The position numbers and the translations under genes were made by a program. The notes below the pieces were generated by a model. That model saw nothing but the letters and a program-made list of their open reading frames with translations, was not told where the DNA came from and did not search any database. This document shows positions 1-39,675 of a stretch of 39,675 bases of DNA, one piece after another. Source of the stretch: a virus; IMG/VR virus record IMGVR_UViG_3300036768_001035, positions 1-39,675 of that record. One strand, given 5' to 3'. Position 1 is the stretch's first letter. Every line of letters begins with the position of its first letter.

Positions 1-528
1 GACAATGCCGCCATCGATGCCCAGGAACTGCTCGACCTGTGCGGGCGTTGGTTCCTCAATCTCACACGTCGCCAGCAGGTAGAACGCCCCACCCGTGTAC
101 CACAGGTCGCTCTCGCCCTGCTGATGCTTCAAGAGTTCACGCTGGCGTTCGCCACACTGGTAGGGTATTGCCTGGCGACCCGCCACTGTCCAGATCGAAA
201 CCGTCTCGGTCTGCTGGCGATAGTTCAGGATACGACTGTCGTAGGGAATTGCCCCGTGTTCCTTGAAGGTTCGCTTGGTCTTTTTGTCGGCTTTGTAGCT
301 ATCGGCCACCTTGCCCAGGCAGCGCACGACCATTTGTGCCGCCAGGCCAAACTGCTCGCGCAGGCCAGCATACAGCGCCTTGTGCAAGGCCAACTGGTTG
401 AAGACCTGGTTTGCCCAGGCGTAATCGCTGATGGCCTGGCAAGCCGCGTTCGCGCGCTCAAGGGTTCGCTTGAGGAGTTCGCGTTGTTCGTCGGAGGGAA
501 GGAGCTTCACTTGAGCAGTCAGTTTCAT
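1..528 (-). CDS. tnpB: TnpB (IS200/IS605 OrfB-type RNA-guided nuclease), C-terminus beyond window
   Basis: Reading the minus strand from the ATG at 528 gives 176 open codons that run off the left edge. The product begins MKLTAQVKLLPSDEQ and contains LKRTLERANAACQAISDYAW, the usual N-terminal helices of IS605 OrfB/TnpB proteins. It reaches LGIDGGIV at the window edge, which fits the RuvC-I motif carrying the first catalytic aspartate. TnpB proteins are RNA-guided DNA nucleases carried by IS200/IS605 elements and help keep the transposon in place. No TnpA (Y1 transposase) is visible, so this may be a tnpB-only element or tnpA may lie to the left. The zinc finger and the remaining RuvC motifs cannot be checked. 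The gene lies directly upstream of, and divergent from, the lysis module. The family call is firm; activity is unknown. Confidence 0.88.
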   Translation of the reverse strand, partial: MKLTAQVKLLPSDEQRELLKRTLERANAACQAISDYAWANQVFNQLALHKALYAGLREQFGLAAQMVVRCLGKVADSYKADKKTKRTFKEHGAIPYDSRILNYRQQTETVSIWTVAGRQAIPYQCGERQRELLKHQQGESDLWYTGGAFYLLATCEIEEPTPAQVEQFLGIDGGIV

Positions 529-572
529 GCTGATCAGTATACCACAAAACTCAAGCAATTGACAGGAGGAAA

Positions 573-614
573 GGCGTATTCCTCCCCGCGTTAAAACGCG
601 GGGGCTCCTACGCC
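573..614. mobile_element. Terminal hairpin of the tnpB element
   Basis: Between the tnpB start and the next gene lies a strong imperfect palindrome. GGCGTA (573-578) pairs with TACGCC (609-614), and inside it CCCCGCGTT (584-592) pairs with AACGCGGGG (595-603). Subterminal hairpins of this kind mark the ends of IS200/IS605 elements, where single-stranded transposon ends are recognised. The element boundary is therefore probably between about 604 and 621, only a few bases before the ATG at 622. The exact cleavage site and target tetranucleotide cannot be read without an uninterrupted relative. Confidence 0.6.
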
Positions 615-621
615 GAATCGC

Positions 622-1503
622 ATGAAAAAGTTCGCTCTTCTTGCTACTGTTGTCGTACTGCTTCTCGCGGGTTTTAATCCCGCTACTGCTCAGCCCAATA
701 CCACTGTCACTTGGACTGACATCCGGGACTATGCCCTGCGGCTTGATAAGCTGCGCAAAGCGCTGCCTGAACCACAGATCGAAGCCAGCGACGCGCTACT
801 GCAAGCGTGGGTGCTCGAGATGCTGCCTTTCTACGAAGAGGTTGGCATCTCACGCGGGCAGGCGACAGCCCCGGAGAGCGTCAAGTTTGCCGCCTACAGC
901 GATGCGATGGAACACATTCACGTGCTCGGCCAATCCGATTGTGGTCAGCACATTTTCATCAACGCCCGCATGCTCAACCCAGTGTCGGCCTGGTACAACC
1001 GCCTGGATTTCATCGGCACAATTGCACACGAACTGGTGCACCAGCAGCAGGGCGCGCTGTGCCGCTCCATGCCTATCAATCTGGTCGAGACAACGGCTCA
1101 GGTCGGGATGGTCGAAGTGCTGTCAGCCATGAGCCTGGGTGGAAACAAACTATCGGCGAGAGCGCTGCTCAACGAGCTTTTCGATATGTCGATGGCTTCC
1201 GCACGAGCCTTCTCGCTGGACCCGAAGTACGCCAGCGAGTATAGCGCTCTTGAGGCGCAGGTTTATACGACGGCGCTGGAGCGGGGGCGAGCGCTCCGCG
1301 CGCGCCTATCCTGGAAGGGCAAAGAGGCGCGGCTACAACAAATTCTCATGATTTACAATCTCGACCCGCTGAGCCGCCTCATGGTCGCCTGCCGGGGAGA
1401 CCAGACGATCAGCGGTCTGGCAATCCCCAATCCGAAACCACTGAACGTAAGCGATTTCTGCTTCTTCAATGCAAATCTGGAGGCTATCCTTGCTGGTCGC
1501 TGA
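622..1503 (+). CDS. Secreted HExxH zinc metallopeptidase-like protein
   Basis: A 293-residue protein with a typical Sec signal peptide (MKKFALL, hydrophobic core to about residue 20, likely cleavage after ATA/TAQ near residue 24; no lipobox cysteine). The central motif HELVH at residues 136-140, preceded by hydrophobic residues (FIGTIA), is a zincin HExxH. Glu156 in NLVETTAQ, 20 residues on, is a candidate third zinc ligand (gluzincin-like spacing). Four cysteines (about 107, 147 and two near the C-terminus) could form disulfides. It is the first gene after the tnpB element and overlaps the next gene by 14 bases, so it belongs to the lysis cassette. It could help break down envelope proteins or peptidoglycan cross-links, or be a virion protease. 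The metallopeptidase call rests on the motif and signal peptide; I do not recognise the family. Confidence 0.6.
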   Translation: MKKFALLATVVVLLLAGFNPATAQPNTTVTWTDIRDYALRLDKLRKALPEPQIEASDALLQAWVLEMLPFYEEVGISRGQATAPESVKFAAYSDAMEHIHVLGQSDCGQHIFINARMLNPVSAWYNRLDFIGTIAHELVHQQQGALCRSMPINLVETTAQVGMVEVLSAMSLGGNKLSARALLNELFDMSMASARAFSLDPKYASEYSALEAQVYTTALERGRALRARLSWKGKEARLQQILMIYNLDPLSRLMVACRGDQTISGLAIPNPKPLNVSDFCFFNANLEAILAGR

Positions 1504-2377
1504 AATCTTTACCTCTCCGGTTGATCCAGACGCTCCAGTAGCGAGCCCGTATGGAGCGAACTGGTACTCTACTAACCCCTATGGCAACTGGTATTACCTG
1601 GGGCCGGGCAATACCAACCCAGCCTACCACACCGGCGACGACCTCATATACTGGCCCGGTGGCCCGGCGCATAAGCCGATCTATGCTATCGCCAATGGGA
1701 CAGTGATTTACCGCGACAGGGTGAAGAATGCCGATGGCTCCTGGTCATCGTGGGGGAAACTCATCGTGATCGAGCATGTGCGGCCTGATGGCTCGCGGGT
1801 CTACAGCCGCTACGCTCACGAAGAAGATTGGTTAGTTGAACTAGGCGACCAGGTGCTACGCGGGCAGATGATTGCTCACGTCGGCAACGCCGAAGGGCGC
1901 TTTGCCTATCACCTGCACTTCGATATCAGCCTCACAGACGCACTGAAGCGCAGTCCCTGGGACTGGCCGGGTCTCGATATGGCCCGTATCCAGCGCGATT
2001 ATGTCAATCCGACCCGGTTTCTACAGGAGAATGGAATCATGACTGAACAGGACAAATTGAAAGCAGTACGCGACTCGCTCAATGGCGCACTCGAAATCCT
2101 CAACGGGCTGATTAGCGCGCCCGCCCCTACGCCCGCGCCGGCTCCGGCTCCGGCGCCTGATGGGGTGATGATGTACGTCAAGGCCGCTGACGGCCTGAAT
2201 GTGCGTCAAGGGCCAGGAACCAGCTTCCCTATTGCCGGGAAAGCGCTGTTTAATACTCCGCTGGTCGTTAACCCAAACACGACAGCGGCCAACGGCTACA
2301 ACTGGATGCAGGTGCTTCAGGGCCCGTTTGCCAACCTCTATGTGGCGAAAGAGTTCCTTGACACAAAAAAAGCGTAG
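1490..2377 (+). CDS. M23-family peptidoglycan endopeptidase with C-terminal SH3 domain (endolysin, N-terminal part)
   Basis: The product has a LytM/M23 metallopeptidase domain followed by a Pro/Ala linker and a bacterial SH3 (cell-wall binding) domain. Zinc ligands fit HTGDD (HxxxD, near residues 47-51) and YHLHFD (HxH, near residue 144). The linker is a PAPAPAP run and the SH3 domain holds GLNVRQGPGTSFP. M23 enzymes cut peptide cross-bridges of peptidoglycan, so this is a phage lysin. I chose the TTG at 1490 because GGAGG lies six bases ahead; an in-frame ATG at 1469 has no ribosome site. The frame ends at TAG 2375-2377, directly after a run of seven A. That run forms a canonical A-AAA-AAA slippery heptamer, and a -1 shift would fuse this protein to the downstream glycosidase domain (see 2365-2411). 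Confidence 0.85.
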   Translation: MLVAEIFTSPVDPDAPVASPYGANWYSTNPYGNWYYLGPGNTNPAYHTGDDLIYWPGGPAHKPIYAIANGTVIYRDRVKNADGSWSSWGKLIVIEHVRPDGSRVYSRYAHEEDWLVELGDQVLRGQMIAHVGNAEGRFAYHLHFDISLTDALKRSPWDWPGLDMARIQRDYVNPTRFLQENGIMTEQDKLKAVRDSLNGALEILNGLISAPAPTPAPAPAPAPDGVMMYVKAADGLNVRQGPGTSFPIAGKALFNTPLVVNPNTTAANGYNWMQVLQGPFANLYVAKEFLDTKKA

Positions 2378-2411
2378 CGCCTGGGCCTAGTACGAGCGCC
2401 CCGCCCCAGGC
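2365..2411 (+). promoter_or_regulatory. Predicted -1 ribosomal frameshift signal joining the two endolysin parts
   Basis: In the M23/SH3 reading frame the codons are ACA AAA AAA GCG TAG, so the heptamer A-AAA-AAA (2365-2371) sits in the exact phase needed for tandem tRNA slippage. Seven bases later GCCTGGG (2379-2385) can pair with CCCAGGC (2405-2411), a 7-bp stimulatory stem at the usual spacing. After a -1 shift the frame stays open through a Pro/Ser/Ala-rich linker (SVAPGPSTSAPPQAAWK) into the glycosidase-like domain. A homopolymer sequencing error (true run of eight A) would give the same fusion without programmed shifting. Confidence 0.6.
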
Positions 2412-2421
2412 TGCGTGGAAA

Positions 2422-3159
2422 ATGGGGCTGCATTTCCACTACTCACCCAACTTCGACCTGGTACGAGCGCTGGCTCGCGCCGGGCGGCTGGCAGGTATTA
2501 CCATCATCGACGACACAGACTTTGCATCGTCGCTGGTCGGTCAGGTGCCATACGTCGTGCTCCGCAAATATGGCATGGAGCACCGGGGCTACGTCGAGTA
2601 TGGCGCCGCACCGGGCGTCATCTATCAGTTCGACAACGAACAGCAAATGGACCCCGACAACGACTATTATCTCGACATTATGCGAGAAGCAGACCGACGG
2701 GGCCGCAAGGTTGTCATCTTCAACGACGCCGTCGGAACCACCGAAGATGACCGGTGGCTGCGCCGCACTGAAGCGCTCAAGTACGCTAAAGCGCATGGGC
2801 ATTTTGTTGGCCTGCACGCTTACGGCGACACAACAAAGGGGGACAACAACTACTGCCCGATGACCGACCCGTCTAGCTGGCGCTGGTTCGCAGGCCGGTA
2901 CGAGCACCTGTACTCTCTACAGCCGCCGGAAGCCCAGCCGGATCTCATCCTCACCGAGTGCGGGGCGGGCGGCTTCCAGCTCAACGCCACACTCGACCAA
3001 TGGCTGGCCGACGTGCGGCGCATGAACGAACTGGCACAGCGCGCGCCGTACCTGAAAGCCTTCAACTGGTGGACGATGGCGCGGCCAGGGCTGGGCTTTG
3101 ACCGCGACATTCTCGACGACTATGTGCGGTGGCTGCTACCACCCGGCTCGAATCGGTAA
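2422..3159 (+). CDS. TIM-barrel glycoside hydrolase-like domain (endolysin, C-terminal part)
   Basis: The 245-residue product starts MGLHFHYSPNFDLVRALARA and shows alternating strands and helices of a (beta/alpha)8 barrel. QFDNEQQ (Asn-Glu, near residue 73) and LILTECGAGG (Glu, near residue 179) match the acid/base and nucleophile positions of clan GH-A hydrolases, and FNWWTMA lies on a late strand. It is therefore a candidate muramidase/glycosidase for peptidoglycan. The ATG at 2422 has no convincing ribosome site, and the frame upstream is open back to the slippery run at 2365 and encodes a typical interdomain linker. I infer that the domain is normally made as the C-terminal part of an M23-SH3-glycosidase lysin through -1 frameshifting. 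The exact GH family is not recognised. Confidence 0.65.
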   Translation: MGLHFHYSPNFDLVRALARAGRLAGITIIDDTDFASSLVGQVPYVVLRKYGMEHRGYVEYGAAPGVIYQFDNEQQMDPDNDYYLDIMREADRRGRKVVIFNDAVGTTEDDRWLRRTEALKYAKAHGHFVGLHAYGDTTKGDNNYCPMTDPSSWRWFAGRYEHLYSLQPPEAQPDLILTECGAGGFQLNATLDQWLADVRRMNELAQRAPYLKAFNWWTMARPGLGFDRDILDDYVRWLLPPGSNR

Positions 3160-3163
3160 ATGC

Positions 3164-3182
3164 TTTCAACAAATTCTTGGCA
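3164..3182 (+). promoter_or_regulatory. Copy 1 of the phage TTGACA dyad element (holin operon)
   Basis: TTTCAAC-AAATT-CTTGGCA begins five bases after the stop codon at 3159 and lies 62 bases before the start at 3244. It matches five minus-strand copies of the form TCAASMAATCCTTGACA and is the only copy facing right. The last half is a TTGACA-like -35; no clear -10 is seen. Likely a promoter or operator for the membrane/holin genes. Confidence 0.5.
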
Positions 3183-3243
3183 GGGGGGATGCACAATAGG
3201 GGCAGACCATCGCCGGCCTCATTCTCCCCTGCGAGAGTTTCCT

Positions 3244-3786
3244 ATGTCTACAGCCGACTTTCTCAATAAATATGCGCCTTCTTTGATTGCCCTGGTACTG
3301 GCCCTGGCTGGTATTGGCATTACATGGCTCAAGAGCCGAGCCGACAAGAAAGCAGTGGGCGTCAAAGACCTGGAAGCCGATGCCAAGATGAAGCAGTTCG
3401 TAGCTGATTACGCTACGGATGCCAACAAGCGCATCGCCGACCTGGAAAGCCGTCTGAGCGTTGCATTGGGAAAGTGGATGGACGCCGAAAACGCTGTGCG
3501 CGATATGACGCGCCAGTTAGCCGAACTAACAGAGCAGTTAGAGGCAGCCAAACAGGAGATCGCTCGGTTGAACGATGTCATTGTCGACATGGAAGCGGCT
3601 CGCCAGGCCGAACGTATGGCATTCCAGGCAATGGCGACCCAGTTGGCAGAACTGACAGCGCACAACCATGCACTCGAAGCGCAACTTCGGGAGAAAGATA
3701 CCTTGATCGACGAACTGAGGAGGAAAAACAATGAGTCAGGAATTTCTCATTCACGTGATGCAGCAGGTCTTGAGCACGGTCATTGA
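3244..3786 (+). CDS. Single-pass membrane protein with long coiled coil (lysis accessory or spanin-like)
   Basis: I start the gene at ATG 3244, which places an N-terminal membrane helix (SLIALVLALAGIGITWL, residues about 13-29) right after a short leader. An upstream in-frame ATG at 3160 would add an unlikely tail and contain the TTGACA element. Residues about 60-165 are a heptad-rich coiled coil (ADLESRLSV, LTEQLEAAKQEIARLN, ELTAHNHALEAQLREK). Size (180 residues) and topology resemble inner-membrane spanin (Rz-type) or holin-associated proteins. The 3' end overlaps the holin gene by 56 bases in another frame, an arrangement also seen in lysis cassettes. The function is inferred from position and topology only; a tail-chaperone or structural role is less likely in this place. 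Confidence 0.55.
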   Translation: MSTADFLNKYAPSLIALVLALAGIGITWLKSRADKKAVGVKDLEADAKMKQFVADYATDANKRIADLESRLSVALGKWMDAENAVRDMTRQLAELTEQLEAAKQEIARLNDVIVDMEAARQAERMAFQAMATQLAELTAHNHALEAQLREKDTLIDELRRKNNESGISHSRDAAGLEHGH

Positions 3787-4228
3787 ACTGGCTGTCACAC
3801 TGATTATCGTACCCGCTATCGGTGTCCTGGCCGCATCTGCCGTCAAGTTTGTGGCCTTGAAAATCAAAGAATACGAGAGCCACATGACAGAGCAGCAGCG
3901 GCTCCTGGTGATGGAAGCCGTTCAGTTGTGTGCGCAAGCCGCTGAACAAATGGGCCTGAAAGACGCGCTGCTGCAAGATGGCGCCAAGAAGAAGGAATGG
4001 GCGCTCCAGCGAGCGCAGGAAATTGCCGACTACTACAAAATCAAGGTTAATGTCGGCGAGTTGGAAGCGATGCTCGAAGCCTCACTGCTCGCCGGAATTC
4101 ACCAGGGCCTGCAAGAAGTCGATCTGTCCGAACTGGAACCGCCCCCGCACGCACCTATGGGCCTGGCTGCCAGTGCGCCAATCTACGCGCAGGGCAGTCC
4201 ATTACCCGCTACGGGCAGTGAGGAATGA
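3731..4228 (+). CDS. Holin, LLH family
   Basis: A 165-residue protein with one strong membrane helix near the N-terminus (VIELAVTLIIVPAIGVLAASAV, about residues 17-38) and a soluble helical C-terminal part. AEQMGLKDALLQDGAKKKEWA, followed by YYKIKVNVGELEAMLEASL, is the pattern of LLH-family phage holins (Phage_holin_6_1): a lysine-rich helix, then a short domain reading K(I/V)xVxxxELEAMIEA. These proteins permeabilise the inner membrane at the end of infection. A good ribosome site (AGGAGG) lies nine bases before the ATG, inside the upstream gene. The Pro/Ala-rich C-terminal tail after residue 130 is longer than usual for the family. The call is fairly safe given the domain and lysis context. 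Confidence 0.78.
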   Translation: MSQEFLIHVMQQVLSTVIELAVTLIIVPAIGVLAASAVKFVALKIKEYESHMTEQQRLLVMEAVQLCAQAAEQMGLKDALLQDGAKKKEWALQRAQEIADYYKIKVNVGELEAMLEASLLAGIHQGLQEVDLSELEPPPHAPMGLAASAPIYAQGSPLPATGSEE

Positions 4229-4231
4229 GTC

Positions 4232-5290
4232 GTGCTCCCCACCAAACCAATCAGTGGCAAGCGCCAGCAGGTTCGTCAATACCTCTTAGAACACCCAGAA
4301 GCTTCCGAACTGTCCTGCCGTGAACTGGCCGACCAGCTGGGAGTGAGCAAGTCTCTGGTAGCAGAAGTGCAGGCCGACTTGCGCAGCGGTGACACACCAG
4401 CAGCCCCTGAGCCTGCTCCAGCCAACGATACCACAGACCGCCTGCGCGAGTGGTTCGGGGATTCCTGGCAAAGCTATCGCAAGCCGAAGCCGCACTCGCA
4501 AAATCACCGTAATGTGTGTGCCATTGGGGACATCCACAGCGCGCCTAATACATCGCTGATCAACCAGATTGCGGAACGGAACCCGGACATCATCGTGCTC
4601 GGTGGCGATCTACTCGACGGCGACAAACCCAACCGGCATATCAAACTGCCAGAAGATCCGGCTCCGCGCACCGTGCAGGAAGAAATCGGCATCGTGCGCG
4701 CAATGGCTCAGTTCTTCCTTGACAATACCGACGCAGACTTGAAGGTGATGCGCGGCAATCACGATGACCGGTGGTTCAAGAAGGTCGCCGAAGTGCTGGA
4801 CGATGACGAGCTCAGTCTGTTCATCGACCCGCTCAAGGCGGCGGTGGCGGGGCTGCCCCGCACCGAACTGGTCAAGATACACCTGACCTACCAGTTGCCC
4901 GACAGCGCAGAGCGGGATTTTGGCGAGACGAACTACATGTACAGCATGGGGGATGTCCTGTTCAGCCACGCCAATTTCACTGGCTCGAATGCCGGAGACG
5001 CTGTGCGGAAGCTGGTGGTCTGGATGGATCGCTGGCGCCGAACGCTTCATATCGATCCCACCATCTTCGTGCAGTTCCACTCGCACGGGCAAGCCTGGCT
5101 CACCCACGATGGCGGGAACGTCATCCTGATTGAGCCGGGTATGGGCTGCGACCCAGCGGCGGAAGCCTGGAAAGTCCGGTACGACCTGAAGTGGAAACCG
5201 GGTGTCCTGGGCGCGCTATACTTCGAGCAAGACCTGGTCAACGGCCAGTGGATCACAGACCGCAAAACGCTGGCAATCTTGCATCCTTAG
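4232..5290 (+). CDS. HTH-calcineurin-like metallophosphoesterase
   Basis: The protein (352 residues, GTG start with GAGGA seven bases ahead) has an N-terminal helix-turn-helix, LSCRELADQLGVSKSLVAEV (residues 27-46), then a Pro/Ala linker. From residue about 95 comes a calcineurin-type phosphoesterase core. Its metal motifs are GDIHS (D100, H102), GGDLLDGD (D126), RGNHDDRW (near 175) and HSHGQ (near 290), in the correct order, so all metal ligands seem present. Members act on phosphodiesters or phosphomonoesters, including DNA. The gene is the last of the lysis operon and stops just before the terminator at 5300. The joining of a DNA-binding-like HTH to the catalytic core suggests a nucleic-acid substrate, but this is inference; the role in lysis or packaging is unknown. 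Confidence 0.75.
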   Translation: MLPTKPISGKRQQVRQYLLEHPEASELSCRELADQLGVSKSLVAEVQADLRSGDTPAAPEPAPANDTTDRLREWFGDSWQSYRKPKPHSQNHRNVCAIGDIHSAPNTSLINQIAERNPDIIVLGGDLLDGDKPNRHIKLPEDPAPRTVQEEIGIVRAMAQFFLDNTDADLKVMRGNHDDRWFKKVAEVLDDDELSLFIDPLKAAVAGLPRTELVKIHLTYQLPDSAERDFGETNYMYSMGDVLFSHANFTGSNAGDAVRKLVVWMDRWRRTLHIDPTIFVQFHSHGQAWLTHDGGNVILIEPGMGCDPAAEAWKVRYDLKWKPGVLGALYFEQDLVNGQWITDRKTLAILHP

Positions 5291-5299
5291 TTAAACTAA
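5287..5299. promoter_or_regulatory. TTAGTT-A-AACTAA palindrome
   Basis: A perfect 13-bp palindrome that overlaps the stop codon of the phosphoesterase gene. The same word with a G centre occurs at 34265-34277, and truncated or variant forms lie at 28260-28271 and 28206-28218, all at gene junctions. It may be a protein-binding site. Chance is possible because part of it is stop codon plus AT-rich sequence. Confidence 0.3.
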
Positions 5300-5326
5300 A
5301 ACGCCCCGTCTTGGGGCGTTCTTTTT
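5300..5326. terminator. Bidirectional intrinsic terminator between converging operons
   Basis: AACGCCCC (5300-5307) pairs with GGGGCGTT (5313-5320) around a five-base loop and is followed by CTTTTT on the plus strand. Read on the minus strand, the same stem is followed by TTTAGTTT. It separates the rightward lysis operon (stop 5290) from the leftward tail-fibre operon (last stop 5346), so it can end transcription from both sides. Confidence 0.85.
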
Positions 5327-5345
5327 CAGCCGGGCGGCTGCCGTT

Positions 5346-5642
5346 CTAGAAGTTGGAAGCTTCCACGACGAATTTCGCTTCCTCATTGTTCTTATCTGTC
5401 AGCACGCTGTAGAAGTGCAGGCCAGACACAACGGGCTTGATCTCGCAGTGATACTGTCCCACTGCATCGCGCACCACCGACGGGTGAGTACCGTACACTA
5501 GCACAGTGGCGCCGCTCTTGGGGGTGCTCTCAGCACGCCACCTGAATTCCAGTGTGGCCGGGTCGACCAGGTTCCCATTTTTGTCAGTCACTTGGGCGTA
5601 TAGCATGATGGCGTCGCCCAACTGGTAAGTATTGGCTGGCAT
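5346..5642 (-). CDS. Ig-like small virion protein
   Basis: A 98-residue all-beta protein starting MPANTYQLGDAIMLYAQVTDKNGN. The pattern of a strand, DxNGNLVDPATLEFRW, GQYHCEIKPVVSGLHFYSV and a final strand KFVVEASNF is typical of an immunoglobulin-like fold (Big/macroglobulin type). These often decorate tails, capsids or fibres and bind carbohydrates weakly. It is the last gene of the leftward tail operon, and its ATG overlaps the stop of the upstream 45-codon gene by one base (TAATG). It is probably a fibre or adhesin accessory protein. No catalytic motif is visible. Confidence 0.6.
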   Translation of the reverse strand: MPANTYQLGDAIMLYAQVTDKNGNLVDPATLEFRWRAESTPKSGATVLVYGTHPSVVRDAVGQYHCEIKPVVSGLHFYSVLTDKNNEEAKFVVEASNF

Positions 5643-5779
5643 TACTGCGCCTCCTCATCCCATAGCTCGACATGCACAGGCTCGGCGTCGGATACTGTCA
5701 CTACCGTCGCAGGCTGGTCATCCATCGAGAGTATCTGCTCGTTGGGCGGTGGTGTGTCAGTTACAGGTAATGGCGTCAT
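5642..5779 (-). CDS. 45-residue acidic peptide, unknown function
   Basis: A short open frame with ATG at 5779 (ATGA overlap with the stop of the glycine-rich adhesin) and stop at 5642-5644 (TAATG overlap with the Ig-like gene). The product starts MTPLPVTDTPPPNEQIL and is rich in Pro, Asp and Glu, with a beta-prone middle (ATVVTVSDAEPVHVELW). Perfect translational coupling on both sides supports a real gene in the tail operon. It could be a small fibre-linker or decoration peptide; I do not recognise it. Confidence 0.55.
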   Translation of the reverse strand: MTPLPVTDTPPPNEQILSMDDQPATVVTVSDAEPVHVELWDEEAQ

Positions 5780-6918
5780 AGTGTTACCTTGCAGGTTCCT
5801 CCTGCTCCACCCGTACCGCCGTTTGGTGGTACCCCCGTTGTGCCCGCAGTACCTGTACCGCCTGTTGTTTCACTGATCGTGCCATTCCACAAGTTCACCA
5901 GGGTAATGCGGCCACCGCTGCCGCCTGTTCCACCAGTGGATGCAGTGGATGTGCTATAGTTCCCGCCGTTACCACCGGTGCCCCCAGAGGCATCTAGGGC
6001 GTTGCTAGCGCTGGTGCCAATCAGTTGCCCGTACTGGAGATAGATCCAGCCACCACCGCCACCACCACCGCCGCCGCCACCACCACCAGTGCTGCCACCA
6101 CCCGGCGCGTTGGAGCCATTCCCGCCTGTTCCGCCGATAGCCGAAATGCAGGAAGCCGCAGTGGTGCTGCTGCTCCGATTGATGGTGCGCGCGGCGATCC
6201 ATAGGACACCGCCGCCACCACCACCTCCGCCTCCGCCGCCGCCAGTACTTGAGCCGCCAGCACCGCCGCCACCGCCACCGCCACCAGCACCACCGATGAG
6301 CAGAGTAACTCCGCGTATCGGTTCAGGCATGACTCGATGGCATGGTAGAGACAGGCTAACTGTGCCGCCGTTGGCACCTGCTGACCCGGCACCGGTCCCC
6401 GAACCGCCTGCGCCGCCGCTGCCACCTGCACCACCATTGCCGGGGTTCGCGGCCCCACCAGTAGTACCAGCGGAACCTGTGGCGCCGCTGTTGCCGCCTG
6501 CGCCACCGCTGCTACCGCTACCACTGCCTCCAACTGTCTTGGCCGATAGAGCGGTTCCGCCTCCCGCAGCCCCCTGGCCGCTAGCTGAGGTACCATTATT
6601 GCCATTATTATTAATCGCGCCAGCACCAGCGTTGGTCAGGTCGAGTGTGCCTTTGACAAACAGTTTGTAGCTTGCGGTGTTGATTTTTGCTGTGCCAGAG
6701 ATCGTGACATTGTTGTAGTACATATCTCTGGTCAGCGTTGTCGTGCCAGAACTGATAGTGAGATTACCGTCGGAACCATCCCCGAAGAACTGAATATTAT
6801 CCAGCATGGGAGCCCACGACGCATTCCCGTTGGCATCACTCACGAGTGCCCTGCCAGCAGCCTGGTTACCATCCAGGTATTGCAAGGCGTTGGTAATCAC
6901 TGTGTTCAGGAAGCGCAT
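5776..6918 (-). CDS. Glycine-rich tail adhesin (polyglycine receptor-binding protein)
   Basis: 380 residues in three parts. Residues 1-45 (MRFLNTVITNALQYLDGNQ, ...NGNASW) look like a fibre-attachment segment. Residues 45-95 are a beta-rich strand repeat (GNLTISSGTTTLTRDMYYNNVTISGTAKI). From residue 95 to the end comes a very glycine-rich region with runs of up to about a dozen Gly interrupted by Ser, Thr, Asn or Ala. Such regions form polyglycine-II sandwiches in adhesins of some phages (for example Gp38 of S16/T2-like phages), whose variable loops bind the host receptor. Candidate loops here are LPCHRVMPEPIRG, VLWIAARTI and WIYLQYGQL. The gene overlaps the gene before it by one base and the gene after it by four. 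Receptor binding is inference from composition and position. Confidence 0.6.
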   Translation of the reverse strand: MRFLNTVITNALQYLDGNQAAGRALVSDANGNASWAPMLDNIQFFGDGSDGNLTISSGTTTLTRDMYYNNVTISGTAKINTASYKLFVKGTLDLTNAGAGAINNNGNNGTSASGQGAAGGGTALSAKTVGGSGSGSSGGAGGNSGATGSAGTTGGAANPGNGGAGGSGGAGGSGTGAGSAGANGGTVSLSLPCHRVMPEPIRGVTLLIGGAGGGGGGGGAGGSSTGGGGGGGGGGGGVLWIAARTINRSSSTTAASCISAIGGTGGNGSNAPGGGSTGGGGGGGGGGGGGWIYLQYGQLIGTSASNALDASGGTGGNGGNYSTSTASTGGTGGSGGRITLVNLWNGTISETTGGTGTAGTTGVPPNGGTGGAGGTCKVTL

Positions 6919-7835
6919 TAGCCAATCACCGTCACTACATACTGCCCCGACGAGGGCGCCGTCGCAAAGATAACCGTGATAGTATCCAGTGTGGTCGCCC
7001 GTACATCCGCGTAAATCTGCTCATACGGGCTGGCGGACTGACGGATCGACACCACTACATCGCGCGTATTCAGATTGTGCGTGATCGTGAAGCTGGTCGT
7101 TGACCCATCGCCTATCGTTGTAGTGACCTTTCCGGGAATGGGAAACGTTGTAATCGTTGTGCCATCGCTCGCCGGCTTGGTCTGCTGCCATTGCGCGTTG
7201 GACTCGCTGTAAACGACGGAAACATCTTTGCGCGTGGTGTTGTCGGTGTGCAGCCGTTTGACGAGCAAGCCCGCATCGCTGTTTTGTGAGGCCAGAGTGA
7301 TGTTATCGTTGAGAAGCATGGTGCTGTCACCAATGTTGAGCTGAGTGACAGACACCTCATCAATGTCACCAGCGACAATCAGCTTGTTGACCTTGAGGTC
7401 GCCGTAGCTGCTGTCACCCGCATTGCGGATTGCCACAACACCGCTCTCATTTTTCAGGCGAGGACCACTGTTGCCGGAGTCAAGCTGGAAGCTGGTTTGC
7501 GTGGTTCCGGTGTCGGTGTTCTGGCTGTGGCGCTTGGTCACCGCATCGGCCACATTTGCTGCCGATGCACCACCTACCGAGTTCACGGTGGCGGCGACAT
7601 TGCCAGGCCCCGTCGCACTGACATCGCCCGTTAAGCCTGTGATACCACTGCCGCTACCGCTTTGCTGGTCAAGCTGCTGCCAGGCCGTCCCATTGTAGAT
7701 GTAGAAGTGGTGGTCAGTGGTGTTCTGGTAAATCTGGCCTTCCACCGGGCTAGACGGCGCTGTTGCCAGTTTCTGGATCACTGCATTGAGCAGCTGGTTT
7801 TGAGTCAAATCGAGATTGACAAGAAATTTGGTCAT
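6918..7835 (-). CDS. Tail fibre protein
   Basis: 305 residues. The N-terminal part (MTKFLVNLDLTQNQLLNAVIQKLATAPSSPVEGQIYQNT.. YIYNGTAWQQL) is a common phage-fibre N-terminus that lists a pixel-like 'property from image' strand. A repeat-like stretch (GITGLTGDVSATGPGNVAATVNSVGG) is followed by beta strands. The C-terminal ~60 residues (FTITHNLNTRDVVVSIRQ...TITVIFATAPSSGQYVVTVIG) form a small beta domain also found in the next fibre protein. The ribosome site AAGGAG lies eight bases upstream, overlapping the stop of the previous gene. It belongs to the fibre cluster and probably forms part of the receptor-binding apparatus. Exact assembly position unknown. Confidence 0.65.
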   Translation of the reverse strand: MTKFLVNLDLTQNQLLNAVIQKLATAPSSPVEGQIYQNTTDHHFYIYNGTAWQQLDQQSGSGSGITGLTGDVSATGPGNVAATVNSVGGASAANVADAVTKRHSQNTDTGTTQTSFQLDSGNSGPRLKNESGVVAIRNAGDSSYGDLKVNKLIVAGDIDEVSVTQLNIGDSTMLLNDNITLASQNSDAGLLVKRLHTDNTTRKDVSVVYSESNAQWQQTKPASDGTTITTFPIPGKVTTTIGDGSTTSFTITHNLNTRDVVVSIRQSASPYEQIYADVRATTLDTITVIFATAPSSGQYVVTVIG

Positions 7836-7847
7836 TGTCGCGGCTCC

Positions 7848-8234
7848 TTAGTTGAGAAATGCCTGCCCGCTGAACGCGGCGCTGAAAGTGATTCGCACCT
7901 GCGAGTTGCTGAGATACTGAACATCTCCGGTCACCCGTGTGCCAGCGCTGTCAATCACCGTCACATCCGGGAAGCGATTGAGCGGGTGGTTGATCACCCA
8001 CACGCTGGCGGGCACTAGCTGGTCATGGACATACGTGGTCTGCCGGATGGTCAGCAGTTCCGCTATATTGTCGTAGGTCATACTCAGACCGCCCGCTGGT
8101 ACAAGAAAGGCCACCACCCGCTGGTCAATCAGTTGGTCCAGGTTGATGCTCCCAATATTGACATTGTAGATGGGTGGCGGCGGCACAATGACCGGATAGC
8201 CTGTGGAAAGACCGTCCCAGATACGCAGTCCCAT
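7848..8234 (-). CDS. Small tail fibre/baseplate protein with C-terminal fibre domain
   Basis: I start at ATG 8234 (MGLRIWDGLSTGY) because AGGAGG precedes it by six bases; a longer frame from 8264 has no ribosome site. The 128-residue product has a Pro-rich VPPPPIYNVNIG segment. Its C-terminal domain SVWVINHPLNRFPDVTVID...GDVQYLSNSQVRITFSAAFSGQAFLN is common in phage tail fibres (a beta domain after a tryptophan/His-Pro-Leu motif). The same domain type ends the neighbouring 305-residue protein. A TTGACA dyad element lies 36 bases before the start, suggesting that the fibre genes have their own promoter. Role: fibre or fibre adaptor. Confidence 0.65.
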   Translation of the reverse strand: MGLRIWDGLSTGYPVIVPPPPIYNVNIGSINLDQLIDQRVVAFLVPAGGLSMTYDNIAELLTIRQTTYVHDQLVPASVWVINHPLNRFPDVTVIDSAGTRVTGDVQYLSNSQVRITFSAAFSGQAFLN

Positions 8235-8268
8235 GTACGCCTCCTGCCGCCACCAACTTAGCACTCTG

Positions 8269-8289
8269 CTGTCAAGTATTTGTTGAGAA
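8269..8289 (-). promoter_or_regulatory. Copy 2 of the TTGACA dyad element (fibre genes)
   Basis: On the minus strand: TTCTCAACAAATACTTGACAG. It begins five bases after the stop of the 143-residue protein gene and lies 36 bases before the start at 8234. The TTGACA half is intact, and TGCTAAG follows six bases later, similar to TGATTAA in copy 4. No good -10 at 17 bases is seen. Confidence 0.55.
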
Positions 8290-8293
8290 CGAG

Positions 8294-8725
8294 CTAGTAT
8301 TCGCCCGCTTCGACAATCACTGAAAAGTCAACTGTTGTGGAGCCAGTGTAGGTCATGGCAATGGCTCTTCCATAGTTGCTGCCCGAGACTGTACTGTCGC
8401 CTATCTGCAAATCATTGGTGAGATCGAGCGTATAGGCCCAGGCCGCCGTTGTGTCGTTGGGTGTTACTGCTGTCATGGGTATCTCTTTCCAGAGATAGTA
8501 AGCGGCATTGCCATCTGACACCCATAGTCGAACTAAGCCTGCTGCTGTTTGCGCAAGTGCAGTAATTGTGATACGCTTGACCAACTGCCCGCCATGAGCA
8601 CTGGCAGACATGAGGTCGGTAATATTCGTTGGGTTGTTCCGGTTAGAATCTGGTGACTGACTGACAATGGTGCAATAGACCAATGGTTTATTGATGAAAA
8701 TCGGTTGGCGATTGGTGACAGACAT
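8294..8725 (-). CDS. Tail-associated beta-rich protein, unknown
   Basis: 143 residues, starting MSVTNRQPIFINKPLVYCTIV. The sequence alternates beta strands (QLVKRITITALAQTAAGLVRLWVSD, AYYLWKEIPMTAV, GRAIAMTYTGSTTVDFSVIVEAGEY), consistent with a jelly-roll or lectin-like domain. Related short proteins occur in siphovirus tail clusters next to fibre genes and may trimerise. It sits between the OB/FN3 protein and the fibre proteins in the leftward operon. I do not recognise a named family; virion location is inferred from context. Confidence 0.5.
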   Translation of the reverse strand: MSVTNRQPIFINKPLVYCTIVSQSPDSNRNNPTNITDLMSASAHGGQLVKRITITALAQTAAGLVRLWVSDGNAAYYLWKEIPMTAVTPNDTTAAWAYTLDLTNDLQIGDSTVSGSNYGRAIAMTYTGSTTVDFSVIVEAGEY

Positions 8726-8743
8726 GGTGCAAATCCTCCGGGT

Positions 8744-9511
8744 CTAGAATTGAGACGAAAATAGATAAAGTGAAGTTGCGGCTTGGGCAGCCAGATCGAC
8801 AGGAGCAGCAGGAGCCTGAAACTTTGTTTTCAGTTCCACAACACCGCCGCCCAAATCGGTTAACGAATTGGGGCTGACACGAATTTCGGTCACGTCGGAC
8901 ACATCGGGATTACCATCAGTTTCTTTCACACGCAGAGTGAATATCTGCGGGGCTTGGCTGGTGCCTGCAACCCAACCAGTCCAATTAGAACGATCCCCAT
9001 CGGCGCTGACAGATCGTACACGAACATACTTCGTCACACTGTATTCTGATGTCACCAGAATAAAGTAGCTTCCACGAGTGGTCAGGATGGGCTGATCGCC
9101 CGTTCCAGTTTGCATTTGCACCTCAAAAGCAACTGGCACAAGTGCAGGCGTACTCCACTCCCATATAATCATGCCAGTGTAATTCTGAGCGCGCAGGCCT
9201 ATCGGTGGGGCAATTTGCCTGATCTGGCCTGTGCCAGTGGCAACGTTTTTCCCATCCTGGATACCATAGGCAGCTATTACGACCCACTCGCTGGTCCGAG
9301 TGGGCCGGATTAATACACAGCGATCTCCGATACTCATCGAGGGGTTCAAGCGCTTATCTGCATAGGCACGTTGCGCATACGACGAACCATTGACCTGCAC
9401 ATAGACCAGGCCGCTCTGCCCGATGCTGTCAATGCGCCCTTCGGCGATCTGCGCCCTTTGTGCATCCCGGATCAACTTATCAATTGCGTCAAGGATATCG
9501 CCCTGTGCCAT
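8744..9511 (-). CDS. Baseplate/tail-tip protein with OB-fold and fibronectin-III-like domains
   Basis: 255 residues. An N-terminal helix (ILDAIDKLIRDAQRAQ) is followed by a segment with the look of an OB/gpV-like domain (GRIDSIGQSGLVYVQVNGSSYAQRAYADKR...IGDRCVLIRPTRTSEWVVIAAYG). An FN3-like domain follows (LRAQNYTGMIIWEWSTPALVPVAFEVQ...KYVRVRSVSADGDRSNWTGWV). The last part (VTEIRVSPNSLTDLGGGVVELK) is a common fibre-type end segment. Proteins with this arrangement sit at the tail tip and link to fibres. The gene starts four bases after the stop of the 1550-residue tail protein with GGAG in between, so the two are co-translated. Domain calls come from sequence pattern only. Confidence 0.6.
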   Translation of the reverse strand: MAQGDILDAIDKLIRDAQRAQIAEGRIDSIGQSGLVYVQVNGSSYAQRAYADKRLNPSMSIGDRCVLIRPTRTSEWVVIAAYGIQDGKNVATGTGQIRQIAPPIGLRAQNYTGMIIWEWSTPALVPVAFEVQMQTGTGDQPILTTRGSYFILVTSEYSVTKYVRVRSVSADGDRSNWTGWVAGTSQAPQIFTLRVKETDGNPDVSDVTEIRVSPNSLTDLGGGVVELKTKFQAPAAPVDLAAQAATSLYLFSSQF

Positions 9512-9514
9512 CGG

Positions 9515-12500
9515 TTACGCTCCGTAGATGTAGGCCCGAGCCTTGATACTGGCCGTACCTTCGGTAGGTGTGAGGTTGAGGTTGATATCGTTGATGATGA
9601 AGTTCTCTCCCTTGACGGTGACCACATCGCCCATTTCGAGCAGTGGGCGGTATGGCGCAGTGAATTCCACTGTATGGTAGACTTCTTCCTGCCGTTGGAT
9701 AGAACGAATGGCCTCTCGGTAGCAGTCTCGCTCGCTCATCAGGTATGGGTTATTGAAGCTCTTGAAGCGATGCGGCCCCAGGTCAGTCCGAATAAACTCG
9801 GCTTCCTTGTAAGCACCAAGCATCCTGGCGTGCGTGACAAGCTGGCGGCGGTCAAAGCTGGGTGCGTACTGCTCCAACTCGCTGTCGGTGTAACTGTAGA
9901 CAGGTGTGGCTGCCGTTGGATACCAGGCGTACAACCTGCCATCGTAGCGCACAAAGAAGCGAGTGTAGCGTCCTTCCATTGCCCGCGACAGGCCAGCCAT
10001 CGGTGTTTCTTCCGGGTCGAGGCTGTTCCACTCCACCAGTTCAGTTAGCTGTGGAACGACCAGGTTCTTCGCCTCTACAAAGGCGTTGACCATTGTGCCG
10101 ATGCCGATGTAGTAGGCTGTTTCCGGCGGGTCTTTGATCCACTCACTGAATGTGAAGAACAGCCTATCGTTGACCCAGATGGAAACGACCAGCCAGAGGG
10201 AGTCTTTGTCTGTTGTGAAGGCCATCTCGCGCACCGAGACGGTGACATTGCCAGAGGTCGGAACAGCTACCGGATGCTTTTGCAACAGCACATAGGTGTT
10301 GGTATTGTGGTTGTACTTCATGAGGTGTGGGTAGCCATTCGCGTCAAAGCCCGCCCAGTAGTGGCACTTGCTGAATGCCGTCGCATCAGGCTCGCGGGCA
10401 TTCAGAATGAAACCCCGGCCATGTGTTTGAGGCATGTAGGCCCGGATCACGTAGTTATGAGGCACTTCCTGATGAGTATAGACGATGCCCGAATATCCCG
10501 CTCCGGTTGGCGTGTAGATAATGCTTGCCCCACTCTTGGTGATGGTTCCAGCGACAGAAGCCCAATCGCTGGTGGAGGAGGTTGCGCCATCTACAGTACG
10601 CTTGAACTGATAGTTCAGGATGCCCGCAAACGTACCATAGGTGCGGAACGCATCTTCAACGGTACGAGGCCCGGCCATATCGTTCACGTAGTTGCGGATG
10701 AACGTGATACAGACTTCGGGCGGGTATGGGATCAGGTCATTCCCGGCATCATCGACCCACCCATCGTTGAATGTGTCATCGTAGTTGTTGTCATACTGGT
10801 CCCAATCATGCTGCTGGGCCTCAAACGTTTGTTCCTCAAGTGGGTTTGGGAAAACACTGGCGGCATTTATTGCAAATATGGACGCAGGGGCATCGTGATA
10901 TGTGGAGTTATCAGTGTCGTCTGGATAGATTCTGATACTGTCTGAACGGGGATAGAACGGATCACTCGTATAAAATCCATAGAGAGCAAGCCACTTCGGA
11001 TGGCTGCGCCACCCAACTGGCATCAGCACATTATTGTGTATCGAGATTACATAATGATTAGACGACGTCCCCGGGAATGGGAAAGAGCCATCAGTAGAGA
11101 TATAGGTATGACAGGAAGTCGGATAAGCAGTACTGTTTGTATACGCAGCATTCAAACACCATATAACATTATTGCCAGTGATATTGTCGATGATCGTAGT
11201 ACAAGAGAACACTTTCTGTGTCGCCGTTACCATATTATAGAAGTTATCTGCATCCAGCAGCCAGTTATTAAACCACCACACTATCACTCTGACCCGTTGC
11301 GTGGACAAATTCATGATCGCATAAGCCGTGATAACCAGCTTGTCATCTCGATTCTTAATACCGCCAGGAAGCATCCTGGGGCAGACCACAGAAGGCCAAA
11401 TTCCCTGAATCGGGCCAGAGGACCCGCTCATCGTAGTATCATCGATAGTGACACTTGGGCCATGAATTCGCTTCCAGGTCTTGCCGCCATCGACAGAACG
11501 GTAAATACCGCCCTGAGGCGAGTTATATGGTGTTCTGCCTGTGCTGACCCATATGTTATTTTTGTGGTAGTATGACGCTGCCAATGACTGTTGACCTATA
11601 AAGCATGTGCAAATCGGCTGCGAAACTTTGACAGATGCAAAGTAATCGTTTGTATAATAAACATACATGTTGTGGAAACTGCCGGTGTAATAAGCATAGT
11701 TAATATTGTCAACGCCCGCAAATTCAAACACGAGCCAGAAAAATGTCCCTTTGGCGACAGGAGAACAAATGGCGTCGCTCCACATTGTCCTACCCGATGA
11801 CGCCGGGAGTGCAAAGACCTTGTTCCAGACGGCAGGACGAGCGGTTAAATCTGGATTCTCGTAGATGCCATTTTGCGCGAACAAATAAGCGCGCTTGGGG
11901 TCATGGATGTCATTTACCAGTTTATAGGCATAGCCCATTTCCGAGCGTTGGGCATAAGTGGGCGAAATATCATCCTCAGACCAATTGGAATAATTTGCAT
12001 CATGCGTTGCAAAGAAAACTTTCCCGTCTGGCGTTAAAGAATACAGGCCGAGTGGCTCGTAACTGTCTTCGATCAGATCTTCGCCGAAGTCTGGATCTGG
12101 CGGGAACCCATTGTCATCGAACATCTCCCCGACATCAATGAAGGGTACTTCAGGCTCCCAATCCGCAAGCGAACTGTAACCTTTGCCGATCACGCCAACG
12201 AAGCCACGTTCCTGCGGGCGGGTTTCAACCATGACGGCATCGCTGGCAATCCGCTCAGCGCCGCGCTGGATATGCGTCAGAGCCAGTGTCCAGGAGATGC
12301 CATCGGTGCTGTACCAGCAGGTAATTGTCGCGTAGCGGAAGTCTACGCGCAGAAACCGGTAGTTGTTCACAATCAGGTTGGTCCAACCCATTGGGCCAGT
12401 CGAAGCGAGCTCAGTATCCACCCCGGCCCGTCGCTCGTACAGGTGCAGCTTGTCATCTGCCTGTCGGTACCCGAACCAGAGCAAGTTGTCCTTGTCACTG

Positions 12501-14167
12501 GCCCGGAACACAATCCCAGCATACTCATTGTCGTTGTTTTTCGCCAGCCTGAACCCGATCTGCTGGTTGCCGTTCCAGAAAGAGTCCTCCGAGAAGGTCG
12601 AGAAGGCGACGCCTTCGTCATTGTCGGCGGTGAGAAGCAGCGTTTCCTGATCGGTCTTGAAACCGCCGCTAAGGGGTGAGGTGTGCTGCATCCCACCGTA
12701 GCTGGTTCCGGTCTTGTCGGTGAAGCTATCACTGCCCACAATCTGGTTCTGCCAATAGTGCGCCTGCTCGCTCTCGAACCGGTCTTGCATCCAGGCCAGA
12801 TGGTCGCGGCTGGTCACTTTTACCACTGACTCATAGGAATTGTCGTTGACGATGTGTTCCGGGTCCCAGGTATCAACCTCATGGATGGAAACCTGTTGGA
12901 GCACAGCGCCCGATGGGGTGTCGAAGCCCCACTCGTAAATCAGTGCCCATGTGTGCTTGGGGTTTGTGTACAGGTCTTGCGTCAGCAGTTCATCTTCGTT
13001 GGCTAGCAGCAGTGATGCCTGCGACACAGAACCGAGCGTCATCTGGAAGGACTGGATGCGATCTGTTATATCCAGCGAGATAGACGAGACCCCGAACTGC
13101 AAGGTCGCCGGTGAGCGGAAGGTGTGCCGGCGGCTGACGGCATACAGGTAGTTGCCTGACAGCAGCAGCTTGAGCGTGCTGTGCGAGTTGGCCGCAATGT
13201 CGGAGATCACAAACCCGTTGGTCCAGAACCGCCCGTCCTTGCTGGAATAGAGGCGGTACTTCACAAAAGGGTGCTCCAGCGAGCCGTCGCCCGTTGCGGC
13301 AACCAGGAACATCGTGTCGCCAATGGTCGAGAGCCGCACACATTCCCGGAAGCGCCAGTTTGTCTGCTGGTCAAGCAGGTCGATGGGAAAGTGGTCGGAA
13401 AGGATATGATCCTGATACCAAAAGCCCAGGATGCCGCCGCTGCGGAAGATGTACTTGACCACCTTGTTGTCGATGTAACGGGCGGATGTTCGGCCCGGCA
13501 CATCAGTAGACAAGATAATCAGCGCCCGATCCGCATCGTCCGCAGTGGGCATGTGCCTGCCAGTTAGTGACCGGATTGCCGTCGAGAGATGCAGGCCAGT
13601 CTCAATCATGGTCATCGAAGGGAAAGCGTTAGGCAAACTAAGCCGGATGGTATGCGTGCGGGTTGCTGGGTCAATCTCGCTCCACAGCACCCGCCCCACC
13701 CCGATGGCGCACAGCGTTAGAGAATTCCGCCACTCATCGGTATTGATATTCGCCATGTTCAGGCAGCTTTGCCAGGCCGACCAGGTCTGCCCGTAGTCGC
13801 TGGATGTGGTAACGTAGATATGGCTGCGTCCCATCTGGTAGAGATAAACGACTCCGCTTTCGGCCCACAGCGACAAAGGCGGCAGCAGGTCGCTGGGCTG
13901 GTTGGGGATGACTGTGTGCGTCCAGGTCGTGCCATCATAGCACTCCACCAGCCCAGGATGCGTCACGCGCACCAGATGCCCGTTAAGTGCCACAGCATCG
14001 AAGTCAATGCCAGCAGCATTGGTCACATTGGAGTCTGTATGAAAGGCCGCATTCCCGAAGTCAGGCGACCACAGGTGAGCCGTCACTCGATATTTGGCCG
14101 CCTCAAGCTGGCTCGACAGAACTGCATATTCGCTGCTGGTCAGGCCTGTTTCAGACAGAGTAATCAT
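9515..14167 (-). CDS. Large tail-tip protein with sialidase-type Asp-box repeats and a lectin-like domain
   Basis: 1550 residues. Several Asp-box motifs (SxDxGxxW) are visible: TSSDYGQTWSAW (about 125), YSSKDGRFWTNG (about 330) and SVDGGKTWKRI (near 880), plus ISTDGSF. They indicate beta-propeller (sialidase/BNR-type) modules. Around residues 490-640 a concanavalin/laminin-G-like segment (DNEYAGIVFRASDKDNLLWFGYR, CWYSTDGISWTLALTH) is seen, and a second similar one occurs near 1230-1370. The C-terminal ~130 residues (YREAIRSIQRQEEVYHTVEF.. LEMGDVVTVKGENFIINDINL) resemble the OB-containing end of siphovirus tail-hub (gp27/Gp37-like) proteins. The protein is therefore likely the central tail-tip/host-binding protein. 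It overlaps the upstream gene by 17 bases. No active-site residues of a true sialidase were identified. Confidence 0.65.
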   Translation of the reverse strand: MITLSETGLTSSEYAVLSSQLEAAKYRVTAHLWSPDFGNAAFHTDSNVTNAAGIDFDAVALNGHLVRVTHPGLVECYDGTTWTHTVIPNQPSDLLPPLSLWAESGVVYLYQMGRSHIYVTTSSDYGQTWSAWQSCLNMANINTDEWRNSLTLCAIGVGRVLWSEIDPATRTHTIRLSLPNAFPSMTMIETGLHLSTAIRSLTGRHMPTADDADRALIILSTDVPGRTSARYIDNKVVKYIFRSGGILGFWYQDHILSDHFPIDLLDQQTNWRFRECVRLSTIGDTMFLVAATGDGSLEHPFVKYRLYSSKDGRFWTNGFVISDIAANSHSTLKLLLSGNYLYAVSRRHTFRSPATLQFGVSSISLDITDRIQSFQMTLGSVSQASLLLANEDELLTQDLYTNPKHTWALIYEWGFDTPSGAVLQQVSIHEVDTWDPEHIVNDNSYESVVKVTSRDHLAWMQDRFESEQAHYWQNQIVGSDSFTDKTGTSYGGMQHTSPLSGGFKTDQETLLLTADNDEGVAFSTFSEDSFWNGNQQIGFRLAKNNDNEYAGIVFRASDKDNLLWFGYRQADDKLHLYERRAGVDTELASTGPMGWTNLIVNNYRFLRVDFRYATITCWYSTDGISWTLALTHIQRGAERIASDAVMVETRPQERGFVGVIGKGYSSLADWEPEVPFIDVGEMFDDNGFPPDPDFGEDLIEDSYEPLGLYSLTPDGKVFFATHDANYSNWSEDDISPTYAQRSEMGYAYKLVNDIHDPKRAYLFAQNGIYENPDLTARPAVWNKVFALPASSGRTMWSDAICSPVAKGTFFWLVFEFAGVDNINYAYYTGSFHNMYVYYTNDYFASVKVSQPICTCFIGQQSLAASYYHKNNIWVSTGRTPYNSPQGGIYRSVDGGKTWKRIHGPSVTIDDTTMSGSSGPIQGIWPSVVCPRMLPGGIKNRDDKLVITAYAIMNLSTQRVRVIVWWFNNWLLDADNFYNMVTATQKVFSCTTIIDNITGNNVIWCLNAAYTNSTAYPTSCHTYISTDGSFPFPGTSSNHYVISIHNNVLMPVGWRSHPKWLALYGFYTSDPFYPRSDSIRIYPDDTDNSTYHDAPASIFAINAASVFPNPLEEQTFEAQQHDWDQYDNNYDDTFNDGWVDDAGNDLIPYPPEVCITFIRNYVNDMAGPRTVEDAFRTYGTFAGILNYQFKRTVDGATSSTSDWASVAGTITKSGASIIYTPTGAGYSGIVYTHQEVPHNYVIRAYMPQTHGRGFILNAREPDATAFSKCHYWAGFDANGYPHLMKYNHNTNTYVLLQKHPVAVPTSGNVTVSVREMAFTTDKDSLWLVVSIWVNDRLFFTFSEWIKDPPETAYYIGIGTMVNAFVEAKNLVVPQLTELVEWNSLDPEETPMAGLSRAMEGRYTRFFVRYDGRLYAWYPTAATPVYSYTDSELEQYAPSFDRRQLVTHARMLGAYKEAEFIRTDLGPHRFKSFNNPYLMSERDCYREAIRSIQRQEEVYHTVEFTAPYRPLLEMGDVVTVKGENFIINDINLNLTPTEGTASIKARAYIYGA

Positions 14168-14594
14168 CGGTTAGCTCCACCTCAACGTAGTAGCGCGGTA
14201 AAAGGGTAGTGAACTGCTTCAAGTCGCCTATGGCCGTCAGAACCATCTGGCGCACCGCAGGCGTGTGATTTTGCCCGTCGTTGGGATGGTAGTGGTCGCA
14301 GACATAGACACGTTTGCCTAGCATGGCAATCATTGCATCCAGGCGCTGACGAGTGGTCAGCGTGCCATCGCCTTCGACGCGCACAATATACTTGTAGCCC
14401 GTAAAAACCACCGGGTTCCCACTCTGCTGTAGCGTGTGCGTGCGCAACTTGCCATTGATAGCCCTGCGCACTGCCATCATGACGGTAGGCACTTCGATGC
14501 GGTCTGAGGTTTTCCAGGTCAGGGTTGGCGCATATTCAGGTGCGCCGGTGAGATTCAAAGCGAGATGAATGTGGTCTTGCACGGGGTAAGACAT
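14151..14594 (-). CDS. Minor tail protein (distal tail-like)
   Basis: 147 residues, starting MSYPVQDHIHLALNLTG. The protein is mostly beta (TLTWKTSDRIEVPTVMMAVRR, GYKYIVRVEGDGTLTTRQRLDAMIAMLGKRVYVCDHYH, PRYYVEVELTDDYSV) and lies between the tape measure and the large tail-tip protein. That is where siphoviruses encode the distal tail protein. I do not see enough similarity to name the family. Its ATG is three bases from the stop of the tape-measure gene, and its end overlaps the next gene. Confidence 0.5.
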   Translation of the reverse strand: MSYPVQDHIHLALNLTGAPEYAPTLTWKTSDRIEVPTVMMAVRRAINGKLRTHTLQQSGNPVVFTGYKYIVRVEGDGTLTTRQRLDAMIAMLGKRVYVCDHYHPNDGQNHTPAVRQMVLTAIGDLKQFTTLLPRYYVEVELTDDYSV

Positions 14595-14596
14595 TG

Positions 14597-17500
14597 TCAG
14601 TTAACCCCCTTTCTCGCGAAGGCTTTGTCGTATATATCCAGCCCGGTCTTAGTTGCACTACGCACATCGTTGGTATAGATATGTTGGGTCAGGTTGCCAC
14701 GACCAGCTTCGGCAATCTTCTTGAGCCAGGTCACCGCTTCGCGCAGGACAGTGACGGTTTCCTTGTCGGAGCCGCGCACAACGAGCGCGCCATCCTGCGG
14801 AACCACGTACTCGCCGGCCTCAACGACACCGGCTGGCTCATAGCGATGGCCTGTACCAGTATACCCACCTGCGCCGAATGAGGGCAGTACTTCCCCGCCC
14901 AGGCTATAGGTGCGAGCAGCAGCAGGACTGCGGGCGGGCGTTGCACTGGAGCGCGACAGTGCAAGTTCGTGGCGGCTGATAGCAATGGCTGCTGCGTTTT
15001 CGGCCTGCGTTACCTGCCGGGCTGCTGCCACCCCTTGTCGCAGGTGATTGACAGCCTCATGCAGTGCGTTGTTGTATTCACGCATGGCCTGCACGACTTT
15101 GGGTAACAGTTCACCTGTCCTGGCCTGATACTGCGTGTACTTGTTGGCTTCATTGGCAGCGCGGCTCATGTCGGTCAAATGTTGGTTCAGTGCAGCAATC
15201 TGAACCTGAGCGTCATGCGAGCGCTTCATCATCTCTTCATGCTGCTTGAGGTCGACTAGCGCTTCGGCCCGCGACAGTGCACGGCTTTTCATTTCCAGTT
15301 CGCGGTTCTGCATAATGAACTGGCGTTCTTGCTCGTACTTCTGGCGCTGCAACTGCATGGACTGCGCCTCAAGCGCCCGGTGCTGCTCGAAGTGCTGGCG
15401 CTCCATGTTCAGCGATTCTTGCTGCCACTGTTTGGTCTGTGCGAAGTGAGCGCGTTCCCGAGCAAACGATTCTTCTTGCCATGTACGCTGTTCCCGAGCG
15501 CGCGCCTGTTCCCGGTCATTCTGCCCGGCCTCCATCGCGTGCGAGATGACTGCGCGCTCACGTTCGCGCATCAGGTCTACCCGCTCGCGCCCACGCGCGT
15601 AACGGATGTTCCGGTCAAAGTCCTCCATCTGCCAGCCGAAACTGATTTCGCTTCGGGCGCGACTGTATTGGAGATCCTGCATCTGCCATTCGGCATGCCG
15701 TCTGGCATGGGCCTGGCTAATCGTCATCTCTTGCTCTTGCCAGGCCGTCTGCATTGCTAGCTGCCGCTGTCGCAGGCCAAACTGCTCATTGAATTGCTGG
15801 CCTTGCAATGCGAAGCGCGCCTGGCTGATGCCAAGCTCTCTCCCCTGCATCTCATACTGGTAGTCTTGCTGTCGCCAGGACAGCCGGCGCTGCGCGTCCT
15901 GCAAGGCCCACTCGCCGCCGCTGGCAATCGCATCAGCCACATACTGGCCGCCGCCAGCCGCCCGGATAGCGCCTGCCTGCGCTGCAAGACCTTCCCCAGT
16001 CATAAAGGCCCGGCGACGAGCAAGCTGCTGGGTCTGCATCTGGTATTGGTACTGCTCAAGGTCAAACTGAATGGTGGCAATCTGCGCCTGTGTTTCCACC
16101 ATGTTCATGCCGGAGATTTTGCTGTAATCCATCCCGGCCAGTTGCGCATACTTCGCACCGATACCACCAAACTTCGTGTCGATCTGCATGTATGCCTGGC
16201 GCTTGGGGGCCTGGATCTCCTCATCGTACCCGGCTTCCATACCCTTCGTGCCCCCATATCTGCCAGTCTGCACGCTGTACAGATATTGGTTCTGGGCGGT
16301 CATGCCCTGGTTGGCGACATACTGACTGAGGGCAATCGGGTCGCCACCGATCCGCGCCATAAGCGCCTGGAACTGCGGGCCGCTCATGGATGTCGCGGCT
16401 CTCTCGAGCATAGACCGGTAATCCGAAAGCTGTGCGGTGGTGTTGTAGGCAGCCTTCGACTCAAGATAGTTCATCGCCTGACCATATTGCACGATCTGGC
16501 GGTTCGCCTCAAAGATCTGCTCGTCGGTCTTGGCAGTCTGAGCTCGGCGCTGCAATTCCATATACGCCCCGGTCTCGGCGCTCAGGCCTGTGATGGCCTT
16601 GACATTGATCACCGCCTGTTCTGCATTGAGAACAAGCTGCTGGTTCTGCGGGCCAGCACCTTCAAAGCTTTCGAGCGTTCTGGTCTTTAGTCCGCCTAAG
16701 CGCGCCATCTGGTTGTACTGTGCCATGACCCGCGCATCCTGCTCCATTGCACGGTACGTAGGCAGGTCTTCGCCAGACTTGTCAAAGAGCGCCTGCTGCT
16801 GTGTTTGCAGCGCGCGCCATTCGGGACTGCCGACGCGCACATTGCCAGCAACGGCCAGCGCCTCGACCATATTCATCGGGTTCACGCCGCGAGTTGCCTG
16901 CTTGATGTAGTTGCTGATGGCAGCCTCATCGACGGTCTCAGTATCCCATTTCTGCCCGAATTCGCTCATCCACTGGAAGGCAGCCGATTTCTGAGCAGAA
17001 CTGGCAAATGGCGAAACTTTCTGGAACAACGTCGCCAGACTGCTGGCTTGCTGTGTCGTGACGTCATACCCAATGATCATGGCGTTCGCCAGACCAGCGA
17101 CAGTTCCAGCATTTTGCTGGCCCGCTAGCAGTTCGTTAACTTTCCCGGATTTGTTGAGAGCTTCCAGGTACGCCTTGTACCCGCCAGCGCCCTGGTCGCT
17201 AAAGATGAGCGATGACCCCGCATAGCCAGCCTGGGTCATATCGATGCCAAACTGGGCATCAATTTGACGCTTGGCCTCTGCCTTTTGCGCAGGCGTCAGG
17301 TTGGGGTTGTTGTCGATGTCAGCTTTCTGGTCGGCGATGCGCCTGACATCATCGACGGAATATGTTGGTGTCTGACCGGCGGCACGTTGCGCTTCAACTA
17401 CTTGCCCGATCTGCTTCATGATGCCAGGTATGACGCGCTGATAATAGACACCGCGCTGCTGATCGCCGTACCATTCGCCAATCTTGAACAACTGCTGCTG

Positions 17501-20500
17501 GAAGTTCAGAGAGGCAATATTTTCTGGTGTCAGGCCCGCAATTTGCGCCAGGCTCGCTGCGTCGCCCATGACATCGACACCGGCAGCTGCGCCACGCCCC
17601 AGGATGTCAGCGGTTTTCAGAATGCTTTCCGCGCCTTCTGGCTGTGCCCAGGCCCCTTCCCAGCCAATTTCGGCTGCGAGCGCCGCGATGCTCTCCCTTT
17701 GATCATCCTTGAGATACTTGTAGCGTTCCTGATTGCGCTTGAACAATTCGGTAATGTAATTCGAGCGCAGCAGCGGGTCGTTGTACAGATCAATCTGGTG
17801 CCGTACTTCGCGGCCATACTTGTCCAGGAATTTCCTGACGCGGTTGGGATACTCCTGGCTTGTCTGGTAAAGACCTTTGTCGATCATGTCGTTGATAGTA
17901 TCGCCATAGTCTTCGATCCAGACTCTTTGAGATGAATCGCCAGTAAAGCGCTCTTTGATCAATTGCCAAAGCCGGCCTGTTTGCGCCCCAAAATCGCGCT
18001 GCTTTGTAGCGTCGAGATACCTGGACACCGCCTCTAACGGCGCAGCGGTCTCATAAGAATGTATCTGTCCGACGAAACTGGCTCCTAACCCGGCTGCTGC
18101 ACCTATACCCACTGCAATTGGATTCCAGCCTGTGAGCAAGCCCAGAGCAGCGGCTCCCATCATACCTGTCTGGATTGTCGCCTGCCCTGTCGCCACGTTC
18201 TGCGTGCCAAGCCAGCCAGTCAGCATATCTTGAATGCCGCCGATAGAGTGCTCAGTCGCACGCCCAAGTGCGAGTTGCCGATTATGCTGCAAGATCATGG
18301 GATGTACCGCTTGCGAGTACATCTCCATGCCGACGCCGCTCATGCCACCATAGAAGTCCGTGCCGATCTGTGCACGAGCGATGCCCGCCTGGTACTGCAA
18401 ATACTCCTGACGCGCACCGAGCAGTGGGTCAATAAATTCTTGCTGGAAGCGCCGGATGTTGTATCCCTGGCTGATCATCTGGGCAGGCACAGCCAGTGTA
18501 CGGCCAAGTGCCATTGCCGCATCAAACTTGAGGCTGCCCTCCTCACCGTACCAGCCCTTCTCGATGGCTCTTCGCATGGCAGCTTGCCCAGCGCGGCCAT
18601 GCTGCAAGAATGGCTGGAACTTTTCCATCAGACTAGGCTGGTCAGCCTCTGGCTCGAAGAAGCCATCGACGTTCCTTGCTGTGCGAACGCGCTGGGCCAG
18701 GCTCTTGCCCTCAATGTCACGCCCGTAGAGAGCATTGCCGATTTGCCGCAGCCAGGCATTCCCGCCAGCTTCTTCGTAGGCAGCCAGGAATTTGGCATTG
18801 TTGGGATCCTCTGGGTTGGCGCGGGCTTCTCTGACGCGATCCCGGATTTGGTTGAATGCTTTCTCGCTGATTTCGATTTGCGCCGCTTGCTCTTTGGAAA
18901 GCTTGCCGCTCTGCTCGGTCAGCTTGCGCATTGTGTCGCGCAGAATGCTGAACGACTTGTTGAGGATGTCAACATTTGCGGCCAGGTCAGCGCCACCAAG
19001 ATCTTCGCGGCCCGGCTTGGGCGGCCTGCCAGCAGATTGGCCGCGAGAAGAGCGAGCGGTTCTGGGGATATCGGCCAACCCTTCTGCCAGGCGAGTACCT
19101 GTTTCGCCTGATAGCATCTCATTGACCTGACCGATTTCGGTTTGCGTCCAGTGTATTCCGCCAGTGCGCTCACCAGTAGCCGGATCCAGTGGACCGCCCA
19201 GAAAAGCGTTGACAATTTCATCAGTGACTGCGCTGGATGTACCGGCAGCCTGTTCACGCATGGCGCTCGCCAAACCGGTAAGAAATGTACGGCGGTCTTT
19301 GCTGATTTTGTCAAAAAGTTTGGCATCTTCCGATGTAAGCTCTTCACCGTGCTCCATCTTGGCAAGGATGCTTGCTAGTTTTTCGGGGGCAGACCGCAAG
19401 CGTTTCGCCGCACTGAAGATAGCAAGCTTGTCATGCGCAATACTAGCTGTCGGATCATCGGTGCCCAACTCTGGTTTGGTGGGCTTATCTACCGCTTTGG
19501 CGCGTGAAGTTCTGGGGATATCGGCCAACCCTTCTGCCAGGCGAGTACCTGTTTCGCCTGATAGCATCTCATTGACCTGACCGATTTCGGTTTGCGTCCA
19601 ATGTGTGCCACCCGTGCGCATGCCGGTAGTAGGGTCAAGTGGACCGCCCAGAAAAGCATTTACAATTTCCTCGATAACTGCATTGGATGTACCGGCGGCC
19701 TGATCGCGCATTGCTCCTGACAAACCAGCAAGGAATGTACGTCTATCTTTACTGATTTTGTCAAACAGCTTGGCATCCTCAGACGTGAGTTCTTCACCAC
19801 GTTCCATCTTGGCAAGTATTCCAGCCAGCTTTTCCGGCGCAGAGCGCAAACGCTTAGCTGCACTAAAGATCGCAATCTGATCATGCGCGATGCTGGCTGC
19901 GGGGTCATCGGCACCCAACTCTGGCTTAGCAGACTTACCAGTTGATTGGCCGCGAGATGTTCGGGGAACATTTGCCAGTGCTTTCGTCAGGCGAGTACCT
20001 ATTTCGCCTGACAGCATCTCGTCTACCTGACCGATCTCGGTTTCTTTCCAAAATGTTCCGCCTGTTCGCACGCCCGTCACTGGATCATGCGGGCCGCCCA
20101 TGTAAGTATTGGCAATTTCATCGGCAATCTCATTGGATATGCCTAATTCTTGCGCCTGTATGGCGCCCGACAAACTCATGCTAAACACGCGCAAGTCTTT
20201 GTCGATTTTGTCAAACTCCCTGGCATCTTCGGGTGTGAGTTGCTCGCCAAGCTCAAGCTTGGTGAGCATAGCGGTCAGCTTCTCTGGCGCAGACCGCAAG
20301 CGTTCAGCTGCGCCAATGATCACGTTCTTGTCGTGAGCAGTATATTCTTTTGCTCCCTTCATGATTTTGACCGGGATAGAGAAGTTGCGCTCTGTGACAC
20401 GAACGCCACCCCATTTCGCGATATTCACATCCCGCATCCCCGAAGACTTGTCCCAGAGCATGGATGATTGCCATCCAGGAGGCATCGGCGGCTGTCCTCC

Positions 20501-23500
20501 ACCTGGCAGCAAAGGAGGACGGCTGCCTCCCGGAGGTACAGGAGTGCGTCGCTCGGTTTTGCTGTCGGCAACATTGATCGAAACGCCTTCCTGCAATGCG
20601 GAACGGGCCACGCTTTGCTTGGTTGGCATTGGCAGAGGTTCTTCGGCTTCGGCACGCATTTCATCGACAACTGCCAGGTCCTCTGCTGTTGGCTCATACG
20701 GCCCATACTTTTCATCTATCTCACCGGCTTCAGCGAGATCGGCTTCTGCTTCAGCCAAGTCAATCCCCTTTGGCCGAGTGACTGTAGGCTGTGCGGCACC
20801 AGATGGTACTTGCACCTGCTGTGCTGGCGCGGGCGGCAGTTCGGGGGCTGGCGGCGTCACAGCTGCTGTAATCGGCGACAAGAGTTCGGGCGCGACGGGC
20901 GCAGCACTCGCGCGTGACTGAGCTTGCAGCGCTTCCCAGGCGGCCTTGCTGATAAACTTGCCAGTCTGGGGATGCTTGTACCGGGCCCGCTTTTTCGGCG
21001 TCGCTGGTTCAGGTGCAGCGGGAACGGGTTCCGGTGTGGTAGGTGCGGGCACGACTGGTTCGAGCGGCAACGTGGCAGGCGCCGGGGGTGGCGCGACGGG
21101 TTCGGAGATAGCAGGCGGAGGTTCCGTCGCCGCAGGTGCAGGCGCCGCGAGTTCGGCTGTTGGAATAGATGGCTGCGTTGGCAGCGCCTCGATCTCAGGC
21201 GCAATGGGCGTCACCGCCTGGGCTGCCTCAACAATTTCCGGTGGAGCCTGCGTCAGCAATTCTGGTTCCACAGGTTGAGCAGCAAGCATAGCTTCCTGCT
21301 CGCTCGCAGCGTTGTTGCGTGCACCTGGAAAGTCGCTCAGGCTAAGGCCAGACAGACCCAACCCCGACAACAGACGGTTAAATATACGGTTGGCTGTAGC
21401 GAAGCGCCCCGTCTCTGGGAATAAACGGCCACCCAAACCAACGAGCATCCTTGCCATGCGCGATGCAGGCTGTTTGTCTTTCGAGAGCAACGCCGTCACA
21501 TCCTGGATGCGTTGCCCCATTGGGGCCGCTTGCCGAAGGACATCATTGAGCGAGTTATTGGTGAACTGACTACCCTTTTGAACTGTCTTATGCGCTGCCA
21601 TCTGCAAAAGGCCTGCCGCTGGCGCATTACCCAGAGCATAGTACGAGTGCGACTGGCCCTCGACAGTGCCGCCAGCCATCTTATTCAGGTAGACTTGCAG
21701 GTCGCTGGCAATACTCCAGGTGTTTGCACCTTCAGCGCGCCCCGCTTCAATTTGCTGGCGCACATACGCACGTTCTTCGGGCCCCATGTTCGATGAGGAC
21801 AGGAAATCGGCAGCCAGTTCTGGCGACAGTTCGCTGGCATTGATCACGCCCTGGATCAGGTTGGTCGTGGCAATCGCAAAGCTATCAGACCGGTTTTTCT
21901 GGTTGCGGTTCATGCCAGTGAGAGACTGCCCCGGCCCGTAAAAGCCAGTGACCAGATTGGTACGGGAAACATTCATCAACTGGCGAACGCCCTCACTGAC
22001 TGGCTTCTTGTCAAGCGGGTTTTGGTAAGTGGCAGCCACAAACTTCGAGAGGGCTGAGTACGCCTGATCGTCGCCGTGCGCAATCATAGTGGCTTGCGCC
22101 ATACGCCACCAGTTGTAAGTTGCGCCAATGTCAATACCAGCCTGGAACAGACGGCCTGCATTGCCCGCGCTCATCTCTCGCCGGCTCAGAACAGCCGGTT
22201 TCTTGGTCAGATAGTTGACCGCCTTCTCACCGTAGTTCCATAGATCAACTAAGGTCCCAAGCTCGCCTGCCGGATGTTCAGCAGCAGCGCGCTCGATGGC
22301 CTCACTGCTCGTGGCTTCCAGCATAGTGCGCCCGGTAATGGCGCCTTTCTCATCATATTGGTAACTGCTGGTCGTGACCTGCGTGGCCCTGTCTGCATCG
22401 GTATCGCCACCGCCGGCCTGCGTGAGCGCCTCACTTTGGATAATACCGTTCCGGCGCACTCTCTTCTTGCTGCCCCGCAGCTGAAGGACACCCTCACTGT
22501 AAACATTCGTGACAGCACTATACTGTGTCTCCGGGGAGGAGCTTGGCAGGCGCACGGTCAAATGCGTCGCCATCGGCTTGCCTTCCCGACGAAGCCGGCG
22601 CAACTCCCTCACAATCCATCGACGGTTCTCCGGCGTATCAGCAGCCCCCTGCTCGACAGCCCGCGCCATCTCCATATCCACTATTGTCTGGAAGTGCATA
22701 AACTGCTCGTTCGCAGCAACACCTTCCTCGGTGGTGTAGGTATAGTTACGGGCAGAACTCGATGACACGCCCAACAGATTGTGCCTGAATCCAGGAGTAC
22801 TTGCGAGCTCATACTGCTTACCAACGAGCCCAGCAGCCTGTTCTTCTGCGTCTGAGTAATCGAGCGACTGAGCGCGACTGTTCAGGATCTGGTCAGCCAG
22901 GTTGACATATCCGCGTATCAGTGGCGATGCTTCGTCGCCCTCCTCATTGGTCGCTGTGAAATGGCCCATCGCATTCGGTGAAGCAAATAGTCTGCCGCCC
23001 ATCGAGAGCATGGTATCGCCGAAGGTCTCTTGCAGCGCTGCCATACGCGCCTGCTGCATCTCGGCCTGCGTCGGCTTTTCTCCGCTTTCGCCAATCAGTC
23101 TGTTGTATGCTTGCAGGTACTGCTGAGCCTGTTCTTCGCTTGCCTGTTCCAGCGTGGCGACATTCAGGCCCTCTGCTGAGCCGATGCCCGCACCGACCAG
23201 TGCGGCACGAGCAACTTGCAAATAAGCTGCATGTCTTTTCGCGCCAACTGTCATGAGGAAGGAGGTATCCCCTTGAATATTGGCAGCCCAACCCGTCAGC
23301 ATCTCGAAGTTCAGATTGGCAGTATCCCGGGACTGTTCGACGCGCGGGTTGGTCAGGCGCTTGTCGCGTACAAAGGCCACGTTGGTGATAATTGCATAGC
23401 GCCCGTCAGACAGTTCGCGTGGCGCAGCAGCCAGCACGCTTGGCAGCTTTTCGGGTGAAATACCATAGGCCTGGCGGAAAGCCGCCAGACGTTCACGATC

Positions 23501-25825
23501 TTCCTTGATCAGCGTATGTAGTTCGGAAGCCGTAACGACCCGGTTGACCTGTGCGACGTCGATGTTTTCGCGCACGAACTGACGATATGCATCCAGTAGG
23601 AACGGGCTTAGCTGTTCATCATAGCGGTCATGCGCATGTGGGTCGAAATCAACATACTGGCCGAGCTCTCGAAATTTCGCCAGATGTTCATCAATGGCTT
23701 TGTTGTACTCATCAGGCGACATCGCGCCGAAATGTGCTGCCGCATCCTGCAAGACGTCGCCGGAAAACTGCTCAATGAGGTCGGCATCGCGCATCCGCTC
23801 ATCCAGACCTCGGAAATCCGACACAACCGCATGGCTCTTGCGGCCTGACTTGAGCGAAATGGCATTGCCAGAACGAATAACGTCCTCAAAAATAATTTCA
23901 TCGCCTTCTTGCCGCCAGCTACCATATGTATGCTCGTCCCAGTTGCCGCCAATATCAACCGGTACACCATTAATATCAATCGTTTGCCCACGACGGCGCA
24001 TCACCTCCCGGCCTGCATCCAGGGCGGCCCTGGTTTCGTCCGACAGAACAACTTGGCCTTCGGCGTTCGGGGCAATTTTCACTCGATAGGTCGTGCGCTC
24101 CCAGGGCGTCCAGCCACCAACGGTCTCCTCATTGAGCAGCGACTGGCCGCTGCCCAACCCCATACCGCCAAAGACCGTGACCGTGTCGAGCGCATAGCCA
24201 GTGCGTGTCAGGCCGGAACGGTTTGTTTTGATGGGATCTTCGTGCCATTTACTCCCAATCACACCAGGCCGCGGTCCCCATCCAACCATTTCCTGCACAT
24301 CGCCTAGCTGGGCACGTTTGGCAGCCTTGAGCGGATCACTTTCGCCCGTCAGCAGGTCACCGCTCCTGGTTATCGCCCAACCGGGAATATCGCCCATCGA
24401 TGGCGTGTAAATCAGGTGCGATGAGTTCGGCCCACGAATTGTGAAGTCTTTGCCATAATATTGCTCGGGCGAGGCGATATGTGTGTATCCCTGCTCGCGC
24501 AGCGAGCGGTGGTACTCCTGGTCGCTGTCCCGTATGTCGAGCGGTTGGTCGCCTGTGTAATTGGGATCAACTTTCACTCTCGCATCAGCGCCAAAGTAGG
24601 AAGCAATGCGTGCCCGCAGGCCGACGCCTTGCATCCCAATCATTTCCGGGTTCTGCCGGACACCGCGCGGGACTTCTTCGTCGTGCTCTGATGAGAGAGT
24701 GGGCATGCGCTGCATCGGGTCGCGGTTGCCTGCGATGACACGTGCAAAAGCATCACGCTGCGCTTCCAGCGAGGCCGGATCAATAATGCGCTCTCCAAGC
24801 CGATGCACGACATCAATCTGCTGGTCGTCAATGCGACCACGCCCAACTGTTCCGGGCTTCAGCCCTGGATCGACACTGATCAGCCGCGTCCAGTTTTGCG
24901 ATTCGTCGTGGGGGTGTTGGTATGTAAGTTCAATGTAGCGCTCATTGCCAATATCAACCCAGCGACGCTTGTAATATTTTTCGTCGTCTCCCAGAACAGG
25001 TGCAATGACCTGCTTCGCATAATTTGCCAGAGCCTGTCGCCGTTCCAGGCGCATGGCTGTTTCACGTTCGGCGAAAGCCGGATTTTCGCTGATGGCATCG
25101 AGGCGCCGCCGCATCGAGGTCCGGCCCGCTTCAGATTCCAGATCATAGCGCCTGATGTCCTCTGGCAACATATAGCCGAACTTGACGGCGGATTCGGCGA
25201 GTGAGCGTAAGCCCTCCGTAGTACGTAGTGGGTTTGGCCGTGCTTGCGGCTTCGATTGGGCGCGTAGTTGCCGCAACCATTCATCGAAAGAAGGAAAGCC
25301 AGGCGCATTTTCGACAGGTTGGGGCGTGCGCGACTGCCAGTCATTAATATTCGTGCCGCCAAAATCCTTGGCTGGCATGTGCGCCGGGCCAGGAAACATT
25401 CGCTGGCTTGGAGTGAGCAGGTCATCCAGGCCCCTGCTGGCTCGCTTGATGCCCGCCAATATCTCATCGTCAGTCAGATGGTCAACATTGATATCATCGA
25501 CCAATTTGCCTATCCGCGTGTTGTAGAGAGTGCCTTCTATCGGGTCGCGAATGAGGATAGTGCCTTCTGGGTATAGCGGGCTCTCGGCGATGATAACGTT
25601 TTCTAGCAAGCTCCGGCTGTAGACAATGTCTAGCGGAAGCTGCGTCAGCAGTTTGTATTCTAGCGATTGGGGGTCTGGCGGAATTATCGGCTCGGTCTGG
25701 GAAGCACCCGTCCCACTGCCAATCGCGCCCATCTCAGACGCAGTGGCATTGGCATTGCCTTGCAATGCTTCCCACTCTGCTTTGCTGATAAATCTACCAG
25801 TCTTGGGGTGTCTGTACCGTGCCAT
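14597..25825 (-). CDS. Tape-measure protein with N-terminal two-barrel RNA polymerase-like region
   Basis: 3742 residues from ATG 25825 (AAGGA eight bases ahead; a TTG at 25852 is less likely). Residues about 1-30 carry RYRHPKTGRFISK. Residues about 540-700 resemble the beta-subunit barrel of RNA polymerase: GLGSGQSLLNEETV, RRGQTIDINGVPVDIGG, then LKSGRKSHAVVSD with K659 and K663 in the place of the catalytic lysines. At 1141-1145, GGGDTDADRA fits the DxDxD metal-binding loop of the beta-prime barrel, preceded by VRLPSSS as in GRxP. A Pro/Ala linker (about 1515-1610) leads to a second RYKHPQTGKFISK copy at 1615 and the tape-measure proper. That part has three 150-residue repeats (about 1826-2275), a hydrophobic segment near 2556-2587 and a long coiled coil (about 3315-3540). 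A tape-measure/RNA polymerase fusion is known in Thermus phage P23-45. Tape-measure role is confident; polymerase is probable. Confidence 0.8.
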   Translation of the reverse strand: MARYRHPKTGRFISKAEWEALQGNANATASEMGAIGSGTGASQTEPIIPPDPQSLEYKLLTQLPLDIVYSRSLLENVIIAESPLYPEGTILIRDPIEGTLYNTRIGKLVDDINVDHLTDDEILAGIKRASRGLDDLLTPSQRMFPGPAHMPAKDFGGTNINDWQSRTPQPVENAPGFPSFDEWLRQLRAQSKPQARPNPLRTTEGLRSLAESAVKFGYMLPEDIRRYDLESEAGRTSMRRRLDAISENPAFAERETAMRLERRQALANYAKQVIAPVLGDDEKYYKRRWVDIGNERYIELTYQHPHDESQNWTRLISVDPGLKPGTVGRGRIDDQQIDVVHRLGERIIDPASLEAQRDAFARVIAGNRDPMQRMPTLSSEHDEEVPRGVRQNPEMIGMQGVGLRARIASYFGADARVKVDPNYTGDQPLDIRDSDQEYHRSLREQGYTHIASPEQYYGKDFTIRGPNSSHLIYTPSMGDIPGWAITRSGDLLTGESDPLKAAKRAQLGDVQEMVGWGPRPGVIGSKWHEDPIKTNRSGLTRTGYALDTVTVFGGMGLGSGQSLLNEETVGGWTPWERTTYRVKIAPNAEGQVVLSDETRAALDAGREVMRRRGQTIDINGVPVDIGGNWDEHTYGSWRQEGDEIIFEDVIRSGNAISLKSGRKSHAVVSDFRGLDERMRDADLIEQFSGDVLQDAAAHFGAMSPDEYNKAIDEHLAKFRELGQYVDFDPHAHDRYDEQLSPFLLDAYRQFVRENIDVAQVNRVVTASELHTLIKEDRERLAAFRQAYGISPEKLPSVLAAAPRELSDGRYAIITNVAFVRDKRLTNPRVEQSRDTANLNFEMLTGWAANIQGDTSFLMTVGAKRHAAYLQVARAALVGAGIGSAEGLNVATLEQASEEQAQQYLQAYNRLIGESGEKPTQAEMQQARMAALQETFGDTMLSMGGRLFASPNAMGHFTATNEEGDEASPLIRGYVNLADQILNSRAQSLDYSDAEEQAAGLVGKQYELASTPGFRHNLLGVSSSSARNYTYTTEEGVAANEQFMHFQTIVDMEMARAVEQGAADTPENRRWIVRELRRLRREGKPMATHLTVRLPSSSPETQYSAVTNVYSEGVLQLRGSKKRVRRNGIIQSEALTQAGGGDTDADRATQVTTSSYQYDEKGAITGRTMLEATSSEAIERAAAEHPAGELGTLVDLWNYGEKAVNYLTKKPAVLSRREMSAGNAGRLFQAGIDIGATYNWWRMAQATMIAHGDDQAYSALSKFVAATYQNPLDKKPVSEGVRQLMNVSRTNLVTGFYGPGQSLTGMNRNQKNRSDSFAIATTNLIQGVINASELSPELAADFLSSSNMGPEERAYVRQQIEAGRAEGANTWSIASDLQVYLNKMAGGTVEGQSHSYYALGNAPAAGLLQMAAHKTVQKGSQFTNNSLNDVLRQAAPMGQRIQDVTALLSKDKQPASRMARMLVGLGGRLFPETGRFATANRIFNRLLSGLGLSGLSLSDFPGARNNAASEQEAMLAAQPVEPELLTQAPPEIVEAAQAVTPIAPEIEALPTQPSIPTAELAAPAPAATEPPPAISEPVAPPPAPATLPLEPVVPAPTTPEPVPAAPEPATPKKRARYKHPQTGKFISKAAWEALQAQSRASAAPVAPELLSPITAAVTPPAPELPPAPAQQVQVPSGAAQPTVTRPKGIDLAEAEADLAEAGEIDEKYGPYEPTAEDLAVVDEMRAEAEEPLPMPTKQSVARSALQEGVSINVADSKTERRTPVPPGGSRPPLLPGGGQPPMPPGWQSSMLWDKSSGMRDVNIAKWGGVRVTERNFSIPVKIMKGAKEYTAHDKNVIIGAAERLRSAPEKLTAMLTKLELGEQLTPEDAREFDKIDKDLRVFSMSLSGAIQAQELGISNEIADEIANTYMGGPHDPVTGVRTGGTFWKETEIGQVDEMLSGEIGTRLTKALANVPRTSRGQSTGKSAKPELGADDPAASIAHDQIAIFSAAKRLRSAPEKLAGILAKMERGEELTSEDAKLFDKISKDRRTFLAGLSGAMRDQAAGTSNAVIEEIVNAFLGGPLDPTTGMRTGGTHWTQTEIGQVNEMLSGETGTRLAEGLADIPRTSRAKAVDKPTKPELGTDDPTASIAHDKLAIFSAAKRLRSAPEKLASILAKMEHGEELTSEDAKLFDKISKDRRTFLTGLASAMREQAAGTSSAVTDEIVNAFLGGPLDPATGERTGGIHWTQTEIGQVNEMLSGETGTRLAEGLADIPRTARSSRGQSAGRPPKPGREDLGGADLAANVDILNKSFSILRDTMRKLTEQSGKLSKEQAAQIEISEKAFNQIRDRVREARANPEDPNNAKFLAAYEEAGGNAWLRQIGNALYGRDIEGKSLAQRVRTARNVDGFFEPEADQPSLMEKFQPFLQHGRAGQAAMRRAIEKGWYGEEGSLKFDAAMALGRTLAVPAQMISQGYNIRRFQQEFIDPLLGARQEYLQYQAGIARAQIGTDFYGGMSGVGMEMYSQAVHPMILQHNRQLALGRATEHSIGGIQDMLTGWLGTQNVATGQATIQTGMMGAAALGLLTGWNPIAVGIGAAAGLGASFVGQIHSYETAAPLEAVSRYLDATKQRDFGAQTGRLWQLIKERFTGDSSQRVWIEDYGDTINDMIDKGLYQTSQEYPNRVRKFLDKYGREVRHQIDLYNDPLLRSNYITELFKRNQERYKYLKDDQRESIAALAAEIGWEGAWAQPEGAESILKTADILGRGAAAGVDVMGDAASLAQIAGLTPENIASLNFQQQLFKIGEWYGDQQRGVYYQRVIPGIMKQIGQVVEAQRAAGQTPTYSVDDVRRIADQKADIDNNPNLTPAQKAEAKRQIDAQFGIDMTQAGYAGSSLIFSDQGAGGYKAYLEALNKSGKVNELLAGQQNAGTVAGLANAMIIGYDVTTQQASSLATLFQKVSPFASSAQKSAAFQWMSEFGQKWDTETVDEAAISNYIKQATRGVNPMNMVEALAVAGNVRVGSPEWRALQTQQQALFDKSGEDLPTYRAMEQDARVMAQYNQMARLGGLKTRTLESFEGAGPQNQQLVLNAEQAVINVKAITGLSAETGAYMELQRRAQTAKTDEQIFEANRQIVQYGQAMNYLESKAAYNTTAQLSDYRSMLERAATSMSGPQFQALMARIGGDPIALSQYVANQGMTAQNQYLYSVQTGRYGGTKGMEAGYDEEIQAPKRQAYMQIDTKFGGIGAKYAQLAGMDYSKISGMNMVETQAQIATIQFDLEQYQYQMQTQQLARRRAFMTGEGLAAQAGAIRAAGGGQYVADAIASGGEWALQDAQRRLSWRQQDYQYEMQGRELGISQARFALQGQQFNEQFGLRQRQLAMQTAWQEQEMTISQAHARRHAEWQMQDLQYSRARSEISFGWQMEDFDRNIRYARGRERVDLMRERERAVISHAMEAGQNDREQARAREQRTWQEESFARERAHFAQTKQWQQESLNMERQHFEQHRALEAQSMQLQRQKYEQERQFIMQNRELEMKSRALSRAEALVDLKQHEEMMKRSHDAQVQIAALNQHLTDMSRAANEANKYTQYQARTGELLPKVVQAMREYNNALHEAVNHLRQGVAAARQVTQAENAAAIAISRHELALSRSSATPARSPAAARTYSLGGEVLPSFGAGGYTGTGHRYEPAGVVEAGEYVVPQDGALVVRGSDKETVTVLREAVTWLKKIAEAGRGNLTQHIYTNDVRSATKTGLDIYDKAFARKGVN
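19001..20350 (-). repeat. Three tandem 450-bp repeats inside the tape-measure gene
   Basis: The DNA words for RLRSAPEKL (ggcgc/ggggc anchors at 20286, 19836, 19386) and for GLADIPRT (19960, 19510, 19060) recur at exactly 450-bp spacing, so each unit is 150 residues. Protein units share RLRSAPEKL, EDAxxFDKIxKDxRxF, GGP.DPxTGxRTGG, TEIGQVxEMLSGExGTRL. Units 2 and 3 (the two at lower coordinates) are nearly identical over long stretches, and the first is more divergent. The 450-bp, in-frame period points to duplication that lengthened the tail. Confidence 0.9.
20965..21300 (-). other. Pro/Ala-rich linker coding segment between the RNA polymerase-like and tape-measure parts
   Basis: This stretch encodes about 110 residues dominated by Pro, Ala, Glu and Thr (LLTQAPPEIVEAAQ, PAPAATEPPPAISEP, TPEPVPAAPEPATPKK) with no predicted structure. 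It ends at a second copy of the RYKHPQTGKFISKAAWEALQ motif found at the N-terminus. Such a low-complexity hinge, followed by a repeat of the start motif, marks the border between two protein modules. Confidence 0.65.
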
Positions 25826-26162
25826 CTTCGTCATCCTTGGCGAGGACGGCAAGCTCGTCGGCCTGCCGTTTTGCCTTGAACCGTTTTTCGGCTGTGATGC
25901 ACGCTTCGAGGGCCAGAATCAGGAGGTGCGGCTGGTCCAGGTAGCCGCCTTCGCAGGGGAAGGGTATCGGGCCATTTTCGCCGCCAAAAAGCCGGAGCTT
26001 CCTGAGAAGAAGGTAGGGCGCCGGGATTTCTGGCGCCTCATCGACATCCATCAGGAGTAGTTTCGCTGTGTCCTGCTTCGCAGTGGCCTCTGCCCTCTCG
26101 ACCTGGTACGAGAGATAGCGGATTACAGCGTCCTCAAGCTCACGGATGGCGGCGTCTATTCC
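25794..26162 (-). CDS. Tail assembly chaperone, frameshift extension (GT-type, -1 frame)
   Basis: This frame has no own ribosome site (its first ATG at 26051 follows CTACTCCTG) but is open from just before the G-gene stop. Continuing the upstream G frame in -1 gives a 266-residue fusion: 144 residues of G plus about 122 residues starting GIDAAIRELEDAVIRYL and ending DGTVQTPQDW. The added part is helical (VERAEATAKQDTAKLLLMDVDE, LLILALEACITAEKRFKAKRQADEL). In siphoviruses the gene pair before the tape measure makes G and GT chaperones by -1 frameshifting, and the fusion recruits tail tube protein onto the tape measure. The 3' end overlaps the tape-measure start by 32 bases. The slip site is inferred; see 26156-26166. 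Confidence 0.65.
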   Translation of the reverse strand, partial: GIDAAIRELEDAVIRYLSYQVERAEATAKQDTAKLLLMDVDEAPEIPAPYLLLRKLRLFGGENGPIPFPCEGGYLDQPHLLILALEACITAEKRFKAKRQADELAVLAKDDEDGTVQTPQDW

Positions 26163-26166
26163 CCCG
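26156..26166 (-). promoter_or_regulatory. Probable -1 frameshift site of the tail chaperone
   Basis: The minus-strand codons before the stop are GCG GGG GAA TAG. The run of five G (26161-26165) lets the P-site tRNA re-pair after slipping back one base. Upstream in the -1 frame a TGA lies about 45 bases earlier, so the shift must occur in this short stretch. The heptamer is not a perfect X-XXY-YYZ, which lowers certainty about the exact base. Confidence 0.5.
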
Positions 26167-26593
26167 CGACGTTGGGGTTCCAGTCTGGATTGACTTCGAG
26201 CACAGCTTCAACAATGGCATCAGCTACTACCGATGGCAGCTTGCCCCAAGCCACCTTGAACTGCTCCTCACTCATCGCCAATCGGCTACGCCCGCCCTCT
26301 TTGCGGAAGGTGAACATCGGCTTGCCATCTGCATCGAGAATGTTGGTGTCTGCGAGACACAGATAGACCTCTAGTCGATGTTGTTCGTAAGCGCTCCACC
26401 GCTGTTTGACTTCAACCTCTTTGGCGCCATCACGGAAAATACGTGACGCCACCGCGAAAAGTTCGGCCCGGCGCTCAACTTCGCGCTGCGTGGCCTGGGC
26501 TACAACGACATAAGTATCCTGGTCAGGATCAACATCCGTCGGCAAATTGAGCTCGATGCGTTTCTCGATGGGCGCGCTTAATTTGAAGGCCAT
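26156..26593 (-). CDS. Tail assembly chaperone (G-type)
   Basis: 145 residues, starting MAFKLSAPIEKRIELNLP with GTCTCC-type complement AGGAGA eight bases before the ATG. The fold is probably a small mixed domain followed by helices (REVERRAELFAVASRIFRDGAKEVEVKQRW, EEQFKVAWGKLPSVVADAIVEAVLE). Its position between the tail tube gene and the tape measure, with a -1 extension frame at the 3' end, is the classical siphovirus G/GT arrangement. The chaperone holds the tape measure while tube subunits are added and is absent from the mature virion. No enzyme motif is seen. Sequence similarity to known G proteins is not obvious, so the call rests on gene order and frameshift. Confidence 0.65.
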   Translation of the reverse strand: MAFKLSAPIEKRIELNLPTDVDPDQDTYVVVAQATQREVERRAELFAVASRIFRDGAKEVEVKQRWSAYEQHRLEVYLCLADTNILDADGKPMFTFRKEGGRSRLAMSEEQFKVAWGKLPSVVADAIVEAVLEVNPDWNPNVAGE

Positions 26594-26619
26594 TCGTTTT
26601 GTCTCCTTGAGTTGTGCAA

Positions 26620-26651
26620 GTAGGGGAGCGGATTGCTCCTCTCTCCCCTAC
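26620..26651. other. Intercistronic hairpin before the chaperone gene
   Basis: GTAGGGGAG (26620-26628) pairs with CTCCCCTAC (26643-26651), a 9-bp stem, in the spacer between the tail tube and chaperone genes. It has no T-tract on the leftward side, so it is more likely an mRNA stabiliser or partial attenuator than a terminator. Such an element could set the high ratio of tube protein to chaperone. Confidence 0.55.
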
Positions 26652-26665
26652 AGGTTACGACGATG

Positions 26666-26686
26666 CTGTCAAGGATTGCTTGACAG
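26666..26686 (-). promoter_or_regulatory. Copy 3 of the TTGACA dyad element (perfect palindrome)
   Basis: CTGTCAAG-N5-CTTGACAG, a perfect 8+8 palindrome directly adjoining the stop codon of the tail tube gene and 73 bases before the chaperone start. It is identical over 21 bases to copy 5 at 33999. Both the TTGACA hexamer on the minus strand and a symmetric protein-binding site are possible readings. Confidence 0.55.
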
Positions 26687-28156
26687 TTACGACTGCGTGG
26701 GCAGCGGATAGGCAGCAGTGTCGTTGACGAGAATCCATTCGGTGTACTCGTCACCGGGATTGGGAGCCAGCACAGTGCAGCGGTAATCCTGGCTCAGGAT
26801 ACCACCACCCACCATACGGACTTCGCTCGCGACCTCCCAGACCGCTTTACTGGCGCGGATGGTCAGCGATTCGGGCGTGTTCTTGCCGGGGATATTCCCA
26901 GGCGACTCCACGCGAACCTCAAACGCATAGTTCCCGCCACTCTTGACCGTCTCGAAGGGCTGCGGGGTCCAGTCCGTACCCTTCACCACGCCCGTGTAAA
27001 CACGCTCGTACAGTTCAGGGTCGTACCACTTATAGGTGAAGCGCAGTGACAGTACGCGGCTCCGAACGATGATGTCATCCATGAAATACGAGCCAGTGAC
27101 TGCTTCTTCCCGCATGCTGGTCAGGTTGTTGACCCACTCGACAATCACGCCCACGACGGGCAGTTCGTCGGGCGAAATCGTCGGCAGCTTGAAGTACCCC
27201 TTGCAGGCGACGGGCACGCTGGCAGTATCCTCAAAATTGTTGGCGTACAGCCAGCTATCCGGGTGATTGTCCCATTTCGGAACACGCCCGATGAAGTCTA
27301 CACGGCTTTGCACCAGGCCCGTCTGCGGGATAATCATACGCAGGCTGGCGACCTTGCAGTCGTGCCCGGTCAAACCCTTCGGGCGGATGCCATTTTTGCC
27401 TGGGATGTGCTTGCGCACTGTCATCCAGGGCAGATCATCATTCGGGGCGCGGGTGAAGGTGTGTGTATACACACCTGCCTCCGGCGTATTGGCTACTGTC
27501 GTAACCTTACCGAGCGCGCCAAGCAGCAGATACCCAAGACTGCCGCTCAAGCGCGGGTTGATGGTCGCGCCACCCGCCAGGAACACCAGAGTCTTGTAGT
27601 CGCCAGTAGGAACGGCGATACCGCCAACTTCCAGCGGGAAGGTTTCCTGGTTCTGCGCAGCCTCAAAGTTGATGTCTACTGCACGGTGGCGGTAGAACGG
27701 AACATCGCTTTCGTTGTACGGCCCAGCATTTTGCCCGCCGCTGAAGGCGGTCTTGGTCAGGTTAGCGCCGGTCACAGAAAGGGCCAGGCTGTTGCCAGCA
27801 GTGCCCGCAACCTTCGCCGTCAAGAAAACAGTCTGGTTTTCGGCTTCAGCATCGACATCAGCATTAGCCGTCGTGCCTGTTCCGTACAGCGTGCCTTCAC
27901 CAGTGTCATCATTGATCGCGTGGGCCAGGTTAGCCATCGACGCCGCGATAGTTGCGCCGATCAGCACATCGTTGGCCGCCGCAAGAGTCGTGACGAACGT
28001 GTAGGTTTTGGCGCCAACTGTCACGGTATTGCCATTGCTGATGACACCATTGGCCGCAACCAGCCCCTGAGCCTTCATCGCCTTGACGGTTCCATCGCCA
28101 TAGCCAACTGCTTGCGGGCCAAAGCTGAAAATACCCTGTTGGGCAGTAATAGTCAT
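26687..28156 (-). CDS. Major tail tube protein with inserted domain
   Basis: 489 residues from ATG 28156 (GGAGG eight bases ahead; a GTG nine bases earlier is possible). The first ~30 residues (MTITAQQGIFSFGPQAVGYG) and residues about 150-489 form the tube protein. Between them is an inserted domain: NGNTVTVGAKTYTFVT...NDVLIGATIAASMANLAHAIN...AEAENQTVFLTAKVAGTAGNSLALSVT. This ~110-residue beta/alpha module is common in phage tail and capsid proteins, usually as a surface decoration. Location directly upstream of the chaperone pair and tape measure supports the tube assignment. Being the structural major tail gene, it is followed by its own dyad element and a hairpin, which may set expression relative to the chaperones. 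The exact family is not named. Confidence 0.75.
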   Translation of the reverse strand: MTITAQQGIFSFGPQAVGYGDGTVKAMKAQGLVAANGVISNGNTVTVGAKTYTFVTTLAAANDVLIGATIAASMANLAHAINDDTGEGTLYGTGTTANADVDAEAENQTVFLTAKVAGTAGNSLALSVTGANLTKTAFSGGQNAGPYNESDVPFYRHRAVDINFEAAQNQETFPLEVGGIAVPTGDYKTLVFLAGGATINPRLSGSLGYLLLGALGKVTTVANTPEAGVYTHTFTRAPNDDLPWMTVRKHIPGKNGIRPKGLTGHDCKVASLRMIIPQTGLVQSRVDFIGRVPKWDNHPDSWLYANNFEDTASVPVACKGYFKLPTISPDELPVVGVIVEWVNNLTSMREEAVTGSYFMDDIIVRSRVLSLRFTYKWYDPELYERVYTGVVKGTDWTPQPFETVKSGGNYAFEVRVESPGNIPGKNTPESLTIRASKAVWEVASEVRMVGGGILSQDYRCTVLAPNPGDEYTEWILVNDTAAYPLPTQS

Positions 28157-28202
28157 TTCAACCACCTCCGCGTATCTTCCATACGCTTGCTATGCAAACC
28201 CA

Positions 28203-28271
28203 CTCTTAGCTCAACTAAGAGACCTGCCAGGCGGTAACGGGCGTTAAGCGTGGCAATCGTTAGTTGAACTA
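28203..28271 (-). promoter_or_regulatory. Hairpin and TTAGTT-type palindromes before the tail tube gene
   Basis: CTCTTAG (28203-28209) pairs with CTAAGAG (28215-28221). About 40 bases further lies TTAGTT-G-AACTA (28260-28271), overlapping the stop codon of the connector gene. The palindrome resembles those at 5287 and 34265. The ~110-base gap holds no gene. A role as control region of the abundant tail tube gene is plausible but not shown. Confidence 0.35.
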
Positions 28272-28847
28272 CCTGCCGAATTTCTCTGTCAGCACCTGCC
28301 ATCGAATAATGCCGTGCCAGATAAATCGGCCCGGCCCACCACTTTCGGAGTTCTCCGAGTCGGCAACTCGGATGTCCAGGGCGTATTCCCCGAAGGGGTC
28401 AACGCCGAATTCCAGCGGCGTATTCTCGATGGCGTCCTCCGCCCGCGACAGAATCAGGTGGGCAAGCTGTTCTGCTGCCGAGCGTTCCCTGACAGTTGGC
28501 GGGAAATACAATTCCAGCTTGGTTGTAAAACGTCTATACCACATGCGGCCACTCGTGCCGACGACATAGCCGGGTATATTCTGGCCCAGGCTGACGCCTT
28601 CCGATTCGGTGCTTGAGTGCCGCCACTGACCTATATTGTCGGGATCGTTCTGATAGGTCAGGATATTGATTTTGGTCCGCGTCGGGTCTGCTTGTAGCAA
28701 GCCAGGGCGTACCAGGCCCGCCTTCGTTACGTCATCCATAGCGATGGCAGTGTTGAGCTCGTAGGTCAGGCGCTCATTCACACCAGCCATAATTGCACTG
28801 ATGATGGAGATGTCGATGCGTGGAGTTGCTGGGCCTGCAAGTGGCAT
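28269..28847 (-). CDS. Head-tail connector or tail completion protein
   Basis: 192 residues, starting MPLAGPATPRIDISIISAIMAGVNERLTY. The protein has a mixed alpha/beta pattern with NILTYQNDPDNIGQWR, GYVVGTSGRMWYRRFTTKLELYFP and a C-terminal strand RFIWHGIIRWQVLTEKFG. Its position after the capsid and the 238-residue adaptor and before the tail tube is where tail terminator/neck proteins are encoded. GGGGAG before its ATG lies within the 3' end of the upstream gene. Exact family not recognised; a tail terminator is my first guess. Confidence 0.5.
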   Translation of the reverse strand: MPLAGPATPRIDISIISAIMAGVNERLTYELNTAIAMDDVTKAGLVRPGLLQADPTRTKINILTYQNDPDNIGQWRHSSTESEGVSLGQNIPGYVVGTSGRMWYRRFTTKLELYFPPTVRERSAAEQLAHLILSRAEDAIENTPLEFGVDPFGEYALDIRVADSENSESGGPGRFIWHGIIRWQVLTEKFGR

Positions 28848-28849
28848 TG

Positions 28850-29566
28850 CTAGCTCCCCATCAGCTTGCGCGGGTTAACCTTGTAGAAGGTCTCCCGGTC
28901 TTGAGGCGTATAACGCCCCAATTCTTCCTGCGCGCGCCGCATGAAGTAGTCCGACTGCTTGATAGCCGGATTGTGCTCCGGCGTACCCGAATCCTGCCTA
29001 CGTCGCCACTCATTGATGCCGCTGAACTGGCGCGTATCCGGGTCCATCGAGAAGGCTGCCACAAAGTAGCAAAATGCCTGTTCGAGATACTGTGGAAACG
29101 TCAGCAGACTATTGCCATCGATAGGCGGCGTCCATATTTTAAAGTAGTGCAGCGACAGTGTCGCCGTCGCTGGTGGAACGAACGAGAGTGTCAACTTACC
29201 ATACGGCCATTCCCAATAGCCAGGCGGCACGTCAGCTATGTTGTCAAGACTGGTTACACCAGCAGGCCATACCACTGAAGCCATGCGACGGATTGAGTCC
29301 AGATACTGAATCTTCCCACTGTCGGTATAGGCAACCAGAGCGGCTTTCTCGACGCCGCCGATCAGATCGGCAGGTAGATCGAACTGGAACTTCACTCCAT
29401 CGCAGGCGTAAGTGAGCGTCGCTGCTTCGGCGGTGTGGGCGGAGATGGCAGCACAAGCCCATCTCGCCCACGTCAGCATTTGCGCATCCGTGACTTCGAC
29501 CATATCGGGGTCTTTCAACATCCCGGCCAGGATGTATCCTTTGAGATCGCTCCACTTGACGGTCAT
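28850..29566 (-). CDS. Head-tail adaptor protein
   Basis: 238 residues, starting MTVKWSDLKGYILAGMLKDPD, mainly helical at the N-terminus (MLTWARWACAAISAHTAEAA) with a beta middle (LTYACDGVKFQFDLPADLIG, ATATLSLHYFKIW). A helical C-terminal part follows (YLEQAFCYFVAAFSMDPDTRQ, QSDYFMRRAQEELGRY). Proteins in this slot after the major capsid protein form the connector ring under the portal. A strong ribosome site (GAGGGGG) precedes the ATG. Family assignment is by gene order and secondary-structure pattern. Confidence 0.55.
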   Translation of the reverse strand: MTVKWSDLKGYILAGMLKDPDMVEVTDAQMLTWARWACAAISAHTAEAATLTYACDGVKFQFDLPADLIGGVEKAALVAYTDSGKIQYLDSIRRMASVVWPAGVTSLDNIADVPPGYWEWPYGKLTLSFVPPATATLSLHYFKIWTPPIDGNSLLTFPQYLEQAFCYFVAAFSMDPDTRQFSGINEWRRRQDSGTPEHNPAIKQSDYFMRRAQEELGRYTPQDRETFYKVNPRKLMGS

Positions 29567-29587
29567 TGAAAGACCCCCTCAGGTAAG

Positions 29588-30961
29588 TTAAGCGCGGATG
29601 CCGTTACCGATCTGGCGGAAGCTGCCGGCGACGTATACAGTTTCCAGAACGCTTGGGTTGTAGACGTTGTAGCCCATGTAGGCGTTCCAGGCGAAACGGT
29701 AGGTGCTCAGCGTATCGTCGATGGGCGGAGCCGCCGTGAAGCGCGGCGGGCGAGCCACACCCTGAACAACACCATCCGGCCCGCCGATGAACATACACGC
29801 GCTGATGTGCTGGCCCTTCGTGATATAGCCATACACACCGCTCGGCGAGTTCAGATCAACCGTGAAATCTTCCAGGATGGGCAGGTCGAACATCAGGCGC
29901 TTGTTCGTGCTATCGATCTGCACGATACGGCGGTGATGCGCCTTACCATCCGTGAAGTCCACACCGTTGGTGACGCCATTCGCATTGGTGCGATTGACAT
30001 GCAGCGTCACGATGTCGTTGACCGCGAAACCTGACACCGTGTCAACCGTCACATACGGTGTGACACCGTTCTGACCGACACGCCACACATTATCGACCTT
30101 CTGAGCATTCGTCAGCGCGCCATCGCCGGCATGGATCGGCACAGTCACAATTGCTTGAACCGTGATCTTGCCCGCATTGTACAGGTACGCTTTGGGCGTC
30201 ACGACCCAGCGCACATTGCGGAACATGCCGACTTCGTAGCGCAGCAGGGTGATCGGGCGAGCATACTGCATACGTCCGATCCAGTCTTTCGGCGTGGACT
30301 GCTGTTGCAAGTCGAAGAACACGCCAGGGCTGATGATACCAACGATAGTCCCAATCTCACCGTTGGGATCGGCAGCATAAGGCACATCGCGGTTCTGCAT
30401 ACCCAGATGCACGAAGTCGATCAGTTCTGTTGTCAGCTTGTAGTCAGTAGGCTGCGACGGTGGTGAGTAGGGTAGCAGATCATTGAAGCTTGACGCTCCG
30501 CCACCATACATCTTGTACGGTGCGCTCAGAATGGCATTTCGGCTCAGCAGGTCGAGCACGTCGATCATCTGCAAGCCAAGCTTGCCCTGGATAATGCTCG
30601 CCAGACCAGCCTGGCCGTTGGCGCGCCAGTAGGTGATAATGTCATCGAATTCGTGGTAAGCGACCTTACCGCCATAACGCTTGAATGTGATTTCGACGTT
30701 CCGGCTGTCGAAATGCGCCGCATGCATCCAGATGTCCCGATTACCTATCGGGTTGATGTTGGGGTGAAGGTCCATCAACTGTGTGATGACCATTGTTTGA
30801 GTGTTGACACCAGCCAGATTTTGCTTGAAGCTGGTGTACTGCCCGAAAACAGCACGTTTCCGGTACATATCCCGCAGGAGCGGATCGTACCAGGTACGCT
30901 GATTCTGCGTAACCTGCTCCCAGGGATTGTCCGCATAGTAAGTAGATATTACGTCAGGCAT
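29588..30961 (-). CDS. Major capsid protein
   Basis: 457 residues, starting MPDVISTYYADNPWEQVTQNQRTWYDPLLRDMY. Features fit an HK97-fold capsid protein. They are an N-terminal arm, an extended E-loop region (MVITQLMDLHPNINPIGNRDIW, YHEFDDIITYWRANGQAGLASIIQGKLG spine helix), and a C-terminal P-domain/A-domain strand pattern (RFAWNAYMGYNVYNPSVLETVYVAGSFRQIG). Its place directly after the coiled-coil scaffold and before the adaptors, in terminase-portal-scaffold-capsid order, is standard. No protease gene is obvious, so the scaffold may not be cleaved by a separate enzyme. Sequence looks diverged; the call is by context plus pattern. Confidence 0.8.
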   Translation of the reverse strand: MPDVISTYYADNPWEQVTQNQRTWYDPLLRDMYRKRAVFGQYTSFKQNLAGVNTQTMVITQLMDLHPNINPIGNRDIWMHAAHFDSRNVEITFKRYGGKVAYHEFDDIITYWRANGQAGLASIIQGKLGLQMIDVLDLLSRNAILSAPYKMYGGGASSFNDLLPYSPPSQPTDYKLTTELIDFVHLGMQNRDVPYAADPNGEIGTIVGIISPGVFFDLQQQSTPKDWIGRMQYARPITLLRYEVGMFRNVRWVVTPKAYLYNAGKITVQAIVTVPIHAGDGALTNAQKVDNVWRVGQNGVTPYVTVDTVSGFAVNDIVTLHVNRTNANGVTNGVDFTDGKAHHRRIVQIDSTNKRLMFDLPILEDFTVDLNSPSGVYGYITKGQHISACMFIGGPDGVVQGVARPPRFTAAPPIDDTLSTYRFAWNAYMGYNVYNPSVLETVYVAGSFRQIGNGIRA

Positions 30962-30995
30962 GACGCTTACTCCTTGCTTGTGTTAGGCTGAGCGC

Positions 30996-31745
30996 TCAGA
31001 CTTCTCTCTCGAATAGATCGAAGGACGAACCTTCGAAAACATCTTCCTGAAGCCCAAACAACTCAGTTTGAAGTTCACGGAACCGCTTATCCTGTTCTGG
31101 ATCGCGGGTATCCAGCGCCCACATCTCGTTGGCAATCTCATCCCTGGTGCGCTTCGTCTCTCCGCTGACGCGGCGGGCGGCGATACCAGGGGTCGCTGCG
31201 GCTGCCCGTTCTCCCTTCGCCGGGCCTTTAGATTTGGCTGGCTCTGGCGCTGGTTCTGGAGGAGCCATCCGCTTGTGCATCCGTTCGAGATAAGCCTCAT
31301 AGTCCTCAGGCTTCTCGAAGTCGGACTGGCTCTTGAGATCACCGTTCTCGTAGGCGTCAATCAAGCTTGGGTATTTCTCCCGTATCACCTTTGCCTGTTC
31401 GCGGGCCGCATTCATGGAGGCAACTTTACGTTCCAGTTCTTCTACCGCCTTTTGCGCGGCAGCCAAACGTTCCATTGCGTCCTTAGCCTGCTTCTCGTAG
31501 GTAGTGGCCTGTGTAGTCAGGGCACTCAACTTGCCAGAGTATTCATCCTCAAGGCTGGCAAGCTGTCCTTCGAGAGCATTCAGTTTGGCCTGCAACCGAT
31601 TGATGGTCTTGGTATTACCTTCAAAGCGGTTTTTCCAGTACTTCCAGTCCGTGTTCGGTGACTTGGGGGCCGAGCTTTCGTTGGAGGAGTCGCCGTTGCC
31701 CGTTTCCGGCGTTTCGTCCAGTTCCAGGTCGGTATTCGTAGGCAT
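30996..31745 (-). CDS. Capsid scaffold protein (coiled coil)
   Basis: 249 residues with a strong central coiled coil from about residue 35 to 125 (WKYWKNRFEGNTKTINRLQAK, LEDEYSGKLSALTTQ, AQKAVEELERKVASMNAAREQ). It is flanked by acidic N- and C-terminal segments, including ELQTELFGLQEDVFEGSSFDLFEREV at the end. Scaffold proteins of tailed phages are about this size, rich in Glu/Lys/Ala, and are encoded just before the capsid gene. The ATG at 31745 has AGGAG at proper distance, and a TTGACA dyad copy lies 51 bases upstream. Confidence 0.72.
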   Translation of the reverse strand: MPTNTDLELDETPETGNGDSSNESSAPKSPNTDWKYWKNRFEGNTKTINRLQAKLNALEGQLASLEDEYSGKLSALTTQATTYEKQAKDAMERLAAAQKAVEELERKVASMNAAREQAKVIREKYPSLIDAYENGDLKSQSDFEKPEDYEAYLERMHKRMAPPEPAPEPAKSKGPAKGERAAAATPGIAARRVSGETKRTRDEIANEMWALDTRDPEQDKRFRELQTELFGLQEDVFEGSSFDLFEREV

Positions 31746-31795
31746 GAAAAATCTCCTGATAGCGATAGGCTTCCGCTACCAGTTAATCACTGCCC

Positions 31796-31814
31796 CGTCA
31801 AGGATTTGTTGAAA
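31796..31814 (-). promoter_or_regulatory. Copy 4 of the TTGACA dyad element (scaffold/capsid genes)
   Basis: On the minus strand: TTTCAACAAATCCTTGACG. It begins one base after the stop of the HicB-like gene and lies 51 bases before the scaffold ATG. TGATTAACTGGTAG follows six bases later, resembling TGCTAAGTTGGTGG in copy 2. Likely a promoter feeding scaffold and capsid. Confidence 0.55.
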
Positions 31815-31815
31815 T

Positions 31816-32049
31816 CTAAAGTTCGGTGGTAATGACCGCAAAACTGGTCTGGTCATCAGGCGGTTTCTGACCCGCCCTGAGCCGGAAGAGGAGATCGAGA
31901 CGGATAACCTCACTCATGTTGGCCTTCGCCTCGTCGTAGTCCTCACCCGCAGCGAACAAGTACGGGAGACTCGGGCACTCTGCCACCCAGCGACCTGTTT
32001 GGTCGGGGTAAATCACGACGAGACGCGCGTCAGAGAGTTCGGTCATCAT
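31816..32049 (-). CDS. HicB-like domain protein
   Basis: 77 residues. The start ATG at 32049 overlaps the portal stop (ATGA), with AGGA upstream; a second ATG follows at 32046. The sequence LVVIYPDQTGRWVAECPSLPYLFAAGEDYDEAKANMSEVIRLDLLFR matches the HicB/UPF0150 partial RNase-H-like fold: a beta strand with GxWVAECPxLP, then GE..DEAxANxxEVI. HicB proteins are antitoxins to HicA toxins, and solo HicB-like proteins occur in phages. No HicA partner or C-terminal DNA-binding domain is visible. It could bind RNA or a host toxin, or be a minor structural helper. Its location between portal and scaffold is unusual for an antitoxin. Confidence 0.7.
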   Translation of the reverse strand: MMTELSDARLVVIYPDQTGRWVAECPSLPYLFAAGEDYDEAKANMSEVIRLDLLFRLRAGQKPPDDQTSFAVITTEL

Positions 32050-33710
32050 AAGTTGTCCTGTCCTGAAGTGGCGATAGGGGTCTGGACCTGCGTTTGGGCG
32101 TCGGGCTGGATGTCCTGCTGAGAAACTGCGGCACCTACAGCAGACAGTTCGGCCATCCATTCCAGGTGTTCCCGGATGTTCTCGTATTCCTCATTGGGGT
32201 CAGCAACCTTCTCGAGCAGGTCGAGAGCCGTCTTGGGACTGAGGGAATTGGCCTGCATCAGCAACACAGCTTCGTTGACTTCCTGCTCGCGGTCACGCGG
32301 GATCATGGGATAGAACTTGATCGACAGATCGCATTCGGACAGGTGTTTCCACGTCATGCCGCCTTCGCCCATCTTGATTGCCATCTTGACCAGGATCTTG
32401 TTGAACCGGGTCAGGCCCGCCTGCCAGTAGGAACGCATCGCGCGCGCTTTGGCAACCAATGGGAACATGCGGAAGGCCAGCGTCAAGGCGCTGCGCTGGC
32501 TGCCTTCGTCCTCGCCACTGGCGACAGGCGGTATAAATGCATGACGCCCGAACTGCTTTTCGAGCTTGTCTGGGAAATCGGCCATTGCTGCCGGGATGTC
32601 GGGTGGCTCAATACGCTTGGCATCCGGTTCGGGCTGCCCGGCAGTAGTCACACCGAGATTGATGACCGGACGCGGGCCGCCTGCATCAGTAGTTGTGATA
32701 CTGCCGCGCACATTCTTAATGTAAATATCGCTGTGCGTGCCCTCCGAGATGGCATCGCCCAGGTCGGCCAGCCGAGCGTTGATTTCCCGGCTCAGGTGCT
32801 GCGCCGTAATATCAATAGCGCCCTCACCCCAATAGCCACCAAAGCGTTCAGCCGGGATGTAAACAATCGGGATCTCGCCGAACGGGTTCGGCGCGTGGTC
32901 GAAATTCACCACGAACGTCTCGCGCTCGCCCGTTTCCGGATCTTCAATGTCTACTGTGTAATTAATTGGCTCGCCGTTGACCGTAATATGAATCTCGTCT
33001 TTGGTCCAATGCTCAACATACAACACATAAGCGCTGTTGGTCTTGATCGACGATCCGAACAGATGCATCGCCTCACGCGGGGTGATGCGGTAGACAATGA
33101 AGGCTTCCAGCAGGTTGTCAGGCCGATTGGCCTCCCAGACGGGCATGAAAAAGTCTGGCAGAATGTTTTCAATCACAATGTGATGGCGCAAATCAGGTTC
33201 ATCAGGGGCGTACCGCGCCCGGAACACACAACCGCCGAGAAACTGCTGGATAACGCCGTTTTCCTGCTGGCGCGCACGGCCCTCATTTTCGCGCCAGACG
33301 TCATTGATAAAGAACTCCAACTCGCGCGCCAGCCGCTTTTGCTCATCCGTAGGCGGTTCGCCGGATGGGTCTTTCCGGGGTTCCGCAATTGCCGGGAAGA
33401 TGGACGAAGCATTGTCAGGTACTTCCCCGAACAGCGTATAAGCCCGCTTAAAGGCCGCCATCCGAACGTGGTTGATCGCCAGCGGATAGCGGTATTCCGG
33501 CTCACCGCGTTCATTTTCGGTGTTGGGGATGGTCTCGCGCCACACTTCACCCGTGAACCATCGCCAGTACTCCGTGTAGCGGTTGATCTGGTACGACCAG
33601 AGCTCAAACGGGAAGGTGGCGGGCATCTTGTCCTGTTCCATCAGGACGCCCCCCAACACCCCCATCTTTCTCTGTTCGACATCCTGGATGAGCAGTGGGA
33701 AGTCAGGCAT
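32046..33710 (-). CDS. Portal protein
   Basis: 554 residues, starting MPDFPLLIQDVEQRKMG. It is preceded by a good ribosome site (GAGGAA) and located between terminase and scaffold, as expected. Portal-like features are the helical stem/crown segments (EQEVNEAVLLMQANSLSPKTALDLL, NIREHLEWMAELSAVG), a central beta domain (HIVIENILPDFFMPVWEANRPDN, YVLYVEHWTKDEIHITVNGE) and the clip-type region (FGRHAFIPPVASGEDEGSQRSALTLAFRMFPLVAKARAMRSYWQAGLTRF). The last resembles the GS-Q-SG-AL stretch of many SPP1-type portals. It forms the dodecameric DNA gate. Assignment is by motif and order. Confidence 0.82.
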   Translation of the reverse strand: MPDFPLLIQDVEQRKMGVLGGVLMEQDKMPATFPFELWSYQINRYTEYWRWFTGEVWRETIPNTENERGEPEYRYPLAINHVRMAAFKRAYTLFGEVPDNASSIFPAIAEPRKDPSGEPPTDEQKRLARELEFFINDVWRENEGRARQQENGVIQQFLGGCVFRARYAPDEPDLRHHIVIENILPDFFMPVWEANRPDNLLEAFIVYRITPREAMHLFGSSIKTNSAYVLYVEHWTKDEIHITVNGEPINYTVDIEDPETGERETFVVNFDHAPNPFGEIPIVYIPAERFGGYWGEGAIDITAQHLSREINARLADLGDAISEGTHSDIYIKNVRGSITTTDAGGPRPVINLGVTTAGQPEPDAKRIEPPDIPAAMADFPDKLEKQFGRHAFIPPVASGEDEGSQRSALTLAFRMFPLVAKARAMRSYWQAGLTRFNKILVKMAIKMGEGGMTWKHLSECDLSIKFYPMIPRDREQEVNEAVLLMQANSLSPKTALDLLEKVADPNEEYENIREHLEWMAELSAVGAAVSQQDIQPDAQTQVQTPIATSGQDNL

Positions 33711-33721
33711 TGGCTAATTCC

Positions 33722-33907
33722 TCACCGGCGACGGCGGCTCCGCCGGTAGCGATCAGGCACGACCTTCACGGGTGTCGGCCTGAGATCGGCAGAAGGCGCG
33801 ACCAGGCGCGCCAGGCGCATCACTATTTGCGGGAGGGTCCAGCGAGAGAGAGAACGGGCCAGACCCGCCAGCAGCCACGACAGCCGTAAACGTACCTGGA
33901 AGATCAA
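33722..33907 (-). CDS. Small basic protein, unknown
   Basis: 61 residues, TTG start at 33907 overlapping the stop of the tiny upstream gene by two bases (TTGA). The product begins with a hydrophobic amphipathic stretch (VRLRLSWLLAGLARSLSRWTL) and ends RYRRSRRRR. It is strongly basic and could bind DNA or membranes. It sits between the portal gene and a 76-residue basic protein. I do not recognise it, and it may not be expressed, but the spacing suits an operon gene. Confidence 0.35.
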   Translation of the reverse strand: MIFQVRLRLSWLLAGLARSLSRWTLPQIVMRLARLVAPSADLRPTPVKVVPDRYRRSRRRR

Positions 33908-33978
33908 CGTTTATCCCCCGGATCGGTAACGGCTATCAGTACAATCAGTAGCAGCCAGAAGGCGAGTTGTAGTATCAT
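33904..33978 (-). CDS. Tiny 24-residue membrane peptide
   Basis: ATG at 33978 opens a 24-codon frame ending TGA 33904-33906. The product MILQLAFWLLLIVLIAVTD then PGDKR is a single hydrophobic helix with a short charged tail, like tiny phage membrane peptides. The start is only 22 bases from the TTGACA element at 33999 and shows no ribosome site, so translation might be weak or leaderless. The stop overlaps the next gene's TTG start. Confidence 0.35.
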   Translation of the reverse strand: MILQLAFWLLLIVLIAVTDPGDKR

Positions 33979-33998
33979 GCCACTAGCCTACTACCAGT

Positions 33999-34019
33999 CT
34001 GTCAAGGATTGCTTGACAG
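33999..34019 (-). promoter_or_regulatory. Copy 5 of the TTGACA dyad element (perfect palindrome)
   Basis: CTGTCAAG-N5-CTTGACAG, identical in all 21 bases to copy 3 at 26666. It starts one base after the stop of the 76-residue gene and lies 22 bases before the tiny membrane-peptide ATG and about 290 bases before the portal ATG. It is likely the promoter/operator of the portal genes. Confidence 0.55.
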
Positions 34020-34020
34020 G

Positions 34021-34251
34021 CTAAATCTTGCCCTCTTCGCGATCTTTCTTGCGGGCAGCTTCGGCCTTGTCGGGCACATACTTTGCGGCCCGGTTGATGA
34101 TTGACCGCCGTTCTTCCTTGCTTTTGGCCTTGCCCCGCAGTCTCAAGGCGCTTTCGGCAGTGGCTTTATCCTTGATCGGGAATTTCCCTTCACGGCCCTT
34201 GCGTTTCTCGCCATACTGCTCGCGGTCCTTCTCTGTCACATGTGCTGCCAT
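34021..34251 (-). CDS. Small basic protein of DUF6582-like type
   Basis: 76 residues. Residues about 20-75 (EGKFPIKDKATAESALRLRGKAKSKEERRSIINRAAKYVPDKAEAARKKD) show the pattern KFPIxDxxxAxxALRLxG...IxxRAAKY, found in a family of small phage proteins (DUF6582-like) often encoded near terminase and portal or capsid genes. It is strongly basic and helical, suggesting nucleic-acid contact. The gene lies between terminase and the portal gene. The ribosome site AAGGAGAG before its ATG contains the 5' end of the TTAGTT-G-AACTAA palindrome. Confidence 0.55.
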   Translation of the reverse strand: MAAHVTEKDREQYGEKRKGREGKFPIKDKATAESALRLRGKAKSKEERRSIINRAAKYVPDKAEAARKKDREEGKI

Positions 34252-34264
34252 CGGACTTCTCTCC

Positions 34265-34277
34265 TTAGTTGAACTAA
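34265..34277. promoter_or_regulatory. TTAGTT-G-AACTAA palindrome
   Basis: A perfect 13-bp palindrome in the 27-base spacer between the terminase stop and the 76-residue gene, overlapping its ribosome site on the minus strand (AACTAAGGAG). It matches the palindrome at 5287. It could control translation or bind a regulator. Confidence 0.3.
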
Positions 34278-34278
34278 A

Positions 34279-36060
34279 TCACCGCACGGCGCGGTGTGTG
34301 CGGTCAAAACGATTGTGCAAAGGGCGCCGGTAACGGTCATTGGTGGAGGGTGCAGGCTTCTTCCCGTGTTCGTCGATGTCTGCTGGCATCCCATAGAAGT
34401 TGTCGTTGGCATAGCCAGCGGCCATACACAGCGCCATCACCAGATCCTGGCTGATTTTGGTGTCGGGCAGGACGTATTTGGTCAGTTGGGCGCTCAAATA
34501 GGGCAGATACGGGAACTGCATCAGGCCTCTACCCATGAACAACTTGGCGGCATTGATGGCCCGCAGCTTGTTGGAAGGCCCGCTCATATCCATACCCGTC
34601 ACCAGCAGGCCCATTGTGTTGAACACAAGCTCGTCAAACCCCTTCTGCACACCCGTCGAGTCGAAAGCTGCCCGCGTCTGACACCGGTAGAGGTTCGCCA
34701 GACGCTCGTACTCCAGCAGAAAAGGCCAGTATGACCCTTCGCCGAACACCCAATGGAAGGCCCGCAGCACCATTGGCCCCTTCGGGAAGTCAGTGATGTC
34801 CCAAACCATGATCACCGGGCTGTTACGCCCCGGCGGACTACCCTGCCCAGGGTCGCCCACAATCATGTACGAACGCTTCATCTCGAAATCGGGCGGGAAC
34901 TCGAAGTGATAGACCCCGACCCGATCCGCTTCTTCCTTCACAAAGCCTTCGATTTTGTCGGGATGGCCGTTAGGCAAACTAACCTGCCGATCCAGAATCT
35001 CATTCAGGTTCCGGTTAGTGCAGCGCTCCACAATCTGAGCGCTAAACTGCTCGCCCTTGCCCAGCGGTTTCTGGCCTAGCATCCACTGCCTCACCTGCTC
35101 CGGCGAGCCCCCGATGCGGGCCGTCATGCGTTCCAGGTCGTGGGCGGTCAGAAAGGGGTTGTCATAGCTCGTGGGATTGAGCGACAGGTAGTTCTGCGGG
35201 TCGAACTTCGCCATGTCGAATAATTCCCACAGCTGCGGGTTGTCGCCCGCATTGGCAATCGTCACCATCTTGTTCATGCGTTGCCGGCCATGTATCTGGC
35301 CGCGCAGACGAGAGCCAATATCACGCCGGATATCAAACAGGTTTTCGAGCATTTCGGCCTGATCGCAGGCCACGTAGTCACCTTCGAGCGTCCTGATCTT
35401 CTCGCTGTTATGCTCTACGCTATAGAAATTCAGCGTGCTCTCGCCTACGAAACTGTTGCGCACCACAATGCGCGGATAGGGCTTCTCTGGATAGGCCACC
35501 ACGAACCGATTCCAGAACGGTGTATCGCTGCAAGCCGTCTTGATATACCGGAATACTTCCATCGACTGCTCAAGCTGCGGAGCCACATGGAACCCCCGGA
35601 AGTACGGAATGGTCATCAGGCAGACGGCGAAGCTCATCGCCAGCGCGCTGGTCTTACCGCAGCCAAACCCGCCGATACACACCACATCCGACTGAACTGC
35701 ATGGTGCATCTGCCATTGCCAGGGCTGGAACAGGAACCCGTGATTGTGGAAGAAAATCGGGTCATCGTTCTCATCCCACTGGATCTTGAACAGTGTTGAT
35801 ACACCATTTTCCGTATAAACCCAGGTTTCGTCGGGCCTGCCGTCCTGTTTCCAGGCTTTCCAGATTTTCAGCCAGGTCGCAGCCCGTTCCGGGTCAAAAG
35901 GCTGCGGCTGACGGCGCCAGTATGTGCCGCTCGTGGGCGATTTCATGTAATGATCGGTAATCCAGTTGACGTCTTTTGCCCCTTTTCGGAACAAACTGAG
36001 GTCATCAGCAGTAATTCTGGCCTTTTCCGCCTGAATTTCCGCCTTAGTTTGTCTAGGCAT
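34279..36060 (-). CDS. terL: Terminase large subunit
   Basis: 593 residues with the expected ATPase motor and nuclease domains. Walker A is GGFGCGKTS (residues 130-138), after FQPWQWQMHHA, and Walker B is VACDQAEML (D233, E236). The nuclease region has MIVGDPGQGSPPG (catalytic Asp near 398), AAFDSTGVQKG (near 470) and a last acidic position in DLVMALCMAAGY (near 553). Large terminases cut concatemeric DNA and pump it into proheads. Start ATG 36060 overlaps the stop of the 73-residue gene by one base (TAATG), so translation is coupled. The enzyme looks complete. This anchors the packaging end of the operon. Confidence 0.92.
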   Translation of the reverse strand: MPRQTKAEIQAEKARITADDLSLFRKGAKDVNWITDHYMKSPTSGTYWRRQPQPFDPERAATWLKIWKAWKQDGRPDETWVYTENGVSTLFKIQWDENDDPIFFHNHGFLFQPWQWQMHHAVQSDVVCIGGFGCGKTSALAMSFAVCLMTIPYFRGFHVAPQLEQSMEVFRYIKTACSDTPFWNRFVVAYPEKPYPRIVVRNSFVGESTLNFYSVEHNSEKIRTLEGDYVACDQAEMLENLFDIRRDIGSRLRGQIHGRQRMNKMVTIANAGDNPQLWELFDMAKFDPQNYLSLNPTSYDNPFLTAHDLERMTARIGGSPEQVRQWMLGQKPLGKGEQFSAQIVERCTNRNLNEILDRQVSLPNGHPDKIEGFVKEEADRVGVYHFEFPPDFEMKRSYMIVGDPGQGSPPGRNSPVIMVWDITDFPKGPMVLRAFHWVFGEGSYWPFLLEYERLANLYRCQTRAAFDSTGVQKGFDELVFNTMGLLVTGMDMSGPSNKLRAINAAKLFMGRGLMQFPYLPYLSAQLTKYVLPDTKISQDLVMALCMAAGYANDNFYGMPADIDEHGKKPAPSTNDRYRRPLHNRFDRTHRAVR

Positions 36061-36281
36061 TACCGGCCACCCGTCATGCCGCGAAATGACGAACCGCTCA
36101 ATTTGGCCTGGATGTGCTCGTCGACGGATGAAATGGCGATAAATTTGAAGTAATCGCCATCCCGAACAGCCATCCAGACTTTCCCGCGCGCCTCAAACTG
36201 GCTGCCACCACCCTGCATCTGCCAGTGAGCAAACAGGGCGCTGTACTGACCATCCTCTGGTTGCACGGTTTCTTTACTCAT
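36060..36281 (-). CDS. 73-residue protein encoded next to terminase
   Basis: Start ATG 36281 (MSKETVQPEDGQYSALFAHW), with GGAAGG upstream in the preceding gene. It overlaps that gene by eight bases and the terminase by one base. The product is small with a beta-rich middle (QFEARGKVWMAVRDGDYFKFIAISSVDEHIQAKLSG). No known motif is seen. Because it is sandwiched between the HTH protein and TerL it may modify packaging or terminase assembly; function unknown. A longer frame starting at 36329 has a basic arginine-rich extension and lacks a ribosome site. Confidence 0.55.
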   Translation of the reverse strand: MSKETVQPEDGQYSALFAHWQMQGGGSQFEARGKVWMAVRDGDYFKFIAISSVDEHIQAKLSGSSFRGMTGGR

Positions 36282-36597
36282 CCGACACCTTCCTCTTCCG
36301 GCGCGGCCTGGGCGCAGGCGGCTCATCATCCTCCGACAGGAAGTCGAGCAGCGTCCAGGTTCCCCAGGGCTGGTTCACCACCGGGATATGCATATCCGAA
36401 AGTTCCCGGAGCATCCGGTAGATATTGGAGCGCGTCATTCCGAGTCGCGCCGCTTCCTCCTGAACACTGATCCGCTCCCCCGACAAGAGTCGGAGCAGCA
36501 GATAGCACATGCGCTGTGCGCCGTGCAAATCCTCATGGTACACACTGCCCAGCAGTTGTGCGGGCAACTCAGGTTTGATCCCGGCGTGGTTTTTCAT
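36274..36597 (-). CDS. Winged-HTH protein, candidate terminase small subunit
   Basis: 107 residues from ATG 36597 (MKNHAGIKPELPAQLLGS) with GAGGG just upstream. Residues about 45-80 form a helix-turn-helix (ISVQEEAARLGMTRSNIYRMLRELSDMHIPVV) followed by a wing-like VNQPWGTWTLLDFL. The C-terminus is acidic then basic (EDDEPPAPRPRRKRKVSDE). Small terminase subunits carry an N-terminal HTH and are encoded just before TerL, and one 73-codon gene separates the two here. A transcription regulator is an equal alternative. The gene overlaps its upstream neighbour by 29 bases. Confidence 0.55.
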   Translation of the reverse strand: MKNHAGIKPELPAQLLGSVYHEDLHGAQRMCYLLLRLLSGERISVQEEAARLGMTRSNIYRMLRELSDMHIPVVNQPWGTWTLLDFLSEDDEPPAPRPRRKRKVSDE

Positions 36598-36823
36598 TGT
36601 CGCCCTCGCTGTTAACAAATTGGAGCAACCCGCTGGCGAGAGCGGTCATCCATGCCTCTCGCACAAAAGCATCCAGCATCGGCCCGATGTACTGCTGCGC
36701 GCGCGGGTCGACTGATAATGTTTCGCTCAGTGCAACAGCAAACTGAGCGGTGCTGACGGCTATCGACACCACCGTCTTGAACGGATAAAGGCCGCGAATA
36801 GGCGGCAGCTTCTCATCGGGCAT
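36569..36823 (-). CDS. 84-residue protein of unknown function
   Basis: Start ATG 36823 (MPDEKLPPIRGLYPF) with AGGAG nine bases ahead; a longer frame from 36907 lacks support. The product has a hydrophobic helix (TVVSIAVSTAQFAVALSETLS) and a second helix (FVREAWMTALASGLLQFVN) and might associate with membranes or multimerise. It is the second gene of the leftward operon. Not recognised. Confidence 0.5.
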   Translation of the reverse strand: MPDEKLPPIRGLYPFKTVVSIAVSTAQFAVALSETLSVDPRAQQYIGPMLDAFVREAWMTALASGLLQFVNSEGDNEKPRRDQT

Positions 36824-36891
36824 TGGCAAATGCTCCTGCGAGTGAGGCACGCATAACTGCGCGCGATGTCGTTGGATGGAAGGCACGTTTT

Positions 36892-37164
36892 TCAATCCCA
36901 ATCGCAATCAAAAACATCGAGAGGTCGCGGTTCGGGGGTCGCGGGGCTGATCAACTCAAAGCCATCGACCAATTCGCCGGTGTCGCGGTTTAACACCCGG
37001 CACTTGCGCCAGCCATAGCCGTAAGCGCTTATGTACCGCTCAATACCATGCCGCTCCGCATAGGCGGCCAGGCGGTCAAAATCCGGCCCTGCGACCAGCA
37101 CACTCGCCGTCACCGTGCCGTTCTCACGCTTCTCCGTGACATAGACGTTCGCGCCTGTTACCAC
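36892..37164 (-). CDS. First gene of the leftward operon, unknown
   Basis: I choose GTG 37164 as the start because a GGGGGGA ribosome site lies about eight bases upstream. The longer frame from GTG 37245 would place the TTGACA element (37201-37219) inside the gene and has no ribosome site. The 90-residue product (VTGANVYVTEKRENGTVTASVLVAGPDFDRLAAYAERHGIERY...GYGWRKCRVLNRDTGELVDGFELI) is beta/alpha mixed. No family recognised. Confidence 0.5.
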   Translation of the reverse strand: MVTGANVYVTEKRENGTVTASVLVAGPDFDRLAAYAERHGIERYISAYGYGWRKCRVLNRDTGELVDGFELISPATPEPRPLDVFDCDWD

Positions 37165-37200
37165 AGCGTATATCCCCCCACTACTAATGTTGCACAAAAG

Positions 37201-37219
37201 TGTCAAGGAATGCTTGAAA
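37201..37219 (-). promoter_or_regulatory. Copy 6 of the TTGACA dyad element (start of the leftward operon)
   Basis: On the minus strand: TTTCAAGCATTCCTTGACA, ending 37 bases before the GTG at 37164. The element heads the whole packaging/structural operon and fits TCAASMAATCCTTGACA. TGCAACATTAG follows six bases later and TAGTGG lies 17 bases after TTGACA, but no consensus -10 is present. Confidence 0.55.
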
Positions 37220-37340
37220 TTGTACAGATCCTCATATGTTGGCACAAGCCCAATTCGCGTTTAGCAGGACACCAGGAGAGCAAGGCGCGTGTGCGTGCCT
37301 GGTCGATGGCGTGAGCGTGGGTGGCGGGGGAGAGCACAGG

Positions 37341-37401
37341 GGCCGCACGCGAGAGCGTAGGCCGCACGGGAGAGAACGTGGGCCGCGCGGGAGAGAGCCG
37401 G
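37341..37401 (+). repeat. Three G-rich ~20-bp tandem repeats in the divergent control region
   Basis: Units begin ggccgcac at 37341 and 37360 and ggccgcgc at 37381 (19, 21 and 21 bases), each containing GAGAG and ending near GTA/GTG. A less exact unit precedes them. They lie between the leftward operon and the first rightward gene, so they could be protein-binding iterons or part of an origin. The region 37165-37484 contains no convincing gene. Confidence 0.55.
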
Positions 37402-37422
37402 AGTGCGGGGAGGTGATGAATT

Positions 37423-37464
37423 GGGGGTGCTCAGGGTTCAAAGTGAACCCGGCCCCCTTTTCTT
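37423..37464 (+). terminator. Hairpin with T-tract upstream of the first rightward gene (possible attenuator)
   Basis: GGGTTCA (37434-37440) pairs with TGAACCC (37444-37450) around AAG. The outer GGGGG (37423-37427) faces CCCCC (37453-37457), followed by TTTTCTT. This is a good intrinsic-terminator-like structure only 20 bases before the ATG at 37485. Transcription starting to its left would be attenuated there unless it is bypassed. Confidence 0.6.
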
Positions 37465-37484
37465 ATATTATCGGAGGTTCAACC

Positions 37485-37673
37485 ATGTTTGAATTCAAAT
37501 CTTCTGAGTCTCGCGCTTTGCACGTTGAGTGCCAGCGCGTCTTAGAACCCAAGCTTTCGAGCTTGGGGCCGCTGACCCGCAAAATTGCTCTCAAGGAACT
37601 TGAGAGCATTCAACTTTTGGACCTCAGGACACTTGATAAGTGTCCGACGCTCCAAAAGCTTCTTGCGAAGTAG
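37485..37673 (+). CDS. 62-residue protein, first gene of the hairpin-rich cluster
   Basis: Start ATG 37485 with GGAGG eight bases ahead (a longer in-frame ORF starts at 37236 but lacks a ribosome site). Product MFEFKSSESRALHVECQRVLEPKLSSLGPL..., helical, ending TLQKLLAK. Function unknown. Almost the whole coding sequence folds. GCGCT/AGCGC with GCAC/GTGC lies at 37513-37538, CCCAAGCT-TTCG-AGCTTGGG at 37548-37567, TGCTCTCAAG-GAA-CTTGAGAGCA at 37586-37608, a nested CTTTTGGA/TCCAAAAG stem around GGACACTT/AAGTGTCC at 37614-37658, and CTTC-TTGC-GAAG at 37659-37670. This is unlike the leftward structural genes I read. Confidence 0.65.
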   Translation: MFEFKSSESRALHVECQRVLEPKLSSLGPLTRKIALKELESIQLLDLRTLDKCPTLQKLLAK

Positions 37674-37681
37674 TTTCTGCC

Positions 37682-37745
37682 GAGGGGGGCGTGGGACATT
37701 TGTCCCACGCCTTAAGGCGCGACCCCCGTCCCAAGCCGGGGGCTT
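37682..37745 (+). repeat. Structured intergenic spacer, copy 1
   Basis: Just after the stop of the first small gene: GAGGGGGGC, then GCGTGGGACA (37689-37698) pairing with TGTCCCACGC (37701-37710), then CTTAAGGCGC. After this, CCCCCG (37723-37728) pairs with CGGGGG (37737-37742) around TCCCAAGC. The second stem is followed by a short T-rich tail and might be a weak terminator. Two further copies follow at 38321 and 38858 with compensating changes. Confidence 0.8.
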
Positions 37746-37780
37746 TGAATTGCGCTCAACCCAGCCCAAAGGAGGGCATC

Positions 37781-38308
37781 ATGTCTCGTCAACATAGTTC
37801 CCCAGCCGCTGCTTCCGCCAACGCCGCCGCCAACGCCGTCGCGTCAGAACGCGCAATCAAGCACGTCCTGCTTGCGGATGTGTCAGTTGTCGCGACACAT
37901 CCAAAGGCGTCTGCCGAAAAACGGCGGGATGCGCAGCGCCTGCTGGATGCTTGGCACGCGATGCGTGCCGCTAAGCATCCAGCCCATTTCCGGGGCGCAC
38001 TGGTCGCCCTGGAAAGGGCATGCGCGACCCTGCGCACGCGGTATGGTGTGGAGGTCACTGACCTCCACATCGAACGCTACAGCCTGCGGCAGTGGCGGCT
38101 GCCGCGTCTCGGCGGGGTCGTTGTGCGCAGTGTCGTGTACGACACTGGCGACGGCCTCTTGGTTTTAAACCAAGAGGCAGCAAACGCTCTCGCCTTAGAG
38201 CGAGAGCTAGCGCAAGCCGAGGCGAAGCGCTTGGAGGAGGCTGCGCAAGCAGCCAAGCCCAAGCGCGCAACGCGGCGCACGAAGAAGGCGGCTCAGGCTA
38301 CGGCCTGA
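37781..38308 (+). CDS. Hypothetical protein, paralogue A of the hairpin-rich cluster
   Basis: 175 residues from ATG 37781 (AAAGGAGGG seven bases ahead). It starts with an Ala/Ser-rich segment, then HPKASAEKRRDAQRLLDAW, helical ACATLRTRYGVEVTDLHIERYSLRQWRLPRL, RSVVYDTGDGLLVLNQEAANALALERELAQ and a Lys/Ala-rich tail. It shares YSLR...LPxL, SVxYDTG and ANxL with the next protein (38427). The gene is packed with hairpins: 37876-37902, 37942-37983 (11+7 bp), 38002-38029, 38047-38069, 38086-38105, 38128-38147, 38154-38178 (12-bp arms), 38186-38207, 38239-38254 (GCAA loop) and 38292-38309. Several are in codon phase, for example GTG-GAG-GTC opposite GAC-CTC-CAC. Function unknown. Confidence 0.7.
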   Translation: MSRQHSSPAAASANAAANAVASERAIKHVLLADVSVVATHPKASAEKRRDAQRLLDAWHAMRAAKHPAHFRGALVALERACATLRTRYGVEVTDLHIERYSLRQWRLPRLGGVVVRSVVYDTGDGLLVLNQEAANALALERELAQAEAKRLEEAAQAAKPKRATRRTKKAAQATA

Positions 38309-38320
38309 GTCCGTTCATTG

Positions 38321-38386
38321 CTGAGGGGGGCGTAGGGCTACCAAGTCCTGCGCCTTAAAGCGCGGCCCCCGTCCCAAGCCGGGGGA
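38321..38386 (+). repeat. Structured intergenic spacer, copy 2
   Basis: CTGAGGGGGG, then GCGTAGG (38330-38336) pairing with CCTGCGC (38347-38353, one G-T wobble), CTTAAAGCGC, and GGCCCCCG with CGGGGG around the same TCCCAAGC loop. Compared with copy 1 the first stem keeps pairing although bases differ. It is followed by TTCTTAG. The gap 38309-38426 holds no ORF. Confidence 0.8.
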
Positions 38387-38426
38387 TTCTTAGTTGCGCT
38401 AATCTAGTCGCCCGAAGGAGGGCATT

Positions 38427-38852
38427 ATGTCATCGTCAATGAGTTCTTCCACCAACGCCACCGTCAAGTCCGTCACGCTCGACGAGCTCGAGCGGATTGT
38501 GTCTGACCCGACGATCTCCGTCGAGAGGCACCGCGATGCGCGCCGTTTTCTAACGGCTTGGCGCAAGATGGAAGGCGCCAAACGCAAACGGCAATTCCAG
38601 CGCGCGGTTGATCGCCTCTATATCGAGGCGATTCGCCTTATTATCAAGCATCAATTGGAGGTCGTGGAGGTCGATGACCTCCATCGATACTCATTACGTC
38701 GGTATTACCTGCCGCACCTGCGCTGTGCAGTCACCAGTGTCATCTATGACACTGGTGCGGAGCCTGTTATTCTGGACGCAGATGTTGCCAACGACCTGAC
38801 GTGCGAGCGTATGCTCGCAAGCTTGGAGGCCGATCTCAAGCGGCGCTCCTAA
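38427..38852 (+). CDS. Hypothetical protein, paralogue B of the hairpin-rich cluster
   Basis: 141 residues from ATG 38427 (GAAGGAGGG seven bases ahead). It aligns over its length with the protein at 37781: AxxxVSDPTISVERHRDARRFLTAWRKM, LEVVEVDDLHRYSLRRYYLPHL, TSVIYDTGAEPVILDADVANDL. Function unknown; the mixed helix/strand pattern suggests a small globular domain. Hairpins: 38476-38494, 38509-38523, 38542-38557, 38558-38581, 38611-38632 (8 bp), 38665-38683, 38732-38757 (12-bp arms) and 38802-38819. Those at 38665 and 38732 occupy the same sites as 38047 and 38128 in paralogue A, with changed but still paired bases. Confidence 0.7.
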   Translation: MSSSMSSSTNATVKSVTLDELERIVSDPTISVERHRDARRFLTAWRKMEGAKRKRQFQRAVDRLYIEAIRLIIKHQLEVVEVDDLHRYSLRRYYLPHLRCAVTSVIYDTGAEPVILDADVANDLTCERMLASLEADLKRRS

Positions 38853-38857
38853 TTTGC

Positions 38858-38925
38858 TGAGGGAGGAGTGGGACAAAGTCCCGCTCCTTAAAGCGCAGAC
38901 CCCGTCCCAAGCCGGGGTCATTTTG
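38858..38925 (+). repeat. Structured intergenic spacer, copy 3
   Basis: GAGGGAGGAG, then GGAGTGGGAC (38865-38874) paired with GTCCCGCTCC (38878-38887, one wobble), CTTAAAGCGC. After this, GACCCCG (38898-38904) pairs with CGGGGTC (38913-38919) around TCCCAAGC, followed by ATTTTGTTT. The loop and CTTAAAGCGC are conserved in all three copies while stem bases covary. Confidence 0.8.
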
Positions 38926-38980
38926 TTTCTATTCGCAAGGGGTTGCGCTTTATCCCCTTTGGACGCAAAGGAGGTCTACC

Positions 38981-39202
38981 ATGCGTCCACCTTTATCGTT
39001 TTGGGGCAACGGCGGGCGCCGTTGCCCTGCTACCGTACCGGCCCCACGAGGGCTGGAAAATCGCCTCATGCGTCTGCGCGCCCAATTTGGGCGCTGCGAC
39101 GCAGAAGAATCCTTCCGCCTCAACGCCCTGCTTGACAGCCTAGTCAAGCAGGGCGACATGAGCGCTGTTGAAGCGCTCATGCGCGAGTTCGGCGTCGCGT
39201 AA
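38981..39202 (+). CDS. 73-residue protein in the hairpin-rich cluster
   Basis: ATG 38981 with AAAGGAGG about seven bases ahead. Product MRPPLSFWGNGGRRCPATVP..., then a basic helical segment RGLENRLMRLRAQFGRCDAEESFRLNALLDSLVKQGDMSAVEALMREFGVA. Function unknown. Very strong hairpins lie in the coding region: GGGCAACGGC with GCCGTTGCCC (39004-39027), GCGCCCAA with TTGGGCGC (39078-39094), a 13-bp stem CGCCCTGCTTGAC/GTCAAGCAGGGCG (39124-39155, codon-phase), and CATGAGCGCT/AGCGCTCATG (39157-39181). Confidence 0.6.
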   Translation: MRPPLSFWGNGGRRCPATVPAPRGLENRLMRLRAQFGRCDAEESFRLNALLDSLVKQGDMSAVEALMREFGVA

Positions 39203-39214
39203 GGAGGCCCCCCC

Positions 39215-39415
39215 ATGCGTACCCAATGGCACGCGCATATCGTACAACGTGGGTCAATGAAGTTGGCCCACAACTTGGACCGTCGGGACGACTTCCTGCT
39301 GAAGACTCAGCGGGAAGTCGAGCCCGTCGCGCCCATCGATCCGGAACTTGCGCGTAAAGTCACGCGCAAGTTCCAAAATCTCGGTTGGCTCTACTGCCGC
39401 GAAAGCGGCAAGTAG
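39215..39415 (+). CDS. 66-residue protein in the hairpin-rich cluster
   Basis: ATG 39215 with AAGGAGG about eight bases ahead. Product begins MRTQWHAHIVQRGSMKLAHNLDRRDDFLLKTQ and ends NLGWLYCRESGK; no family recognised. Stems: AAGTTG/CAACTT (39260-39276), GTCG/CGAC (39282-39292), a 14-bp stem CGACTTCCTGCTGA/TCAGCGGGAAGTCG (39289-39320, one wobble), a 13-bp codon-phase stem GGAACTTGCGCGT/ACGCGCAAGTTCC (39343-39374), and TGCCGC-GAAA-GCGGCA (39395-39410) with a GNRA loop. The last stem ends just before the stop codon. Confidence 0.6.
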   Translation: MRTQWHAHIVQRGSMKLAHNLDRRDDFLLKTQREVEPVAPIDPELARKVTRKFQNLGWLYCRESGK

Positions 39416-39426
39416 CCAGCCCATAC

Positions 39427-39585
39427 GTCCCCACGGCGCACGACTTCACACTGCGCCCCGCCCCACCAGGGGTTGGAGTGTGCTTAGCCTGTGCGTCGTG
39501 GGGACACATTCTCGCCGCGCCTACCACCCGATGGTAGGCCCCGCGAGAGAGTGCGTATCCGCTTGGATACGCCTTCTCTCGCGGG
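39427..39585 (+). ncRNA. Candidate structured leader RNA or multi-hairpin regulatory element
   Basis: The ~207-base gap 39416-39622 has no convincing gene. GTCCCCACGGCGCAC (39427-39441) pairs with GTGCGTCGTGGGGAC (39491-39505), a 15-bp stem with one wobble. Inside it are CACACT/AGTGTG and a CCCC/GGGG helix. Two more hairpins follow: GCCTACCA with TGGTAGGC (39519-39539), and CCCGCGAGAGA with TCTCTCGCGGG (39540-39585) enclosing GCGTATCC/GGATACGC. Whether this is a leader of the next gene, a non-coding RNA or a DNA structure cannot be decided from one copy. Confidence 0.5.
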
Positions 39586-39622
39586 CAATCCGGCCCGCGA
39601 TTTAGCCCGAAGGAGGGGCACT

Positions 39623-39675
39623 ATGGTCGGTCCATTCATTTCTCTCATCGTTGTAATTTCTTTGGCGGCTGTCTT
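39623..39675 (+). CDS. Start of a membrane protein gene, cut by the window end
   Basis: ATG 39623 with CGAAGGAGG about seven bases ahead. Only 17 codons are inside the window: MVGPFISLIVVISLAAV, a strongly hydrophobic N-terminal segment (membrane helix or signal). Nothing more can be said. Confidence 0.5.
   Translation, partial: MVGPFISLIVVISLAAV

Follow-up and report, generated by a model that had tools for sequence, protein, structure and literature searches.

The window analyzed here, an IMG/VR virus record of 39,675 nt, is a 39.7 kb genome fragment in which the minus strand encodes a single 3,751-residue tape measure protein (TMP). The gene (14597..25852, minus strand) is counted from a TTG at 25852 in the open reading frame (ORF), and translation likely begins at an ATG at 25834 or 25825. 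Residue numbers given below count from the TTG and are 9 lower when counted from the ATG at 25825. The TMP gene comes after a tail-protein-like (major-tail-like) gene (26687-28165) and two small ORFs, and it is the longest in a structural module that also contains terminase, portal and major capsid genes. Judging from these gene neighbors, the gene length and a TMP-type C-terminus ending in GGYTGTGHRYEPAGVVEAGEYVVP, the assignment of the 3,751-residue protein as the TMP holds. Residues 1-832 recur with 100% identity in another contig (L001), which makes it improbable that the start of the ORF arose through misassembly.

Within this uninterrupted ORF, an N-terminal RNA-polymerase-like region (approximately residues 205-1500; 21353..25240, minus strand), which holds all of the candidate motifs described below, leads through a linker recognized by its Pro/Ala-rich composition (approximately residues 1501-1799; 20456..21352, minus strand) into the tape portion (approximately residues 1800-3751; 14597..20455, minus strand), which is marked by three 150-aa repeats and the TMP-type C-terminus. 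The repeats lie at the start of the tape as three tandem 450-nt units (19052-20338) with 68-84% identity to the reference copy. We also observe a duplicated tag, with one copy at the TMP N-terminus (ARYRHPKTGRFISKAEWEALQ; 25759..25828, minus strand) and a second within the linker (RYKHPQTGKFISKAAWEALQ / ARYKHPQTGKFISKAAWEALQ, residues ~1623-1643; 20923..20992, minus strand). The two copies share 77% DNA identity, and the second protein match has an E-value of 1.9e-9. Because the tag is found at both sites, the tape may once have begun at the second copy, in which case the polymerase would have been joined in front of it later.

In scans of viral and genome contigs, the only homologues are the identical fragment in L001 and one divergent relative, a 79.9 kb IMG/VR contig (IMGVR_UViG_3300028842_000330) that was found with a terminase query. 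A tblastn search of 50,697 phage records gave no homologue, and the family is known from two sequences only, the TMPs of the window and of the relative. The two phages share 51% identity in terminase, 45% in portal, 53% in capsid and 52% in the tail protein. The relative's TMP (3,475 residues), likewise a single uninterrupted ORF, is 32% identical to the window TMP over its whole length, with matches to window residues 225-1198 (30% identity, E = 9.7e-68) and 1198-1375 (E = 1.8e-10); over the polymerase-like region as a whole, identity is ~29%. Several other features of the relative were noted. Residues 1496-1618 of its TMP (L009, G001:C1:57000-72000) match PDDEXK_1 with 23.0 bits (cut-off 22), so that a PD-(D/E)XK nuclease-like segment separates the polymerase-like region from the tape, where the window TMP has its Pro-rich linker. 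The terminase gene (L006:9986-12181) carries an intein-like insert of ~140 residues within the Walker A motif (GGMGC...HNSGKT), while the capsid frame (L006:15621-17278) starts ~127 residues late and has, ahead of it, a reverse-strand ORF resembling a homing endonuclease, suggesting that the capsid gene is interrupted by an intervening element.

The preliminary description of this locus had proposed that the first ~1500 residues of the TMP carry features of a two-barrel RNA polymerase (RNAP), and the motif strings that it quoted are all present in the minus-strand ORF (25852..14597). The candidate catalytic loop, DTDAD (residues 1150-1154; 22391..22405, minus strand), occurs as described in the string GGGDTDADRA with RLPSSS ahead of it. 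DxDxD is found exactly once in each TMP, and the two occurrences (DTDAD in the window and DVDAD in the relative) align within a shared GGDxDADR, such that G1148-G1149-D1150-x-D1152-A1153-D1154-R1155 is common to both proteins and all three aspartates, the alanine and the following arginine are invariant. By itself, a DxDxD is weak evidence, as the number expected from composition is 0.31 for the first 1,500 residues and 0.49 for the full-length TMP. The RxP element (R1101-x-P1103; 22544..22552, minus strand) is also invariant and lies 49 residues ahead of the loop. Downstream, a bridge-helix-like IGATYN (residues 1242-1247; 22112..22129, minus strand) corresponds to MGMAYN in the relative, with G1243-x-x-Y1246-N1247 shared. 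It is followed by a possible trigger loop start, SKFVAATYQNPLDKK (residues 1269-1283; 22004..22048, minus strand), whose resemblance to the crAss sequence GFLAASVDNVKDP was judged by eye and is weak; here, S, K, F, A, YQ and LDK are invariant in the pair (S1269-K-F...YQ..LDK).

Upstream of these elements, residues 560-690 (GMGLGSGQ ... VIRSGNAISLKSGRKSHAVVSD; 23783..24175, minus strand) form a candidate second double-psi beta barrel (DPBB-B), in which G563/G565/G567/G569/Q570, R660-S661-G662, K668 and K672 are invariant in the pair. K668 and K672 (23837..23851, minus strand) are the candidate active-site lysines. Together with D1150, D1152 and D1154, they are the residues that had been singled out as K659/K663 and D1141/D1143/D1145 in the lower numbering, and they are unchanged in the relative. 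The strings initially labeled as beta-type, GLGSGQ and QTIDINGVPVDIGG, are present as stated and are only partly conserved between the two proteins. The candidate catalytic barrel (DPBB-A) spans residues 1030-1165 (22358..22765, minus strand), the region into which the best, weakly scoring match to a profile of 16 known RNAPs falls in both proteins. Against a background identity of ~29%, the invariant signature residues are K668, K672, R1101, P1103, G1148, D1150, D1152, D1154, G1243 and N1247.

For comparison, we assembled P23-45 gp96 and gp64 with their relatives, YonO with its relatives, and phi14:2 with four other crAss-like RNAPs. Side by side, an RxP before the loop is common to YonO, crAss, gp64 and gp96, a glycine two positions before the first aspartate is usual, and [ILVM]G..(.)N follows the loop in all of the known RNAPs compared except gp96. 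The window sequence reads RLP...GGG-DTDAD-R...IGATYN and that of the relative RNP...SGG-DVDAD-R...MGMAYN, while the corresponding bridge motifs are IG/VG..AN in crAss, IGEYSN in YonO and LGRVEVN in gp64. The SPbeta YonO family has RSP...DNDGD-K and IGEYSN, but these are free enzymes with no tape fusion, and YonO itself is without the glycine two before the loop. The crAss-like phi14:2 gp66 (PDB 6VR4) shares RxP, a TGS-DxDxD followed by a basic residue and a VG/IG..AN bridge motif, and it is a virion protein, although not a TMP. The non-virion gp64 of P23-45 (PDB 8F72) has RxP, G-x-DxDxD and LG...N in the same order, yet it is a free 616-aa protein with DYDGD that is not found in virions. None of these three gives a significant profile match to the window family. 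Alanine at the fourth loop position had been taken as a possible mark of a new branch, a suggestion that we reject: crAss-like enzymes carry isoleucine or valine there (DFDID, DFDVD or DYDID), and a residue other than glycine is a feature that phi14:2 gp66 shares with the window protein.

The ordered signature R.P, G.DxDxD and [ILVM]G..(.)N is present in most of the crAss-like, YonO-family and gp64 polymerases fetched. Shuffling the first 1,500 residues of the window TMP reproduces it in 5/4000 cases, and shuffling the N-terminal region of the relative does so in 8/4000. These fractions are not clean p-values, because the window had already informed the choice of spacing ranges. Among 1,014 long ORFs, the other matches are known RNAPs and one contig that had been chosen for GGDxDADR, the sole non-RNAP. 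As a DNA pattern, GGDxDADR occurs in 89 IMG/VR contigs, mostly in chance frames, and only the relative is genuine by tblastn. When the catalytic-barrel profile is run against the two TMPs, the top match in both is the DxDAD site, which is equaled or bettered by 33/500 shuffles. For known RNAPs scored without their own family in the profile, the corresponding counts run from 0/500 to 70/500 shuffles (YonO 69, Perkons 70 and crAss-like L119 20). A very divergent RNAP could thus produce such a score, which taken alone is not significant.

Pfam, PHROGs and NCBIfam reveal no polymerase in the window TMP, PDB sequence searches and PF05183 give no significant match to it, and an HMM of the bridge/trigger region has no match. 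The comparison with the P23-45, YonO and crAss polymerases that had been recommended to substantiate the fusion came out at noise when performed with hhalign profiles, and an early match between the gp96 barrel and residues ~390-434 was dropped as chance. The fusion proposal is supported by ordered, conserved motifs common to crAss-like, YonO and gp64 enzymes, and none of the sequence searches is significant. Significant profile similarity to known two-barrel RNAPs, which we do not find, is not strictly defining: known RNAP families also miss each other in profile comparison, as with crAss versus gp64, and gp96 itself was reported to have no detectable similarity to known RNAPs apart from DFDGD (PMC10770324). 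AlphaFold, the other check proposed, was run on a two-sequence alignment and returned no fold for residues 215-1400 (pLDDT 32.5) or 1015-1330 (pLDDT 40.0). These low values, which we attribute to the presence of only one divergent relative in the alignment, are uninformative in either direction.

The closest architectural parallel is gp96 of Thermus phage P23-45 (PDB 8H2M, 8H2N), a TMP-fused virion RNAP that provides an experimental precedent for such a fusion (PMC10770324). Its family is characterized by presence in the virion and by binding to pre-early promoters. As in gp96, the RNAP-like region of the window protein is N-terminal in a giant TMP, an RxP lies ahead of the DxDxD loop, and a long tape follows. 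In contrast, gp96 has DFDGD where the window has DTDAD and is without the IG..N motif. With hhalign, the window family scores 0.1% against gp96 or gp64, versus 89-92% (E about 1e-6) for the positive control of gp96 against gp64; the best local alignment with gp96, which is not significant, pairs RLP...DTDAD with RNP...DFDGD. The portal, capsid and tail proteins of the window have no detectable relation to those of P23-45, and the terminases are alike only at the general terminase level, so we reject the idea of the phage as a P23-45 relative. Of the kinship originally suggested, the position of the RNAP-like region within the TMP remains, while nothing in the profile comparison supports placement as a branch of the P23-45 class. 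The distance from the candidate lysine to RxP is ~430 residues here, ~190 in gp96 and ~140 in gp64, where the lysines were paired from the gp96/gp64 alignment. As gp96 has a flat architecture and lacks a clamp, the longer connector of the putative window enzyme raises the prospect that it may retain one. Because the portal, capsid and tail proteins show no detectable kinship with those of P23-45 and the connector is so long, the tape-fused lineage described here is probably separate from that of gp96.

What the sequences show directly is a set of motifs in a defined order that is kept in the relative and is covalently fused to a TMP. We favor, with a probability of roughly 70%, a reading in which the first ~1,500 TMP residues make up a single-chain two-barrel RNA polymerase from the broad phage/RdRP-like clade that includes the crAss-like, YonO and P23-45 enzymes. 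The principal competitor is a virion domain of another fold, structural or enzymatic, in which the motifs are coincidental and GGDxDADR is the metal site of something else. Such a domain would account for the lack of database, profile and structural matches, for a DxDxD that alone is expected 0.31 times per 1,500 residues and for a GGDxDADR pattern that appears in IMG/VR mostly in chance frames. Coincidence is a poorer account of an ordered signature that is conserved in both TMPs and rare in shuffles, whose elements recur in three known RNAP families, some of whose members score just as weakly when held out, and we regard this alternative as unlikely.

A further option is that the region has the two-barrel fold and is no longer a polymerase, or that it serves a role other than early transcription, such as DNA ejection or channel formation. 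The Phe/Tyr of DFDGD is replaced by Thr/Val and the Gly by Ala, the trigger-like motif is without the AVDxxK form, and sigma-70-like promoters precede early genes of the relative, all of which would fit a polymerase that has lost its activity or its role. The retention of three aspartates and two lysines across a ~29%-identical pair speaks against such a loss, however, and crAss enzymes show free variation at the fourth position of the loop (DFDID, DFDVD, DYDID). We therefore consider this option quite improbable. Under the polymerase reading, the window and its relative most likely represent a second lineage of tape-fused virion polymerases. A broader proposal is more tentative, and we place it slightly short of even odds: an RNAP from a different branch of single-chain two-barrel enzymes would have become fused to the tape of a phage lineage unrelated to P23-45, in an event separate from the one that produced gp96, and, given the nuclease-like domain in the relative, TMPs would be a general vehicle that brings several enzymes in along with the genome.

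By analogy with gp96, we infer a two-barrel fold, catalytic activity, presence in the virion and a role in early transcription. Carried within the TMP, the polymerase would sit inside the tail tube and, like gp96, would exit together with the tape, reaching the cell before the DNA does and making the first phage transcripts while the genome arrives. Some genes outside the structural module of the relative have TTGACA/TAnnnT (sigma-70-like) promoters, and since these include early genes, the host polymerase may share early transcription. The early region appears to be absent from the window fragment. In the relative (L100, L101, L106, L010), a partly palindromic TTAGG(N)CTAA occurs in approximately eight copies, several of which overlap sigma-70-like promoters, making it a candidate operator. 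The window has a 44-nt motif of its own (consensus TTTCAAGCAATCCTTGACAG...TAAACTGGTGGCG), which starts at 37222, 34021, 31817, 26688 and 8291 on the minus strand, with a weaker copy at 3161 on the plus strand; none was seen in the scanned parts of the relative. The copies are mostly intergenic and ahead of late structural genes. Under a matrix built from the five minus-strand copies, these reach 50-54 bits, whereas shuffled sequence reaches 9 at best. With a TTGACA core and no TATAAT, the motif may act as an unusual kind of late promoter. Near the window end, a 57-nt element with a GC-rich, terminator-like hairpin (CCCCCGTCCCAAGCCGGGGG) is repeated on the plus strand (37685-37741, 38328-38384 and 38861-38917).

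In the literature searched, P23-45 and its Thermus relatives are the only phages with a described tape-fused virion polymerase. If the reading favored here is correct, the polymerase-tape fusion would be a repeated solution for transcribing an incoming genome, and two-barrel RNA polymerases would prove more diverse than is currently known. The window phage and its relative would also provide a second system in which to study the passage of a large enzyme through a tail tube, and the nuclease-like domain of the relative offers a direct way to test whether the tape serves as a carrier of enzymes.
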